DNA of 64,000 bases from Candidatus Fermentibacterota bacterium (GTDB lineage: Bacteria > Fermentibacterota > Fermentibacteria > Fermentibacterales > JCC-6). Shown in pieces: positions 1-64,000 of the stretch. The DNA lies in NCBI GenBank assembly GCA_014728175.1, contig WJMA01000003.1, forward strand, positions 1 through 64,000, read 5' to 3'. The notes below the pieces were generated by a model, which saw nothing but the letters and a program-made list of their open reading frames with translations, made no database searches and was not told the origin of the DNA. The position numbers and the translations under genes were made by a program. The first letter of the stretch is position 1. Every line of letters starts with the position of its first letter.

Positions 1-66
1 AACATACTGCTGCACCCGCCCAGCCTCTTTAAGGCGGTCTGGATCGCCGTCAGGGGAAAGTAGCTT
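1..66 (-). other. Downstream flank of tsaC; possible start of a next gene
   Basis: Reading leftwards after the tsaC stop, the minus strand has an AAAGAGG stretch about 8 nt before a GTG (about position 15) that could begin another operon gene. Only five codons would lie inside the window, so the product cannot be judged and the start may be spurious. Confidence 0.2.
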
Positions 67-681
67 CTAGTCCAGCCGGAGTAAGCCCTGCCTAAGGATT
101 TGTATCCCGCTACCGGTTACCCGGACGATGGTGGACGGCTCTCCCTCGCAAAGCTCGCCGGCGTCCAGCACCACGGAGCACTGTTCCCGGATCTCCGGGG
201 GCACCTCCGACAGGGACAGGGGTGGGGAGTCATCCTTCCTGTTGGCGCTGGTGGAGATCAGGGGGGTCTGCAGCGTGCCGACCAGGGAGGTGGCCAGGTC
301 GTCGTCCGGATACCTTACGGCAACCTCTTCCCTTTCGCTGCGCACCCAGGCCGGTACCTCCTCCGTAGCCGGCAGCACCAGGGTCAGCGGCCCCGGCCAG
401 TGCTTCCGGGCCAGCTCGCCCGCTTCTCCCTTCAGGCCGGTGGACAGCCTCTCCGCCATCTCCAGACTGCTCATCAGAAGAATGAACGGCCTCTGGGCGA
501 CGTAACCCTTGAGGACGCGCAGGCGCTTTACGGCCTGCCGGCTTCGGGCCGGGCAGAGTATTCCGTACACCGTATCCGATGGGTACAGTACCAGATCCTC
601 CCTGCGGAGGGCGGCTAGGGCCACCTCCTGCGCGTCAGGGTTGGGCCGGCCTCTGTCTACCCTCAGGACGGGAGGGGTCAA
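67..681 (-). CDS. tsaC: L-threonylcarbamoyladenylate synthase (TsaC/Sua5/YrdC family)
   Basis: It makes threonylcarbamoyl-AMP from threonine, bicarbonate and ATP, the first step of the tRNA t6A37 modification, in the cytoplasm. The 204-aa length fits the short TsaC form without the C-terminal Sua5 domain. The family motif YPSDTVYGIL lies at about residues 33-42, WPGPLT at 95-100, and the substrate-binding STSAN at 143-147. The ATG overlaps the purE stop as ATGA, so it is the last clearly seen gene of a minus-strand operon with purE, purD and panB. YciO is the related alternative, but the motif set favours TsaC. Confidence 0.9.
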   Translation of the reverse strand: MTPPVLRVDRGRPNPDAQEVALAALRREDLVLYPSDTVYGILCPARSRQAVKRLRVLKGYVAQRPFILLMSSLEMAERLSTGLKGEAGELARKHWPGPLTLVLPATEEVPAWVRSEREEVAVRYPDDDLATSLVGTLQTPLISTSANRKDDSPPLSLSEVPPEIREQCSVVLDAGELCEGEPSTIVRVTGSGIQILRQGLLRLD

Positions 682-1127
682 AGGCCCCGCTTCTCCCTGA
701 GCCGGGCGGCTAGATCCGGATCGGTCAGTGCGATTATCTCTGCGGCCAGCCAGGCGGCGTTCCGGGCTCCGTGCGAGCCTACTGCCACAGTGGCCACCGG
801 CACGCCCTTGGGCATCTGGACCGTGGATAGGAGGGCGTCCAGGCCCCCCAGGCCTCCAGCGTCCAGGGGAACACCTATGACCGGTAGAACGGTCCTGGAA
901 GCCAGAGCCCCGGCCAAGTGGGCAGCCAGCCCGGCCCCGGCTATAAGAACCTTAAGGCCCCTGCCTGCAACCTCGGAAGCGTAGGAGGAGACCGAATCCG
1001 GGCTTCTGTGTGCGGACATTACCTTGGTCTCGTAAGGTATGCCCAGGTCGTCCAGAACTCCCATCGTTTTCTTCATCGTATCCATGTCGCTCTCGCTGCC
1101 CATCAGGACGCCTACCAGAGGGTTCAA
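678..1127 (-). CDS. purE: N5-carboxyaminoimidazole ribonucleotide mutase PurE
   Basis: This purine-synthesis enzyme rearranges N5-CAIR to CAIR. The 149-aa protein starts with the phosphate-binding MGSESD (9-14), then has SAHRSP (38-43) holding the catalytic His, and the conserved AGLAAHLAG loop near residue 65, which is AGMSAHLPG in most homologues. The length and loop fit class I PurE, which works with PurK; no purK is seen here. The gene overlaps purD by ATGA and precedes tsaC, so translation is probably coupled through the operon. Confidence 0.95.
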   Translation of the reverse strand: MNPLVGVLMGSESDMDTMKKTMGVLDDLGIPYETKVMSAHRSPDSVSSYASEVAGRGLKVLIAGAGLAAHLAGALASRTVLPVIGVPLDAGGLGGLDALLSTVQMPKGVPVATVAVGSHGARNAAWLAAEIIALTDPDLAARLREKRGL

Positions 1128-2374
1128 GGTGCGGTCCTTCCTATATCTTTGCGGTAGTAGCTGTTACGGAAGTCTATGGTCTCCACGGCCCGGTAGGCCT
1201 TATCCAGAGCTCGGTCCAGGCCGTCGGAGACGGCGGTCACTCCCAGCACCCTGCCCCCCGCGGTCACCAGGCTCCCTTCGACCACGGCCGTACCGGCATG
1301 GAAGACCAAGGCCTCGGATACCTCGCTGAGACCGGTTATCTCGTAACCCTTCTCGTAGGATATGGGGTAGCCCCCCGAGGCCATCACCACGCATGCCGCT
1401 GCGCCTCCGGAAAAGCTGAGGGTAGACGGTAGGAGCTCGCCTTGGGCCGCGGCCGCCAGAGCCTCCGCCAGGTCGCCCTGCACCAGGGGAAGTACGGCCT
1501 GGGTCTCCGGGTCTCCGAAGCGTACGTTGAACTCCAGCACGTGCGGCCCCTGGTCGGTCAGCATGAGGCCGGCGTAAAGAACGCCCCTGTACTCGCAGCC
1601 CCGGCGGCGCATCTCCTCCAGGACGGGCAGTACGACCATCTCCCGAATCCGCCGCTCGAAGCCGTCCTCCATCTCCGGTGGGGGACAAACCGCGCCCATC
1701 CCTCCGGTGTTGGGGCCGGTATCACCTTCACCTATGCGCTTGTGGTCCCTACTGGCCGGTAGGACCAGGGCGTCCTTGCCGTTGCATATGGCCAGAACGC
1801 TGGCCTCCATACCCGAGAGCCTCCGCTCCACGACCACCCGTTTGCCCGACTCTCCCAGCTTACCTCCGAACAGCTCCTCCAGAGTGCCGGAAGCCTCCTC
1901 CAGGTCCTGGGGAAGGAAGACCCCTTTGCCCGCGGCCAGGCCGTCCGCCTTCAGCACGAAGCTCCGAACATCGTCTCCCATGTACGAGAGCGCTTCCTCC
2001 CGGCTCTCGAACAGCTTTCCCTCGGCGGTGGGAACTCCCGCCGAGTCCATCACCTCCTTGGCGAACCATTTGCTTCCCTCGATCATCGAGCCCTGGCGGT
2101 CGGGGCCCAGGCAGGTGATTCCCCGCCCGGCGAGAACTTCCGCCATTCCGGCCACCAGCGGCGCTTCCGGGCCCACCACCACCAGGTCGACCGAAAGCTC
2201 CTCCGCCAGATCCGCCATTCCCTCCAGATCGTCTGCCTTCACCGCGCATACCTTGGACTCCCGGGCCATCCCGGGGTTGCCGGGGGCTCCGAAAAGGGTG
2301 TGGTCACCCTTCCTGGCGAGCCCCCACACCAGCGCGTGCTCTCTTCCGCCGCTTCCTACTACCAGTACTCTCAA
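1124..2374 (-). CDS. purD: Phosphoribosylamine-glycine ligase PurD
   Basis: An ATP-grasp enzyme that joins phosphoribosylamine and glycine to give GAR in purine synthesis. The 416-aa length matches bacterial PurD. The N-terminal VLVVGSGGREHAL is the family nucleotide-binding signature. The ATP-grasp core has the SRDHKR and GPNTGGMGA motifs in the middle, and the metal-binding EFNVRFGDPE segment lies near residue 280. Both ends overlap their neighbours by 4 nt (panB upstream, purE downstream), so the three genes are read as one transcript. Confidence 0.97.
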   Translation of the reverse strand: MRVLVVGSGGREHALVWGLARKGDHTLFGAPGNPGMARESKVCAVKADDLEGMADLAEELSVDLVVVGPEAPLVAGMAEVLAGRGITCLGPDRQGSMIEGSKWFAKEVMDSAGVPTAEGKLFESREEALSYMGDDVRSFVLKADGLAAGKGVFLPQDLEEASGTLEELFGGKLGESGKRVVVERRLSGMEASVLAICNGKDALVLPASRDHKRIGEGDTGPNTGGMGAVCPPPEMEDGFERRIREMVVLPVLEEMRRRGCEYRGVLYAGLMLTDQGPHVLEFNVRFGDPETQAVLPLVQGDLAEALAAAAQGELLPSTLSFSGGAAACVVMASGGYPISYEKGYEITGLSEVSEALVFHAGTAVVEGSLVTAGGRVLGVTAVSDGLDRALDKAYRAVETIDFRNSYYRKDIGRTAP

Positions 2375-3192
2375 CTGTCCTCCCTGACTCCGTAAGAGTG
2401 CTTCTTGTCCGGAAAGATTCCTTCCCTGACCTCCTCGGTGTACCTGCGAACCGCATCCTCCACCTGCTGGGAGAGCTCTGCGTACCTCTTGAGGAACCTG
2501 GGCTTGAAGCCCGGAGTAAGGCCGAGAATGTCGTTTACGACCAGAATCTGCCCGTCCACGTATCTTCCGGCGCCGATGCCCACCACCGGAACCTCCACGG
2601 ATTCCGCTATCTCCCGGGCCAGAGGTTCCTGGACGCTCTCCGCTATGATGCAGAACGCGCCGGCCTTCTCCAGGGCCCCGGCCTCCTCCAGCATTCTCTC
2701 CCGCTGGTCCGACCTCACCACCTTGTATCCCCCGGTAAGCCTTATGGACTGGGGTAGAAGGCCTATGTGACCCATAACCGGTATGCCGGATTCGATGATG
2801 GCTGCCACCCGGTCTCTGGAGAGCCGGTTGCCCCCCTCCAGCTTCACCGCGTCCGCCTTTCCCTCGGAGAGAAACCTTACCGCGGATCTCACGGCCAGCT
2901 CGTCGGACTCCTCGTAGGAGCCGAAGGGCATGTCTCCCACCACCAGCGTATCCGGAGCACCCAGCTTGACCGCCCGGGTGTGGGCCAGCATGACCTCCAG
3001 CCTCACCGACAGCGTGGTGGGCTCGCCCAGAACGGCCATGGCCAGCGAGTCACCGACCAGGATAAAATCCACCCCGGCCTTCTGCTCCAGCACGGCCGTT
3101 TGGTAATCGTACGCGGTGAGGGCGACTATCTTGCGGCCCTGCTTCTTCATCTCTACCAGGGTCTTGACGCTGGCTTTTCCGGAGTCGGTCAT
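2371..3192 (-). CDS. panB: 3-methyl-2-oxobutanoate hydroxymethyltransferase PanB
   Basis: It makes ketopantoate from alpha-ketoisovalerate and methylene-tetrahydrofolate, the first committed step of pantothenate synthesis. The TIM-barrel protein shows LTAYDYQTA near the N-terminus, VGDSLAM (metal-binding Asp), VKLEGG, and the C-terminal GIGAGRYVDGQILVVND signature. I place the start at the ATG at 3192, not the in-frame ATG at 3228, because GGAGGAGA lies 8 nt before it and it overlaps the upstream stop as ATGA; this gives 273 aa, close to the usual 265-280. The folate link suggests why it sits with purine genes. Confidence 0.95.
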   Translation of the reverse strand: MTDSGKASVKTLVEMKKQGRKIVALTAYDYQTAVLEQKAGVDFILVGDSLAMAVLGEPTTLSVRLEVMLAHTRAVKLGAPDTLVVGDMPFGSYEESDELAVRSAVRFLSEGKADAVKLEGGNRLSRDRVAAIIESGIPVMGHIGLLPQSIRLTGGYKVVRSDQRERMLEEAGALEKAGAFCIIAESVQEPLAREIAESVEVPVVGIGAGRYVDGQILVVNDILGLTPGFKPRFLKRYAELSQQVEDAVRRYTEEVREGIFPDKKHSYGVREDS

Positions 3193-4112
3193 CCGGGAGT
3201 CTCCTCCGATCCGTCGCTGCTTCGGCACCGGGCGGGCCCCGGCAACATCAGCCAGTATACAACAATGTAGCTAGCCAGTGCATACACGAATCCCACCACC
3301 ACGTCCACGACGTAGTGCTCGGCCCCGTAGACTATCTCGAAACATACCAGCACCACCGGGATGGATAGCCACCATACCTTGCCGCCGAACTCCCGTAAGC
3401 AGATGATGAGAAGAAGCAGCGGCAGCCCGGCGTGCAGAGAGGGCATCGCCCCTCTGGGGCTGGGCTGGAAAGCGCCGACCACCCCAGCCGGGAAGAGGTT
3501 CCTTATGGCCCTGAACACCACCCTGTCCATCTCGGTGGCCAGGCCCTCCAGCCCGGCCATCCAGGGAGGGGTGAGCGGAAAGAGGACGTAGGTGAGGTAG
3601 CCGGTCAGGGATACGATCACTATGGCCACAGAAGCCCTCTTCATGACCTCCGGCCCCCTTCGCCACAGCATTAAGGCGGAGAACACCACGGGCAGGCTGA
3701 ACAGGGTCACGTGAAGCAGGGCGAACAGGTAGTCGTACCACCTGAGGATGGAGTCGGGATGGAGGATCGACTGCAGCCATACGCTGGGCAGGGTTCCGAA
3801 AAGGCTCTGCTCGAACTCCAGTATCCCCAGGCAGTGGAAGGCCTCGGGATAGGTGGTGACCACGTGACGGAGGGCGGGATAGGTGACGAAAAGGAAAACG
3901 TAGAACAGCCACCTTTTTGCCTGATCGGGTAGGAACCTGAGCTTGTAGAGCAGCAGCACGGAGGCCCAGATCAGCAGCTGCAGCGGAGGCCGGGGCACCA
4001 GGCGGGCCAGGGGTATCACGGACAGGACTATGCTGTACACCCCGGTCACCAGGATGATGACCCTGTAGCACTTGTCGGTTACCGGTTCGAACAGCTTAGA
4101 CGGATCAACCAT
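3189..4112 (-). CDS. PAP2-superfamily integral membrane phosphatase/phosphotransferase
   Basis: A 307-aa protein with about six hydrophobic segments. The C-terminal half carries the PAP2 signature: SLHAG near residue 230 and GAEHYVVDVVVG near 265, giving the two catalytic His residues and the Asp. This spacing resembles the PAP2_3/inositol-phosphoceramide-synthase-like branch (Aur1/Ipt1 type), so the substrate is probably a lipid phosphate or polyprenyl phosphate handled at the membrane surface. It is the first gene of the minus-strand operon and overlaps panB by 4 nt. No good SD precedes the ATG at 4112, so the start is less sure than the family. Confidence 0.75.
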   Translation of the reverse strand: MVDPSKLFEPVTDKCYRVIILVTGVYSIVLSVIPLARLVPRPPLQLLIWASVLLLYKLRFLPDQAKRWLFYVFLFVTYPALRHVVTTYPEAFHCLGILEFEQSLFGTLPSVWLQSILHPDSILRWYDYLFALLHVTLFSLPVVFSALMLWRRGPEVMKRASVAIVIVSLTGYLTYVLFPLTPPWMAGLEGLATEMDRVVFRAIRNLFPAGVVGAFQPSPRGAMPSLHAGLPLLLLIICLREFGGKVWWLSIPVVLVCFEIVYGAEHYVVDVVVGFVYALASYIVVYWLMLPGPARCRSSDGSEETPG

Positions 4113-4202
4113 GGCTCACGATCGCAAGCCGTAGGTGAAAAGCCCTCCGGCTGTTTGGAAGACCTGGTACAACTTCGGGGAGGCTTCGAGGGGGGTCACT
4201 TC

Positions 4203-4232
4203 TTGACGAATGTTCCTTTTTCAAGGTTTAAA
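4203..4232 (+). promoter_or_regulatory. Sigma-70-like promoter for proS
   Basis: TTGACG (4203-4208) and TTTAAA (4227-4232) are separated by 18 nt, in the only AT-rich patch of the divergent region. Transcription would begin near 4239, leaving a leader of about 250 nt before proS. Seen by eye only. Confidence 0.45.
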
Positions 4233-4238
4233 GGACTT

Positions 4239-4493
4239 AACCGGCCCGATGAGTTTCGCATCCGCTACCTGTCTAGCAGGGTCTCGGCGTAAGCTCATCA
4301 CCGGGGCGGGGCCTTCATCGGTCATCTGCTGCACTCTCAGGACAGTGACCCCCGGACTGAACACTACACAGTCGCCGATTGCGCGTCAAACTCCCCTTGT
4401 AGCTGTCCGGTGCATGGGTTAGTTTCCGCCTACCGCTGGAGGCGGTCAGTGTTGGCATCCAGTTCACCCCCAACCACCAAGAGGATGGAAGAG
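4239..4493 (+). other. Long 5' leader of proS with several inverted repeats
   Basis: No coding capacity is convincing here. GATGAG (4248-4253) can pair with CTCATC (4294-4299), flanked by CCGG on both sides and enclosing CCTG-tctag-CAGG (4268-4280). Further on are GACTG/CAGTC (4355-4373) and CCGCCT/AGGCGG (4426-4445), the last about 40 nt before the start. A leader this long with stacked hairpins before an aminoacyl-tRNA synthetase suggests regulation. The T-box consensus and specifier layout are not recognisable, so no RNA family is assigned. Confidence 0.3.
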
Positions 4494-5936
4494 ATGGCGG
4501 AGAAGATCACCAACCCCGACGTTGATTTCGCCCAGTGGTACCTGGACGTTATAAGGGAAGCGGAGCTCGCGGATTCCGCTCCCGTAAGGGGATGCATGAT
4601 CATCCGACCGTACGGCTACTCGCTGTGGGAGGCCATGAAAGAGGCCCTCGACCAGCGCTTCAAGGCCACCGGCCACAGCAACGCCTACTTCCCTCTGTTC
4701 ATCCCCGAGAGCTTCATAAGTAAGGAGTCGGAGCACGTGGAGGGCTTCGCTCCCGAGCTGGCCGTAGTCACCCATGGAGGGGGCAAGAAGCTGGAGGAGC
4801 CGCTGGTGGTAAGACCCACCTCGGAGACCATTATCAACCACATGTTCTCCAAGTGGATAAGCAGCTACCGTGACCTGCCCATGCTTCTGAACCAGTGGGC
4901 CAACGTCGTTCGATGGGAGCTGCGTCCCAGGCCCTTCCTAAGGACCACGGAGTTCCTGTGGCAGGAGGGCCATACGGCCCATGCCACCGAGGAGGAGGCC
5001 CGGGAGGAGGCGATGAGGATGCTCCGGGTCTACGAGGATTTCGCCGTAAACGAGGCCGCCATCCCGGTGGTGACTGGCAGGAAAACCGAGTCGGAGAAGT
5101 TCGCCGGGGCGGTGGAGAGCTTCAGCATAGAGGCGATGATGGGAAACGGCTGGGCCCTCCAGAGCGGCACCAGCCACTACCTGGGAACCAACTTCGCTCG
5201 GGCCTTCGAGACCACCTACCTCGACGAGACCAACACCCAGCGCTACGTCCATCAGACCAGCTGGGGAGTTTCCACCAGGCTGGTGGGTGCGGTGGTCATG
5301 GCTCACGGCGACCGCCAGGGGCTGCGCCTGCCTCCCCGGATCGCCCCCGTCCAGGTGGTGGTGGTACCCATCTTCCGCAGCGACGACCAGCGAGCGAAGA
5401 TCCTGGAGGAATCGGCCCGTATCGTATCCGTCCTTGACGACGCCGGCATCCGGGCGCAGCTGGACGACAGGGATACGGTGAGCCCGGGCTTCAAGTTCAA
5501 TTATTGGGAGGTCCGGGGCGTGCCTCTGCGGATAGAGCTGGGGCCCAGAGATCTAAAGCAGGACAGCGTGACCATCTGCCCCCGCAACGTACCCGGCAAG
5601 GAGGGCAAGTCCACCCGCCCCCTGGAAGGGCTCGTAGAGCAGGTTCCACAGCTCCTGGACTCCATACAGGAGCAGATGCTGCAGGACGCCCTTCGCAGAA
5701 GGGAAGAGATGACCTACGATGTGCAGACCCTGGGGGAGCTCGAGGAGAGGCTGCCGGAAAGCCCGGGTTTCTACAGGGCTTGGTGGGACGGTGACGGCGA
5801 GGACGAGCGCCGTCTGAAAGAGGCTACCAAGGCGACCATCAGGTGCATCCTTCTGGACCGGCCCGAGGGATCGGGCAAATGCTTCGTAACGGGCCGGGAA
5901 TCCAGTCAGCGGGTGATAGTAGCCAGAGCCTACTGA
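4494..5936 (+). CDS. proS: Prolyl-tRNA synthetase, archaeal/eukaryotic type (ProS type 3)
   Basis: It charges tRNA-Pro. The class II catalytic domain shows RPTSET, motif 2 around RWELRPRPFLRTTEF, and motif 3 in the GDRQGLRLPP region. It lacks the inserted editing domain of the E. coli-type enzyme, and it ends in the Tyr characteristic of the type 3 C-terminal domain. Length is about 480 aa, as expected. Two in-frame ATGs compete, 4485 and 4494; AAGAGG at 4479-4484 has workable spacing only for 4494, so I chose that. The gene stands alone between the leader and a GC-rich hairpin. Confidence 0.93.
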   Translation: MAEKITNPDVDFAQWYLDVIREAELADSAPVRGCMIIRPYGYSLWEAMKEALDQRFKATGHSNAYFPLFIPESFISKESEHVEGFAPELAVVTHGGGKKLEEPLVVRPTSETIINHMFSKWISSYRDLPMLLNQWANVVRWELRPRPFLRTTEFLWQEGHTAHATEEEAREEAMRMLRVYEDFAVNEAAIPVVTGRKTESEKFAGAVESFSIEAMMGNGWALQSGTSHYLGTNFARAFETTYLDETNTQRYVHQTSWGVSTRLVGAVVMAHGDRQGLRLPPRIAPVQVVVVPIFRSDDQRAKILEESARIVSVLDDAGIRAQLDDRDTVSPGFKFNYWEVRGVPLRIELGPRDLKQDSVTICPRNVPGKEGKSTRPLEGLVEQVPQLLDSIQEQMLQDALRRREEMTYDVQTLGELEERLPESPGFYRAWWDGDGEDERRLKEATKATIRCILLDRPEGSGKCFVTGRESSQRVIVARAY

Positions 5937-5963
5937 GATGCCCTTCGCATAGCGACCCAGGAT

Positions 5964-5983
5964 GGCGGCCGGGAACGGCCGCC
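5964..5983 (+). terminator. GC-rich hairpin after proS
   Basis: A perfect 8-bp stem, GGCGGCCG/CGGCCGCC, encloses a GGAA tetraloop 27 nt after the proS stop. There is no T-tract, so it may act as a weak terminator or a 3' stabiliser. Confidence 0.4.
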
Positions 5984-6059
5984 GGGGATAAAGCCTTCCC
6001 TGAGCAGGAGCTTTTGGTTACCTTAAACGGGATGTGTAATGCTCGATGGGAGGTAGCTT

Positions 6060-8549
6060 TTGTCTGCGTTTGCTGCATTGATGATACTGGTGGCCGCCGT
6101 GCCTATTCCGACCGGCGGCCCTCAAACCGGCTTCCAGGATACGGAGAGATCGCCCCTGGTCGAACGTCCTCCGGGCTTTCACGTTAGCAGGCCCACCCAC
6201 AGAGACCTGGGCGATTCCGACATTGCCCTGATCATAGCCTCGGGGTACGAGACGCCCCTGGCAGCGGAGATCACCACTTTCACCCAGGACCTGGAATCGG
6301 AGGGTTTCGACGTCACGACCCACGTGATGACCGGAGGAACGGCCACCGATCTCCGGTCGTACCTGCAGTCGCAGTCCGGTCTGGGCGGGGCCATCCTTCT
6401 GGGTCACCTGCCGGCCGCCTGGTACGAGATGACCGATTGGGGTCAGGAAGAGTTTCCCCTGGATCTCTACCTGATGGACCTGGACGGCAACTGGTCCGAC
6501 AGCGACGGAGACGGCCTGTACGACTCCCACAGCGGAGACCGGGCCCCCGAGATCTGGGTGGGTAGGATAGACGCCCACGCCATGCAGTTCGGCAGCGAGA
6601 TAGCCATGCTCAAGGAGTATCTCAACACCAACCATCTCTACAGGACCGGACAGTTGACCGTTCCGGACAGAGCGATGGCCTTCAACGACGACGACTGGAG
6701 CTACTACGGAGACGCCGACCTGGGCTCCATATACACCCAGGTCGATGTCTACGAGGGCTCTTCCCAAACCTCGGCCGACTACTACAAGGACCGGCTGGAG
6801 CACGGATACGAGTTCGTCCACCTTATGTCCCACTCCTCACCCTGGGGTCACACTTTCAAGGACGGCGGCGGCTACGCGGGCTCGGTGATGGCTCCGGAGA
6901 TAAGCTGCATCAACCCGGTGAACGTCTTCGTCCAGCTGTTCGCATGCTCCAACTGCCGGTGGACCGAGCCCAACTGCCTGGGCAACTGGTACCTGTTCGG
7001 CACCGACAACGGCCTTCTAGCCATGGGGGCCACCAAGACCGGCTCCATGCTCAGCTTCGACGAGTTCTACGGACCGATAGGCGAGGGTGACATCCCCGGC
7101 ATAGCCTTCAGGAAGTGGTTCACCAACGTGGGCATATACGACGAGGCCTGGCATTACGGTTGCGTCTTGCTGGGCGATCCCACCATCATCCCCGCCTCCC
7201 GCCGGGGCGGCGGGACCCTCAGCCCGATACTTCAGGGAACGCCCACGGAAACCTATCAGCAGGTTTCCACCAGCTCCCATTCCGACTGCTACCCGGCCGT
7301 GGCCAACAGGGGCGACCGAACCTGCGTGGCCTGGATAACCGGCCAGAACGGCCGGCTGGACATGCAGGCCCGCATACTGGAGGGCGGCTCCTGGGGCTCG
7401 GTATACACCGTAGACCCCGACGAGTACTGGGACGTCACTCCCAGCGCGGCCATAGACGGCTCCGGCCAGGCCTACGTAGCCTGGAGCGACTTCGTCTACT
7501 CCACCTACGGCTACTGCATAAAGGTGGCCACCGGCACCGGGTTCGGATCGGTGACCGTCGAGGCCAACGGTAACGGCTACGACGTCGATCCCCATCTGGC
7601 ATACACCGACCGCATGTGGCTGGTCTGGCAGGTGTGGCGGAGGGCCGAGGGCGACATCATGGCAAAGAGCCTGGATGGAAGCTACTCCCCCACCTACCTG
7701 AGCGACAGCGGCACCGAGGACTTCTCGCCGGTCGCCGCCGGAGGTCCGGACGAAAAGCTCCACGTGGCCTGGGTAGAGGGCTCTACCGACGGCCAGAGGA
7801 TAATGTGGTGCTCGGGTGACGAGGGCGGCTTCGGCACCCCCCAGGAGGTGTCCTCCGGAAGCTTCTGCAGGGCGCCCTCCCTGGGCTGCGAGAACGGCCG
7901 GATGTTCCTGGCCTGGCAGGAGGAGTCGGACGGGGCCAGCATAAAGGTAAGGGAGTGGAACGGATCCTCCTGGGGCTCCGAGACCGCCCTGTTCTCGTCC
8001 TCCAGCGAGAAGCCCTTCGAGCCCAGCGTCGGCACCTCCACCGGGGGCAATCCCCTGGTCGCGTGGCAGCAAGGCCGGGGTAACGGCGCCACCATCTGGT
8101 GCTGCGAGGAGACGGGCTCCGGATGGTCGAGTCCCAGCGTCATGGTCTTTCCCGACGGCCCGGCATGGGCTCCCGCCACCGCCGGAGGCCAGGTCGCCTG
8201 GGCCGGAACCGGCGGCGGCAGCGACTGGGACATATACATCTACCCCGGAGACGGCACGGGTGTCTCCGGAGAAAGCTCGGCGGCTACGGCCGGACCCGGC
8301 TTCCGTATTCTCGGCAACCCGGTGGGGGCCAATCTGGTCCTCAAGCCCTGCAACATCGATGCCGGGGCGATGGAGGCGGACGTAGCGGTGTACAACCTGG
8401 CAGGCAGGATGGTTCTGCGCGAGAACGCTACTGCCGCCGCTACCGGCCTTATCAGAGTGGACACCTCCCGGCTTCCCGCCGGGGTGTACACCGTGGCGAT
8501 AACCGCCGAGGGCGCCACCTGGACGGAGAGGTTCACCCGGCTGCGCTAG
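6060..8549 (+). CDS. Secreted caspase-like (C25/gingipain-type) protein with beta-propeller-like region and T9SS sorting domain
   Basis: An 829-aa exported protein. The start is TTG at 6060, 5 nt after GGGAGGT (6048-6054), and gives a short signal peptide (residues 1-18). Residues about 50-375 resemble the caspase-like fold of C25 peptidases: His258 in the LMSHSSPWGH stretch and Cys296 in FACSNC are the likely dyad. Residues about 390-735 contain repeated VAW/AWQ-type strands of a sialidase-like propeller. The last 80 residues have YNLAGRMV and LPAGVYTV, the T9SS type A sorting domain. It is probably exported by T9SS and anchored or released at the cell surface. The substrate is unknown. It stands alone, with no operon partner. 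Confidence 0.7.
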   Translation: MSAFAALMILVAAVPIPTGGPQTGFQDTERSPLVERPPGFHVSRPTHRDLGDSDIALIIASGYETPLAAEITTFTQDLESEGFDVTTHVMTGGTATDLRSYLQSQSGLGGAILLGHLPAAWYEMTDWGQEEFPLDLYLMDLDGNWSDSDGDGLYDSHSGDRAPEIWVGRIDAHAMQFGSEIAMLKEYLNTNHLYRTGQLTVPDRAMAFNDDDWSYYGDADLGSIYTQVDVYEGSSQTSADYYKDRLEHGYEFVHLMSHSSPWGHTFKDGGGYAGSVMAPEISCINPVNVFVQLFACSNCRWTEPNCLGNWYLFGTDNGLLAMGATKTGSMLSFDEFYGPIGEGDIPGIAFRKWFTNVGIYDEAWHYGCVLLGDPTIIPASRRGGGTLSPILQGTPTETYQQVSTSSHSDCYPAVANRGDRTCVAWITGQNGRLDMQARILEGGSWGSVYTVDPDEYWDVTPSAAIDGSGQAYVAWSDFVYSTYGYCIKVATGTGFGSVTVEANGNGYDVDPHLAYTDRMWLVWQVWRRAEGDIMAKSLDGSYSPTYLSDSGTEDFSPVAAGGPDEKLHVAWVEGSTDGQRIMWCSGDEGGFGTPQEVSSGSFCRAPSLGCENGRMFLAWQEESDGASIKVREWNGSSWGSETALFSSSSEKPFEPSVGTSTGGNPLVAWQQGRGNGATIWCCEETGSGWSSPSVMVFPDGPAWAPATAGGQVAWAGTGGGSDWDIYIYPGDGTGVSGESSAATAGPGFRILGNPVGANLVLKPCNIDAGAMEADVAVYNLAGRMVLRENATAAATGLIRVDTSRLPAGVYTVAITAEGATWTERFTRLR

Positions 8550-8612
8550 CGCGAGGGTGAAGGGGACGCGACCCGGGCGCGGTATACATCATTCGAACGG
8601 GAGGTACGCAGA

Positions 8613-9113
8613 ATGAGCGAGAGAGCTCTGGAGGCCATAAAGGGTGCCATACTGCTGGAGCGTCGGGGAAGCACCTTCTACCGGAGCGTGGCCGATAAGA
8701 CGGACAACGGGGCGGTCGCCGAGGTTTTCCGTACCATGGCCGCCGAGGAAAAGAAGCATGAATCGGTCCTGAACGAGCACTACTCCTCCCTGGTGCGCGA
8801 CGGCAGGCTGGCGGCCATCTCGGACGTAGGTGGGGCGACCGAGCATGACGAGGAGATAATCAACAGGCACGTGAAGGGTGAGATCGAAGCCTCCGGCTAC
8901 GAGGCCGCGGCCATATCCGCGGCTATGGGCCTGGAGAAGGAGGCCATATCCTACTACGACCAAAAGGCCTCCGAAGGGGAGGGCGACACGGAGAGAGAAC
9001 TCTACGAGTGGCTATCCCGCTGGGAGCAGACCCATCTGGAGTTCCTGGCCAGGATGGACAGGGCCCTCATGGAGCAGGTCTGGTTCGACAACCGCTTCTG
9101 GCCGGAGATTTGA
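8613..9113 (+). CDS. Ferritin-like/rubrerythrin-type diiron protein
   Basis: A 166-aa, almost all-helical protein. Two ExxH pairs fit a ferritin-like diiron site: Glu16 with E46-KK-H49 in the first half, and a Glu in the GLEKEAISYY helix with EQTH near residue 140 in the second. No C-terminal rubredoxin domain follows, so it is not classic rubrerythrin; it is closer to the stand-alone rubrerythrin/YciE-like proteins linked to peroxide or iron handling. The SD is GGGAGG, 9 nt before the ATG. It opens the plus-strand cluster, but its link to the sugar genes after it is unclear. Confidence 0.8.
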   Translation: MSERALEAIKGAILLERRGSTFYRSVADKTDNGAVAEVFRTMAAEEKKHESVLNEHYSSLVRDGRLAAISDVGGATEHDEEIINRHVKGEIEASGYEAAAISAAMGLEKEAISYYDQKASEGEGDTERELYEWLSRWEQTHLEFLARMDRALMEQVWFDNRFWPEI

Positions 9114-9163
9114 GGCCACTGCCAGCCGCTCGAGCCGTATCCGGCCCACCGGGACGGTGAGGA

Positions 9164-9811
9164 TTGCGCGGAGACAAGCTCATCATCGGAGATCATCACC
9201 GGAGGGCGGCTTTCGTTCTCTCCAGCCTTCTTCTCGACAGGTTGGGAGAGATACCTCCCCGGTACGTAATCACCATCGCCGGGGAATCGGGAAGCGGCAA
9301 GTCCGAGACCGCCGCTGCCCTTAGGGACGAGCTCTCCGGTCCAGGCGTTTCCTGCGTGATTCTGCAGCAGGACGATTACTTCGTCTACCCTCCCCGCACC
9401 AACGACCAACAAAGACGCCGGGACATAGGCTGGGTGGGCACGAACGAGGTCAGGCTGGATCTGCTGGACCGGAACCTGGCGGAGTTCAAGAGCGGCTCCC
9501 CCGAGATAGAAAAGCCCCTGGTGATATTCACCGAGGATCGGATAGACCGGGAGACCATCGACGTAAGGGATCCTCGGCTGGCCATAGCCGAGGGAACCTA
9601 CACCACCCTCCTGGACAACGTTGACACCAGGGTTTTCATAGACATCGACTACACCCGGACCAGGAAGGCGAGGGTGAGGAGGGCCCGCGATCCCCTCGAC
9701 CCGTTCGTGGAGAGGGTTCTGCAGATAGAGCATGGGATAATATCCGCCCACAAAACCCGCGCGGACCTTATCATAAACGCCGACTACGAGGTGAGGTGGA
9801 ATGAAGACTGA
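9164..9811 (+). CDS. P-loop kinase of the phosphoribulokinase/uridine kinase family
   Basis: A 215-aa protein with Walker A GESGSGKSE near residue 40 and an LQQDDYF acidic motif near 67, as in uridine kinases and phosphoribulokinase. The C-terminal RRARDPLDP stretch resembles a lid. The substrate cannot be told from sequence; a sugar, sugar phosphate or nucleoside is likely. It overlaps the following glycosyltransferase by 11 nt, so the two are probably made together. The start is uncertain: TTG at 9164 directly follows a GGTGAGGA stretch with almost no spacing. Confidence 0.7.
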   Translation: MRGDKLIIGDHHRRAAFVLSSLLLDRLGEIPPRYVITIAGESGSGKSETAAALRDELSGPGVSCVILQQDDYFVYPPRTNDQQRRRDIGWVGTNEVRLDLLDRNLAEFKSGSPEIEKPLVIFTEDRIDRETIDVRDPRLAIAEGTYTTLLDNVDTRVFIDIDYTRTRKARVRRARDPLDPFVERVLQIEHGIISAHKTRADLIINADYEVRWNED

Positions 9812-11057
9812 CCGAATCTGCATGCTCAGCACCCACGGCTACTTCGACCCCGTCCCCCAGCTCGGTCAGACGGACACCGGAGGGCAGGTGGTGTACGTGC
9901 TACAGCTGGCCAAGGCCCTGACCGAGCACGGCTGCAGGGTGGACATATACACCCGGTGGTTCGACCGCAGCCGTCCCCAGATCGATCCGGTCCCCGAGAG
10001 CCCCGACGTACGGGTGGTAAGGGTTCCGGCCGGGCCCTGGGAGTTCGTACCCAAGGAGCGGATCTACGGCCTCCTGCCCGAGCTGGCCTCGAACATGATC
10101 GAGTTGATCGGAGAGGGGGAGCTGGGGTACGATCTGTTCCACGGGCATTACGTGGACGCGGGCATAGTGACCCTTCGGGTGGCGGAGGAGCTCGGGGCTC
10201 CGGCCTTCTTCACCGCCCATTCCCTGGGGGCCTGGAAGAGGGAGAGAATGGGCGGAGACCCTCGGGAGATGGAAAGACAGTTCAACTTCGAGAAGAGGAT
10301 CTGCGAGGAGAAGCGGATCTTCGAGAACGTAGCCGCCCAGACCCTCACCACGGAGGTACAATTGAAGAAGGTGCGCGAGCTCTACGGCTTCCGGGGAGAG
10401 AACGTGGAGGTGATAGAGCCCGGCACCGACGTGCATACCTACCACCCCCTTCCGGCGGGCGAGAGCGATCCCGACACCGATCTGCCGGAGAGGTACGTCC
10501 TATGCCTGAGCAGGATAGATACCAACAAGGGGCACGACCTTCTGCTGCGGGCGTTCGTGCACGTGGCCCGAAAGGACCCCGACGTCCACCTGGTCATAGG
10601 AGGAGGCTCTCCCCGGCCCAGGGAGAGGGAGCTCAAGCTGATGCAGAGGATGAAAGGGATGATCCGGGAGCTGGACCTTACCGACAGGGTCGCCCTCACC
10701 GGTTACGTTCCGGACGAGCTGATGGCTCCCTACTACCGCGGCGCCGAGGTATTCGTTCTTCCCTCCCGCTTCGAGCCCTTCGGGATGACGGCTACGGAGG
10801 CAATGGCCTGCGGTACCCCGGTCGTGGCATCCAGGCTGGGCGGGATAAGGAACGTGATCGAGTCCGGCGCCAACGGTCTTCTGGTCGACCCCACGGACGA
10901 GCGGGAGCTGTCGGGAGCCGTATTGGATCTCCTGTCCGACCGGGAGAGAGCCCGGGAAATGGGCAGAAGAGCGGTACGAACGGTCCGCGACCACCTGAGT
11001 TGGGAGGCCATCGCCGGCAGGCACCTCCGGTTCTACGAAAAGTTCGCCCCCAAATGA
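9801..11057 (+). CDS. GT4 glycosyltransferase, mannosylfructose-/sucrose-phosphate synthase-like
   Basis: A 418-aa GT-B enzyme. The N-terminus has STHGYF followed by the DTGGQVVYVLQLAKAL signature of sucrose-phosphate synthase, sucrose synthase and especially bacterial mannosylfructose-phosphate synthase (MfpsA). The C-terminal domain has the GT4 donor site: LSRIDTNKGHD, then SRFEPFGMTATEAMACGTPVV with the EX7E pair. The acceptor is probably a phosphorylated sugar, making a compatible-solute or glycan precursor disaccharide in the cytoplasm. The expected HAD phosphatase partner is not nearby; instead a PRK/uridine-kinase-like gene overlaps its start by 11 nt. Confidence 0.8.
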   Translation: MKTDRICMLSTHGYFDPVPQLGQTDTGGQVVYVLQLAKALTEHGCRVDIYTRWFDRSRPQIDPVPESPDVRVVRVPAGPWEFVPKERIYGLLPELASNMIELIGEGELGYDLFHGHYVDAGIVTLRVAEELGAPAFFTAHSLGAWKRERMGGDPREMERQFNFEKRICEEKRIFENVAAQTLTTEVQLKKVRELYGFRGENVEVIEPGTDVHTYHPLPAGESDPDTDLPERYVLCLSRIDTNKGHDLLLRAFVHVARKDPDVHLVIGGGSPRPRERELKLMQRMKGMIRELDLTDRVALTGYVPDELMAPYYRGAEVFVLPSRFEPFGMTATEAMACGTPVVASRLGGIRNVIESGANGLLVDPTDERELSGAVLDLLSDRERAREMGRRAVRTVRDHLSWEAIAGRHLRFYEKFAPK

Positions 11058-11078
11058 CCCCCGACCGGCCACATCCCT

Positions 11079-12215
11079 ATGAGCGAAACCGATAACGGCA
11101 GAAAGGAGAGCCGGAGAGCGGATCCGGCGGCCGTACCGGGCGGGCTTCCGGAAGGTACCGGAGAATCCGGGAGCATACTGAACAAACGGAGGATAGCGAA
11201 AGGCGTAGCCGTCTTTCTTTTCCTCTCCGCGGCGGGTCTGGCCGCCCTGTTCTTATACACCTACACCCCCCAGACCCTTTCGGCCCTGCTCAACCTTAAA
11301 CCGCTGTATCTGGCCCTCACCGCCCTGCTCTCCCTGGCGGACATGTGGCTGGGGGGGCTGAGAAACCACGTGTTCATATGCGCCATCAGGCCCAAAATGA
11401 GTTTTTGGACCAGTTTTCGGGCCAACCTCTCCAACGTGTTCATGGGCGCGGTGACCCCTTCCCAGACCGGCGGAAGCCCCGCCCAGATGTTCGTCTACTA
11501 CAGGGGAGGGCTGTCCGTGGGCGAGGGAGCCTCCATAATCGTCATCAACTACCTGTCCACGCTTATATTCTTCCTGACCGCCGCGTTGTTCGCCATGACC
11601 GTGATCGAGGCCCGGTTCGCCCAGCCGGTCATACTGTACATGATCCGGATCGCTTTCGTTGTTTTTACCTCCCAGCTGGCCCTTTTCCTGCTGTTCCTGT
11701 GGAAGCCGCACCTGGTGGAGCGTGTCCTCAGGAAGGTCTCCGGGCCGCTGCAGCGAAGGCTGCCCCTCATCGGCAGATGGTTGGGCCGGATGGTGGAGAA
11801 GCTTCTTTCCGAGCTGGACACTTTCCATGACTCCTGCACCCTCTTTTTACGGCAGAAGCCGGGCATCTTCCTGGCCAGCCTGGGTCTTACCATCGTCCTG
11901 TACGTGAACAAGTTCACCATAGCCTACCTGATCATGCTGGGACTGGGAGTCGGCGGAAGCTACGCCGACGTGCTGGCCATCCAGGCTCTGGTGCTGTTCA
12001 TCCTCTACTTCGCACCCACCCCGGGGGGCAGCGGAATAGCCGAGATAGGCAACGGCGCGCTGATGGCCGCGCTGATACCGGCCGGGCTGCTGCCTGTGTT
12101 TACGGCTCTGCAAAGGCTTTTCTTCCTCTACGTTCCGGCGGTGACCGGCTCGTTCATCTTCCTGCACGAGCTGGGAAGGTACGCCAGAAACGGCAGGAAG
12201 GAGGAGCATGAGTGA
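11079..12215 (+). CDS. YbhN/UPF0104-type flippase-like integral membrane protein (LPG synthase TM domain family)
   Basis: A 378-aa protein with a polar N-terminal tail of about 35 residues, then about eight membrane segments. GAVTPSQTGGSPAQ near residue 125 and TPGGSGIAEIGNGALM near 310 are hallmarks of the family related to the flippase domain of MprF (TIGR00374-like). Members are thought to move or bind lipid-linked molecules. It follows the glycosyltransferase after 21 nt and overlaps the next gene by 8 nt, so it may handle a glycolipid made by it; that is inference. No clear SD precedes the ATG at 11079, so the tail may be shorter. Confidence 0.75.
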   Translation: MSETDNGRKESRRADPAAVPGGLPEGTGESGSILNKRRIAKGVAVFLFLSAAGLAALFLYTYTPQTLSALLNLKPLYLALTALLSLADMWLGGLRNHVFICAIRPKMSFWTSFRANLSNVFMGAVTPSQTGGSPAQMFVYYRGGLSVGEGASIIVINYLSTLIFFLTAALFAMTVIEARFAQPVILYMIRIAFVVFTSQLALFLLFLWKPHLVERVLRKVSGPLQRRLPLIGRWLGRMVEKLLSELDTFHDSCTLFLRQKPGIFLASLGLTIVLYVNKFTIAYLIMLGLGVGGSYADVLAIQALVLFILYFAPTPGGSGIAEIGNGALMAALIPAGLLPVFTALQRLFFLYVPAVTGSFIFLHELGRYARNGRKEEHE

Positions 12216-13038
12216 GCCGTTCGTCCGTAAGCTGCAGGGTTTCAGGGGATCGCTGCAGATCCTGGTCTTCTTCTCGGGTTTTCACACCAGGGATTACGAC
12301 CAGGTACGGCTGGGTGACTGGTGCCGGGCCTTCCGCAGAGCCGGGTGGAGGGGTTCGATCTACTGGTTCCGGTGGGATTCCTGCTCCAGCCACGAGCGGT
12401 TGAACATGATGTGGAGCGCCCTGGAGTGGAACCGGGCCAACAACAAAGCCAGGGAGGCCGGAGAGAGATACGCGGTACCCATCCTGCACAGCCTACCCCG
12501 CAGAAAGCTTACCCTGGTCGGGCACTCCCTGGGAGCGAAGGTGGTATACTTCGCCCTCCAGAGCATGGACGACGGCCGGGAGCTGCGCATAGGCGACGTG
12601 GCCCTGCTGGCGGGTGCGGTCCACGGAGGAAGCGACCGGGACTGGGTGAAGGCCGCCTCCAGGGTACGGGGAAGGTTGGTCAACGTGTACAACGGCCAGG
12701 ACGAGTGCCTGGGCCTGAAGTTCGCGCTGGGTGAGGCCCTGAGGCTCTCACAGGGAACTCCTTGCGGTCGAAACGGAATAGAAGAGATTCACACCCGGAG
12801 GGCATCGAACATTTTCAATGTGGACGCTACCACCCTTATCGACTCCCCTTCGCACACCCAGAGCCAGATGGACAACATCGACAAAACGTTGGGCTCGCTA
12901 CTGTGGAGGCAGCAGAGGCTCAGGGCCCGGGCTTTGACGGGCCTGGCCGTGCTCCTGCTGCTGGCCGTTCTGGTCGTGGCTCTGCGTTGGGCGGGAGTGG
13001 ACGTACCGTTGATCGACCTCTGGCCGGTGGGGCCCTAG
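12208..13038 (+). CDS. Alpha/beta-hydrolase of the DUF726/TMCO4-like type with C-terminal membrane anchor
   Basis: A 276-aa protein. The N-terminal half is an alpha/beta-hydrolase core, FFSGFHTRDYDQ then the nucleophile elbow GHSLGAKV near residue 110. Acidic GQDE near 170 and His in the PSHTQSQMDNID stretch near 218 could complete the triad. One hydrophobic helix near residues 245-262 anchors the C-terminus. DUF726 proteins are poorly characterised and may act on lipids. It overlaps the flippase by 8 nt and sits 17 nt before trkH. The substrate is unknown. Confidence 0.65.
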   Translation: MSEPFVRKLQGFRGSLQILVFFSGFHTRDYDQVRLGDWCRAFRRAGWRGSIYWFRWDSCSSHERLNMMWSALEWNRANNKAREAGERYAVPILHSLPRRKLTLVGHSLGAKVVYFALQSMDDGRELRIGDVALLAGAVHGGSDRDWVKAASRVRGRLVNVYNGQDECLGLKFALGEALRLSQGTPCGRNGIEEIHTRRASNIFNVDATTLIDSPSHTQSQMDNIDKTLGSLLWRQQRLRARALTGLAVLLLLAVLVVALRWAGVDVPLIDLWPVGP

Positions 13039-13055
13039 ATGGAGGGGGGGCCTAC

Positions 13056-14543
13056 ATGATCGGTAGAGGCGGCTCCCGGCTGGGGGGGGTACTGGGCATA
13101 CTGGGGTCGCTGTTGATGGTTCTGGCCGGCATCCTGCTCCTGCCGCTGTTGGTGGTGGCCCTGGACGGAGCCTGGGGCGACGGTTCCATCGCCGCCGCCT
13201 TCGCCATACCCGCAGGCATCTCCATGGCGGCGGGAATAGCCCTGCGGTCGCTCTTCGGCAGCGCCACGCCCAGCGTATCGCAGGCCATGCTGGTCTGCGC
13301 CCTGGCCTGGTTCGTTCTCTCCGCCTTCGGGGCGGTTCCCTTCGTTCTGGCCACCGGTGCAGACTTCGTGGACGCCTACTTCGAGACGGTGAGCGGATTC
13401 ACCACCACCGGAATCACCATGTTCACCGGCCTGGATGGAATGCCCAGAAGCATCCTGTTCTGGCGCGCCCTTACCCAGTGGGTGGGCGGATTGGGAATTC
13501 TCACCTTCTTCCTGGCAATAACCGCCCAGGTTCCCGGCGCCCACAGGCTATACCGGGCGGAGACCCACAAGGTGGAGTCCGGGCGGCCCATACCGGGCAT
13601 GGCCCACACGGTAAGGTTCCTGTGGTTGCTTTACGGCGCCTTCACCACGGCGGTGGTCCTGGGGCTGCAGCTGTCTGGGCTGTCCCTCTTCGACAGCGTC
13701 TGCCACGCCTTCACCGCCGTGGCCACCGGCGGTTTCTCCCCCTACGACGCCAGCATAGGCCACTACGTCGCCGTCGGTCTTCCCCACTACAGGGCCGTGG
13801 AATACATCCTGATCGGGGGCATGCTCCTGGGAGGCACCAGCTTCATGGTCCACTACAAGGTGATCCGGGGCAGACCGGGCTCCCTGTTCAGGGGTCTGGA
13901 GATGCGCCTGTGGTGGTCGCTCATAATCGGGCTGACCGGTGTGGTTCTTCTGGAAAGGTTCCTCAGCGGTTCCTTCGGGGCCTTCGAGCGTGAGCTGAGG
14001 ACCTGTCTGTTCCAGGTGGTCTCCATACTGACCACCACCGGCTTCGCCACCCGGGACATAGGCTCTCCCTTCTTCGGAACCGTGGCCAGGCTGATGTTCC
14101 TGGTGATGATGGTGGTGGGAGGATGCACCGGATCGACGGGGGGAGGGATCAAGGTGCTCAGGGTAGGGGTGCTGGGCAAGCTGGCGGGCAGGGAGCTCCG
14201 TCGTCTGGTAATACCACGCAGGGCTCTGTCCAGGGCCATAGTGGACGGAAAGCTGCTCAGCCCGGCCGAGGCCTACCGGACCTCGGCGCTGTTCTTCGCC
14301 TGGGTGGTCCTTCTGCTGGTGGGGGGGTCGGTAACCGCCTTCCTCTCCGACCACGGAGCCCTGAGCTCGTTCTCCGGGATGTGCAGCGCCCTGGGCAACA
14401 TAGGGCCCTGCTACATACCCGCCCCGGAGATGGGAGCTCTCCATCCGGGAGTCAAGCTTCTGTACGTGGTGGGCATGGTAGCCGGAAGGCTGGAGATACT
14501 GCCGGTCCTGCTGCTGTTCTCCCGCCGGGCGTGGAGAGGCTGA
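13056..14543 (+). CDS. trkH: TrkH/KtrB-type potassium uptake transporter subunit
   Basis: A 495-aa ion channel-like subunit for K+ uptake. The four pore loops can be picked out by their filter sequences: TTTGIT, TGGFS, TTGFA and GNIGP. Each has the conserved glycine of the SKT superfamily, and the membrane topology is the usual 8 TM with re-entrant loops. The start at 13056 is chosen because GGAGGGGGGG lies just before it; longer open frame upstream overlaps the hydrolase gene and is not coding. The RCK gating subunit is encoded two genes later at 15898, with one unrelated membrane gene between. Confidence 0.92.
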   Translation: MIGRGGSRLGGVLGILGSLLMVLAGILLLPLLVVALDGAWGDGSIAAAFAIPAGISMAAGIALRSLFGSATPSVSQAMLVCALAWFVLSAFGAVPFVLATGADFVDAYFETVSGFTTTGITMFTGLDGMPRSILFWRALTQWVGGLGILTFFLAITAQVPGAHRLYRAETHKVESGRPIPGMAHTVRFLWLLYGAFTTAVVLGLQLSGLSLFDSVCHAFTAVATGGFSPYDASIGHYVAVGLPHYRAVEYILIGGMLLGGTSFMVHYKVIRGRPGSLFRGLEMRLWWSLIIGLTGVVLLERFLSGSFGAFERELRTCLFQVVSILTTTGFATRDIGSPFFGTVARLMFLVMMVVGGCTGSTGGGIKVLRVGVLGKLAGRELRRLVIPRRALSRAIVDGKLLSPAEAYRTSALFFAWVVLLLVGGSVTAFLSDHGALSSFSGMCSALGNIGPCYIPAPEMGALHPGVKLLYVVGMVAGRLEILPVLLLFSRRAWRG

Positions 14544-14548
14544 GGTAG

Positions 14549-15907
14549 GTGCGCCTTCCCGCGGCGTTGGCCCTGGTCCCCCCATTATCGGCGCTGGTCC
14601 TGATTCTCCTTTTTCAGGTGGACGTTCCGGTCCACGACCAGTGGGACCTGGTTCCCCAGATGGTGCCCTGGTCCCGTGGGGACCCTGGCCTGGAACAGGT
14701 ATGGGCCCCCTACGGGGAGCACAGGATGTTCCTGCCCCGGCTCCTGATGCTGTCGATGGGAGTGGTCTCCGGCTGGTGGATACCCCTGGAATCTCTGGCC
14801 TCGATACTGTTCCTGGGCGGCACCGCGGCTCTGCTGGCGCGGGTGGTGGCCCTACAGCGGTCCCTCGAGCGGTCCCGGCGGTGGTGGACCATCGCCCTGG
14901 TCTCGCTGCTGGCCCTGGCTCCCAACAGGGCGGAGGCCTACATGTGGAGCTGGCAGCTGCAGGTAAGCATGGCTCTGTTCTTCGCCGTTCTGGCCCTGGT
15001 TCTTCTAGGCAAATCCAGGGTGATCCCCTGGCTGTCGATTCCGGCGGGCCTGTCCGCCCTGGCCGCCAGCCTGTGCTTCGGGGCGGCCCTGGCGGTGTGG
15101 CCGGTTGGGTTGCTCCGTCTTCGGCGGGGCGGCAGAAAGCCGCTGATTCCGGCCGCCTGGCTGGCGCCGGCCACGGTGGCCCTGCTGCTGTACCTGGGGC
15201 CGGCGGCGGATTCTGCTTCGCCCGGTCTTACCGCCGACGCCATATCCATGGCCGGCTACTCGGCGGTGTTCCTGGGAGCCCCCCTCCTTACCTACGCCCA
15301 CCGGATCCAGACCGTGGGGCTCCCCATCGCCGGGATATTGGGGATAGGGGGCGTCGTTCTGCTGCTTTTTCTGTACCGATCCGCGACCGCCGAGTGGAAA
15401 GATCTATGGCTGGCCCTGGGCCTGATGGCGGTCTTCTCGGCCGTGCTCACCGCCGGAGGAAGGGCGGGATTCGGAGCAAGGCAGGCCTTATCGTTGCGTT
15501 ACGTGCCCTTCTCCTCGCTGTTGTGGATCTCGGTTGCGGTTCTTCTCCTGCGAGGGAATCGCGGGCCGACCTTCCAGGTCGGATCGTCGTTGCTGGGATT
15601 CCTGGTGGTGATGACGCTCCTTTCGTCCGCCCACGGAGTTTACTACGCGGCCCAGCGCCACCGGAGGCTGCAGCCGGTGCCGCGGATGCTTAGGGAGGGA
15701 CGGTGGGAGGAGGCGTCCGACCGCCTGCACCTGGATCCGGAGCGCCTTAGGAGAGCGGCGGGAGCGCTGAGGGACTTCTCCCTCTCGGTGTACAGAGGGT
15801 GGAAGAGCAACGCTGCGGGAGCTTTCCCGGAGGGACGGGACAAGAACCGGCGCTGTTCTTATGCTGTGGGTATCGGCAACTCTGGAAAGGTGGCGGGATG
15901 TTCGTAA
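14549..15907 (+). CDS. Polytopic membrane protein of unknown function between trkH and trkA
   Basis: A 452-aa protein with about ten hydrophobic helices and a soluble C-terminal tail of about 75 residues. The first periplasmic loop carries VHDQWDLVPQ and, 30 residues later, EHRMFLPRL. The pairing of acidic and His residues in the first loop recalls GT-C glycosyltransferases and related uncharacterised membrane proteins, but I cannot assign a family. The start is GTG at 14549, 4 nt after GAGG and 5 nt after the trkH stop. The 3' end overlaps trkA by 10 nt. The position suggests co-expression with K+ uptake; functional connection is unproven. Confidence 0.6.
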   Translation: MRLPAALALVPPLSALVLILLFQVDVPVHDQWDLVPQMVPWSRGDPGLEQVWAPYGEHRMFLPRLLMLSMGVVSGWWIPLESLASILFLGGTAALLARVVALQRSLERSRRWWTIALVSLLALAPNRAEAYMWSWQLQVSMALFFAVLALVLLGKSRVIPWLSIPAGLSALAASLCFGAALAVWPVGLLRLRRGGRKPLIPAAWLAPATVALLLYLGPAADSASPGLTADAISMAGYSAVFLGAPLLTYAHRIQTVGLPIAGILGIGGVVLLLFLYRSATAEWKDLWLALGLMAVFSAVLTAGGRAGFGARQALSLRYVPFSSLLWISVAVLLLRGNRGPTFQVGSSLLGFLVVMTLLSSAHGVYYAAQRHRRLQPVPRMLREGRWEEASDRLHLDPERLRRAAGALRDFSLSVYRGWKSNAAGAFPEGRDKNRRCSYAVGIGNSGKVAGCS

Positions 15908-16611
15908 TCGTATGCGGAGCCGGGCTGGTGGGCCAGGAGATAACCAAGAGGCTGGTCGAGCACGATCACGACGTGGTGGTTATCGATGTCTCCATAGAGG
16001 TCTGCGAGCATGTCTACGCGAAGACCGGCGCGGTAACCGTCCACGGATCGGCCACCGACATCAGGGTACTCCGGGAAGCGGGCGTGGAGAGGGCGAACGT
16101 GCTATTGTGCCTGATGCGCAACGACTCTGACAACATAGCATGCGCTACCCTGGCCAAGAGCCTGGAGGTCCCCCGGATTCTGGCCAGGATGCGCGACCCC
16201 GGCTACGAGCAGGCTTATAAACTCTCCGGCGTCACCACCATCGTCCGGGTTGCCGACCTGCTGATAAACCAGATCCTGGTGGAGATCGAGCAGCCCACGG
16301 TCAGGGAGATAATGAGCCTGGGCGGCGGCCTGGCCAACGTGTTCGCCCTGCGCATACCTCCCGGCGCCTGGTGCGTGGGAAAATCGATCCAGGAGATAGT
16401 CAAGAACGAGAAGTTCCCCGCGGAGAGCCTGCTTATGGGAATATACCGGGACGAGGGAAGCACTTTTCTGATTCCCAGGGGCCAGCAGGAGCTGCAGGAG
16501 AACGACACGGTCTTCGTCATATCGAAACGCGCCGACGTCAAACCCCTGACCGAGGTCCTCACCGAGACGGGAAAGAAGGGTCTGAGGGGACTGCTCGGAA
16601 AGGGGGGCTGA
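15898..16611 (+). CDS. trkA: TrkA-type RCK regulatory subunit of K+ uptake
   Basis: A 237-aa cytoplasmic gating subunit, half the size of E. coli TrkA, so it has one RCK unit as in KtrA/CglK. RCK_N (residues 1-125) begins FVIVCGAGLVGQ, the nucleotide-binding GxGxxG, with an acidic VVVIDVS after strand 2. RCK_C (about 140-220) ends in the usual NDTVFVIS strand. The start at 15898 has AAAGGTGG just upstream and lies inside the end of the membrane gene before it. It should partner trkH at 13056. Confidence 0.9.
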   Translation: MFVIVCGAGLVGQEITKRLVEHDHDVVVIDVSIEVCEHVYAKTGAVTVHGSATDIRVLREAGVERANVLLCLMRNDSDNIACATLAKSLEVPRILARMRDPGYEQAYKLSGVTTIVRVADLLINQILVEIEQPTVREIMSLGGGLANVFALRIPPGAWCVGKSIQEIVKNEKFPAESLLMGIYRDEGSTFLIPRGQQELQENDTVFVISKRADVKPLTEVLTETGKKGLRGLLGKGG

Positions 16612-16628
16612 GAAGGGAGCCTTCCGCA

Positions 16629-17690
16629 ATGCTTTCCGCATCCTGCCTGCTGTCAGTAATCGTCTTTCTTGCCTCCGTCCCCCCGAATTCCGACCACCTG
16701 CTCACCTCCACCTTCTCCATAGTCGCCGTCGATGAGGCTACGGGGGAAGCGGGGGTTGCCGTGGCCTCCAGGGTGCTGGCGGTGGGGCACATCGTTCCCT
16801 GGGCCGAACCCGGGGCGGGAGCCCTGGCCACCCAGGCCCTGGCCAACGCCGGTTTCGGGCCGCTGGGAATAGGTCTGTTGGATGACGGTTTCACCGCCGT
16901 CGAGGTCGAGGACAGTCTCCGCCGAAGCGACCCGGACATAGAGCAAAGACAACTCGGCGTTGTGGACATGAGCGGCCGGTCGGCCAGCCTGACCGGATCG
17001 GAGACCCTGGACTGGGCCGGCGGTCTGAGCGGCCCGGGCTACGCCGTTCAGGGCAACATCCTGGTGGGTCCGGAGGTGGTAGCGGACATGGAGACCGCCT
17101 TTCTGGAAACCGAGGGCCCCCTGGCCCGCCGTTTGCTTTCGGCGCTGAGGGCCGGAGACCTGGCGGGAGGCGACAAGAGGGGAAAGCAGTCGGCCGCCAT
17201 CCTGGTGGTCCGGCCGGGCGGTGGTTACCAGAGGTCCTCGGACCTGCTGGTGGACATCCGGGTGGACGATCATACGGACCCGGTGAGCGAGCTGATCCGG
17301 ATATACGAGCTGTGGGAGCCGGTGTTCGTGCTTCCGGTTTATCTGGACGCGGGAACCGAGCCCGAGCTGGAATGGGCACTGGAGATGGCCAGGGCGTACG
17401 TGGACTCCCCACCCGGAGACATGAGCGACACCACCAGAGCCAACGTGCTCAACAACGTGGCCTGGAACCTGGCCTCCCGGGGGCTTCGGCCGCAGCAGGC
17501 GCTACATCTGGCCCTGGAGGCCACCGAGCTTTTGCCGCAGAACGCCAACATCATGGATACGGTAGCGGAGGCTTACTACGCGGACGGGCAGGTGGAGAAG
17601 GCCGTGGAGTGGGAGCAGCGGGCGCTGCGTCTGGAGCCGGACAACGAATTCTTCGGCCAGCAGATGGAGAAGTTCAGGGCCGAGCGCTAG
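16629..17690 (+). CDS. Exported DUF1028 protein with TPR region
   Basis: A 353-aa protein. The start is ATG at 16629 with AGAAGGGAG about 9 nt before it, giving a signal peptide of about 17-20 residues. Residues about 28-225 match DUF1028, an Ntn-hydrolase-like family: TFSIVAVDEATGEAGVAVAS, then GALATQALAN, then QGNILVG. Residues about 245-345 are helical repeats (ANVLNNVAWNLA, NIMDTVAEAYYADGQ) typical of TPR. Activity of DUF1028 is unknown. The gene ends 3 nt from the convergent RND adaptor gene, with no terminator between. Confidence 0.7.
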   Translation: MLSASCLLSVIVFLASVPPNSDHLLTSTFSIVAVDEATGEAGVAVASRVLAVGHIVPWAEPGAGALATQALANAGFGPLGIGLLDDGFTAVEVEDSLRRSDPDIEQRQLGVVDMSGRSASLTGSETLDWAGGLSGPGYAVQGNILVGPEVVADMETAFLETEGPLARRLLSALRAGDLAGGDKRGKQSAAILVVRPGGGYQRSSDLLVDIRVDDHTDPVSELIRIYELWEPVFVLPVYLDAGTEPELEWALEMARAYVDSPPGDMSDTTRANVLNNVAWNLASRGLRPQQALHLALEATELLPQNANIMDTVAEAYYADGQVEKAVEWEQRALRLEPDNEFFGQQMEKFRAER

Positions 17691-17693
17691 GGC

Positions 17694-18734
17694 CTACTCG
17701 ACCACCGCCACCGGTGCGTCGTGGGCCAGGCTGTAGTGTCCCGACGTTATCACCTGCTCGCCCTCCTCCAGACCCTCTTCCACGGCCACCATTCCTCTTC
17801 CGGAAGGGCCCAGAGTGACGTAGCGCCAATCGGCCTTACCCTCCTTTACCACGAACACCATGTCCCGCTGGTCCCTGACCAGGACCGCCTCCTCCGGTAT
17901 CACCAACTCCCGGGGATGTATCCCGATGACTATCTCCACGTGGGCGGTTGCCCCCGGACGCAGGTTGGGTATGCCGGGAAGCTCCACCACCACCCGTCCG
18001 GCCCTCAGGGTAGGGTCGACCACCGGAGCCACCGAGGCCACGCTTCCGGTCAGGGTGGTGTCTCCCAGCGAGGGTATGGTCAGAAAGACCCGCTGGCCGA
18101 GGTTACACTTGGAGAGCTGCCGCTCATCCAGGTCCACCGTAACCTCCAGGTTATTCGGGTCCACGATGGTTCCCAGTCTGCCGCCCGGGTACACCACCAC
18201 CCCTTCCTTGGCCACCAGCTCGGAGACCACCCCGTCGAAGCTGGCCCTCACCGCGGCATTGCTGTACTGGGTCTGGGCCCGGGACAGGGCGGCCGAGGCA
18301 TCCTCCAGACCGGTGGTCCGCCTGAGCATTCTTCGCACCTCCTCGGTAAGCTCGCCCTGGTAGTGCTCGCACTCGAACTCGAAGAGGGCCTGGGCGCTCC
18401 GGTAGGCGCTCCTGGCTTCCGAAAGGGCCGCGGCCTGCTCTCCGGAGGCTATCCTGAAGACCACGTTCCCCTCCTCGACCTGCGTGCCTTCCCTAAGGGG
18501 GGCCTGGACCACCTCGCCCTGGATCTGTGCGGTAAGCTCCTGGGTCCGGGCCGAGGAAACCCGGCCGGTGGACTCGATCACCTCCAGCAGAGTATCCACC
18601 CTGGCCTCGGCGGCGGCCACCGGGAGGGGCGAAGGCTCCATGGTCTGACTCTCCGGTTCTTCCCCCTCCCCGCAAGCTCCTGCGAGAAGGATGGCCATCA
18701 ACACTACTGAAACGTACGGGCTCAACGGTCTCAA
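17694..18734 (-). CDS. RND efflux membrane-fusion (periplasmic adaptor) lipoprotein
   Basis: A 346-aa HlyD/AcrA-type adaptor. I start it at TTG 18734 because GAGGAGG lies 5 nt before it and it overlaps the permease stop as TTGA; this gives a lipoprotein signal with LAGAC lipobox at about residue 21. It then has the half barrel-sandwich AQIQGEVVQAPLREGTQVEEG, a short helical hairpin (about 100-165), the second half RASFDGVVSELVAKEGVVV, and beta-barrel and proximal domains. It links the two inner-membrane pumps encoded before it to an outer-membrane channel that is not in this window. Confidence 0.88.
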   Translation of the reverse strand: MRPLSPYVSVVLMAILLAGACGEGEEPESQTMEPSPLPVAAAEARVDTLLEVIESTGRVSSARTQELTAQIQGEVVQAPLREGTQVEEGNVVFRIASGEQAAALSEARSAYRSAQALFEFECEHYQGELTEEVRRMLRRTTGLEDASAALSRAQTQYSNAAVRASFDGVVSELVAKEGVVVYPGGRLGTIVDPNNLEVTVDLDERQLSKCNLGQRVFLTIPSLGDTTLTGSVASVAPVVDPTLRAGRVVVELPGIPNLRPGATAHVEIVIGIHPRELVIPEEAVLVRDQRDMVFVVKEGKADWRYVTLGPSGRGMVAVEEGLEEGEQVITSGHYSLAHDAPVAVVE

Positions 18735-21700
18735 TTTGTCCTCCTCTTGCGGGTAGTGAGTTGAATAAGGGCCGGAAGAGCGACCAGCACCAGCGGGGTG
18801 GAGACCACCATTCCGCATACCACGGTGAAGGCCAGCGTTCCCCACAGGTCGTCGCTGCCGGTCATGGGCCACAGGACCAGGGGCAGAAGACCCACCACCG
18901 TGGTGGCGGTGGTCTGAAGTACCGGTCTCATTCTCTCCCGCACCACCATGTCCACCGCCTTCCTCACCCGTATCCCAGCCCTCTTCTTCTTCTCGAAGCT
19001 GTCCACCAGCAGTATTGAGTTGTTCACGGCTATCCCCACCAGGAACACGGTACCTATGTAGGCCTGGTTCGAAAAGAGCCTGTCGAACAGCCAGAATCCG
19101 CCGACCACTCCCACCAGAGCCATGGGGATGACCGCCAGGATGTAAAGCGGGGCCTTGAAGGACTCGAACACCACGGCGGTAACGGCGAATACGGCTATGA
19201 CCGCCGCGGCCACCAGCAGGTTCATGTCCACCTCGTCCTCCTCCCGCAGCCAGAACGGCATCCAGGTGGTGTCCTCGTAGACCCTGAAACCGGACGGAAG
19301 CTCCAGGCTCTCCAGGAGGCTTCTTCTGAACCTGGCCGCCATTCTCTCCGCGCCCATGAACGAGTAGGCGACGGTCCGGACGTACTCTCCGTTCTCCCTC
19401 TCCACCGCGCCCTGCACGGACGTGGTATCCATCCTAACTATGTCCGCCAGCCTTATGGTTCCATCCCTGGTGAGTATCCGGCTGTTGAGGATCTCCTCCA
19501 ACTCCGGGTTGTCCTGGCCCCCCAAACGAAAGCTCAGGTCGGTGGTTCGGTCGGCTATCTGGACCTCCGAATCGAAGCCCCCGGCCAGGTTGTACCTGAA
19601 GGCCATGAGCAACTGGTAGGGGTTTATGCCCAGGTCGGCCAGCTCTCCGCGGTCGAAGGTCGCCGCCAGTTGCTGGCGTCCCAGGATCCTCCTGTTCCAG
19701 TCAATGTTCACCTCCCCCACCCGGGGATGCTTCTCCATGGTGCTCTTCATCTCCAGGGCGATCCTCTTCAGGCCCTCGTAGTCGTATCCTCTCAGCTCGA
19801 CCTGCTGCATCATGCCCGCGCTGGAGGTGCTCCGCCAGTAGGATTCGGGGCTTATGCCTCCAACGTATATGGTTCTTATCCCACCCACCGTGCTGGCCAG
19901 GGCCATGGCCTCGGCCTCTATCTGCAGCGCCTGGCCGGACTCCAGGGCCTCCTCCGTGCATAGGGCGTACACGTTGGCGCTCTCTCCCCAAATGGACGTT
20001 CTGGTGGACTCGATGCCCTGCTTGTTAGCCAGCACCTCCTCGAACTGCTTGGCCACATGGTCGGTCACCTCCTGGGGGGTTCCGGGCGGAAACTGGATCC
20101 AGGCGGTGATCCCCTCCCTCTCCCAGTCGAAGGGCCAGCTCCGCCCCTTCTCCACCTTGGTCACGAAAACGTATACGGCCGCAGCCACCAGTAGGGCGGC
20201 CATGGTCACGGAGATGGCCGGGCGGTGGTGGAGCACCGACACCCCGCGGGCCAGGGCCCGGTCCCAGGTCCTCTCCCGGAACCATTTCACGGATTTCCAA
20301 TGCCCGGCCAGGGAGGGAACCAGGGTCAGACACACCAGGTAAGAGGCTCCCAGGGTGGCGGCCACGGTGAAGGCGAAGGGCCGGTAATACAATCTGAGCA
20401 GCCCCTCGCTGGCCAGCAGGGGAACGAAGGCCACCATGGTGGTCAGGACGCCCCCCAGAATGGGCAGGGCCACTTCCCGGGCTCCCCCTCCTGCCGCCTG
20501 CAGCGGAGGGTCGCCGTGTCTTCTGTGGTAGGCCACGGATTCCAGAACCACCACTGCGCCGTCCACCAGCAGGCCGAAGGCTATGGCCAGGGCGCTCAGG
20601 GTTAGAACGTTGATCGTATAGCCGGCCAGGTACACGGCGGTCACGGCCAGGGCCGCGGAGAACAGGATGGAGCTCAGGATCAGCGGGGTGGACAGGGGGC
20701 TGGAGTTGAGAAGTAAAAGCACCAGGGTGATTCCGGCCAGGGCCAGCAGGGCCCTCCAGGACAATGCCCTGAGATCGTGGGTAATGGACTCGGTACCGTC
20801 CTCCACCAGCTCCAGGGCTATCCCCTCGGGCAGCCCGGTTCTGATCTCCCGTACCTCGTCCTTGACGTTGCCGGCCACCCGGACCGCGTTGCTTCCCGCG
20901 CTGCGGTCCACCTCCAGGCTCACCTGCTCCAGCCCGTTGTACCTGAATATGAACGACCGCTCCTCACTGTACTGGTGGGCTATCCTGGTGGCCACGTCGT
21001 TCAGAGTTATGAATCTGCTGCCCCTGCGGGCGAGTATCAAATCTCCGAAATCACCGGTGCTTTCCGGGACCGTACTTATGCGAAGTACGCTCTCCCGCCC
21101 CGTGGTGTCGGTTACCACCCCCACGTTGCGGTCCACTATGCCATTCCGAACCTTGTCCGCCACCTGGGCCAGGGTGAGATCCAGCGTACGGAGCATGTCC
21201 GGATCCACGTCCACCACCACCTCGGCGATTCCCAGCCCCTCGACGAAGACGGAGCTCACGCCCTCTATCCTCTCCAGGCGGGGCATGATCACGTCCTCCG
21301 CCAGCTGCTCCAGAACGGAGGGCTCCGCCCCCGCCAAAGCGTACACCAGGAACCCCTCGCTCTCCATCTCTCGAGGAACGGCGCGGCTCACCGTGCTGGG
21401 CAGCACCGTGGGAGGAAGGTCTTCCCGCAAAAACGAGATGCGCTCGGTGAGCTCCATGGCCGCTACGTCCATGTCGGTTCCCTTGGCGAAGCTCACCGAT
21501 ACGTGGCTCTGGCCGGCCCGGGAGGTGGAGGATATCTTCTCCACGCCCTCCACCAGCTTGGCGGCCTCCTCTATGGGCCTGGTGACCTGCTCGCAGACCG
21601 CTTCCGGGTCAGCTCCCGGCCAGGAGGTGGAAACGTTCAGCTCGGGAAGGGTGGTTTCCGGGGTACCCTCTATGGGTATCCGGTGCACAGAGACCACGGC

Positions 21701-21766
21701 CAGGCCCAGCAGGGCCAGGAAGGCCACCGTGGTGCCCCTGGGCCTTCGGAGAAGGCTCTCTATCAT
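18731..21766 (-). CDS. RND family efflux permease (second of a tandem pair)
   Basis: A 1011-aa inner-membrane drug/proton antiporter of the AcrB/MexB superfamily, with TM1 near the N-terminus, two large periplasmic loops, and 12 TM helices. TM4 carries FGLLVDGAVVVLES, keeping the first of the two AcrB aspartates and replacing the second by Gly. TM10 has GIAVNNSILLVDS, with no Lys at the AcrB K940 position. It overlaps the first permease gene and the adaptor gene by 4 nt each. The pair probably forms a mixed pump similar in layout to MdtBC. Substrate unknown. Confidence 0.9.
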   Translation of the reverse strand: MIESLLRRPRGTTVAFLALLGLAVVSVHRIPIEGTPETTLPELNVSTSWPGADPEAVCEQVTRPIEEAAKLVEGVEKISSTSRAGQSHVSVSFAKGTDMDVAAMELTERISFLREDLPPTVLPSTVSRAVPREMESEGFLVYALAGAEPSVLEQLAEDVIMPRLERIEGVSSVFVEGLGIAEVVVDVDPDMLRTLDLTLAQVADKVRNGIVDRNVGVVTDTTGRESVLRISTVPESTGDFGDLILARRGSRFITLNDVATRIAHQYSEERSFIFRYNGLEQVSLEVDRSAGSNAVRVAGNVKDEVREIRTGLPEGIALELVEDGTESITHDLRALSWRALLALAGITLVLLLLNSSPLSTPLILSSILFSAALAVTAVYLAGYTINVLTLSALAIAFGLLVDGAVVVLESVAYHRRHGDPPLQAAGGGAREVALPILGGVLTTMVAFVPLLASEGLLRLYYRPFAFTVAATLGASYLVCLTLVPSLAGHWKSVKWFRERTWDRALARGVSVLHHRPAISVTMAALLVAAAVYVFVTKVEKGRSWPFDWEREGITAWIQFPPGTPQEVTDHVAKQFEEVLANKQGIESTRTSIWGESANVYALCTEEALESGQALQIEAEAMALASTVGGIRTIYVGGISPESYWRSTSSAGMMQQVELRGYDYEGLKRIALEMKSTMEKHPRVGEVNIDWNRRILGRQQLAATFDRGELADLGINPYQLLMAFRYNLAGGFDSEVQIADRTTDLSFRLGGQDNPELEEILNSRILTRDGTIRLADIVRMDTTSVQGAVERENGEYVRTVAYSFMGAERMAARFRRSLLESLELPSGFRVYEDTTWMPFWLREEDEVDMNLLVAAAVIAVFAVTAVVFESFKAPLYILAVIPMALVGVVGGFWLFDRLFSNQAYIGTVFLVGIAVNNSILLVDSFEKKKRAGIRVRKAVDMVVRERMRPVLQTTATTVVGLLPLVLWPMTGSDDLWGTLAFTVVCGMVVSTPLVLVALPALIQLTTRKRRTN

Positions 21767-24756
21767 CGCCGGTCGTCTCCGGAGGTGATTATTCCGTACA
21801 GCACCGGAACCACAACCAGGGTGAGCAGGGTGGCTACTATTATCCCCCCGATTATGGATATGGCCAGCGGCTGCCTCAGGCTGGCTCCGGTCCCGAACCC
21901 TATGGCCATCGGAAGCAGGCCCAGAACGGTGGTCGCCGTAGTCATGATAACCGGCCGGAACCGGTCCTTGCCCGCCCGTACTATGGCCTCGATCCGGGCG
22001 GTGCCCGCCCTTCTGAGCTGGCCTATCCTCTCCACCAGCAGGATACCATCGTTTACCACTATTCCGCTGAGTACGATCAAGCCTATGCCGGACAGAGCGT
22101 TCCAGGTGCTCCCGGTAAGCACCAGGGCGGCCACCACGCCAATGACACCCAGGGGAACGGTGAACATTATGACGAACGGCTCCCGGAAAGACTCGAACTG
22201 CACGGCCAGCAGAACGTAGACCAGCCCCACGGCCAGCAGTGCGGCCAACACCAGGTCGGAGACCGCCTTCTCCATCTCCTCTATCTCCGGCCCGGTACGT
22301 ACCTTGACCGGGGCCTCGGCCAGAAGGGAGTCGGCAAGGCCCTCTACCCGCCGGCTCACCCCGGACATGTCTCCGCTGGAGGTCTCCACCCGGACCGATA
22401 CCGCCCTGTTGCCCTGGTAGTGCTCCACGAATCCCGGGGTCTGCCTCCGGTGGGGATGCAGGAGGCGCTTCAGAGGAATCAGGGCGTCTCCCACCGGCAT
22501 TGAGCGCCGTAGCAGCTCCTCCAGGGGTATGCCCTCCCCGGCGCCGGTAAGGAGCATTACGTCGACCTTCTCGTCCTGCCTGTAGTAGGTGGTGGAGCTG
22601 AGGCCCCGGGCCAGGCTTTCCACGTAATCCGCCAGGCCGCCCACCTCCAGGCCCACCAGGTTCAGAAGCTCCCTGTTGGGTCTCAGCACTACCTCCGGCT
22701 TGCCAGGGAGGTAGTCCACGTCGGCTCCACCGGCCGCATCCGTGCTCTCCACCGATTGGGCCAGCCTACGGGCGGCCTCCAGGTCCTCCTCTATGCTCTC
22801 GCCCTCGAGGTAGAGGGTGAAGCCGCTTCCTCCCCCCAGTATCTCTCCCAGCAAGGTTTCCCGTTTCTCTACGGCCAGGGGGAACACGTGGCTCTTCCTC
22901 CAGGCGGATCGCAGCCGAGGCATGGCCCCCATCGCCGTCCGGGGTGAGGGATAGGATGCGGTGAGAACCGCGTCCACGCCCTCCTCGGCCCTTACTCCCA
23001 GACGGGCGCTGCGCCACTCCGCCCCGGTCTGCACGGTCATTTCTCCCACCCTCTGCGAGAGCTGGACCAGCTGCTGCATGGACGTTCCCTCCCCCGCCGA
23101 GAAGGACAGCTCCAGCTGATCGACCGGGGAGGAGGGAAGCAGCTGCATGGGCAGCCTGGTGGCTCCAGCGAAGGCCAGCAGGGCCAACAACAGGGCAACA
23201 GCCATGACCCGGAGCTTTTTCCGCAGGACCGGCCGGAGTAGGCGCTCGTAGCGTCCCTTGAAGCCGGCAGTCACGTCTCCGGAATGCCTGGCTCTGCGGA
23301 TCCTGGCCGCCAAGGCGGGTATGACCGTGATCGCCACCAGGAGGCTGGCCAGCAGCGCGGAGCCCACGGCCAGGGCCTGGTCCCCGAAAAGCTGGCCGGA
23401 TATGCCCTGCAGGTAAACTACCGGAAAGAATACCACTATGGTGGTCAGAGTGCTGGCGGTTATGGCTTTACCCACCTCCGAGGTGCCGCTTCGGGCCGCT
23501 TGCGCGGCTTCCTCACCGCCCTCTCTCCTTCTGTATATAGCCTCCAGCACCACCACCGCGTTGTCCACCAACAGCCCTATACCCAGGGCCAGCCCTCCCA
23601 GGGACATGATGTTTACGGTAACCCCCAGCACGTAGAGTATGAACAGGGCCAGGGCTATGCTCAGCGGGAGGGAAAGCCCCAGAATGAGGGGGCTGCGCCA
23701 GTCCCGCAGGAACAGGAACAGAACCCCGAACGCCAAGAGGCCCCCCAGAACCAGGGCCTCCACCACTCCGCGTATGGAATCGGTTATGAAGCCGGCATCG
23801 TTCTGTATGACCCGGAGCTGGACCCCGGGATGCTCCCTCCGCATCTCCCCCAGGAGCTCCTCGATATCGGCGGCGACCTCCACGGTGTTGGCCTCGGCCA
23901 TCTTCCGGATGCGCAGAATCAGGCAGCGCTCGCCGTTGAAGCTGGCCCACTCGGTGGGGGGTTTCTCGGACAGGTAGATCTCGGCCACGTCACCCAGCAA
24001 CAGAGGAGTGGATCCCCGGAAGCCTATCACCGTCTTATTGACGTCCTCCAGGCTTTCGAACTCGCCCTCCAGGGAGAGGAAGAACTCCTTCTGGCCGTCG
24101 CGCACCAATCCACCCGGCATGTCTACGTTGGCCCCGGCCAGGGCGGAGGCCACCACCCCCGGGTCCAGGCCCAGCTCCTCCATAGCTCCGTCGCGCACCC
24201 GAACGTAGACGGCGGGATCCGCCTCTCCGTCTATCTCGCAGGCCGCCACCCCATCCACCTGCTCCAGCCTGGTGGATATGACCCGGCGGGCGAAGTCGGT
24301 GGTCTCGGTCCAGTCGCCCTCCCTGGTGAGCAGAATCTCCATGAACGGACGTCTGGAAGGGTCGTACTCCACCAGAGTGGGCCGGCCCGCCTCGTCGGGA
24401 AGTGACCAGCTGGCTACGTCCAGCTTCTCCCGTACCTCCAGGCGGGCGAAATCCATCCTGGTTCCCCAGTCGAACTCCAGGGTTATCCGGCTGCGGTCTC
24501 CGAAGGACCGGGAGGTGTACCCCCGCAGGTTCCTCACCCCGGCCAGGGCCTCCTCCAGGGGATCGGTAAGCAGCCTCTCCACCTCGTAGGGGCTGGAGGA
24601 GGGATAGGTGGTCTCCACGGTAAGCCTGGGGTACTCCAGGGAGGGCAACAGGTTTACCGGCATCCGGAGCACGGCGACCGTGCCCAGCAGAGCAGCGACC
24701 ATGGACAGCACGGTGACCGCTACGGGTCTGCTTACTGCTACTCCGGTTAATCTCAA
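21763..24756 (-). CDS. RND family efflux permease (first of a tandem pair)
   Basis: A 997-aa AcrB-superfamily pump. TM4 has GIGLLVDNAVVVLEA (Asp-Asn in place of Asp-Asp) and TM10 has SGIVVNDGILLVER. The N-terminus SRPVAVTVLSMVAALLG is the typical TM1, followed by MPVNLLPSLEYP. The start is TTG at 24756, with GGGGAG about 8 nt upstream. It overlaps the next permease by ATGA and follows the zinc-ribbon gene by 47 nt. It is only moderately similar to its neighbour, so the duplication is old. Confidence 0.9.
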   Translation of the reverse strand: MRLTGVAVSRPVAVTVLSMVAALLGTVAVLRMPVNLLPSLEYPRLTVETTYPSSSPYEVERLLTDPLEEALAGVRNLRGYTSRSFGDRSRITLEFDWGTRMDFARLEVREKLDVASWSLPDEAGRPTLVEYDPSRRPFMEILLTREGDWTETTDFARRVISTRLEQVDGVAACEIDGEADPAVYVRVRDGAMEELGLDPGVVASALAGANVDMPGGLVRDGQKEFFLSLEGEFESLEDVNKTVIGFRGSTPLLLGDVAEIYLSEKPPTEWASFNGERCLILRIRKMAEANTVEVAADIEELLGEMRREHPGVQLRVIQNDAGFITDSIRGVVEALVLGGLLAFGVLFLFLRDWRSPLILGLSLPLSIALALFILYVLGVTVNIMSLGGLALGIGLLVDNAVVVLEAIYRRREGGEEAAQAARSGTSEVGKAITASTLTTIVVFFPVVYLQGISGQLFGDQALAVGSALLASLLVAITVIPALAARIRRARHSGDVTAGFKGRYERLLRPVLRKKLRVMAVALLLALLAFAGATRLPMQLLPSSPVDQLELSFSAGEGTSMQQLVQLSQRVGEMTVQTGAEWRSARLGVRAEEGVDAVLTASYPSPRTAMGAMPRLRSAWRKSHVFPLAVEKRETLLGEILGGGSGFTLYLEGESIEEDLEAARRLAQSVESTDAAGGADVDYLPGKPEVVLRPNRELLNLVGLEVGGLADYVESLARGLSSTTYYRQDEKVDVMLLTGAGEGIPLEELLRRSMPVGDALIPLKRLLHPHRRQTPGFVEHYQGNRAVSVRVETSSGDMSGVSRRVEGLADSLLAEAPVKVRTGPEIEEMEKAVSDLVLAALLAVGLVYVLLAVQFESFREPFVIMFTVPLGVIGVVAALVLTGSTWNALSGIGLIVLSGIVVNDGILLVERIGQLRRAGTARIEAIVRAGKDRFRPVIMTTATTVLGLLPMAIGFGTGASLRQPLAISIIGGIIVATLLTLVVVPVLYGIITSGDDRR

Positions 24757-24803
24757 GAGCTCATCTCCCCGGATGGGTCACAAGACCACGGGTCGGCGCC
24801 GAC

Positions 24804-25841
24804 TCAGCCCCGGGCCATGAAGGCCGTCCACAGGGTGTATCCGACCAGCAGGGCTCCGAACCCCAACGCCGGCCACAGGGCCCAGGCCATGTCCGCCGCC
24901 GCGTACAAAAGGGTGAAGATGCCTCCGCCAACCGCCATGGACACGTCGAATACCACAGCTTTTGCCCACTTGCCCACCGGGGCCTCCCCGGAGACCACCT
25001 CCCCGGTATGCCCGTTGACCAGAACGTGGTAGGCCTTTCCCCGGTAGCCATACTCGATCTCCCACATTGGCAGGTAGACCAGATCGACTCCCATGACGTC
25101 TACCGTGGTGTCGCAGTCGGTTATCCTGGTGGCCTTGCTCTCCGCCCGTTCGGCATGCAGCTCCATTATCCTGTCCCGGGCCTGCCTTTCCGCCCGTTCC
25201 TGGACTATCTGGCCGTTGACCAGGCGCATGCCCTTCACCGCGTCCAGATCGAAATCCGTCGCCCCACCCAGCAGATCCACGTTGGGAGAGCGCTTCGAGC
25301 CTCCCACCCGGAGCACGAATCCTCCCCAATCGGGGAAAACGCACTTCCGACCCGGCTCCAGGTTGGTCACTCCCCAGAACTCCTCCCGGTCCTCCCGGGC
25401 GTAAACGGGCCACGTGTAGTCCTCGCTGAACTTGCCCGATACCGGCTCCCAGTAGGTCTCTGTTCTCTTGTCGTCGCCGCTGCCGGTGGTCCTGGTCCTC
25501 TTCTTCTGGCCCCGCCACATGGTGGTGGCGCTGCACCGGACTATCCAGTACGGCAGCACCACGCTCTCCACCGAGGTTATCAAGGCGTTCCTCTTGAGAC
25601 CTCCGGCCTTGAAGAAACCCCTGGACAGCCAGTTGCGAGCGCAGGCCTCCACCTGACCTCTGTCCACGGTGGGAGGGAGCATGCGCTGAGACCTCACCAC
25701 CACGATATTGTCGTACCCGGCCAGCATGGTGGTGGTTCCACAGAACCCGCAGGTAATCACCGCCTCGCCCTCCATGTACTCCAGGGGAGCGCCACAGTTC
25801 TCGCAGCCTATCTCTCGGGTATGGTTCAGCTTCTCGCTCAT
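24804..25841 (-). CDS. Zinc-ribbon membrane protein of unknown function, first gene of the RND operon
   Basis: A 345-aa protein. Cys13/16 and Cys31/34 (GCENCG, CGFCG) form an N-terminal zinc ribbon. The middle is soluble: a charged stretch with RGQKKRTRTTGSGDDKR, then a beta-rich part. Two hydrophobic helices near residues 290-340 end the protein. The segment MWEIEYGYRGKAYHVLVNGHTGEVVSGE looks like a PepSY/YpeB-type strand pattern. No family is assigned. The SD is GGAGGGAAG before the ATG. Position at the head of the efflux operon hints at an assembly or regulatory role, but this is inference. Confidence 0.6.
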   Translation of the reverse strand: MSEKLNHTREIGCENCGAPLEYMEGEAVITCGFCGTTTMLAGYDNIVVVRSQRMLPPTVDRGQVEACARNWLSRGFFKAGGLKRNALITSVESVVLPYWIVRCSATTMWRGQKKRTRTTGSGDDKRTETYWEPVSGKFSEDYTWPVYAREDREEFWGVTNLEPGRKCVFPDWGGFVLRVGGSKRSPNVDLLGGATDFDLDAVKGMRLVNGQIVQERAERQARDRIMELHAERAESKATRITDCDTTVDVMGVDLVYLPMWEIEYGYRGKAYHVLVNGHTGEVVSGEAPVGKWAKAVVFDVSMAVGGGIFTLLYAAADMAWALWPALGFGALLVGYTLWTAFMARG

Positions 25842-25910
25842 GGTGCTTCCCTCCAGTATCGACGTCGAAAACTCTCCTCTACCGGGAACGTATCGGCCGG
25901 TACGGGGGTA

Positions 25911-25938
25911 TTGTCAGGTGTAACAGGCCTAATATAGT
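25911..25938 (+). promoter_or_regulatory. Sigma-70-like promoter for the small exported-protein gene
   Basis: TTGTCA (25911-25916), a 16-nt spacer and TATAGT (25933-25938), each one base off consensus. The predicted transcript starts near 25945, about 28 nt before the ATG at 25973. Confidence 0.5.
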
Positions 25939-25972
25939 CCCATCCAAGGGTACCGATGCCAGCGGAGGGTTG

Positions 25973-26317
25973 ATGGTAGCATACCTGGTTGCGGCGATAA
26001 TATTTCTGATGTCCCAGGGACAGACCGCGCCCCTGAGTCCCTCCCTGGACGTAGACCCCGGGTCGGTCAGGACCGAGGCCTCGACCGACGCCGGGGACCG
26101 GGCGGAGGAATCGTCTGGTCTGCCCCGGTTCGTCCCCTCCTTCAGCCCCTTCTCCATAAGGATCAGGGAACGGACGGAGCCCTCCAGGGTCAAGCTCTCC
26201 GAAATCATCGAGGAGACCCTGGGCGGCATCCTGGCCGGCTACAATGACTGGTACGTAAAGCCGGCCTTGAAATTTAACTACTTCGGCCTGCGGTACGAGT
26301 CTTCCTTCAGCATCTGA
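25973..26317 (+). CDS. Small exported protein, unknown function
   Basis: A 114-aa protein with a signal peptide (about residues 1-19, ending near SQGQTA), a low-complexity acidic and Ser-rich middle, and a C-terminal part ending in aromatic and beta-like residues (KPALKFNYFGLRYESSFSI). Start at ATG 25973, with GGAGGG just upstream; a TTG one codon earlier is too close to that SD. It has its own promoter and a structured region after it. No homologue recognised. The high-quality promoter and SD support it as real. Confidence 0.55.
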   Translation: MVAYLVAAIIFLMSQGQTAPLSPSLDVDPGSVRTEASTDAGDRAEESSGLPRFVPSFSPFSIRIRERTEPSRVKLSEIIEETLGGILAGYNDWYVKPALKFNYFGLRYESSFSI

Positions 26318-26331
26318 CCCGTTACGGAAAC

Positions 26332-26404
26332 AACCCCCGCCCCCAGGGATATACTCTCAAGGCAGTAAAACGGCCTTTCTACTGCTCATCGGAGGGGGTT
26401 TTTT
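26332..26404 (+). terminator. Nested hairpin with T-tract, overlapping the next gene's SD
   Basis: AACCCCC (26332-26338) can pair with GGGGGTT (26394-26400), enclosing an inner GCAGTA/TACTGC hairpin (26362-26385). The outer stem is followed by six Ts (26399-26404). This looks like a terminator for the small gene, but GGAGGGGG in its 3' arm is also the SD of the next gene. Confidence 0.4.
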
Positions 26405-27514
26405 GTGCGCATGGCAATCTTGATTCTAATAGTCGCTCTCCTGGCAATATCCTGCGGCGAGTTCGACCGATCCAGCCAATCCTCGCCCACGGCGCCACCG
26501 GATACCTTCGAGCTTTGCAGCGTCGATACCATCGGAGTGGGGATGGGCGACAGCAGCTACGTATTCGGCACGGTAATGCAGGCCTCGGCCGGGCCGGAAG
26601 GGACCACGTACGTACTTGACATGCAACGATGCCTGCTATCGGTTTTCGACGAACAGGGCGAGATCGTAAGGACCCTGGGAGGTAAGGGCGGCGGCCCCGG
26701 CGAGCTGCAACTGCCCATGGACTTCGCCCTGCTGAGCGACGGAGGGGTCGCGGTAAACGATCTGCAAGCTTCCCGGATCTTCCTTTACGACGCCCAGGGA
26801 AACTACCGAGACGCGATCGAGGGGTTCTTTCCGGTTCCTCCCGTATCCATAGCCGGAGGGGACGACGGCCGCATAGTTGGCCAATGGCATTGCATGAGCA
26901 CCGGGGAGGGCCAGTTCTCCATGCGGGAGGAGATCTGCCGTTGGGGCACCGAGAGCAGCGAGCCCTTGAGCGTGATCAGGTCCATGGACATCGAGGTGGA
27001 GATGACCTCCGAGGGACCGCGCATAGGAAGGGGAGACCAACTGGTCTTCGACGCCTCCGACAACGGCGATGTCTTCGTAGCTGTGGTTTCCCCGGAAACC
27101 TACCTGGTGGAGGGATTCGACAGCGGTGGTCAGAGGTTTCTGACCATCGAGAGGCCCTGGGAGAGGGTTCCCAAGACCGAGGAGGAGATGTCCCGAACCG
27201 GGATGGGCATATCGGTGAGCAGGGACAACGAGGGCACCACTGCAGAGACCCATCCAGTTGAGAATCCCGTCCCTTGGCGCAACGCCATCGAGTCGATAGG
27301 CGTAGACGGCCAGGACCGGATTTGGGTCCGTCTGGGAAGCGTCCCAACGCCTACCTTCGAGGTATACGACCGTTCGGGAGAGATGTTGTTCGTCGCTCGG
27401 GCGCCGGCACTGCCGCAGGGCTGCGAGATAGCGGTGAACGAGTACGGGATCGTCGCCTTCGAGCGCAACCCGGAGGACCATCCAAAGGTGGTAAGGCTGG
27501 AACTCAGCGAATAA
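26405..27514 (+). CDS. Lipoprotein with six-bladed beta-propeller (NHL-like)
   Basis: A 369-aa protein. The start is GTG at 26405, 6 nt after GGAGGGGG; an ATG two codons later is 12 nt away. The lipobox LAISC ends the signal peptide at about residue 17. The mature part has propeller blades with VLDMQRCLLSVFDEQGEIVRTLG, then GGKGGGPGELQLP, the typical NHL/6-bladed loop of exported lipoproteins common in Bacteroidetes and related phyla. Probably a binding scaffold on the periplasmic face of a membrane. The ligand is unknown. A strong bidirectional terminator follows. Confidence 0.7.
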   Translation: MRMAILILIVALLAISCGEFDRSSQSSPTAPPDTFELCSVDTIGVGMGDSSYVFGTVMQASAGPEGTTYVLDMQRCLLSVFDEQGEIVRTLGGKGGGPGELQLPMDFALLSDGGVAVNDLQASRIFLYDAQGNYRDAIEGFFPVPPVSIAGGDDGRIVGQWHCMSTGEGQFSMREEICRWGTESSEPLSVIRSMDIEVEMTSEGPRIGRGDQLVFDASDNGDVFVAVVSPETYLVEGFDSGGQRFLTIERPWERVPKTEEEMSRTGMGISVSRDNEGTTAETHPVENPVPWRNAIESIGVDGQDRIWVRLGSVPTPTFEVYDRSGEMLFVARAPALPQGCEIAVNEYGIVAFERNPEDHPKVVRLELSE

Positions 27515-27527
27515 GGGGCATAGAGAA

Positions 27528-27558
27528 GGGGCCCGGCCTTTCGACCGGGCCCCGTTTT
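27528..27558. terminator. Bidirectional rho-independent terminator
   Basis: A perfect 9-bp stem GGGGCCCGG/CCGGGCCCC with an 8-nt loop, followed by GTTTTG on the plus strand and preceded by AAAAC on the minus strand reading. It lies between the convergent lipoprotein and porin genes and can serve both. Confidence 0.75.
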
Positions 27559-27584
27559 GGCTTACTAAGCCTTTCCAGGCCAGC

Positions 27585-28637
27585 CTAGAACTTCATCCTC
27601 CAGTCGATGTACATGTCGGTGTAGCCGTCCATGCCCTCGGCCTCGTAGGTGTAGTTGCGGCCGCCGATCTGCAGGGTGTTCATGTCGCTGAAGAGGAAGA
27701 GGCTTACGCAGAAGTCGATCGCGCCCACGTCGTTCTCCGGGTCGGTCTCGCCGGTGTAGTAGGGGCTGTAGTTCTCGTAGCGGATGGCCGGCTGTATGGC
27801 GGTCAGCTCCTCGCCCGCGAGGTCGAAGTGGGGGGCGAGGGTGAAGGCCATGGCGTTGGCGTCGGTAGCATCGAGGTCTTCGTCGACCGTCTCGCCGAGC
27901 ATCAGGTACTCGCCCACGAAGTTCAGGGTGGCGGTCTCGCTGAGCGGGTATTCCACCACGCCGTAGAAGTCCATGCCGGTGGCGGAGAGGGTCTGGTCGG
28001 TTTCCGTGGTGTCGGGGTCATCGATAGTATGGCTACCGAAAGCACCCGCGATGGTGATGCCGGGGGTAACCTCGATCTCGGCGCGAGCCGTGAACTGCTT
28101 GTTGCTGTCGTTCTCGGGCACGTTGTCGCCCGAGCTGTTGGTGTAGGCCAGGTCTATGTCGACCATCTCGAAGCTGAGGTTGAAGTTGGCGCCTATGTCC
28201 CGGCCCCCGAAGTTCTTGAACTCATCCTGGCCGGTGAGCAGCGCCCGGTCGCGGAAGTACATGCTGCTTCCCGAGCGGGTGTAGTTGTAGCCGAAGGGCC
28301 TCTTGAACTGGCCCATGGAGAAGGTGAAGTTCTCGACCGGGTGCAGGTTGAGGACGATGTCCTCGGTGGTCAGGCTGAGGTCGGACATGGCGACCCGGGT
28401 GGGCTTGGCCTTGAAAGCGATCTTGGCATCCAGCCACTCGTTGAGCTTGGGCAGCCATGAGACGCTGGCGATCACGTCGAAGCTCATGTCGGGATCGGCA
28501 TCTTCCTCACCCCAGATGTCGAAGTAGGAGATTGCGTATCCCTTGAACTTCAGGAGCTCGGCACCTCCCGTGGAGAACTCGCCGCCGGCGTAGGCAGCGA
28601 ACACTACCAACGAAAGCGCAACAAGAGCGTATCGCAT
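27585..28637 (-). CDS. Outer-membrane porin, OprO/OprP (phosphate-selective porin) family
   Basis: A 350-aa protein. I start it at ATG 28637, with GGAGGGA just before it; this gives a signal peptide ending AYAGGEFS. It has alternating beta-barrel strands, the family segment FTFSMGQFKRPFG followed by FRDRALLTG, and a terminal Phe (WRMKF) as needed for BAM recognition. Codon choice is more biased than in the neighbours (rare codons avoided), with a near-consensus promoter and terminator, so it is probably abundant. Substrate selectivity cannot be deduced; phosphate is only the family name. Confidence 0.8.
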   Translation of the reverse strand: MRYALVALSLVVFAAYAGGEFSTGGAELLKFKGYAISYFDIWGEEDADPDMSFDVIASVSWLPKLNEWLDAKIAFKAKPTRVAMSDLSLTTEDIVLNLHPVENFTFSMGQFKRPFGYNYTRSGSSMYFRDRALLTGQDEFKNFGGRDIGANFNLSFEMVDIDLAYTNSSGDNVPENDSNKQFTARAEIEVTPGITIAGAFGSHTIDDPDTTETDQTLSATGMDFYGVVEYPLSETATLNFVGEYLMLGETVDEDLDATDANAMAFTLAPHFDLAGEELTAIQPAIRYENYSPYYTGETDPENDVGAIDFCVSLFLFSDMNTLQIGGRNYTYEAEGMDGYTDMYIDWRMKF

Positions 28638-28663
28638 AGAGTCCCTCCATGTGTGTTTGTCCC

Positions 28664-28682
28664 GTCGCCCATGCGGGGCGAC
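28664..28682 (-). promoter_or_regulatory. 5' UTR stem-loop of the porin mRNA
   Basis: A perfect 7-bp stem, GTCGCCC/GGGCGAC, with a 5-nt loop. It lies about 20 nt from the predicted transcript start and about 27 nt before the ATG, a position like that of the stabilising 5' stem-loop of ompA mRNA. Confidence 0.45.
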
Positions 28683-28709
28683 CTTACTCCGGGTTCCAAG
28701 GTTCGAGCG

Positions 28710-28738
28710 AACATAGTCTACACCGTAGCATCGTGCAA
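28710..28738 (-). promoter_or_regulatory. Sigma-70-like promoter of the porin gene
   Basis: On the minus strand TTGCAC (28733-28738) and TATGTT (28710-28715) are separated by exactly 17 nt. Predicted transcription start near 28703, 66 nt before the start codon. Confidence 0.55.
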
Positions 28739-28944
28739 GTGCGGGAGTAGCTGGGATTCTCTCGGCCTCGGAACCGGCCGGGCCATGGACACGTACCCCT
28801 TCCAAAGCCCAGCAGCTAACTTACGGCAGTTTTCTACACTCAGGTATTGAACCCCCGGTTAGCGTTTCGTTAATTCTGCATTAAGCGGAAGCATTTGGCA
28901 ACCCCCATTGACTGTACGGCACCCCGTTGAGAGGATAACCGGGT
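28739..28944. other. Intergenic region between divergent porin and prepilin peptidase genes
   Basis: No coding signal. The stretch 28855-28900 is AT-richer than the surroundings and has a TTAAT-tctgc-ATTAA repeat; it may hold the promoter of the prepilin peptidase gene, but I could not settle a -35/-10 pair. Confidence 0.3.
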
Positions 28945-29790
28945 ATGGCTCACCGCATGGTGTTCGACGTTTTCGCGTTCCTTCTGGGGCTCTGCGTGGG
29001 CAGCTTCGCCAACGTGGTCGCCTACCGGGCCCCGAAAGGCCTATCTATAGTAAAACCAAGGAGTTACTGCCCACATTGCCGGCAGCAGATCAGGTGGTAC
29101 GACAACCTTCCCGTTCTGAGCTACCTGCTGCTGGGAGGCAGGTGCCGATACTGCCGGAACCGCATCTCATTCCGCTACCCGCTCTTCGAGCTGCTGATGG
29201 GTGTTCTGTTCCTCCTTTTGGCCCTCAGGCACGGTTTCTCGCCGCAGTTCATCCCCGGGGCGCTGTTCCTTACGGGCATGGTGTTGGTGGTCAGGACCGA
29301 CCTGGAGCACTGGCTGATACTGGACGAGGTCAGCGTGGGAGGCGCCTTTGCCGGAGTCGGCCTCTCTCTGCTTCCCGGGGGGGTCAGTCCCGTTTCCTCC
29401 CTGGTGGCGGCTGGCGGGGCCTTTCTGATCTTCTACCTGATCAGAAAGGTCAGCCTGTCCTTCGTGCGGGGCCGTCCGGGTTACGTGGTCCCCCCCGAGG
29501 GCTACGAGGAGGAGTCGGAGAGCTTCCAGAGCGGCATGGGCTGGGGCGACGTCAAGCTGGCGGCCATGATAGGGGCCTTTCTGGGAGTTACCGCCTCGGC
29601 GATGGCCTTCTTCTCCGCCTTCCTTCTGGGGTCGGTGGTGGGCGTGCTTCTGATACTGCTGCGGGGCCGCAGCAGGCGGGTTCCCCTTCCCTTCGGACCC
29701 TTTATGGCGGCCGGGGGGGCCCTGGGATGGTTCTACGGCTCCCGGTTGTGGACCGCCTACACCGACCTGGCCACCTCGGTGCTGGGTTGA
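28945..29790 (+). CDS. pilD: Prepilin peptidase / N-methyltransferase (PilD/GspO family, A24A)
   Basis: It cleaves the leader of type IV prepilins or pseudopilins and methylates the new N-terminus, in the inner membrane. The 281-aa protein has the N-terminal methyltransferase-type cytoplasmic domain with two CxxC pairs (CPHC and CRYC). The membrane peptidase follows, with Asp in RTDLEHWLILDE and the GMGWGDVKL form of the GxGD motif. GAGAGGA precedes the ATG. No pilin genes are in the window. The NUDIX gene overlaps its stop as TTGA. Confidence 0.92.
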   Translation: MAHRMVFDVFAFLLGLCVGSFANVVAYRAPKGLSIVKPRSYCPHCRQQIRWYDNLPVLSYLLLGGRCRYCRNRISFRYPLFELLMGVLFLLLALRHGFSPQFIPGALFLTGMVLVVRTDLEHWLILDEVSVGGAFAGVGLSLLPGGVSPVSSLVAAGGAFLIFYLIRKVSLSFVRGRPGYVVPPEGYEEESESFQSGMGWGDVKLAAMIGAFLGVTASAMAFFSAFLLGSVVGVLLILLRGRSRRVPLPFGPFMAAGGALGWFYGSRLWTAYTDLATSVLG

Positions 29791-30278
29791 GACAGGAACC
29801 CTTCTCCGCCGACCCGCCGCGCAAGCGGAACTCGGTCAAAGCCTTAGTCGTAGATAACAACCGCATCCTGCTGACCAGGAACCGCGACCACATGGGCGAT
29901 TTTCATCTGCTTCCCGGAGGCGGACAGGAATTCGGCGAGACCCTGCACCAGGCCCTGGTCAGGGAGGTGCTGGAGGAGACCGGATGCGTGGTCGAACCGG
30001 GAAGGCTGCTTTTGGCAAGAGATTACGTAGGCGCCAACCACGAGTTCGCCCGGGAGGACGGCGACGTCCACCAGGTGGAGCTGGTGTTCGACTCCGCGCT
30101 GGTCGAGAGACGCCGGGATTGGGACTCCGCCCCCGACGCCTGGCAGGTGGGGGTGGACTGGGTCCTCCCCGACGAGCTGGGCGGCATTCGCATCTATCCC
30201 TCGGTACTGACCCGTCTGCTGCCCCGGCTGGTGCGGGGAGAGTACGAGGGACCGATCTACCTGGGAGACGTTAACTAG
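29787..30278 (+). CDS. NUDIX hydrolase
   Basis: A 163-aa protein with a full NUDIX box, from GGQEFGE to REVLEETG (about residues 45-67), which binds Mg2+ and cleaves nucleoside diphosphate-linked compounds. Best start is TTG at 29787, overlapping the prepilin peptidase stop as TTGA; there is only a weak SD (GGTG). The body (KALVVDNNRILLTRNRD) is typical of small housekeeping NUDIX enzymes. Substrate cannot be told from sequence. Confidence 0.85.
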   Translation: MRQEPFSADPPRKRNSVKALVVDNNRILLTRNRDHMGDFHLLPGGGQEFGETLHQALVREVLEETGCVVEPGRLLLARDYVGANHEFAREDGDVHQVELVFDSALVERRRDWDSAPDAWQVGVDWVLPDELGGIRIYPSVLTRLLPRLVRGEYEGPIYLGDVN

Positions 30279-30292
30279 CGGCCAGGCTAGTT
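30273..30292. terminator. Inverted repeat joining two convergent stop codons
   Basis: AACTAG and CTAGTT (6-bp stem, 8-nt loop) lie between the convergent NUDIX and propeller genes, and each arm contains one TAG stop. It is symmetric but has no T-tract, so termination is only possible. Confidence 0.3.
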
Positions 30293-31219
30293 GAGCATCT
30301 GCACCTTGCAGTCGTAGGGAAGCCCTATCAGGGCCCGGGCCCCGTCGGTGCTCACCGCTATGTCCCCGGGGGCGGAGATGCCACCGTACTGGCCGACGAC
30401 GGTGCCGGTCGAGCTTTCCAGAACCAGCAGGCCGCGGCCTTCGCAGCCCGCGTACACCTGGCTTCCGGAGGGCATGGCCCCCAGAGAGGTGCCCACCCCG
30501 GGAAGCGACAGCTCCGAGAGCTTGGCGCAGGTGCCCGCGCTCATCTCCCAGATGCGGTTGGAACCCTCCGGGATCAGGTAGACCCGGTCGTTCCCCGGAG
30601 CGCAGAGATCGATTGCCTCCACCGAGACATCGTCTTGGGCCAACACCTCTAACGAGGGGACTGACAGCTTGTAGAGCTTTCCTCCAGCGGCGAGGAAGAG
30701 GGAGGACCGGTCCGGATCGAAGGCCGCCGCTTCGACGCCTGCGATCCCGGTCTCCTGTTCCCCGGCAACCGACCACGGGGAGGTGGTTACGTCCACGCTC
30801 ACCACCGTACCGTCGGTGCGCAGAACGTACATGGTGCTCCAGGTGGAGAACAGGAAGACGGCCGTTCCCCCCAGCGGCACTGGATCGTGTACCAGGTAGG
30901 TCTGGTCGCTTACGTAGTGGAGGGAGTCGGAGGCCGCGGCGACGGCGTATCCGCCGTCTGCGGTGGACGCCACGTCGGCGATGGGCCCTCCCACGGCCAC
31001 CTCGGCCCTCAGGTAGCCCTGGGCGTAGTCGATGAAGTACAGATTACCGGCCGCTCCGGCCACTCCGTCGCCGCTGCCACCCAGGAAATCGCAGTGTATC
31101 TCTCCTCCCGGAACGTCCACGCTTCCCAGAAGGTAGAGGGGAAAGCCCGCCTGGTAGGGCCCGCTCTCGGTTACGCAGCCCGCCAGCAGCAGAGCCGCGG
31201 CCAGAACCGCCGCTCTCAT
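30287..31219 (-). CDS. Lipoprotein with beta-propeller fold
   Basis: A 310-aa protein starting at ATG 31219, with GGGGAGG just upstream and ATGA overlap with the DUF72 stop. The signal peptide ends in the lipobox LLAGC. The rest consists of repeated beta-strands with PGDIAVSTDGARALIGLP near the C-terminus, typical of YVTN/WD-type propellers. Probably a surface or periplasmic binding scaffold. It is the last gene of the dinB operon; a DNA-damage role is not apparent from sequence. Confidence 0.65.
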   Translation of the reverse strand: MRAAVLAAALLLAGCVTESGPYQAGFPLYLLGSVDVPGGEIHCDFLGGSGDGVAGAAGNLYFIDYAQGYLRAEVAVGGPIADVASTADGGYAVAAASDSLHYVSDQTYLVHDPVPLGGTAVFLFSTWSTMYVLRTDGTVVSVDVTTSPWSVAGEQETGIAGVEAAAFDPDRSSLFLAAGGKLYKLSVPSLEVLAQDDVSVEAIDLCAPGNDRVYLIPEGSNRIWEMSAGTCAKLSELSLPGVGTSLGAMPSGSQVYAGCEGRGLLVLESSTGTVVGQYGGISAPGDIAVSTDGARALIGLPYDCKVQMLN

Positions 31220-32034
31220 TCCCCGGCCTCCCCGCCGAGCAGGTCTCTCATTATCTCGGCCCCTCTCACCGCCTGGCCCCCGTGGCAGTTGTTGAAGAAC
31301 AGGAAGATGGTGTCCGACTGCCTGGAAAGCCACCTCAGGGCCGGCATCCAGCTTTTGAGCTCGGCGCGGTCGTAGCCGTAGTCGTAGCGCAACGGCCCGC
31401 CTTCCCACCATTTCTCCGCGTTGCGGCCGTGGAAGCGGACGTAGCCCACCGGCCTACCCCCTATGGGAACCCGGGGGGGAAGATGGCCGAGGGAGGGAAG
31501 GTCCACCGAGACCAGGCCCAACCCGGCGTCGGCAAACCTTTGAAGTAGGCCTTTGTCGTACCAGCCGTCGAACCTGAACTCGATGGCCAGGGTATCGCCG
31601 GGAAGCTCCTCCGGCAGGCCCAGCAGGTAGTCCACGTTCTGGGGTGTGGGCTTGAACGAGTAGGGAAACTGCCCCAGCAGAACGGCCAGCTTTCCGCCGT
31701 CGCGAACGGGCCGGAGCATTTCCCGATACTGCTCCCACTGCTCCTCCGTGGCATCGCGGGAATGGGTCATGGAGGAGTGGAGCTTTACGCAGAACAGGAA
31801 GTCCTCCGGCGTCTTCTCCACCATGCGCCGAAGCACACCGGGGGAAAGTATCCGGTAATAGGTGCTGTTGACCTCCGCGGTGTCGAAGTGCCGGGCGTAA
31901 AAGCCCAGCATGTCGCCCTTGCGGACGCCCTGGGGGTAGAAGGGCCCCTTCCAGTCGTCGAAGCTGTAGCCCGAGGTCCCCAGCCTGACCGTGCTGCCCT
32001 CGAACGTAAGTTCTTTCCCCGTCGTATCGTTCAT
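31216..32034 (-). CDS. DUF72 (YecE-like) protein
   Basis: A 272-aa TIM-barrel-like protein. The N-terminus has LGTSGYSFDDWKGPFYP, the family signature, then FDTAEVNSTYY, LLGQFPYSF, and VRFHGRN and FFNNCHGG near the end. DUF72 proteins are widespread and their function is not established; a nucleic-acid-linked role has been suggested from context. Here it follows dinB by 32 nt and overlaps the lipoprotein gene by 4 nt, so it may belong to the damage-response operon. Confidence 0.85.
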   Translation of the reverse strand: MNDTTGKELTFEGSTVRLGTSGYSFDDWKGPFYPQGVRKGDMLGFYARHFDTAEVNSTYYRILSPGVLRRMVEKTPEDFLFCVKLHSSMTHSRDATEEQWEQYREMLRPVRDGGKLAVLLGQFPYSFKPTPQNVDYLLGLPEELPGDTLAIEFRFDGWYDKGLLQRFADAGLGLVSVDLPSLGHLPPRVPIGGRPVGYVRFHGRNAEKWWEGGPLRYDYGYDRAELKSWMPALRWLSRQSDTIFLFFNNCHGGQAVRGAEIMRDLLGGEAGE

Positions 32035-32066
32035 TCTTAAGCCTTCCCTACTCCCCTACCGCCGAC

Positions 32067-33248
32067 CTAGGCCGGGGTTCCCCGGCCATGATAGGGGATA
32101 CGGCTGCGGTCGGGCAGGCCCACCATGGTTCTGCCGCAGGTGATGGAGGCCTCCCCGTACTTCCTGCGGATGGCGTCCACCACCGCGCTCACCCTCTCCC
32201 CGCCGCCCGGGAACAGCTCCAACTGGCGGGCCCTCTCCGGGACCAGGTCGCTCAGCTTGACCCCCACCAGCCTGACGGGGGACCCAACCGCCTCCCGGGC
32301 CAGCCCCGCCGCCACCGTGAATATCTTCCCGCGCTGGTCGGTGGCCCGGGGAAGCTGCCTCCTCCGGCTGTGGCAGCTCAAGTCGCGCAGCCTGTACCTG
32401 AAGGTGACGGTGAACCCCCGGAAGCCCTTGTCGCGGGCCCTCCTGGCAACCTTCTGGGCCAGGAGGGAAAGCGCGGGCAGGTACTCCGCCGGCCTCCGAA
32501 CGTCGTGGGGAAAGGTGTACTCGTTGCCTATCGAGAGCGGGGGCGGAGCCTCCTCCCCGGGGACCACCGGGCTGGGATCCACCCCCCGGCAGAGGAAGTA
32601 AAGCACCTCTCCGCTTCTTCCCAGGAGCGCCCGCAGTTGCCTCCTGGAAAGGACCCTTAGGTCGGCTATGGTGCGTATCCCGAACCTCCGAAAGAGCTTG
32701 CCCGTCTCCTCGCCCACCCCCCATATGCTGTCCACCGGCAGGTCGACCATGGTGTCGGGGGTCAGCCGGCCTATTCCCCGGGGCTTGGCCCCCCGGGAAG
32801 CCATCTTGGCCAGCAGCTTGTTGGGGCCCATGCCCACGCTGGCCCACAGCCGGGTCTCGGACAGCACGGAGGCCTGTATCTTCCCGGCCAGCTCCTCGGG
32901 GGACGAGGGGGCGCCGGTGACGTCCAGGAAGGCCTCGTCTATGCTCACCGGCTCCACGAGGGGGGTGAAGCCCACCAGGATCCTGAGTATCCTCCTGGTG
33001 TAGGAGGCGTAGCTGTGGAGGTGGCCCTGGGTGTATATCGCCTCCGGGGCCATCCTCATCGCCCGTACCAGGGGCATCCCGGAGCGGACTCCCAGCCTCT
33101 TGGCCTCGTAGCTGCAGGCCGACACCACCGAGCGAAGCGAGGGGCCCGCCACCACCACCGGCTTTCCCTTCCACCGGGGATGGGCCAGAACCTCCACCGA
33201 GGCGAAATAGGCGTCCATGTCTACGTGTAGCACGGCTCTGTGGGCCAT
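32067..33248 (-). CDS. dinB: DNA polymerase IV (Y family)
   Basis: A translesion DNA polymerase of 393 aa. The N-terminus VLHVDMDAYFASVE carries the first catalytic Asp, and SIDEAFLDV carries the Asp-Glu pair. The C-terminal little finger domain is followed by QLELFP, a sliding-clamp-binding motif. I start it at ATG 33248, with AGGA 5 nt upstream, rather than at GTG 33263. It follows a small DUF6504-like gene by one nucleotide, and their shared promoter carries a palindromic operator. Confidence 0.95.
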   Translation of the reverse strand: MAHRAVLHVDMDAYFASVEVLAHPRWKGKPVVVAGPSLRSVVSACSYEAKRLGVRSGMPLVRAMRMAPEAIYTQGHLHSYASYTRRILRILVGFTPLVEPVSIDEAFLDVTGAPSSPEELAGKIQASVLSETRLWASVGMGPNKLLAKMASRGAKPRGIGRLTPDTMVDLPVDSIWGVGEETGKLFRRFGIRTIADLRVLSRRQLRALLGRSGEVLYFLCRGVDPSPVVPGEEAPPPLSIGNEYTFPHDVRRPAEYLPALSLLAQKVARRARDKGFRGFTVTFRYRLRDLSCHSRRRQLPRATDQRGKIFTVAAGLAREAVGSPVRLVGVKLSDLVPERARQLELFPGGGERVSAVVDAIRRKYGEASITCGRTMVGLPDRSRIPYHGRGTPA

Positions 33249-33249
33249 A

Positions 33250-33504
33250 TCAGTCCTGGTCACCGTACTCGTAGTCCAGGACCCACCTCATCTCCCGGCC
33301 GTCGAAGCGCACCTCGAAGACGTCGTCGGCGGTGGTCCGGACCACGAAATGGTAGGAGAGGTAGGCCCCCTTCCTGCTCTCCCAGCAGGAGGAGACGGAG
33401 GTTATTCGGTGGACCCGGCCGCCGTACCGGAAGCGGCACGGGTAAACCCGGCCGGCCCTGAAGTGGCCGACCATCTCCACCGGCTCGCTCACCTCTTGCA
33501 CCAC
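33250..33504 (-). CDS. Small protein resembling DUF6504
   Basis: An 84-aa protein with a compact beta-rich pattern: YPCRFRYGGRVHRITSV, then SYHFVVRTTADDVFEVRFD and MRWVLDYEY. It resembles small DUF6504-type proteins encoded next to Y-family or DnaE2/ImuB polymerases in actinobacteria; this match is from memory of the family pattern. The start is one of two adjacent GTG codons (33504 or 33501), with GGAAAG upstream. It ends one nucleotide before dinB, so the pair is coupled. May assist or regulate the polymerase. Confidence 0.6.
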   Translation of the reverse strand: MVQEVSEPVEMVGHFRAGRVYPCRFRYGGRVHRITSVSSCWESRKGAYLSYHFVVRTTADDVFEVRFDGREMRWVLDYEYGDQD

Positions 33505-33525
33505 TTTCCATCACCACCGAAACGG

Positions 33526-33554
33526 AAGATGGTAAACTTATGTTTACCAGTCAA
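33526..33554 (-). promoter_or_regulatory. Promoter of the dinB operon with a palindromic operator
   Basis: On the minus strand a TTGACT -35 (33549-33554) and a weak CATCTT -10 (33526-33531) are 17 nt apart. The perfect palindrome TGGTAAAC-ttat-GTTTACCA (33530-33549) fills the spacer, a classical place for a repressor such as LexA. The sequence differs from the E. coli and Bacillus SOS boxes. Confidence 0.5.
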
Positions 33555-33609
33555 CCCGGGGGACGGGGGAATGATAAACTTGAAATAAAGTGCGGGTGTC
33601 GGGTGGGTA

Positions 33610-34398
33610 TCACCCCGGCCCGAAGGGCAGCTCGTCCCTGTCCCCGTCCAGCGGCAGAACCACCGGGTGGTCCTGATGCCACTGCACGGCCACCGGGACT
33701 CCGTAGACCTCCTCCACTACGTCCGCGGTTATGCCGGTCCTTCCCACCGCCGCATGCACCCGTCCCTCCTTGAGGAAGATGAAGCTGTCAGCGTAGCGGA
33801 AGGCGGTGTTCAGATCGTGCATGGTCATCACCGCGCACATGTCGTGGACCTTCACTATGCCCCGCAGCAGCCTGAGTATCTCCAGCTGGTTCCGGAGGTC
33901 CAGAGAGGCCGTGGGCTCGTCCAGCAGCATCACCGATGGCTCCTGCACTATGGCCCTGGCGATGCACACCTTCTGGTACTCCCCCCCGCTCATCTCATCG
34001 GTGTGCCGCAGAGACAGCTCTTCCAGACCCAACAGCCGCAGCGTGGCCTCGGTCAGCTCTATGTCGTGTCGGGACACTCTCCAGCTCATGTGGGGCTTTC
34101 GGCCCAGGAGCACCGCGTCGAAGGCGGTCACCCTCCCCGGCTCGCTCCTCTGGGCCACGTATGCCACCCGCCGGGCCACCTCCCTGCCGGAGTAGCCGGA
34201 CAGCTTCCGTCCCTGTATGCGCACCTCGCCGGACCACGGCCTCAGTATCCGGTTGATGCACCTCAGCAGGGTGGTCTTGCCGACGCCGTTGGGCCCCATC
34301 ACCGCCGCCAGCTCGTGGGTCCTGACTCCGAAGGACGTGTTCTCCAGGACCGCCGGCCCGTCGTAGCCGAAGGAGATGCCGTCCACTTCCAGCATCAT
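33610..34398 (-). CDS. ABC transporter ATPase, FecE/BtuD family
   Basis: A 262-aa ATPase that powers uptake of iron-siderophore, haem or cobalamin. Walker A GPNGVGKTT lies near residue 35, signature MSGGEYQK near 137, Walker B VMLLDEPTA near 157, and the H-loop MHDL near 192. The N-terminal order and length match FecE-type proteins. It overlaps the permease gene by 4 nt and ends about 105 nt upstream of the oppositely regulated dinB operon. Substrate unknown. Confidence 0.9.
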   Translation of the reverse strand: MMLEVDGISFGYDGPAVLENTSFGVRTHELAAVMGPNGVGKTTLLRCINRILRPWSGEVRIQGRKLSGYSGREVARRVAYVAQRSEPGRVTAFDAVLLGRKPHMSWRVSRHDIELTEATLRLLGLEELSLRHTDEMSGGEYQKVCIARAIVQEPSVMLLDEPTASLDLRNQLEILRLLRGIVKVHDMCAVMTMHDLNTAFRYADSFIFLKEGRVHAAVGRTGITADVVEEVYGVPVAVQWHQDHPVVLPLDGDRDELPFGPG

Positions 34399-35465
34399 CT
34401 GCGGTAGCCCCTCACCAGAAGGAGTATGAACACCGGGGCACCTATGAAGGCGGTTATCACGGCCACCGGCAGTACCCTGGGGGCTAGAGCCAGGCGGGCC
34501 GCCGTGTCCGCGGCCAGCAGCAGCACCGCCCCGGCCAGGATGGAACCGGGTATCAGGAAGCGGTGATCGTCGCCCACTATCCTCCGCACTACGTGGGGAC
34601 AGACCAGGCCTACGAATCCTATCACCCCCACGAAGGCTATGATGGTCGCGGTAACCAGGGAGGCCACCAGCATGCCCACCAGCCGCAGCGGCTCCACCGG
34701 AACCCCCAGGCCCCTCGCCGTCTCGTCACCGGCATCCATAGCGTTGTAGTTCAATCTGTTGAAAAGAAAGTACACCGACGCGGCGGCGGTTACGGCCGAT
34801 ATGACGGCCAGCTCCCTCCAGCTGGCCCTGGCCAGGTCGCCGAAGGTCCAGAACACCATGGCGGCCAGCTGAACATCGTCGGCGAAGTATTGCAGGAACA
34901 TGGTTCCGGCGGTGAACAGCGACCCCATGGCCACCCCGGTAAGGATCATAACCTCCGGGGAGGCCCTCCTTATGCGGGAGACCGCCAGTATGACCGCCGT
35001 GGCCACCATGCTGGCGGCGAAGGCCGCCAGGGTGGTCAGGTAGGGGTTGGTTATGGACACGGCGTCGCCGCCGGTGCTGTGCATGGCTCCGGTGCTCAGC
35101 ACCATGACCGAGAACGCGGCCCCGAAGGCGGCGGCGTTGGAGACGCCCAGGGTGAAGGGCGAGCCCAGGGGATTGCGAAGTATCGACTGCATCGCCGCGC
35201 CGGACACCGACAGACCGGCTCCCGCGGCCACCGCGGCCAGGGCCTGGGGTAGACGGATGTTGAGGATTATGGTCCGCCACGTCTCGGCGCCTTCCCCGGT
35301 GAAGAGAACCTTGATTACCTCTTCCAGCGGCACGGGAACCGCCCCCAGCGACACCGAGAGCACCAGCAGCAGAAGAAGCAGCAACCCTCCGGCCACCAGG
35401 ACAGCCGTTTTCCTGGCCGTGTACCTGCCGTAATCCTCGGGAACCTTGCCGTCCTCCAGATGCAT
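34395..35465 (-). CDS. ABC transporter permease, FecCD/BtuC family
   Basis: A 356-aa inner-membrane permease with about ten TM helices. The family segments are seen: RLPQALAAVAAGAGLSVSGAAMQSILRNPLGSPFTLGV split over the first third, then FVGVIGFVGLVCPHVVRR and GAPVFILLLVRGYR at the C-terminus. It forms a homodimer with two copies of the ATPase encoded next. It follows the binding-protein gene by 21 nt. Confidence 0.93.
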   Translation of the reverse strand: MHLEDGKVPEDYGRYTARKTAVLVAGGLLLLLLLVLSVSLGAVPVPLEEVIKVLFTGEGAETWRTIILNIRLPQALAAVAAGAGLSVSGAAMQSILRNPLGSPFTLGVSNAAAFGAAFSVMVLSTGAMHSTGGDAVSITNPYLTTLAAFAASMVATAVILAVSRIRRASPEVMILTGVAMGSLFTAGTMFLQYFADDVQLAAMVFWTFGDLARASWRELAVISAVTAAASVYFLFNRLNYNAMDAGDETARGLGVPVEPLRLVGMLVASLVTATIIAFVGVIGFVGLVCPHVVRRIVGDDHRFLIPGSILAGAVLLLAADTAARLALAPRVLPVAVITAFIGAPVFILLLVRGYRR

Positions 35466-35486
35466 CCCGCGGTGCTCCCCTCTACG

Positions 35487-36623
35487 TCAGATATCGATCC
35501 TCTCGAACACCACTCCCGCAAAGGCCTCGCTCAGATCCTCGAACACCGGCTCCCCGACCAGGAACCTGTACATCTGGTCGGCCTTCTCCGCCGGATCAAC
35601 GTCCGAGAAGCGATCCGGGTAGAGTATCCTCCCCACGAAGTAGGCGTCGGCCAGGATGGATCCAAAGTTCTTGGTGTACCAGTTGTAGGGAAGCAGCCCG
35701 TACACCTCTCCGTCTTCTACCGCCGAAAGCCCCGTGTAGGCCGGGTCGTTGCGAAGCTCGTAAAGCGCGTTGGCCTGGGGGTCGGACTGTAACGTCGAGG
35801 CGTCTACGAACAGCACCTCCGGGTCCCAGGCTACGATCTGCTCCTTGGCCACGTCCGCATGCTCCTGGGGCTCTCCGTCCGGACCCCGCGCCATGTTCCG
35901 GGCATTGACCAGTTCCATCGGAGGGTAACCGGGCTCGGTGGACTGGAATCCGTGCGGCCCCCTGTAAGCGATGCCACCCACGTAGCAGCTCCGTTTTTCC
36001 TCCTGGGGTACGTCCGCGGTCCTGGCGTCCAGGTCCGCCATGGTCCGCTCCAGGAAGGAAATCACCTCCTCGGCCCGATCCTCCCTGCCCATCACCGTGC
36101 CCATTGTGCGCAGGGCATGGTAGAGCTCCTCCCTCCGGCCCCCGGAGAGGTTGCCGTAGTTGAGCACCACCACCGGTATGCCGGTCTTGTCCTGCAGCTC
36201 CAGCGGGTCCATCCCCATGTTGGGGTAGGTCTTGAATATCACCTGCGGTTGCGGGTCGAGGGCCACGATGAGCTCGGGATTGTCGTGGCCCCTGAACTCC
36301 CCGAAGACCGGAAGGTCCGCCAACTCCGGGTTGGCCATCGAGTAGGGCCGGGCGTCGAACCGGGGCCTCCGGCCCTCCATATCATCCACCGCCAACACCT
36401 TGTCCTCCGCCTGCAGGTAGCAGAGCAGCCTAAGGCATCCGGGACCGGAGCAGATCACCCGCTCGGGGCCAAGGGGTACGGTTAGCTCCCGTCCCATGCC
36501 GTCGACCACGGTCACCGTCGACGGCTCTTCGGTTTCGACCGGGGGTGGGGAAGCCTCCTGGGCTCCGCAGGAACAGAGAACCGCGATCACGATCGGGATC
36601 GTCGCGAACCAAGAGTTGCGCAT
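35487..36623 (-). CDS. Periplasmic substrate-binding lipoprotein of a FecB-type ABC importer
   Basis: A 378-aa protein. I start it at ATG 36623, with GAGGAGG 4 nt upstream; the lipobox VLCSC follows at about residue 17. It has the PeripBP_2 layout: DGMGRELTVPLGPERVICSG, GRRPRFDARPYS, PELIVALDPQPQVIFKTYP, and GIPVVVLNYGNL. The long N-terminal lobe with this wording resembles archaeal and deep-branching bacterial iron or corrinoid binding proteins. It captures the ligand for the FecCD/FecE pair downstream. Ligand unknown; no TonB receptor is in the window. Confidence 0.87.
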   Translation of the reverse strand: MRNSWFATIPIVIAVLCSCGAQEASPPPVETEEPSTVTVVDGMGRELTVPLGPERVICSGPGCLRLLCYLQAEDKVLAVDDMEGRRPRFDARPYSMANPELADLPVFGEFRGHDNPELIVALDPQPQVIFKTYPNMGMDPLELQDKTGIPVVVLNYGNLSGGRREELYHALRTMGTVMGREDRAEEVISFLERTMADLDARTADVPQEEKRSCYVGGIAYRGPHGFQSTEPGYPPMELVNARNMARGPDGEPQEHADVAKEQIVAWDPEVLFVDASTLQSDPQANALYELRNDPAYTGLSAVEDGEVYGLLPYNWYTKNFGSILADAYFVGRILYPDRFSDVDPAEKADQMYRFLVGEPVFEDLSEAFAGVVFERIDI

Positions 36624-36694
36624 TGGGCCTCCTCGTAGTGGAGTGATCGATGAATTCCGACGCAACGGGCAGAGATATTCCCGGCCGCTCCGCA

Positions 36695-36708
36695 GATCAA
36701 TGTTGATC
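36695..36708. promoter_or_regulatory. Short palindrome upstream of the ABC importer operon
   Basis: GATCAA-tg-TTGATC, a perfect 6+2+6 repeat, overlaps the tatC stop and lies about 72 nt before the binding-protein gene. It could be a repressor site, but it could also occur by chance. Confidence 0.2.
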
Positions 36709-37431
36709 GATGCCGGAACGTGCGTTCCCGCGGCCTCCGGCCAGCCTGGCCAGCAGAGCGCTTCCCTCGAACAGGAGATAAAGCGGCAGGGCCAGAGCCA
36801 CCTGGGTCATGGGGTCGGGCGGGGTGAGAAAGGCGGCCGCCACCAGAAGAGCCACCAGGACGTGGCTCCTGTACCTGCCCAGAGAGGAGGGTGACACCAC
36901 CCCCAGCTTGACCAGCAGCATGACCAGAAGGGGCAGCTGGAAGGCCAGGCCGAACACCAGAACGAATCCCCCCAGAAAGCTCACGTAGTTGGACAGGCTC
37001 CAGTTGCCAATTATCGCCCCCTCCTCGAAGCTCCGAAAGATTTCCACGGCCGGACGCAGCAGGACCGACCAGGCCAGAGCCACCCCTACCAGAAAGAGGA
37101 CCGCCGATGCGGTTGCCGCAAGCAGCGCCACCCTTCTCTCCCTCCTGTACAGACCGGGGGAGACGAACCTCCAGAACTGGTAGAAGACGACGGGAGAAGC
37201 CACTATCAGCCCGCACACCAGGGAGACCTTAAGGTGAACGGCGAACGCCTCGGGCGGGGACAGGGTCTGTAGATTCTCCGGACCGGTAGCCAGTATCAAC
37301 TTCAGTATGGGCTTGCTGGCAACTATGCCCCCCACCGTGCACACGGACACCGCCAACAGCGAGTAGAGCAACCTGCGCCTGAGCTCCTCCAGGTGGTCCC
37401 AGAAGGTTCCGAACAACCCCTCCTCGCTCAC
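36697..37431 (-). CDS. tatC: Twin-arginine translocase subunit TatC
   Basis: A 244-aa inner-membrane receptor for twin-arginine signal peptides, with six TM helices. FWDHLEELRRRLL at the N-terminus is the family signature, and the FVSPGLYRRER segment with the Glu-containing loop lies near residue 100; SNYVSFLGGFVLVFGLAFQLPLL and FLTPPDPMTQ follow. The start is GTG at 37431, overlapping the aroB stop as GTGA with GGGAG upstream. tatA/B are not in the window. Confidence 0.93.
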   Translation of the reverse strand: MSEEGLFGTFWDHLEELRRRLLYSLLAVSVCTVGGIVASKPILKLILATGPENLQTLSPPEAFAVHLKVSLVCGLIVASPVVFYQFWRFVSPGLYRRERRVALLAATASAVLFLVGVALAWSVLLRPAVEIFRSFEEGAIIGNWSLSNYVSFLGGFVLVFGLAFQLPLLVMLLVKLGVVSPSSLGRYRSHVLVALLVAAAFLTPPDPMTQVALALPLYLLFEGSALLARLAGGRGNARSGIDQH

Positions 37432-38477
37432 CGCAGCTCCCCCAGCGCCACCTCGAGCAGGGCGGCCTCCTCCCGGGGCGACAGGTTCTCCAGGCGGCAG
37501 TCCTCCCAATCGTACGGAAGGACCCATGTACGTCCGTCGCCCCCGGTCTTCTTGTCATGGTCCAGAAAGGAGGTCACAGCGGCCGGATCCACCTTGCCCT
37601 CCAGCCTTACCGGAAGACCGATGCTCTCCAGGATGCCGCGGAGCTCCCCGGCCAAGGCTGGTCTCCCTCCTCTTCGGGCGGCCATCGCCGCCGCACCCAG
37701 CATGCCCAGGCCCACCGCCTGCCCATGGCTGTACTCGAACCCCGAGGAGCTCTCCAGGGCGTGTCCCAGGGTGTGGCCCAGATTAAGAAGCCTTCGGCCG
37801 CCGAGGTCCCGAAGGTCTCGTGCCACTATGGCCCCCTTGGCCGCCAGACATCTCCGCACCAGCTCGGGCAGCCGGTCTTTCCCTACATCCGAACCCAGAA
37901 GCTCTGCTATATCCCTGTCCGCCAGGACCGATGTCTTCAACGCCTCGGCCATACCCTGCAGTACCTCCGCCCGGGGCAGGGTTCGAAGGAAGTCCGTGGC
38001 TACGACTACCAGCCCGGCCGGGTAGAAGGAGCCTATCTGGTTCTTGGCGCCGGCGAGGTTGACCCCGGTCTTGCCGCCCAGGCAGGCGTCCACCATGGCC
38101 AGCAGGGTGGTGGGAACCAGGACCAGTTCTATCCCCCGCAGCCAGATGGAAGCGGCGAAGGCGGCCACGTCACAGGTCAGGCCTCCCCCCACCGCTACCA
38201 GCGAACCGTCCCGGTGAGTACCGCTTTCGAACATGGCAGCGCACAGGGATTCCACCGTCCGCACGGTCTTCAGGTCCTCCCGGGCATCCACTGTGAAGAC
38301 CTCCGCCGGTTCCGGGCGAATCGCTCTGACTATCTCGCTTTCCCAGAGCCTCCATACCTCGGAGTCCACCACCAGAAACGGCGATGACCCGGAACGGAGC
38401 TGGACCGCATCGGCGTCCAGGATCCGGTTCACCTTGACCTCGGTCGACGAAGGAGAAACGGACCAATCGAATCTCAT
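37428..38477 (-). CDS. aroB: 3-dehydroquinate synthase
   Basis: An NAD- and metal-dependent enzyme of 349 aa that converts DAHP to 3-dehydroquinate in aromatic amino acid synthesis. Family landmarks are GGGLTCDVAAFAAS, PTTLLAMVDACLGGKTGVNL, and the metal-binding Glu and His residues with NLGHTLGHALE. GGGAAG lies about 8 nt before the ATG. It overlaps tatC by 4 nt and follows the exchanger gene by 24 nt. Confidence 0.95.
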   Translation of the reverse strand: MRFDWSVSPSSTEVKVNRILDADAVQLRSGSSPFLVVDSEVWRLWESEIVRAIRPEPAEVFTVDAREDLKTVRTVESLCAAMFESGTHRDGSLVAVGGGLTCDVAAFAASIWLRGIELVLVPTTLLAMVDACLGGKTGVNLAGAKNQIGSFYPAGLVVVATDFLRTLPRAEVLQGMAEALKTSVLADRDIAELLGSDVGKDRLPELVRRCLAAKGAIVARDLRDLGGRRLLNLGHTLGHALESSSGFEYSHGQAVGLGMLGAAAMAARRGGRPALAGELRGILESIGLPVRLEGKVDPAAVTSFLDHDKKTGGDGRTWVLPYDWEDCRLENLSPREEAALLEVALGELR

Positions 38478-38501
38478 GCCAACTTCCCCCGCACCAGCCT
38501 T

Positions 38502-39467
38502 TTACTTCCTCACCACCACGAAGGCCACGTAGCCGAAGTAGATCAGAAGCAGCAACAGCCCTTCTATCCTGCTGGTCTTCTTGCTGGAGGCCATGAAGAT
38601 GAACAGTACGATGGTGATCCCCAGCACCACGAACAGATCTACGAGGGCGTGCACCGGAAACGCTATAGGCTTTATCGCCGCGGTGAGCCCCAGAACGAAA
38701 AGGATGTTGAATATGTTACTACCTATTACGTTGCCCAGGGCCATGTCCCATTGCTTGTGCCGGGCCGCGGACACGGTGGTGGCCACTTCCGGCAGCGAGG
38801 TGCCCAGGGCCACCACGGTCACGCTTATCAGCGTCTCGCTGACTCCCCAGTTCCTGGCGATGAGCACGGCGTTGTCCACTGTAAGGTGTCCTCCCAAAAC
38901 TACCCCGCCTATACCGCCCAGGGTCATCGCTGATGCGGTCAGGAAGTTGGAGGGCTTCCTCTCCACCTTCGAAACCTCTTCCTCTGCCAGAAGCTTACGC
39001 CGGTCCGAGCGGGCCATCAGCATCAAGTAGTACAGGTAGGCCGCGAACATCGCCAGCAGAACCAGGGCCTCCAGGCGGGACAGGGTGTGTGCGGCTCCCC
39101 GCATCCACCAGTCCATGCTGAACAGCATCAGCATCAGGGCGGCCAGGAAGCTGTAGGGTATCTCCTTCCAGGTGACGCTGTCCGATCTGGGTAGACCGAA
39201 GATCAGCGCCGGCAGGGACAGGGCCAGCCCTATGTTGGCCACGTTGCTTCCTATGATGTTACCGAACGATACGGTGGAATGGCCGCTGAGCGCGGCTTTG
39301 ATCGAAACCGCGGCCTCCGGCGCGCTGGTACCCAGCGAGGCTACTCCCAGGCCGATGAGAAGTGGAGAGACTCCCGCCAGGACCGAAAGCTGGCTGCCAC
39401 CCCGGACCAGGTAGTCCCCACCCATGACCAGGAGCACGAAGCCGACCAGCAGAAGCAGATAGGTCAT
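38502..39467 (-). CDS. Na+/Ca2+ exchanger family (YrbG/CaxA-like) antiporter
   Basis: A 321-aa protein with ten TM helices in two inverted halves. Both alpha-repeats are clear: GTSAPEAAVS with GNIIGSNVANIG, and GTSLPEVATT with GNVIGSNIFNIL. It probably exchanges Ca2+ for Na+ or H+ at the inner membrane. The start at ATG 39467 gives the usual first helix (TYLLLLVGFVLLVMG), but no SD is seen. It lies 20 nt after the lipoprotein gene in the same direction. Confidence 0.92.
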   Translation of the reverse strand: MTYLLLLVGFVLLVMGGDYLVRGGSQLSVLAGVSPLLIGLGVASLGTSAPEAAVSIKAALSGHSTVSFGNIIGSNVANIGLALSLPALIFGLPRSDSVTWKEIPYSFLAALMLMLFSMDWWMRGAAHTLSRLEALVLLAMFAAYLYYLMLMARSDRRKLLAEEEVSKVERKPSNFLTASAMTLGGIGGVVLGGHLTVDNAVLIARNWGVSETLISVTVVALGTSLPEVATTVSAARHKQWDMALGNVIGSNIFNILFVLGLTAAIKPIAFPVHALVDLFVVLGITIVLFIFMASSKKTSRIEGLLLLLIYFGYVAFVVVRK

Positions 39468-39487
39468 GCTGCGGGCTGGGTCAGCGG

Positions 39488-40150
39488 TTACTGCCCGGGG
39501 CTGTAGCCCGAGAGAACCAGGGTGCTGTCCGGGGTCGTCTTCTTGACCATTCCCACGTCCGGGGCCAGCCAGATGTTGCGGGTGACGTAAGTGGTCTCCG
39601 GCTCGTAGCCGCCGGTTTGGATCCAGTCGATGGTCCTCTCTGCCTGCCGCAGATGGTAGCAGCTCTCCCACGTACCGGTGGAGTCGGATACGGTCTCCAG
39701 ACCCATCACCTCGACGGTTCTCCTCCAGTTATGGGTTATGGTCACTCCCTGGACCGTGGTAGAGGCCGAGGCGGTATCGGTCCTGCAGTACCCCATGGTA
39801 AGCGGCCATTCCAGGTAGGTCACCCAGGACTGGTACACCGGGACCTCGTAACCGTTGAACATCACCCGGTGGTCCTCGTAGTGATCCAGACGGCCTGCCT
39901 CGTTCACGAAGTAGGCGTAGTCGGTTCCCCTCTGGATCTTGTAGCAGCCTCTCTGGGACTTAACGGTCTGGTCGACCACCGTGACTATCAGGCTTCCTCC
40001 CCCGGAGAGCTCGTAGTCCCACTGGGTGCCCACAGGGCTGACCGGGTAGTAGTTGGCGGCCAGCCTAAAGAACAGGGGATTCCTCCCGCATCCGCAAAGC
40101 ATTGCGATTGCAGGCACCAACGCCAGCGATACGAAAACTTTGCGGCTCAT
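39488..40150 (-). CDS. Lipoprotein of unknown function
   Basis: A 220-aa protein starting at ATG 40150, which overlaps the barrel gene as ATGA; AGGAGGG lies about 10 nt upstream. The lipobox MLCGC marks residue 20. The mature domain is beta-rich, with YYPVSPVGTQWDYEL near the N-terminus, a recurrent start of DUF-type calycin-like lipoproteins in FCB bacteria, and a Cys pair in CYKI and CYHL. Probably periplasmic, coupled to the barrel protein. Function unknown. Confidence 0.6.
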   Translation of the reverse strand: MSRKVFVSLALVPAIAMLCGCGRNPLFFRLAANYYPVSPVGTQWDYELSGGGSLIVTVVDQTVKSQRGCYKIQRGTDYAYFVNEAGRLDHYEDHRVMFNGYEVPVYQSWVTYLEWPLTMGYCRTDTASASTTVQGVTITHNWRRTVEVMGLETVSDSTGTWESCYHLRQAERTIDWIQTGGYEPETTYVTRNIWLAPDVGMVKKTTPDSTLVLSGYSPGQ

Positions 40151-40677
40151 AACAGATCCACCCTCCTGGACAGGCACAGCACCAAGCCGAACGACTCCGC
40201 CGACTGCTCCTGTCCCAGAGCCCCGCTCAGGTCGAAGCCCGTCTTTCCCTTGAACCCCGAGCCCAGACCGAACTCCCATCTAAAGCCAGCCCGCCACCAG
40301 GGATCCCACGTGGACGGATCCGAGTTGCCCCTGCTGGAAAGCGAGGAACGGGCCATTCCCAGGCCCAGCTCCACCCCCGGGTTGAACGAGCTGGAAGAGG
40401 GATTTATGTAGGCGGCGAACAGGGCCTCCGGGGCGATCATGGACAACGATGCGTCACCGTCGTAGCCGTCACCGTACAAAGATGCGTTGAGGCCCATTCC
40501 GGTCTGAAGGTAGCGGTTCATGCGGTAAGAGGCCCAGCCGCGCAGCGAGACGCCGCTGCCCAGGTATTGGCCCCAGTCGCCCACCGGATAGAGCAACCCG
40601 GAGCCCACTCCCACCTCGAAGTCCATCGCCGGGGCCAGAGCCATCACCACCAGCAGCAAAAGCGAGGCGAATTTCAA
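40147..40677 (-). CDS. Small outer-membrane beta-barrel-like protein
   Basis: A 176-aa protein with a signal peptide (about 1-17, ending LAPAM) and alternating aromatic-glycine strands (GVGSGLLYPVGDWGQYLG, WWRAGFRWEFGLGSG). The size would suit an 8-stranded barrel. The start is TTG at 40677, with AGGAGGAG 3-5 nt upstream. It is coupled to the lipoprotein gene, so the two may act together at the outer membrane. No named family recognised. Confidence 0.55.
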   Translation of the reverse strand: MKFASLLLLVVMALAPAMDFEVGVGSGLLYPVGDWGQYLGSGVSLRGWASYRMNRYLQTGMGLNASLYGDGYDGDASLSMIAPEALFAAYINPSSSSFNPGVELGLGMARSSLSSRGNSDPSTWDPWWRAGFRWEFGLGSGFKGKTGFDLSGALGQEQSAESFGLVLCLSRRVDLL

Positions 40678-40686
40678 GTTCTCCTC

Positions 40687-41448
40687 CTATCCGAGATCTA
40701 TGCAGTCCAGCGCCCGGCTCTGCATCCCCGCCATCAGCCTGGTGGGGCCGGCGGCGTCGGCCGCCACCTCCAGGGCCAGCCCGGGCTCGTTGTTCTCCTC
40801 GCTCAGGTGAGCCAGCACCACCACCGAAAGCCCGGGATGGACCAGCCCGCCCAGGAGCTCTGCAGCGCAGTCGTTGGAAAGATGACCTACGCTGGAGGCT
40901 ATCCTCTGTTTCAAGGGCCAGGGGTAAGAACCGGACCAGAGCATGTCCTCGTCGTGGTTGAACTCCAGCACCATGGCCGTGCAACCGCTCAGGCTGTGCC
41001 TGACCAGAGGCCCGGCGGAGCCCAAATCGGTAGCCATTCCCAACCGTCCCCCGGACCACTCGATTACATACCCACTGGGGTCTGCCGCGTCATGGGGAAC
41101 GCGGAAGCTGGTCACCTCGAACGGACCGATCTCTGCGGTCCGTCCGTTCTCGAAGGCCACCAGATCGGGAAGCTTGCCCAGGCTGCGTTCCGCAGCGATT
41201 GCCGTTCCCGGGGAGGAGAGAACGGGAATTCCGTACGACCGGGCCAGAATGCCCACCCCGCGGGCATGGTCGTTATGCTCGTGGCTGAGCAGTATGCACC
41301 GGGGCCTTACGCCCGTCAGGCCGCAGCTCTCCAGCCTTCGGGCGTGCTCTACGCCGCTCAGGCCGGAATCTACGAACAGGGCCTGCGAGTCGTGCTCCAC
41401 CACGAAGGCGTTGCCCCGGCTGCCGCTGGCCAGAACGGCCAGCCTCAT
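40687..41448 (-). CDS. Metallo-beta-lactamase-fold hydrolase, WalJ/YycJ-like
   Basis: A 253-aa protein with the MBL fold. It begins LAVLASGSRGNAFVVE, the YycJ/WalJ signature; the metal motif is LLSHEHNDHARG near residue 54, with further ligands in VPHDAADP and the HLS segment near 190. WalJ-type proteins are linked to DNA or nucleic-acid metabolism and cell-wall coordination in Firmicutes, but the reaction here is unproven. It overlaps the glycosidase gene by ATGA. Confidence 0.85.
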   Translation of the reverse strand: MRLAVLASGSRGNAFVVEHDSQALFVDSGLSGVEHARRLESCGLTGVRPRCILLSHEHNDHARGVGILARSYGIPVLSSPGTAIAAERSLGKLPDLVAFENGRTAEIGPFEVTSFRVPHDAADPSGYVIEWSGGRLGMATDLGSAGPLVRHSLSGCTAMVLEFNHDEDMLWSGSYPWPLKQRIASSVGHLSNDCAAELLGGLVHPGLSVVVLAHLSEENNEPGLALEVAADAAGPTRLMAGMQSRALDCIDLG

Positions 41449-42605
41449 TCCTCCACTCTCCCCTGCTGCCAGACCCTGTGCATCATGGTGGGAGGCACCC
41501 CGGATCGGGACGGAAGGCTCACGTCGTTCCAGAAACGGCGCAGGGTGGACGCGTCAGACTCTCTCATGGAGTTCAGGCTGAACAGGCAAAGGCCCCCGCA
41601 CCCCCCCCGAAGCGCTTCCATCCCTCCCTGCAGGGCCGAGGCAAGCGACTGGTTGTACACGGCCACTCCGTACACGACGCTGCAGGGCCTTACCGCTCCG
41701 GCCATCAGCGCCAGGTCCTCTGCCCGCTGAAGGTTGGTCGTATAGGCCATGGGGCAAACGAAATCGACCAGCCCCTTCCTCAGCCAGCTCCGCCAGTCGC
41801 AGCCGAAGCTGCCCGCCGCCTGGTAGGGGTCGGCGATCACGGCGGCCGAGAGCCTTATTGCCGGATCTATCCTGTCCAGGGACGCCCTGATGGTGACCAC
41901 GGTCTCCGTCACCTGCTCCTGCCTCCAGGAGGTCCAGCTCTCGGCGGCATCCGCCGTATCGGAGTAAACCGGCGAGACGGCGGGATCTATTCCCCGTTCG
42001 AAGAGGAACCCGGCCCTGGCCGCAGGCTCGTAGCCGAAGGAGGACGAGGGATACCTGACGTAGTCCAGATGGATGCCGTCAACCTCGTACTCACGGGCCA
42101 GCTCTCCCGCTACGTCGGCCATCAGCTCCCTCACCCCAGGGACCGCCGGCGACAGCATCGCCCCCACGATTCCGGCCTCTTCGCATTGCTGACGGGTGTA
42201 ATCTCTGGTGGAGCGACCGCGGCGGTCGGCGGTGAACCATTCCGGATGGCTGTTGTAGACATGGGTGGAGTCGGTTGGCTCCCATGGAGCCGACCACACC
42301 AGGAACACGTTTATCCAGGCATGTACCTGCATTCCCATGGGCTTTGCCCTGGCAATGAGGTAGCCCAGGGGATCGAATTCGCCCACCGGGGAAGCTGCGG
42401 GAAGGACCTCCGACCGGTAGTACGCCTCTCCCCGGCCCACTACCTGGACCAGCAATCCGTCCGCGCCGCTGTTTTGGGCCAGGGACAGGAGCCGCTCCAC
42501 GGACTCCCGTCCGGTGAGTCCGTCTCTCACCACCCAGAACAACCTTCCACCCGGCCGGGCGGGACCCAGAGCGGAAAGCAGAGAGAGAAGCAGAGCGATA
42601 GTCAA
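41445..42605 (-). CDS. Secreted glycosyl-hydrolase-like protein, GHL10 (DUF187/YngK) family
   Basis: A 386-aa exported protein. The start is TTG at 42605, with GTGAGGA upstream, and gives a signal peptide of about 15-18 residues. The TIM barrel shows MQVHAWINVFLVW, EVDGIHLDYVRYP (catalytic-type Asp), and VDFVCPMAYTT. The family is thought to act on peptidoglycan or other surface glycans. It is coupled to the MBL gene by 4 nt and follows the NifS-like gene by 20 nt. Confidence 0.85.
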   Translation of the reverse strand: MTIALLLSLLSALGPARPGGRLFWVVRDGLTGRESVERLLSLAQNSGADGLLVQVVGRGEAYYRSEVLPAASPVGEFDPLGYLIARAKPMGMQVHAWINVFLVWSAPWEPTDSTHVYNSHPEWFTADRRGRSTRDYTRQQCEEAGIVGAMLSPAVPGVRELMADVAGELAREYEVDGIHLDYVRYPSSSFGYEPAARAGFLFERGIDPAVSPVYSDTADAAESWTSWRQEQVTETVVTIRASLDRIDPAIRLSAAVIADPYQAAGSFGCDWRSWLRKGLVDFVCPMAYTTNLQRAEDLALMAGAVRPCSVVYGVAVYNQSLASALQGGMEALRGGCGGLCLFSLNSMRESDASTLRRFWNDVSLPSRSGVPPTMMHRVWQQGRVEE

Positions 42606-42625
42606 ATTTTCCTCACCTCACTCGA

Positions 42626-43723
42626 TCATAAGAGATCGCAGAGGGTTCTGGCAAAGAGTTCGGCGTCCACGATGCTGTTGGTGCAGTAGAAGCACCCACC
42701 CACGAAGCTGTCCGGGTTGACCTCCTCTCCGAAGACGCTCCGGAGAAAGGACTTCCTGGCCAGGGAGTCGTGGCAGGCAACCACCATTCCGGACACGTCC
42801 AGCCTGGCATGGAGACCCTCCCTGACTTCCGGGCCCAGGTCGAGCAGGAACGCCCCGGGCACCCTGGAGACTTTTCTTCCGAACAGCTCGAATTCTACGT
42901 CCTTTTCGCGAAGGTGCGCAAGCACGACCTCGGTCAGCCTTTCCACGGTCGACCGCCTTGCCGAGAGCACCCGGGAGGCCTCCTTCATTGCAGCGGTCAT
43001 CCCGGCCAGCCCCGGAAGGTTGGGCAAGGAGGGAGGGAGTGGACCGGCCTCCAGACCGCAGCCCTTCGGTCCCCTGCAAACCACGGCGCCCATACCCGGA
43101 GGGCCTCCCAACAGATGGGAGGATATCGAAACCACGTCCACGGGAGGATCGGAGAGATCCAGCTTCACCCGGCCCGCTACGCAGCCGGCATCGCAGTGCA
43201 GCAACACCTCCCGATCCCTGCAGATCTTGGATATCTCGTCCACCGGGTTCAACACCCCGCTTACCGGCGACGCCGAGGATACGCTGACCAGACCGGTCCG
43301 GGGCCCGATAAGACTTTCCAGCTCCGCGGGTTCCACCCTGCCGTCGCCGGCCACCCCGGTCAGGGAAACGCTGCTACCCTCCGCGGCGAGAGCCCTCAAC
43401 GAGTCCAGCGTGGAGGAATCTTCCAGAGTCGTGGACACCACGTGATCCTTGCCGGCGCTGCGCTGACTCCTTCCCAGGGCCAGCACGGCGATGCGGTTGG
43501 CTTCCGCTCCTCCCGAACAGAACCTGCAGGCCTCCCCACTCACGATGGCAATTATCTCGTCTTCCCTGCTTCTCAAGAAGTCGCGGGTGGCCCTTCCCGC
43601 AGAGTTCGAGCTGTAGCGGCTGCCCACCTGGTTCTGCAGCGTCTGGACAACGGCCTCCCGGGCCTCGGAAATCATGGGCGTGGCGGTGAGGTTGTCGAGG
43701 TACACCCTAGTCTTCTCGTTCAT
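42626..43723 (-). CDS. Cysteine-desulfurase-fold protein lacking the catalytic lysine
   Basis: A 365-aa fold type I aminotransferase-like protein clearly related to NifS/IscS: VYLDNLTATP at the N-terminus, SGGAEANRIAV, LLHCDAG, and GGPPGMGAVV. Several catalytic residues differ. The PLP-binding Lys after His203 is Leu204 (CTG), the PLP-stacking His is Asp102 (EDSST), Gln is Cys181, and the NNE segment is ASPVSG. Asp178 is kept. It probably does not act as a normal desulfurase. GGGAGGGGG lies ahead of the ATG. It sits between gpsA and the glycosidase gene. A non-catalytic or altered role is inferred. Confidence 0.75.
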   Translation of the reverse strand: MNEKTRVYLDNLTATPMISEAREAVVQTLQNQVGSRYSSNSAGRATRDFLRSREDEIIAIVSGEACRFCSGGAEANRIAVLALGRSQRSAGKDHVVSTTLEDSSTLDSLRALAAEGSSVSLTGVAGDGRVEPAELESLIGPRTGLVSVSSASPVSGVLNPVDEISKICRDREVLLHCDAGCVAGRVKLDLSDPPVDVVSISSHLLGGPPGMGAVVCRGPKGCGLEAGPLPPSLPNLPGLAGMTAAMKEASRVLSARRSTVERLTEVVLAHLREKDVEFELFGRKVSRVPGAFLLDLGPEVREGLHARLDVSGMVVACHDSLARKSFLRSVFGEEVNPDSFVGGCFYCTNSIVDAELFARTLCDLL

Positions 43724-43748
43724 CCAGCCCCCTCCCTCGATTTACGCT

Positions 43749-44729
43749 TCAGCTGGAGAACGTTTCTCCGAATTCCTCCCTCTCGGGCCTTCCGAAAAGA
43801 ATCTCCACCGCTTCCGTAGCGGTGTATTTTTCATCTATGATATCTTTTACGGCATTCGTAATGGGCATGTCAACGTCCAGCCTGTCCGCAAGGTGCACCA
43901 CGGCCACGGAGGTCTCCACTCCCTCGGCCAAGCCCGGAAAACCTTCGTTTCTGACCAGGGCCTCTCCGTAGGCTCGATTCCTGCTGTAGGGCGAGAACAG
44001 AGTCGCCTGGTAATCGCCGAGGTGCGAAAGGCCGAAGACGGTGCGCCAGTCTCCCCCCAGCGCGGTCACCAGCCTGGCCACTTCCTGGGGAGCCCTGGCC
44101 ATCAGCGCTCCCTTGAGCCCGGAGTAACCCATTCCGTCCAGCATTCCGGCCGCTATGCCGGCCACGTTCTTGGTGGCCGCACCTATCTCGGCGCCTACCA
44201 GATCGGTAGACCTGTAGAGTCTCAGCAGGTCGCTGCCCATTCTCCCGGCCAGCTCCTCCGCGGTCCGGAGCTGCTCCGCAGCCACCAGCATGCAACTGGG
44301 AACCTCCTTCAGTAGCTGCTGGGGATGGCCGGGCCCGACCCAGGCGCAAAGGCCGGAAGGGTCGATTCCCTCCTCCCGGGCTATCTCCGCCGGCCTTTTG
44401 CCGGTGTCCCTCTCCAGGCCCTTCATGCACAGGGCGACCACCGTTTCCGACAGGTCCAGCTCCGAAAGCAGGCGGGCGACTCCCCTGAATTTCTGAACGG
44501 GAACCGAAACCACCATGACGTCCGCGCCGGCGGCCTGTCGGAGGTCGCAGGTAAGGCTGGCCTCGTCCGGCAGCCTCATGTAGGCGTTCCTCCGGCTTTC
44601 TCGCAACTCTCGGAAGGGTTCCGAGCTCTCCGGCTCCCATCCGATGACTCTCATGCCCAGGCGGACTCCGTACCAGAGATGGAAGCTTCCCCACCTGCCG
44701 CAGCCGATCACCGATAGACGATCAGTCAT
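43749..44729 (-). CDS. gpsA: Glycerol-3-phosphate dehydrogenase [NAD(P)+]
   Basis: A 326-aa enzyme that reduces dihydroxyacetone phosphate to sn-glycerol-3-phosphate for phospholipids. The N-terminal Rossmann fold has VIGCGRWGS. GPGHPQQL replaces the usual GPSHAEE. The catalytic Lys is in GAATKNVAGIAAG, and SRNRAYGEAL and SHLGDYQATL mark the substrate domain. It overlaps DUF362 by 8 nt. Fits the envelope-lipid theme with lpxL two genes away. Confidence 0.9.
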   Translation of the reverse strand: MTDRLSVIGCGRWGSFHLWYGVRLGMRVIGWEPESSEPFRELRESRRNAYMRLPDEASLTCDLRQAAGADVMVVSVPVQKFRGVARLLSELDLSETVVALCMKGLERDTGKRPAEIAREEGIDPSGLCAWVGPGHPQQLLKEVPSCMLVAAEQLRTAEELAGRMGSDLLRLYRSTDLVGAEIGAATKNVAGIAAGMLDGMGYSGLKGALMARAPQEVARLVTALGGDWRTVFGLSHLGDYQATLFSPYSRNRAYGEALVRNEGFPGLAEGVETSVAVVHLADRLDVDMPITNAVKDIIDEKYTATEAVEILFGRPEREEFGETFSS

Positions 44730-45864
44730 CCGCGCCCTTCAGCGGGGGAATGGTATCCACCGACCCGTACCGCTGGAAGAGCTTCCCCCAACCGGATTCC
44801 TTGGCCCACTGGATCCTCTTCTTTCCTACGAGGTTGATCCAGAAAAGATCGTGATAGGCCCTGCTGGCCAGGTAGGACCAGGGCACCAGCGGGCTTCTGA
44901 GCAGTATCTTCTCGAAGGGCTTGAGCCAACCGTGGTATATGGCCTTCTGCCCCCGGCTGGCGAAGGTTTCCGTCTGCCGGAAGCCGAAGTCGACGTCGGA
45001 GATGTCCTCGCCCACTATCTCGATCTCCCGGGGGTCGCCGACTCCCAGTCCCTCCTCGTGGGCCAGTCTTACGAAGTCCAGCCTCATGGGATCGAACCCC
45101 TGCATCTTGGCGCTTACGGCGTCTATCGCCACCTGGTCGGCGGACGCCAGGATGTAGTTCTTCACGTGGGGTATCATCGCCCGGGGACCTGGGCCGTCAC
45201 CGGCGAACGTGCCGTCCATCACCGCCAGTATGCCCGGATGTATGTCCTTCTGGATCCGGAGCAGGTCCACCAACGTCTCGTGTATAACGCTGTGAGTCCA
45301 GTGACGGCGCTCGTTCAGGAGCCCTCCAAAGGCGTTCTTCATGGCCCCGGTTATGGTGGTGAACACGTGGGTCTTCATGGTTGGTAAGTGAATTATGTTA
45401 TTGCCTATCAATACGTTTGGGATTTTGACCCCTTCGGGGAAGATGTCTCCCAACACCCGGAAGGGCTTTTTCGGCTCGTACTCCACCCATTTCACCGGCG
45501 GCTCGTACAGTCTTACCTTTCGGATTCCGTGCAAGCCCTCGTCCACCTGCACCAGGTGGTTGTTTCTCTCTCCCACCTTGTCGCTCACCACCACGGTGCG
45601 ATTGTGCGTGGAGACCAGCTGGTCCCTGTCGAAACCGTCCTCCAGAAGAGTTCTTACGACCCCGTCCAGCTGCCAGGGAGTGGTGGAACAGGCGGGAAAC
45701 CAGTGGTGCCAGGATACGTTGATCTTAAGGAGCACGTCGGCGCTTCCGTCCAGGACGTCGGTGTAGCCGACGCTTCTCATCAGCTTTCGGTAATCGTCCA
45801 GAATGGTCTCGGGCGTTGTCTTCAGTACGGCCACTCTACTCTTCATCTGGTACTCGCCTCTCAT
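44722..45864 (-). CDS. DUF362 domain protein
   Basis: A 380-aa protein of the DUF362 family (no ferredoxin domain here). Landmarks are LLKINVSWHHW near residue 45, IIHLPTMKTHVFTTITGAMKNAFGG split over 160-180, LAVMDGTFAGDGPGPR near 218, and a C-terminal helical region. DUF362 function is not established; members often occur near Fe-S or cofactor enzymes. The ATG at 45864 lies inside the lpxL end; an alternative ATG at 45846 is possible. It overlaps gpsA by 8 nt. Confidence 0.8.
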   Translation of the reverse strand: MRGEYQMKSRVAVLKTTPETILDDYRKLMRSVGYTDVLDGSADVLLKINVSWHHWFPACSTTPWQLDGVVRTLLEDGFDRDQLVSTHNRTVVVSDKVGERNNHLVQVDEGLHGIRKVRLYEPPVKWVEYEPKKPFRVLGDIFPEGVKIPNVLIGNNIIHLPTMKTHVFTTITGAMKNAFGGLLNERRHWTHSVIHETLVDLLRIQKDIHPGILAVMDGTFAGDGPGPRAMIPHVKNYILASADQVAIDAVSAKMQGFDPMRLDFVRLAHEEGLGVGDPREIEIVGEDISDVDFGFRQTETFASRGQKAIYHGWLKPFEKILLRSPLVPWSYLASRAYHDLFWINLVGKKRIQWAKESGWGKLFQRYGSVDTIPPLKGADD

Positions 45865-46819
45865 CTCGATCCCGGTTGCCGGTTCTCTCTATATCCCGAA
45901 AGCCGGCCCCGTCGGCAAGGTTCCCCCGGTAAAGGCCGGTGGTCTTCCATCTGCGGTGCGGCCACCAGTACTGCTCGGGATGACGGCGCACCATCTCGGC
46001 CAGGATGTCCGTGTATCTCTGAGTGAGGTCCCTCTCGGCCTCCTCCGGGGGTAGATCGGTACGGGAGTAGAGCAGCTCGCTCAGCTCGAGCCTCTGCTCA
46101 GGTCCCCTCTTCCGCACCAGAAAACCGCACATAATGGGAATCCCCAGCTTGACCGAGAATCTGGCCGCTCCCCTGGGGGTGGAAGCGGGATATCCGAGGA
46201 AGTCCACCACCAGGCCGTCACGGCCCGCGTCCTGGTCCGAGAGCCAACAGACCAAGCCTCCCTCCCTGGTGATCCGCACGATTCGCCGCATGGCGGAATC
46301 CATGCTTATCAGGCCTATACCGTGGGAGGCTCGAAGGCGGTTCATGAAATCGTCCACCAGACGGTTGCGCTGCCGTCCCACCAGGAAATGAATATTGAAT
46401 CCCACCATCTTCTGGATCACACCCATCAGCTCCCAATTACCGAAGTGGAAGCCCAGACCGATGATGCCCGTCTCCAGGTCCAGGTACCTCTGAAGAAGAT
46501 CTGGCTCCTCGACCTCTACGAACCTTCGGAAATGCCGCTCGTTCAGTTTAGGCTGACGGGCGAACTCCATTACGAAGCGGCCCACGTTCCGGTACGAGCT
46601 CAGGCCTATGCGGTCCAGCTCCTCGTCGCTTCTGGAAGGAAAGACCATCCTGAGGTTGGTCATGCAGACACCCCTTCTTACCCGGAGAATCCTCCAAGCC
46701 AGCCATCCCAGAAGAGAGCCCAAGCCGAGGGCGATTCGCAGGGGAAGCATGTTCGATACCCAGACCGCCGTCCTGAGCAGGACGTACTCGAGCCTGTGCC
46801 TGAGCGAGTGCTTTTGCAA
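45836..46819 (-). CDS. lpxL: Lipid A biosynthesis acyltransferase (LpxL/HtrB family)
   Basis: A 327-aa membrane-anchored acyltransferase that adds a secondary acyl chain to lipid A or a related lipid. One N-terminal hydrophobic helix (about 12-45) precedes the catalytic HX4E motif HFGNWE (His125, Glu130). LSDQDAGRDGLVVDFLG and a C-terminal PEQYWWPHRRWK (WxHxRW type) complete the family pattern. It shows that the organism has an LPS-type outer membrane. Its end overlaps DUF362, and it follows the hybrid kinase gene by 20 nt. Confidence 0.9.
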   Translation of the reverse strand: MQKHSLRHRLEYVLLRTAVWVSNMLPLRIALGLGSLLGWLAWRILRVRRGVCMTNLRMVFPSRSDEELDRIGLSSYRNVGRFVMEFARQPKLNERHFRRFVEVEEPDLLQRYLDLETGIIGLGFHFGNWELMGVIQKMVGFNIHFLVGRQRNRLVDDFMNRLRASHGIGLISMDSAMRRIVRITREGGLVCWLSDQDAGRDGLVVDFLGYPASTPRGAARFSVKLGIPIMCGFLVRKRGPEQRLELSELLYSRTDLPPEEAERDLTQRYTDILAEMVRRHPEQYWWPHRRWKTTGLYRGNLADGAGFRDIERTGNRDRDERRVPDEE

Positions 46820-46839
46820 AACCTTCCCCTCCCGGGCGG

Positions 46840-49239
46840 TTAGCCGGGCCCTTCCTCCGAGAAGAGCACCCGGCCCACCACTTCGGCCATCTCCTTTGCG
46901 CTGTATGGCTTGGAGAGGGCGGCCACGAAGCCGTACTCCCGGTAGTGGGACATCACCGGATCGTTGGCGTAACCGCTGGAGACTATCGCCGCCACCTCCG
47001 GGTCCAGCTCCGTGAGCTTCTGCATGGTCTGGCGTCCCCCCATCGACCCGGGCACGGTCAAGTCCAGGATTACCGCATCGTAGGGGTTGCCGGAAGCGAT
47101 GGCCGCTTCGAACTCCCGCACCGCTTCCTCCCCGTTGGCCACCGCCCGGGTGCGATAACCTATCGAATCCAGTATCCCGCAGGATACGTTCCGAACCATC
47201 TCGTCATCGTCCATAACCAGGATCCTGCCGCTACCCTTTCGGATCTCGGCCTTGGCATCGGTGACCTCCGCGCCTCGTCCGGGCAGCGCGGGAACGTATA
47301 TGCTGAACCTGGTACCCATGCCCACCTCGCTGCGAACGGTGATGTGACCGTCATGGCTGCGGACCACCGAGTAGGCGGTGGAAAGACCCAGCCCCGAGCC
47401 GTCCTCCTTCGTGGAGTAGAAGGGGTCGAAGATGCTCCCTATGTGCTCGTCGGGAATGCCCGATCCGTCATCCTCGATATCGATCCTGACGTAGCTTCCG
47501 TCGTCCAGGGGAAGCCCGTCGGCCTCACCCAGCTCCATGTTGGCGGTGGAGACCCGTACCGTACCCCCGTCGGGCATGGCCTGCTCGGCGTTTATCACCA
47601 TGTTGCTCACCGCCTGGTATATCTGCCCGTGATCGACCTCGGCCGGCCAGAGGCCCTCGTCTATATCCAGATCCAAAGTGTTGGGCGATCCCATCAGGGC
47701 CATAACCGCCGAGTCCGAAACTATCTTGCCCACGTCGCAGAGCTCCCTGACCGGCTCCCCGCCCCTGGAGAAGGTGAGCAGCTGTTGGGTGATCCCTCTG
47801 GCCTGCCTCGCGGATTCCTCCACGTCCGCCAGTAGTCTCTCCACCTCCGGCCTGTCGTTCTTCATTCTGGCCAGGGAGACGCTTCCCATCATACCGGTCA
47901 GGAAGTTGTTGAAATCGTGCGCTATCCCTCCGGCCAGGATGCCCACGGACTCCAGCTTCTCCCGCCTGCTGAGCTCCCTTTCCATCCTGGTCTGCCTGGT
48001 TACGTCCCTTATGGCCCCCAGGACGGCGTACCGCCCATGGTAGGTAATGGCGCTTACGGCGAACTCGCAGAGCCTTACCCCCCCGTTCTTCCTGACCAGC
48101 CTGGCCTGGTACACCCGGGGGGTGTCGCCCTCCCGTTTCCTCTGGGCGGACATTTCCGTAACCGTATTCCGGTCATCCGGATGAATGAGCTCGCTGCCCC
48201 GGATCTGCGACAGCTCCTCCCGGGAGTAGCCAGTAAGCCTGCTCATCTGCTCGTTGGTGAACAGGAAGTGGTCGTTGTGGTAGATGTAAATGGCATCGTG
48301 GCTCTCCTCAACGAGTTTCCTGTACTTCTCCTCGCTCTCCTGCAGAGCCTCCTCCACCCTCCTCCGGTCGCCCATCTCCTCCCTGAGCTCCGTGGTGCGG
48401 TTCCTCATTTTTCTCCTGACCGCCAGATAGGATACCACCAGCACTAGGATCAGGGCTCCCGCTACCAGCGCCCCCGCCTCCAGCCACCAGGGAGTCGGGG
48501 TCTTCATCTCCGTACCCAGCCATTTCTTAATGGACGCGTAATAGACCGATCCCGGATCGTCCTTGAGACACCGAAGATGCTCGTCCAGCGTTCCCAGAAT
48601 TTCCTCGTGGTGACCTTCTCGGGCAGCGAACCTGAGCTCCGTGGGACAGAACAGGATGGCGGTACTCCTTACGTCGTAGTCCTTCCCGTATCGGGTGCCG
48701 TACAGGCGGGTCATCAGACATGCGTCGGCCCGGTCGTGCTGCAACGCGTCGAACACCTCGGCGTAGCTGGACTCGACCTGGAAGCTGCACTCCACCCCGA
48801 AGGATTCAATCAGGGATCTGAACTCGTTGTAGTAGACATCGCCGCCCAGAACGGCTACTCTCTCACCGTCCAGATCCAGAATCGACTCGAACCTCTCGTC
48901 GGGCGACGAGAAGACCACTCCCCAGTTCGACAGGAACGTCTCCTCGGTGAAATCGAACAGGCTGTCCCTGCGCTCCGTGTAGGCTATGGCGGGAAGAATG
49001 TCTATCTCTCCCTCCAGCAGTCGGGTCAGGCATTGGGGCCAGCTGCCGAACACCCACTCCACATCCCATTCCTCTTCGGAAGCTATGGCCCTCACCACGT
49101 CCGGATACAGACCAGCGGCCCTTCCGTCCTCCCCCTCGAATATCAACGGGCTGTTCTCGTAGCCTCCCACCTTCAGGCTTATATCCGCCCCGGCGGTGGC
49201 TGCAAGAACCAGCAGTCCGACAATTGTCGATCTTATCAT
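46840..49239 (-). CDS. Hybrid sensor histidine kinase with periplasmic solute-binding sensor and receiver domain
   Basis: A 799-aa membrane kinase. I start it at ATG 49239 (MIRSTIVGLLVLAATAGA), a signal peptide or first helix. Residues about 20-230 look like a family 3 solute-binding domain, for an amino acid or similar ligand. A TM helix lies near 250-275, then a PAS domain (about 300-410). HisKA has His441 in AHDFNNF, and HATPase has NAEQAM, GSGIPDEHI and GSGLGLST. A receiver follows, with Asp726 in VILDLTVPG and Lys in LSKPYS. Phosphotransfer from His441 to Asp726 is likely; no separate response regulator is adjacent. Confidence 0.87.
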   Translation of the reverse strand: MIRSTIVGLLVLAATAGADISLKVGGYENSPLIFEGEDGRAAGLYPDVVRAIASEEEWDVEWVFGSWPQCLTRLLEGEIDILPAIAYTERRDSLFDFTEETFLSNWGVVFSSPDERFESILDLDGERVAVLGGDVYYNEFRSLIESFGVECSFQVESSYAEVFDALQHDRADACLMTRLYGTRYGKDYDVRSTAILFCPTELRFAAREGHHEEILGTLDEHLRCLKDDPGSVYYASIKKWLGTEMKTPTPWWLEAGALVAGALILVLVVSYLAVRRKMRNRTTELREEMGDRRRVEEALQESEEKYRKLVEESHDAIYIYHNDHFLFTNEQMSRLTGYSREELSQIRGSELIHPDDRNTVTEMSAQRKREGDTPRVYQARLVRKNGGVRLCEFAVSAITYHGRYAVLGAIRDVTRQTRMERELSRREKLESVGILAGGIAHDFNNFLTGMMGSVSLARMKNDRPEVERLLADVEESARQARGITQQLLTFSRGGEPVRELCDVGKIVSDSAVMALMGSPNTLDLDIDEGLWPAEVDHGQIYQAVSNMVINAEQAMPDGGTVRVSTANMELGEADGLPLDDGSYVRIDIEDDGSGIPDEHIGSIFDPFYSTKEDGSGLGLSTAYSVVRSHDGHITVRSEVGMGTRFSIYVPALPGRGAEVTDAKAEIRKGSGRILVMDDDEMVRNVSCGILDSIGYRTRAVANGEEAVREFEAAIASGNPYDAVILDLTVPGSMGGRQTMQKLTELDPEVAAIVSSGYANDPVMSHYREYGFVAALSKPYSAKEMAEVVGRVLFSEEGPG

Positions 49240-49279
49240 CTGCTCTCGCAATCCATGCTCCAACGGCCGGGTGAGAGCA

Positions 49280-50380
49280 TCAGCGCCCCCTTCTCAGGCC
49301 GACCCTTATCTCGACCGCATTCTCGGGGCAGACCTCGTGACAGCACAGGCATAGGATGCAGCGGCTCCTGCTCATTCTGGCCCTTCCGTCGCGGATGGTT
49401 ATCGCTCCCACCGGACAGCTTTCGGCGCACAACCCGCAGCCTGTGCACCGTTGATTGGATCTGGGGGCCCTTCTTAAAAACGGCCTGACCACGGCACCCA
49501 GAAAGGGAGGTATAAGGTTGTAAATGCCTGATTTGGGAAGCCTGAATCCTTCCAGCTCGACCATGCCCTCCACCCGGATGTCTTCTCTGGGCTTGCCCAG
49601 ACCCCGACGCCTGGCCACCCTGTTAGTGTCCAGCTTACCCGGTCCCAGGCCCACCATCTCCGCGGCTACCATGTCCATGCACACGGAGTCCCGGGCCACT
49701 CCCAAGATCCCGTCCTTTCGCGGATCACCATCGGTGCTGGGACCCTTGCCGTCCATCGACAGTATAGCGTCCATTACCACCAGGTCCCATTGCACTAGTT
49801 GATATATGTTGACCAGGTGTACCGCCAGATCCCTGGGCCTTACCGCTACACTGTGCAGAATCGCCTTGCCCAGCCCGGGAATAACGCCGAACGCGTTCTT
49901 CACCGCGTTGGTCATGGTGCAATAGGTGTGGGTCTTGAGCTTGCACATGTTCACCACCGCATCGAACTCGTACACCTTCCGAGCCACGTTGTACTCGTGG
50001 CCGCCCGAGCGCCTGGTCACCGACCCCCCGCTCTCGAAGTTCACCAGCTCTAAGCCCAGCTCCGAGGCCACGTCGGAGTAGCCGCAGTTCCTCCAGTACC
50101 TACGGACCCCCTTTACCGCCCCTCCGGGACTGTCACCCACCGCCACCCGACAGCCCCTGGCCAGGAGCAGCTCGCTCAAGGCGGCCACCAGCTCGGGGTG
50201 GGTAGTCACCGCTTTCCGGGGCTTCTTGGCCGCCAGCATGTTCACCTTCAGCAGCACCGAGCTTCCCGCCGCCATCCGGTCGGGCCAACCGCCCGTGCTA
50301 CCCACCAGCCTGGCCAGCTCGGTCTTGAGGAGGTCCCTGCGGTAGCTGAGACCGCCCGCCAGGGCTACGTCAAAAGTCAT
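49280..50380 (-). CDS. DUF362 protein with C-terminal 2x[4Fe-4S] ferredoxin domain
   Basis: A 366-aa protein. Residues 1-300 are DUF362: VLLKVNMLAAKKPRKAVTTHP, AVNMCKLKTHTYCTMTNAVKNAFG split around residue 145, and MDAILSMDGKGPSTDGDPR. The C-terminus has two four-Cys clusters, CTGCGLCAESCP and CILCLCCHEVCP, for two [4Fe-4S] centres. It probably carries out an electron-transfer-linked reaction, but no substrate is known. It overlaps the GT4 gene by 4 nt. Paralogous to the protein at 44722, which lacks the ferredoxin. Confidence 0.87.
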   Translation of the reverse strand: MTFDVALAGGLSYRRDLLKTELARLVGSTGGWPDRMAAGSSVLLKVNMLAAKKPRKAVTTHPELVAALSELLLARGCRVAVGDSPGGAVKGVRRYWRNCGYSDVASELGLELVNFESGGSVTRRSGGHEYNVARKVYEFDAVVNMCKLKTHTYCTMTNAVKNAFGVIPGLGKAILHSVAVRPRDLAVHLVNIYQLVQWDLVVMDAILSMDGKGPSTDGDPRKDGILGVARDSVCMDMVAAEMVGLGPGKLDTNRVARRRGLGKPREDIRVEGMVELEGFRLPKSGIYNLIPPFLGAVVRPFLRRAPRSNQRCTGCGLCAESCPVGAITIRDGRARMSRSRCILCLCCHEVCPENAVEIRVGLRRGR

Positions 50381-51522
50381 TTCCGGGACTCCTTCGAGGG
50401 AAGCTCGAGGCCGGCCAGATGGAACTGCAGCCGCAGTATCCTCTCCAGCCTCTGCTCCCAGGAGAACCTCATGGCCGCCCTGCGGCAGGCCTCGGGTGGA
50501 GGGGGATCCTCAAGGAACCTTTGGCAGGCCCTGGCCAGCAACTCGCTGTTCTGCCGGGGAACCGGGATGGCCACGGTCCTGGGGAAGACGTCCATCAGGC
50601 CGCTGCCGGAAAGGCCCACCACGGGAATGCCACAGGCCAGCGCTTCCAGGAAGTAAAGGCCAAGGGTCTCGGTCGGGGCGGCGGATACCAGCATGGTCGC
50701 CCTTCTGTAAACCTCCGGCATCCTGTCGTTGGGAACGAAGTCCAGGTAGGTCAGGTCCGAATCCCTTTCCGCCATATCCTCTATCATGTCCTTCAGCAAT
50801 CCGCTGCCGGCTATGGTCATACCCACGTCCATCCGCTGCCTTAGAAGCCTGTAGGTCTCTATTAGAACGGATATGCCCTTCTCTTCCGTCAGCCTGCCCA
50901 CGAACAGTATGGTGGGCTTGGCCAGCGGTTTCCTGGCGGAGCCGGGGACGAATCTGGCCAGGTCCACCCCCAGCGGCGCCAGATGGGTGTTACGGATGCC
51001 GTGCGTCTCCAGAACGTCCCTTATCACCGGGGAGGCCACCAATACGCCGGAGGAGTCCTTGTAGACCCATCTGAGGTACTTCCAGCCCAGGGTGAGCAAC
51101 GGTCTTTTGAGAAAAAGCAGCGGACGGCCCAGGGCCGCGGCGTAGGAGCGGGGAAAGTAGGCGTGGTAGTAATCGAAGGCGTGCGCCGAGCGGTGTCTTC
51201 TCAGGTGGCGGCTTACCGCCCGTCGCATGGTGAATGGGGAGGCTGCCTCAATGATGTCCGGCTTTTCCAGGGCCAGTATCTCGTTTATCTCCCCGTAGCT
51301 CACCGGCAACCTATAGCCGGGGGCGAAGGGCAGCCTCAGGCCCCCGACGGTCACCTTGATGTGCCTTCCGTGACGCTCGTAGGAAGAGCCCTCTCCGGGG
51401 ACCACGAGAAGGTGTTCCACCTCCGGGTGGCTCCTTCTCAGCCACCACCGCTTTCGCTCCAGATAGCGCCGGACCCCCCCGCCGCTTTCGCTGTAGAACA
51501 TGGTTATGTCGCAGAGCTTCAA
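50377..51522 (-). CDS. GT4 family glycosyltransferase
   Basis: A 381-aa GT-B enzyme. The start is MKLCDITMFYSESGGGVRRYLERK, the glycine-rich acceptor-side loop. The donor domain has FVGRLTEEKGISVLIE near residue 205 and an AAPTETLGLYFLEALACGIPVVG stretch near 275, with the EX7E-like pair. It adds a sugar to an unknown acceptor at the membrane's inner face. It overlaps the DUF362-ferredoxin gene by 4 nt and follows the diguanylate cyclase by only 7 nt. Confidence 0.87.
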   Translation of the reverse strand: MKLCDITMFYSESGGGVRRYLERKRWWLRRSHPEVEHLLVVPGEGSSYERHGRHIKVTVGGLRLPFAPGYRLPVSYGEINEILALEKPDIIEAASPFTMRRAVSRHLRRHRSAHAFDYYHAYFPRSYAAALGRPLLFLKRPLLTLGWKYLRWVYKDSSGVLVASPVIRDVLETHGIRNTHLAPLGVDLARFVPGSARKPLAKPTILFVGRLTEEKGISVLIETYRLLRQRMDVGMTIAGSGLLKDMIEDMAERDSDLTYLDFVPNDRMPEVYRRATMLVSAAPTETLGLYFLEALACGIPVVGLSGSGLMDVFPRTVAIPVPRQNSELLARACQRFLEDPPPPEACRRAAMRFSWEQRLERILRLQFHLAGLELPSKESRK

Positions 51523-51529
51523 GCGGCCG

Positions 51530-53953
51530 TCACTCCATGGGCGGGCAATTGCCCAGGGCCGAGGCGCATACCTGGTTCTTGCCGGCCTTCTTGGCTGCGT
51601 ACATCCTCTGGTCGGCTACGTCCAGCAGCTTTTCCCGGTCCTGTACGTCGGTCAGGAAGGTCGACACCCCCAGGCTCACGCTGACGCACTGCCTGGGCTG
51701 CTCGGAGGCATGGGGAATGTCGTCGTTCGCCTGGAGCACCTTCCTCCTTATCCTCTCGGCTATCTCCGCCGCCTCCCTCTCCCCGGTCATGGGAAGGAGG
51801 CAAACGAACTCCTCTCCACCGTAGCGGACCAGTATGTCCACGTCCCTCAGCGCGTAGCGGATGGCCGAGGCCACCTTGCGCAGTAGCACGTTTCCCATCG
51901 GATGCCCGAATGAATCGTTGTAGTGCTTGAAATCGTCGATGTCCATCATGATGAGAGACAGGGGGTAATCGTAGCGGGTGGCTCTGTCCAGCTCCTCCTT
52001 GAGCCTATCCTCGAAAAACCTGAGATTGCGAAGCCCCGTCAGTCGATCCCTCTGGGCCATCTCCCACACCTTGGAATGCAGCTGGGCGTTCTCCACCGCC
52101 GTCGCAGCATGGTTGGCGAGGGTGGTCACCCTTCTAATCGAGTCGGGGTCGAAGCGCCCGGCCACCGGACTCTGGATGTCTATCACTCCCACTACCCTCT
52201 CCCTGACCACCATGGGAATGGCTATCTCGCTACGAATTCCCGGGTAGTTCCGGAGGAACCTGCTGTCCTGGGTAACGTCTGCGACGTTCACCGGCTCGGC
52301 CGTCCGCACCGCCACTCCCACGATGCTGCTCCTCTCCGCGGCCACCTCGGGGGTGTCCGCCGAGGCGGCCTGACCGTCCAGCCTGAGCCTCGCTCCCAGA
52401 GGATCGTACTCCTTCTGGTACCCGGCCGTGGCCCGGGCCACGAAGTGCGACGGGGTCTCCGTGTCCTGTTCCAGGTCCGGAAGCAGCACGGCCACCGCTT
52501 CGTCGGGATGGAACTGGCGGATGGTCCGAACCAGGGTGGTCGATATCTCCTCCAGGTCCAGCGTGGAGTTGAGCTTCCTTCCTATCCGGCTTATGGTCTC
52601 CAGCTCTTCGTTCCTCTTCCTCAGATCCTCCCGCAGAGCGTGCTCCCTGGTCACGTCGTTGACCACTATGACCGCGCCGGATATGTGCCCTCCCCGACGG
52701 TAGGGAACGAAGCGGATCTCCTGGACCACGTCGTCGGAGCCGGACCGGGGAATCACCACCTCGCTCTTGGTCTTCGATTCACCGTCGCTGAGGACCTCTC
52801 TCAGTATCTCCTGACGGTCGTCGCGGGCCAGAACGGGAATGGCTTCCACCAGCAGGCGGCCCTTCATCTCCGAGGGCGCCTTACCGTACAGGTCCTTCAC
52901 CCTGCTGGTTGCCTCGACTATGGTTCCGGAAGTATCCACGACTATCACCCCCGAGTCCAGGCTGCCCAGAATGGAAGCCATCTGTTCCCTGCCCTCGCTC
53001 ACCTTCTCCACGCCCATTGCATTGAGAACCGCCGAGGCGGCGTGCAGCGAGTACTGCTGGAGAGCCTGGCAATCCTCAGGCTGTGGTGACTTACCGGACA
53101 CCAGGAAATCCGCCCTGATCAGGCCTACCACCCGGCCCCGGGCCACCAGTGGGGTGTCCACGTAGTCGACGCTGCCGTACCATTCCAGACGTTGCTTGGG
53201 AATGGGAACGTTTCGGCTGAGCACCTGCCTGCCCTCGGTGATGGCCAGGTATCCGGGAAGACCTTCGATCTCGGACAGCTCGACCACGTCCGGTACCTCG
53301 TCCAGGCCTCTTCCCAGAGCCTGCTCGGTAAGAAGGTGACCGGTCTCCTCCACGTAGCGGCATACCCAGACCCTCTCGAAGCCCAGACCGGTAAGGAGGC
53401 CTCCGGTGATCTTCCTGAACGTCTCCCGGACCGACATGGACTTGCCCAGTTGCCCGGCCAGCTCCCTGACCGCCTCCAAGTGGTTTATCCGGGTGTCCAT
53501 CACCTCGGTCAGTCTCTCCATTATGGCCGACCTGTCCGGCGCCGGCCCCGGGGGGACCCCGGGTTCGGAGTCCCGGGACCTCTGGATCAACTCACCGCAG
53601 GTCTCCCTGAAGCTATCGGCTCGGAAGGGAAGCTCCAGGGTGGCGTCGGCTCCCACCCACCTGGCTCTCATCTCCAGGCTCTCCTCGCTGGTGGGGATCA
53701 CCAGGAGGATGGGAAGGGAGACGAAGGTGGGGTTGCTCTTGAGGAACCTGCATACCCTCAACCCCCCCAGACGGGGGAGGTAGTAGGAGCAAACCAACAG
53801 GTTGGGCAATTTCTCGTAGACCTGCCGAACGGCATCCAGGCCGTCCAGCGCCGTGGTGACCGACAGCCCTTCCTTCTCCAGCACCCTGGCCATGGTGCCC
53901 GCCAGCTCCGGATCGCTCTGAGCGACTAGCACGGACTCGGTGTTGGAGTGCAA
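51530..53953 (-). CDS. Diguanylate cyclase with receiver, GAF and PAS sensor domains
   Basis: An 807-aa cytoplasmic signalling protein. I start it at TTG 53953, with GGGAGGG 4 nt upstream. Domains in order: receiver-like (about 5-115; SVLVAQSDPELAGTMARVL, with no clear phospho-Asp at the usual LPRLGG loop), GAF (about 180-310), PAS (about 325-440), GAF (about 470-620), GGDEF (about 640-800). The active site is GGEEF at 712-716, with the I-site RDVD five residues before it, so feedback inhibition by c-di-GMP is likely. It follows ppdK by 16 nt. Confidence 0.87.
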   Translation of the reverse strand: MHSNTESVLVAQSDPELAGTMARVLEKEGLSVTTALDGLDAVRQVYEKLPNLLVCSYYLPRLGGLRVCRFLKSNPTFVSLPILLVIPTSEESLEMRARWVGADATLELPFRADSFRETCGELIQRSRDSEPGVPPGPAPDRSAIMERLTEVMDTRINHLEAVRELAGQLGKSMSVRETFRKITGGLLTGLGFERVWVCRYVEETGHLLTEQALGRGLDEVPDVVELSEIEGLPGYLAITEGRQVLSRNVPIPKQRLEWYGSVDYVDTPLVARGRVVGLIRADFLVSGKSPQPEDCQALQQYSLHAASAVLNAMGVEKVSEGREQMASILGSLDSGVIVVDTSGTIVEATSRVKDLYGKAPSEMKGRLLVEAIPVLARDDRQEILREVLSDGESKTKSEVVIPRSGSDDVVQEIRFVPYRRGGHISGAVIVVNDVTREHALREDLRKRNEELETISRIGRKLNSTLDLEEISTTLVRTIRQFHPDEAVAVLLPDLEQDTETPSHFVARATAGYQKEYDPLGARLRLDGQAASADTPEVAAERSSIVGVAVRTAEPVNVADVTQDSRFLRNYPGIRSEIAIPMVVRERVVGVIDIQSPVAGRFDPDSIRRVTTLANHAATAVENAQLHSKVWEMAQRDRLTGLRNLRFFEDRLKEELDRATRYDYPLSLIMMDIDDFKHYNDSFGHPMGNVLLRKVASAIRYALRDVDILVRYGGEEFVCLLPMTGEREAAEIAERIRRKVLQANDDIPHASEQPRQCVSVSLGVSTFLTDVQDREKLLDVADQRMYAAKKAGKNQVCASALGNCPPME

Positions 53954-53969
53954 GGGGCCCTCCCGTTCG

Positions 53970-56741
<2,772 letters not shown>

Positions 56742-56859
56742 CTATCCATTCCTTCTGGTTACGTGTCCAGGGTCAGGTTGCTATAGCAGCCGTTTAACCC
56801 GGGAATATACTCGTCAATACGCCCGATCGAAAAGCTCGGTGCCGGCCGGGTGCCACCGC

Positions 56860-58029
56860 TTAGGTCTTACGGGACCACATGAAGCAGACGAAATCCTCTA
56901 TCTCTCTTCGCTCGGACTCGTTCCTGGGAGCGATTCTGTCCAGGACCCAGGCCGCCGCGTCGCCCGCCGTGTCGAACTCGTGCAGCTTCCTGGCGACACT
57001 TCCCAGCACCTCGGCCAGCTCTTCCCTTCTGACCAGGCTGGATAGGGCGGAACCCTCCTCGGCCGCCTCCGCCAGCAGGTCGCCGGGAGCGGTCAGATCG
57101 ACCTGGGATGAGAGCCTCTTGTAATGCTCCCGCAACTGGCTCGCGCTGATCCCGTACTCTTTGGCCAGCTCTTCCTGGGTCAGGTGGGGGCCGTTCCTGG
57201 TAACCGCGTACTCCAGGGCGGCGGCCCATATCTCGGCCTTGCGGCCCGAAGGGGTCTGCAGAGCGCAGAAGTGGTTCCATACGTCTCTGGCGTACCGGGC
57301 CCGGCTCTCCGGATATCCGTGTAGCTCCATCATGCCGGTGACCATGCCTCCCACCACCTCCTCCATGGGGAGGTCCTCGGTAGCCAGGGCCTTTCTCTTG
57401 AGTCGCACCCGGAGGGCCTCTATGCGCAGAAGGGTGTGCTCGATCCTGGTATCGAAGGGAGCCAGCTCCTTCGCCTGCAGAAGCAGGTGAAGGCTTTCCT
57501 CCAACCGTCCCGACTTGGCCTCCAGCAGGGCCAGGTAGGCCAGGGTGGCGGGTACTCTGTACCTCTCTCTCCTGGCGACTCCCAGCAGCAATCGCTCCGC
57601 CTCCCGGTCCCGGTTGCACATCAGGAGGACCAGGGCGAGCTTCCTCTTGGCATCCACGTCGTCCGGCAGCTCCTTGAGATATTCCTCCAGACAGGTCCTG
57701 GACCTCTCGAACCAGTCCAGCTTGAGGTAAACATCGGCGGCCAGAAGAAGCGCCGCCGGCCCGGGAACGCCGTGCCATTCGAAGTCGCTCATCCTCCGGG
57801 CGGCCTCTGCGGGACGGCCTCTCTCCAGCTCTATCTGGCACAGGTTGAGCACGGCCAGGTCCTGGTCGGACGTACCCCTGACCGCCGGGTCTGCCAGCAA
57901 CCGATTAAGGCCCTCCAGCGCCTGCTCGGTCTCTCCGGTGGATCTGGCCCTCTCCACCTGCTCCCAGAGCCAGCCGATCTTGTCGTCGTATCCCGACCCG
58001 CCGCTATCCGCTTTCTCTTCCTCAATCAT
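56860..58029 (-). CDS. TPR protein with C-terminal helix-turn-helix (DUF6398-like)
   Basis: A 389-aa soluble protein. The N-terminal two thirds (about 20-215) are helical repeats resembling TPR, e.g. RPAEAARRMSDFEWHGVP and KLALVLLMCNRDREAERLLLG in part. From about 235, RYARDVWNHFCALQTPSGRK, then EIWAAALEYAVTRNG and LTQEELAKEYGISASQLREH give a helix-turn-helix resembling DUF6398. It may bind DNA or RNA. The ATG at 58029 has GGTGAGAG and overlaps the PorU gene by 8 nt, so its expression is coupled to the peptidase. Function unknown. Confidence 0.6.
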   Translation of the reverse strand: MIEEEKADSGGSGYDDKIGWLWEQVERARSTGETEQALEGLNRLLADPAVRGTSDQDLAVLNLCQIELERGRPAEAARRMSDFEWHGVPGPAALLLAADVYLKLDWFERSRTCLEEYLKELPDDVDAKRKLALVLLMCNRDREAERLLLGVARRERYRVPATLAYLALLEAKSGRLEESLHLLLQAKELAPFDTRIEHTLLRIEALRVRLKRKALATEDLPMEEVVGGMVTGMMELHGYPESRARYARDVWNHFCALQTPSGRKAEIWAAALEYAVTRNGPHLTQEELAKEYGISASQLREHYKRLSSQVDLTAPGDLLAEAAEEGSALSSLVRREELAEVLGSVARKLHEFDTAGDAAAWVLDRIAPRNESERREIEDFVCFMWSRKT

Positions 58030-61000
58030 CTCTCACCACCGCCATTATGCCCGTAACCCGTGCCTCGGAGCCCAGCACCGACGCGGTCTCGGAGCTGGCC
58101 GCGATGCTGTACACGTAGGTACCCGACGCCAATGGATCTCCGTCGGCGTCCAGCCCGTCCCACATAATCTGATTGTAACCCTGGGAGCAATGGGAGGAAA
58201 GTGTGCGCAGCCTTCTGCCGGTGACCGTGAACAGGTAAACCTCTACGTAGGCATCACCCGAAAGGTTGAAGCTGAAGCACCGGCGACCGCTTCCGGGGTT
58301 GGGATAGACCAGTGCCTGGTCCACGCTAAGGCCGGCCTTCTGCAGCACGAACACCTCCAGAGTATCCAGGGACATGTTTCCCATCCCGTCCAGGCTTCTC
58401 AGGATGAACCGGTGCTCGCCCTCCGACAGCTGCTGCACCTCGTAGCTCAAACGTCCCACGGTCGAGCTGCCACTCAAGTAGTAGAACTGCGGCCCTACGT
58501 CTACCCCCGTCCCGTCGATGAACAGAGTCAGCTGTCTGCCCTCGCCTCCCAGGAAGCAGATGCCGCTCTCGTCCTCCAGCTCCGCCTCCAGCACCAACTC
58601 ACCGGTTACCCTTGGTCTGTCGATCTCTCTATAGCCCCGGATCCACATTTCCCCGGACGGACCGGTGCTGTCGTTTCCGGCCGGGCTACCCTCCACCAGC
58701 TCCAGGGGATCCAGGTACGAGTTCACCACGGGGCTGTCCGCCACCCAGGTCGCTGTGGCCCTGGCCAGCGAGCCCGGCCTGGCCTGCACGGGGACGAAGC
58801 AATCGAATCCCAGCTCGCCCCCCTCCACGCTGACCCATCCTTTGAATATGGGGCCGCCGTAGCTCAGGTAGTCTATTACAGGCCCTCCCAGAGTGGTGTA
58901 GGAGGTGTCCGTGGACGACTCGTCCACCCGGGCGAAGGCCGGGCCCTGACCGGGGAAGCCCGTCCCCTCGAATCCGCAGCGCTCGCCCGTCCTCAGCTCC
59001 CCGCCCTGGCAGAAGAGCAGGGCTCCGGTATCCGGCCGGGCGATCCCCAGGTCGGGCAGGCCCATCAGGACGTAGTACCTGTCGTTCGATGAGTAGCTGG
59101 AAGAGAGAACCTTAGCCGTCCACAGGGCCTGGCCCATGGTGAGGTCCTCACTTCGGTACAGTGAGTCGATCAGGTTCCTGGCCATGTTGTAGTTGCCGCC
59201 ACTGAACGTCCCCCTGGTAGCGGCGATGGAGGATATGGCGCCGCCGGATGGCAGAGTCACCAGGTCCTCACCTATGCATTCCCTTCCCGGATCGTCGAAC
59301 CGGCCCACGTCGCAGGTGCCCCAGTAGGTCAGGGGCAGCCGGGGCCCGTTGGACAGCGACGGGACGTCCTCGCCTCGGAGAAGCTTCTCGTGGGTTATCT
59401 GCCGGGCCGACCCGTGTCCCAAAAAGGTCAGGAACCCGTAACCTCGTCCGTAATCCTCTATGAAATCGTTTCTGGCCTCCACCTTCTCCGGATGGCCGCC
59501 TCCTCCGGGCCAGGGATACTCTATGAGGTAGAACTTCCTCCTCTCCAGGTACCGGGGGGTGACGTCCTCCGCAAGGCTCTCGCAATCTACGGTGTGAGTC
59601 ACCTCGCTCTGGTTCATGCCGTTGCCCCACTCGTCGTCCGCCACCAGGATGATCCGATTCACCCATTCCCCGCAGCTTTGGCCGGAGCGATAGGCAAGTA
59701 CCTTGGCCGTAACCGTGCCCAGGTCGGACAGGTCGTCGACCGGAAGCCTGCCTATGGGTACCTCGGGCAATACGTCGCCCTCGTGGGTCATGACGTAGTA
59801 GTCGTCGCTGCAGCATCCCCCCTCCCTTATTCCGAAGATCAGCATGGTGTAAGGGGGCACAAGCACAGGCTCCACCGTACTCCGGCCCAGATTGTCGTAA
59901 TGTCCGTCCCCCACCAGGGTCACCGAGGAGAGACCCGGCTCCCAGGTGTCCTGTCCCCAGGCGATGGCGGACCTGATCGCTCCCGGATCCGTCAATCCCC
60001 CGTTGAACTCGTCGTAGATCTCCCTGGTGGTGGCCACCACCGGCTCACACCCCTGTTCCTCCAGAATCCGGACCAATCCCCATACCCCGTCGTAGAGCTC
60101 CTCGGGTACCACGATCATCCGATCGCCCCCGTCCACCGTGGCCACCAGCCTTCCGGGCGAGGCGGGCCGGATCGAGTCCGCGCTCATCCAGTCGGTCTCG
60201 TCCGCTACCAGGATCCTGGTGGTGCTGTCCACCGTCAGGGAGAAGCTCAGCTCGCCATCGTGGTAAGAGGTCTGGGTAAGCATCGCCGGATCGTCGAAGC
60301 CGGTCAGGTCGAATGCGGTGTGCTCGGGGGAAACCTCGGTCAGCATCATGGTGAGCTGGCCCGAGGCACCGATTCCCGGATACAGGACCGAGCCCAACAA
60401 GGGCGCTCCGGCGCAGCCGTAAGCCCCGGAGACGTGGTCGATGCCCAACCTGGACCCCTCGTCACCTCCCGCGAGGGTAACCGAAAGGGTGCTGGATTCG
60501 TACAAAGGCACCTGCTCGACCCTGACGGTCGTCTGTCTGATCCCGTTCCAGCTTCTCTGGGCTACCAGGCTGTCATCGAGACGAACGTCAACCAGGTAGT
60601 ATCCGGAGGAGACGGAGAGCAGGTCCAGCTCCAGGTCGCCGATACCCGAAGCGCCGGACAGGCCCAGCTCCCTCTCCCATGATTCTCCCACCTCCAGAAC
60701 GTCCCAGATCCATCCGTCTTCGGTCTCGTAGGTGGCCTCGCGTACGCTGTCCCGCTCCAACCAATACGGTCGGGCCATGGACGGGCCGTACTGGGGCCAG
60801 CCCTGGGGTGCCGCCGCTCTCTCTTCCATCCGGCTTCCCGGCTGGCCGCCCCAGGTTAGCCAGTAGACGTTGTGCGAGGCGTAGCGATGCCCCATCCTGA
60901 TCAGGCTGTCCCCCGAGGGCTCCCACCGGTCCAGCCCTCTGGCCAGGAAGCGGACCTGGTCCTGCGGGTCGAAGCTTCCGTCGGAGTCCACGTCCCGGAC

Positions 61001-61798
61001 CATTATCGACACCTCGTTCACCTGATGCTCGGCTCCCGGCTCGTCGGGGAACATCTCGCCGGGGCCGGCAAGCATCCGGAGGGTGGCGACGTCGCAGCCC
61101 TCCAGGTCGCATCCCACCTGAACGAGCTCCTCGCAGGATACGCTGTACGGACCGCCGACGGTAAACGCTATCCTGGCCCAGGGCAAACCCCAGAACGGGC
61201 TCTCCGCTCTCCGGCGCCGGGGGGTCGGCCAGAACGGCACATGATCGGGAAGAATCAGTCTCAGCAGCCGGTTGTTTCCCACCTCCTCCGACCCCGGAGT
61301 GGTCGGCCAGCGCAGGGACAGCTCCACGGAGGAGGCCCAGGAGGAAAGGTCTTCACCCACCGCGGGGTAAATCTCGATCAGAGCCACCCTGGTCCCCGCC
61401 AGGTTGGTCAGAGCCTGGAGGCGAACGTGCTCCGTCGGGCCTTCCCGAGGTGGAGCGGGTATCTCCAGGGTTTCCAGCCCCCGCCCGGTTATCCGGGGAA
61501 ACCTCGTCGAGAACGTTTCCACCGGCACTGATGCGGCTGCCCTAACCCGATAGGAAAGCTCCGGTTCCACCCCCGGAGGCACGGGCACCACCAGCCTTCG
61601 GGCCGGTCGTATCGGCTCGCCCTCTCTGCAGCGAAGGCTGAGGCCGGGTACCATGGGCACCCTTCCCCGGGTGGTCGGAACCGTAAACGGAGCCGGAAAC
61701 TCTATCCTGGCCGACAACCCGGACTCGGTGGACCGAACGATCTCCACACCGCCGCCGGCGGATACCAACGACAGCAGGAAGAGCAGAGCGAAGCTCAA
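58022..61798 (-). CDS. porU: PorU-like C25 peptidase, type IX secretion system sortase
   Basis: A 1258-aa exported protein. The start is TTG at 61798, one nucleotide after the sirtuin stop, and the signal peptide spans about residues 1-15. Residues about 20-520 are a long beta-rich prodomain. The C25 domain (about 540-960) has LVGDGHYDN, the His795 motif FLGHGSARQ and the Cys829 motif WGTCDVGRFDD, with RLPLTYWGTC wording as in PorU. Residues about 1165-1258 form a FlgD-like Ig domain (YNQIMWDGLDADGDPLASG). PorU cleaves the sorting domain of T9SS cargo and attaches it to the cell surface. It overlaps the TPR-HTH gene. Confidence 0.85.
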   Translation of the reverse strand: MSFALLFLLSLVSAGGGVEIVRSTESGLSARIEFPAPFTVPTTRGRVPMVPGLSLRCREGEPIRPARRLVVPVPPGVEPELSYRVRAAASVPVETFSTRFPRITGRGLETLEIPAPPREGPTEHVRLQALTNLAGTRVALIEIYPAVGEDLSSWASSVELSLRWPTTPGSEEVGNNRLLRLILPDHVPFWPTPRRRRAESPFWGLPWARIAFTVGGPYSVSCEELVQVGCDLEGCDVATLRMLAGPGEMFPDEPGAEHQVNEVSIMVRDVDSDGSFDPQDQVRFLARGLDRWEPSGDSLIRMGHRYASHNVYWLTWGGQPGSRMEERAAAPQGWPQYGPSMARPYWLERDSVREATYETEDGWIWDVLEVGESWERELGLSGASGIGDLELDLLSVSSGYYLVDVRLDDSLVAQRSWNGIRQTTVRVEQVPLYESSTLSVTLAGGDEGSRLGIDHVSGAYGCAGAPLLGSVLYPGIGASGQLTMMLTEVSPEHTAFDLTGFDDPAMLTQTSYHDGELSFSLTVDSTTRILVADETDWMSADSIRPASPGRLVATVDGGDRMIVVPEELYDGVWGLVRILEEQGCEPVVATTREIYDEFNGGLTDPGAIRSAIAWGQDTWEPGLSSVTLVGDGHYDNLGRSTVEPVLVPPYTMLIFGIREGGCCSDDYYVMTHEGDVLPEVPIGRLPVDDLSDLGTVTAKVLAYRSGQSCGEWVNRIILVADDEWGNGMNQSEVTHTVDCESLAEDVTPRYLERRKFYLIEYPWPGGGGHPEKVEARNDFIEDYGRGYGFLTFLGHGSARQITHEKLLRGEDVPSLSNGPRLPLTYWGTCDVGRFDDPGRECIGEDLVTLPSGGAISSIAATRGTFSGGNYNMARNLIDSLYRSEDLTMGQALWTAKVLSSSYSSNDRYYVLMGLPDLGIARPDTGALLFCQGGELRTGERCGFEGTGFPGQGPAFARVDESSTDTSYTTLGGPVIDYLSYGGPIFKGWVSVEGGELGFDCFVPVQARPGSLARATATWVADSPVVNSYLDPLELVEGSPAGNDSTGPSGEMWIRGYREIDRPRVTGELVLEAELEDESGICFLGGEGRQLTLFIDGTGVDVGPQFYYLSGSSTVGRLSYEVQQLSEGEHRFILRSLDGMGNMSLDTLEVFVLQKAGLSVDQALVYPNPGSGRRCFSFNLSGDAYVEVYLFTVTGRRLRTLSSHCSQGYNQIMWDGLDADGDPLASGTYVYSIAASSETASVLGSEARVTGIMAVVRDD

Positions 61799-61799
61799 A

Positions 61800-62540
61800 T
61801 CACCATCCCTCGAGCAGCAGGGGAAGCGTCTCCGCGGCTCCTCCGGAGACGTGCAACACCCCCGGCTCTCCGCTCAGAGGAGTGGCCTCGGGGTTTATCT
61901 CCAGCACGTGGCCCCCGCGGGACAGGGTCCGATAGGGGATCGAGGCTGCCGGAAACACTACCATCGAGGTTCCGACCACCAGCATGAGATCGCAGGAATC
62001 GGCTAGGTCGATGGCCCTGGAGATGGCTTCCACGGGCAGAGGTTCTCCGAACAACACCACGTCCGGCCGGAGGACGGCCCCGCACTCGCATCTGGGAGGC
62101 AGCTCCTCCAGAAGCTCTGGCTCCAGGGGATAGGTCCTGCCCGGCTCCTCCATGCAGGATACCGTTCTGAGCGTACCGTGAAGCTCCACCACCTCCGATG
62201 AGCCCGCCCGGTGGTGGAGACCGTCGACGTTCTGGGTTATCACGGGTAGAGACCCCAGCCTCCGCTCGGCCTCGACCAGGGCGTGGTATCCCTCGTGAGG
62301 CTCTACCTCTCCGTATCGAACGAGCCTTTCGCGATACCATTCCCAGACCAGCCTCGGGTTCTTGCGAAGCGCGCCCGGCGTTGCCAGGTCCTCCGCCCTG
62401 TACTCCCTCCAGAATCCCTCCTCGCCCCGGAAGGTGCGTATGCCGCACTCCTTGGACATTCCGGCCCCGGTGAAGGCCGCCGGCGACTCCGATTCGGACA
62501 GCAGCCGCCTTGCGCGTCTCAAGAGCTCGTCGTCAGTCAT
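61800..62540 (-). CDS. cobB: SIR2-family NAD-dependent protein deacylase (sirtuin, CobB-like)
   Basis: A 246-aa enzyme that removes acyl groups from lysines using NAD. FTGAGMSKECGIRTFRG and TQNVDGLHHRAG carry the NAD site and catalytic His. YRER (residues near 70) matches the YxxR pattern of class III sirtuins such as SIRT5 and CobB, which prefer succinyl- or malonyl-lysine. The zinc motif is incomplete: the first Cys pair is C-M-E-E, and the second is CEC. I start it at ATG 62540, overlapping the upstream PorU-like gene by 8 nt. The stop is one nucleotide before the porU start. Confidence 0.88.
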   Translation of the reverse strand: MTDDELLRRARRLLSESESPAAFTGAGMSKECGIRTFRGEEGFWREYRAEDLATPGALRKNPRLVWEWYRERLVRYGEVEPHEGYHALVEAERRLGSLPVITQNVDGLHHRAGSSEVVELHGTLRTVSCMEEPGRTYPLEPELLEELPPRCECGAVLRPDVVLFGEPLPVEAISRAIDLADSCDLMLVVGTSMVVFPAASIPYRTLSRGGHVLEINPEATPLSGEPGVLHVSGGAAETLPLLLEGW

Positions 62541-64000
62541 GGATAACGACCACCCTTCCCACATGGCTGGCCCTCGCACCGTCACTACCTAGGTAACTTA
62601 TCCTATACACGTATGTGCCGCTAGCCAGAGGGTCTCCGTCCAGATCGGATCCGTTCCATATCACCTGGTTGTAGCCGGGGTCGCATGCGACCGAGGAGCG
62701 CCATACGGTCCGCCCGGTAACCGTGTAAACGGCTATTCCGACGCTGCCCCCGGAGGAGGCTCTGAAGCTGAAGCAGCGGAGCCCGTCTCCAGGATTGGGG
62801 TATACCAGAACCTCCGATATGGCTTCCCCGGGAGCGTCCTCCATCTCGAAGCGCAGGGTGTCGCGGGCTCCATTGCCGATTCCGTCCCAGGCGGCGACAA
62901 TCACAGTGTGGGATCCGGTGCCGAGGCCGGGAAGGGCCACTTCCAGGTCTCCGGTGGTGCTGCTGCCCGGACGGTAGGAAAAATCATCGCTGACGTCGTA
63001 TCCATTGGCGTCGAGGTCCATCATCACCGCCCGGCCCGCACCTCCCCCCATGGAGCATATACCACTGAGGTCCGAGAGCAGGCCACGCAGCAAGAGGTCC
63101 CCGTACACCCGGGGCTGGTCCTCTCCCCGGTGACCCTCCAGCCATAGCTCTATCTCGGGCGGGTCATCGTCCTGGACATGGCCCCCGGCGTCCACCAAAG
63201 GCACCCCTTCCAGGGAGGACATCTCGCTTCCTCCCGAATAGAGACCCGTGGCCCGGCATCGGGACAGGCTTCCGGTATCCGCCTGCAGCGGAACGAAGAA
63301 ATCGATCTCGTGCACCGGGCCGTCTCCCCGGCCTCTGCCCACGTAGAGGTCGTCGCCGTACCGGAGGTACCTCAGGACGGCCCCGCCCAGGCAGGTGTAG
63401 CTGGCGGTGTCCGCGCTCTCGGTCACCCGCAGGAAGGAGGTGCCCTTCCTTGCGAACGTGGCGGTAACCGTATCCTTGCGTCCCCTGAGCAGAGTGTCTC
63501 CGGACACCACCAACTCGGTGGGGGCGGGGTCCGGCAGCGGCGGGTAGACCCCTCCGTCCCCCAGAAGAACGTACCTCATGTCCCGGTCCTCCAGCTTGGC
63601 CGCCCACAGGGCCTCCGCCACGGTCGCCCCGGCCGTCCGGTCGTAGAGCAGTGTGTACAGGTCCTCAAACAGCCTCCTGTTCTGGAACCCGAAGGAAGCC
63701 CCGGTGGAGGCCACCACGGTGATCGCGCCACCTTCCGGCTCACTCTGGAACTCCTCGGCAAAGCAGTCGGCCGACACCAGGCTGAACCTCCCCGCGTCGC
63801 AGGTTCCCAGGAGCATCACGGGCAGCCGCGGATCGTTCCTCAGCCTGGCGGCGTCCGAGGAGACCAGCAGCCTCTCCGCCGCCAGCTGTTGGTAAGAGCC
63901 GTGCCCCATGTAAGCCATGGACCTGCAGCCCTCGCTCAGCCTCTCTATCAGGTCCTCCCTGGCCTGGGGTTTCTCCGGGTGGGGGCCCCCGGGGGTGGTA
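62533..64000 (-). CDS. PorU-like C25 peptidase paralogue, 5' end beyond the window
   Basis: Partial gene: the frame is open through the right window edge, with T-P-G-G-P-H-P-E-K upstream matching GGGHPEK of the porU neighbour. The visible part (about 489 residues) has the His motif YMGHGSYQQL and the Cys motif LLGTCDAGRF, then a beta-rich linker and a FlgD-like C-terminal domain (YNQVIWNGSDLDGDPLASG). It is a clear paralogue of the 58022-61798 protein. It overlaps the sirtuin gene by 8 nt. Its role may be as PorU, or a secreted C25 protease; without the N-terminus this is open. Confidence 0.8.
   Translation of the reverse strand, partial: TTPGGPHPEKPQAREDLIERLSEGCRSMAYMGHGSYQQLAAERLLVSSDAARLRNDPRLPVMLLGTCDAGRFSLVSADCFAEEFQSEPEGGAITVVASTGASFGFQNRRLFEDLYTLLYDRTAGATVAEALWAAKLEDRDMRYVLLGDGGVYPPLPDPAPTELVVSGDTLLRGRKDTVTATFARKGTSFLRVTESADTASYTCLGGAVLRYLRYGDDLYVGRGRGDGPVHEIDFFVPLQADTGSLSRCRATGLYSGGSEMSSLEGVPLVDAGGHVQDDDPPEIELWLEGHRGEDQPRVYGDLLLRGLLSDLSGICSMGGGAGRAVMMDLDANGYDVSDDFSYRPGSSTTGDLEVALPGLGTGSHTVIVAAWDGIGNGARDTLRFEMEDAPGEAISEVLVYPNPGDGLRCFSFRASSGGSVGIAVYTVTGRTVWRSSVACDPGYNQVIWNGSDLDGDPLASGTYVYRISYLGSDGARASHVGRVVVIHD

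Follow-up and report, generated by a model that had tools for sequence, protein, structure and literature searches.

Why should a gene for a lysine deacylase lie between two genes for PorU-like peptidases? Type IX secretion systems (T9SSs) are known mainly from Bacteroidota and their relatives. The locus that raises the question lies in a 64,000-nucleotide window (positions 1-64000 of the 172-kb contig C2) of a Fermentibacterota genome (G000; 2.6 Mb in 67 contigs), and comprises four co-directional minus-strand genes that encode, in order of transcription, the PorU-like peptidase A, a Sir2 family protein, the PorU-like peptidase B, and a tetratricopeptide repeat (TPR) protein (Table 1). All parts belong to known families, and the arrangement appears new to us: the literature searched yielded neither a sirtuin-PorU operon nor a paper joining T9SS with Fermentibacter, and the passages in which a sirtuin and type IX secretion appear together concern regulation in Porphyromonas gingivalis.

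Gene layout and the PorU-like pair

The preliminary description had reported a four-gene cluster with an 8-nt overlap, a 1-nt gap (TGA-T-TTG, between Sir2 and B), and a second 8-nt overlap, and its coordinates and junctions are correct on the DNA. Gene A is cut by the window edge and was completed from the rest of contig C2. For Sir2, an upstream GTG at 62585 is an alternative start that we judged less likely than the ATG. Since the junctions overlap or abut, translational coupling of the four genes is predicted; we interpret them as a real, ancient operon, and the overlaps suggest a single transcript. Domain searches with Pfam and NCBIfam returned C25 with FlgD_ig/Por_Secre_tail, SIR2, and TPR. 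At the locus, RNA elements, tRNAs, a sigma-70 promoter, and clear terminators did not rise above chance, and PADLOC gave zero defence-system hits.

Table 1. Features discussed in the text. Plain positions refer to the window; others are prefixed by contig (C) or locus (L).
Feature	Position	Strand	Basis or remark
PorU-like peptidase A, C25 + FlgD-like/T9SS type A tail, C-terminal part	62533..64000	-	Pfam PF01364, NCBIfam PorU
PorU-like A, complete gene	C2:62533-66309 (L009:6534-10310:-)	-	1258 aa
A/Sir2 stop/start overlap	62533..62540	-	8 nt, ATGACTGA; read from DNA; tight junction kept in relatives
Sir2 family class III-type deacylase (CobB/SIRT5-like)	61800..62540	-	246 aa from ATG overlapping stop of A
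PorU-like peptidase B (C25 + FlgD_ig)	58022..61798	-	1258 aa; TTG start 1 nt after Sir2 stop
B/TPR stop/start overlap	58022..58029	-	8 nt, ATGATTGA; read from DNA
TPR protein, C-terminal TFIIB/cyclin-box-like domain	56860..58029	-	389 aa; TPR Pfam matches
TFIIB/cyclin-box-like domain of TPR protein	56863-57384	-	AF2 + Foldseek
Pyruvate,phosphate dikinase (PPDK)	53970..56741	-	TIGR01828, 1293 bits; syntenic; outside coupled unit
Unlinked distant sirtuin, G028	L126:7835-8569	-	Linked sirtuin lost
Unlinked distant sirtuin, G034	L127:8776-9504	+	Linked sirtuin also present
PorU-like gene, followed by PorV	C29:16106-18922		Breaks at contig end
PorU-like gene	C30:457-3267		Breaks at contig end
TPR + TFIIB/cyclin-box-like protein, Anaerolineae	L208:1396-2127	-	243 aa
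Long protein with TFIIB/cyclin-box-like module, another bacterium	L209:748-3192	-	
CotH kinase/lamin-tail/DUF4956/VTC block	L100:14430-19960; also L098, L117, L122, L123, L094		Gene maps

Both peptidases match the C25 family (PF01364; 6e-68 in B), and the NCBIfam PorU profile (NF033707; MEROPS C25) covers them nearly end to end, starting ahead of the C25 domain and running through the Ig-like tail. The scores, 387 bits for B and 340 bits for A, lie below the equivalog cut-off of 420 bits. The catalytic dyad is present in A as His803/Cys837, with the dyad column kept in 30/30 orthologues, and in B as His795/Cys829, with both residues kept in all 32 orthologues that cover the site. A T9SS-type C-terminal Ig-like domain is also present, with FlgD_ig over its cut-off in B and Por_Secre_tail scoring 19-25 bits, around the 23-bit cut-off. 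A joint tree places A and B in distinct clades, both in step with taxonomy, which makes the tandem pair older than the families. By these profiles the two are PorU-family paralogues rather than a porU-porV locus: the initial PorU labels hold for family membership, in profile and C25 dyad, whereas as equivalog assignments they fail on score and because porV lies elsewhere, and a tandem pair away from porV further sets A and B apart from the known sortase. PorU is a sortase that cuts off the C-terminal domain (CTD) of its cargo and joins the cargo to a lipopolysaccharide anchor. It acts at the cell surface on CTD-bearing cargo (PMC7468200, PMC8545088). In line with this, A and B are predicted to be exported and to work on the surface, probably as peptidases or transpeptidases in the maturation or anchoring of T9SS cargo.

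The secretion-system context assumed in the preliminary description is borne out at the level of the genome, which carries SprA/Sov (PF14349, 50 bits in a 1893-aa frame), several PorV-family genes (PorV, 234 bits), 20 C25 peptidase matches, and 81 Por_Secre_tail matches, and therefore likely encodes a T9SS. The GldM profile TIGR03517 had zero matches here and likewise zero in every control genome. A por-gene cluster at the locus itself, which had been named as a point to check, was not found: contig C2 gave no porV or sprA hit, and it is on contig C29 that a PorU-like gene immediately precedes PorV. In the relative G004, a third PorU paralogue likewise lies beside a PorV. Two side observations concern this gene set. 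The C29 gene and a very similar PorU-like gene on C30 are each cut off by a contig end, at the same residue in both, which looks as if the assembly had been split where an N-terminal region is repeated. The Por_Secre_tail and C25 matches also amount to a large T9SS-type cargo set, considering that the genome is small and lies outside Bacteroidota.

Conservation of the order and loss of the sirtuin

The arrangement was traced through 42 Fermentibacterota genomes from three families and nine genera, using three protein searches and gene maps. A and B share a contig in 33 of them, and Sir2 lies between the two in 30 of these 33 (counted from tables), so that the gene order, whose conservation the preliminary description had left to be checked, is kept across the phylum and uniqueness to the window genome is rejected. 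Four further genomes show one side of A-Sir2-B only, all in agreement with this order. Most genomes share the longer series of a divergent permease pair, A-Sir2-B-TPR, and PPDK-GGDEF, and a sirtuin of the linked clade was not found away from A and B in any of the 42. The A/Sir2 junction in relatives is most often exactly -4 nt, while the Sir2/B junction ranges from -7 to +2 nt where the start is clear and is exactly -4 nt in 17. These tight junctions persist although A and B share only about 35-50% protein identity among relatives, which argues against an accident of one genome, and the relatives' gene maps show no insertion inside A-Sir2-B-TPR. Outside the phylum, the 79 nearest sirtuin loci listed, some on short contigs, had no PorU-like or TPR-protein match nearby and thus lend no support to the same arrangement in other phyla.

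In the remaining three of the 33 genomes (G001, G005, and G028), the sirtuin is absent while A-B-TPR is kept, and G031, which the A tree places as sister to G028, lacks Sir2 genes altogether. The pattern implies at least one loss of the sirtuin with A, B, and TPR retained, in the G028 lineage, and up to three if the gene was ancestral; the sirtuin is thus dispensable for A and B. We also considered whether lysines had been lost together with the sirtuin, and rejected this for A, B, and the TPR protein, whose conserved lysines are unchanged in the sirtuin-less lineages.

The sirtuin and the TPR protein

The protein encoded between A and B matches the SIR2 domain (PF02146, 1e-44) and scores 251 bits, over the 243-bit cut-off, for the NCBIfam NAD-dependent protein deacylase subfamily. 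The motifs W-x-W-Y-x-x-R, GAGxS, NxD, and HG occur in 28/28 aligned linked sirtuins, which fits a class III (SIRT5/CobB) sirtuin in its Y-x-x-R acyl-pocket motif and excludes, for the phylum, the idea of a dead relic. Tyr102 and Arg105 of SIRT5 encode its preference for acidic acyl groups (PMC4811591), which suggests for the linked sirtuins a pocket of the SIRT5/CobB type that would accept acidic acyl groups such as succinyl and malonyl, plus acetyl. The likeness to CobB and SIRT5 is thus one of catalytic motifs, Y-x-x-R, and subfamily; the linked sirtuin differs from them in its CobB equivalog score (241, below the cut-off of 320), in its nearest solved structure, which is the archaeal Sir2-Af ahead of SIRT5 and CobB, and in the position of its gene between two C25 peptidases.

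The copy in the window itself deviates from all 27 linked relatives in the alignment, at two sites that are otherwise nearly invariant. Its active-site loop reads GAGMSKEC, where relatives have Ser for the final Cys (GAGxSxxS), and its zinc site comprises three Cys (C129, C151, and C153) with Pro at position 133, where the aligned linked relatives have all four and which also sets it apart from CobB and SIRT5. We do not take the missing Cys to exclude the protein from the Sir2 family, to which it is assigned by its SIR2 score and catalytic motifs, but with two odd residues at such sites the activity of this copy is not assured. Its sequence is 62% identical to the G004 sirtuin, with which the tree joins it (87/95), a grouping that could reflect recent transfer into G004 or, equally, vertical descent with an early-branching G000.

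In 33 of 34 carrier genomes, the linked sirtuin is the sole Sir2 gene, as would befit a general, housekeeping deacylase; no signal peptide was seen in it by eye. The exception, G034, additionally encodes a distant sirtuin type (36-37% identity) that lacks Y-x-x-R and is unlinked to A and B, a type found in the phylum also in G028.

For the TPR protein, an AF2 model (pLDDT 86) shows a confident TPR superhelix followed by an all-helical C-terminal domain. Foldseek with the whole protein returned TPR folds only, hence the C-terminal domain was folded alone (pLDDT 87). Its matches in the PDB are nearly all TFIIB and cyclin structures, the best at E 0.005 and none below E 0.001, and it superposes on 7ena and 1ais at 2.5-2.7 Å over about 91-93 columns. 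The TFIIB repeat PF00382 matches 19/22 homologues of the TPR protein weakly (best 3.8e-4), and a profile search of the PDB with the TPR protein gave archaeal TFB at E 0.004. We assign the C-terminus a TFIIB/cyclin-box-like fold with moderate confidence. Of the earlier designation TPR-HTH, the TPR part is supported by Pfam, whereas the supposed HTH is more probably this fold. The resemblance to TFIIB/cyclin-box proteins covers a single helical domain some 90 residues long, whereas the protein is bacterial, fused to TPRs, and without a TBP or archaeal-type transcription context. It is probably a cytoplasmic scaffold or regulator, and it offers a specific starting point for the study of bacterial cyclin-box folds. 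Similar modules were seen after TPR repeats in a short Anaerolineae protein, which indicates that the combined architecture is not restricted to the A-Sir2-B-TPR operon, and inside a long protein of another bacterium (Table 1).

Probable co-expression and its alternatives

The operon places the usual single sirtuin of the cell under the same translation as a PorU-type pair throughout the phylum. We consider it probable that this is an ancient coupled unit that co-expresses a class III deacylase of general function in the cytoplasm with an exported sortase pair, the deacylase having no direct enzymatic link to the pair. Ribosomes re-initiating at the overlaps would keep deacylase output in step with A and B; the latter would be exported to work on CTD cargo at the surface, with Sir2 and the TPR protein remaining in the cytoplasm. 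There, Sir2 would act as an NAD+-dependent lysine deacylase on general targets, with no working part in secretion or attachment, and the TPR protein with its TFIIB/cyclin-box-like domain would close the unit as scaffold or regulator. We favour co-expression over a direct enzymatic role because A and B survive without Sir2 and because Sir2 is normally the only sirtuin. Some points weigh against co-expression: a fortuitous housekeeping gene might be expected to have moved at least once, yet a linked-clade sirtuin was not found away from A and B; the precision of the junctions seems to exceed what plain neighbourhood inertia needs; and the window sirtuin carries its Cys in the loop and its Pro in the zinc site. 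If the link has no function, the locus illustrates how a housekeeping enzyme that can be dispensed with may be carried along in a conserved order of overlapping genes, a caution for guilt-by-association; if it has one, lysine acylation would become a point of control over surface-protein anchoring that can be tested outside Porphyromonas.

Within the second possibility, the preliminary description had suggested that the sirtuin could adjust the acylation of cargo or peptidases. This claim is unsupported by the evidence above, namely a usually sole sirtuin, without signal peptide by eye, whose loss in some lineages left A, B, and the TPR protein in place and their conserved lysines unchanged, and direct deacylation of peptidases, cargo, or TPR protein is accordingly possible but unsupported. 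In its broadest version, the enzyme would be a dedicated NAD+-dependent T9SS switch that removes acyl groups (succinyl or malonyl) from sortase precursors, cargo, or the TPR partner and thereby makes surface display depend on the cell's NAD+/acyl-CoA state; we regard such a switch as unlikely.

A reading without any functional tie, for which the chances are slimmer still, is that the region rearranges slowly, keeps unrelated neighbours together, and has overlaps that reflect compact genomes. The divergent pair of MacB/FtsX-type permease genes upstream of A, the PPDK gene about 120 nt downstream of the TPR gene in the window genome, and the GGDEF protein gene have no T9SS role and are as syntenic as the four genes themselves, so that gene order alone is weak evidence for shared function. 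These flanks are, however, separated by gaps of roughly 60-400 nt, divergently oriented, or interrupted by inserted genes (the CotH cluster), unlike the uninterrupted A-Sir2-B-TPR series, whose overlaps persist at about 40% protein identity.

It is improbable, too, that the sirtuin deacylates the TPR/TFIIB-like protein and that the latter in turn controls the operon or the T9SS. In favour of this, the TPR protein is conserved, predicted to stay in the cytoplasm, and equipped with a TFIIB-like domain, but DNA binding by this domain is only putative, cyclin boxes often bind proteins only, and in G001, G005, and G028 the protein outlasts the sirtuin with its conserved lysines intact. The model for such regulation comes from P. 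gingivalis, where the relevant passages report that CobB deacetylates the response regulator RprY and restores its DNA binding (PMC6032018), and describe RprY as a T9SS regulator (PMC8407419).

Least probable of all, in our estimate, is a direct role in which the sirtuin removes acyl groups from the PorU-like proteins, or from T9SS cargo, while these are still in the cytoplasm ahead of Sec export, and in this way adjusts how they mature. This reading is encouraged by the coupled position between A and B and by passages on P. gingivalis in which acetylation of the C25 peptidase pro-RgpB is reported as necessary for maturation and gingipains as succinylated (PMC8407419, PMC8674579), but opposed by the three genomes that keep A and B without the sirtuin, by the unchanged conserved lysines there, and by the later assignment of VimA, the principal enzyme in that precedent, to the synthesis of the sugar that links the cargo (PMC7468200). 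P. gingivalis offers a parallel in that lysine acylation is connected there with C25 proteases and T9SS regulation, whereas its precedents concern an acetylase and a response regulator rather than coupling of sirtuin and PorU genes.

In several genomes of genus g2, the TPR gene is immediately followed by genes for CotH kinase, lamin-tail domain, DUF4956, and VTC-domain proteins, a block that displaces PPDK (Table 1).
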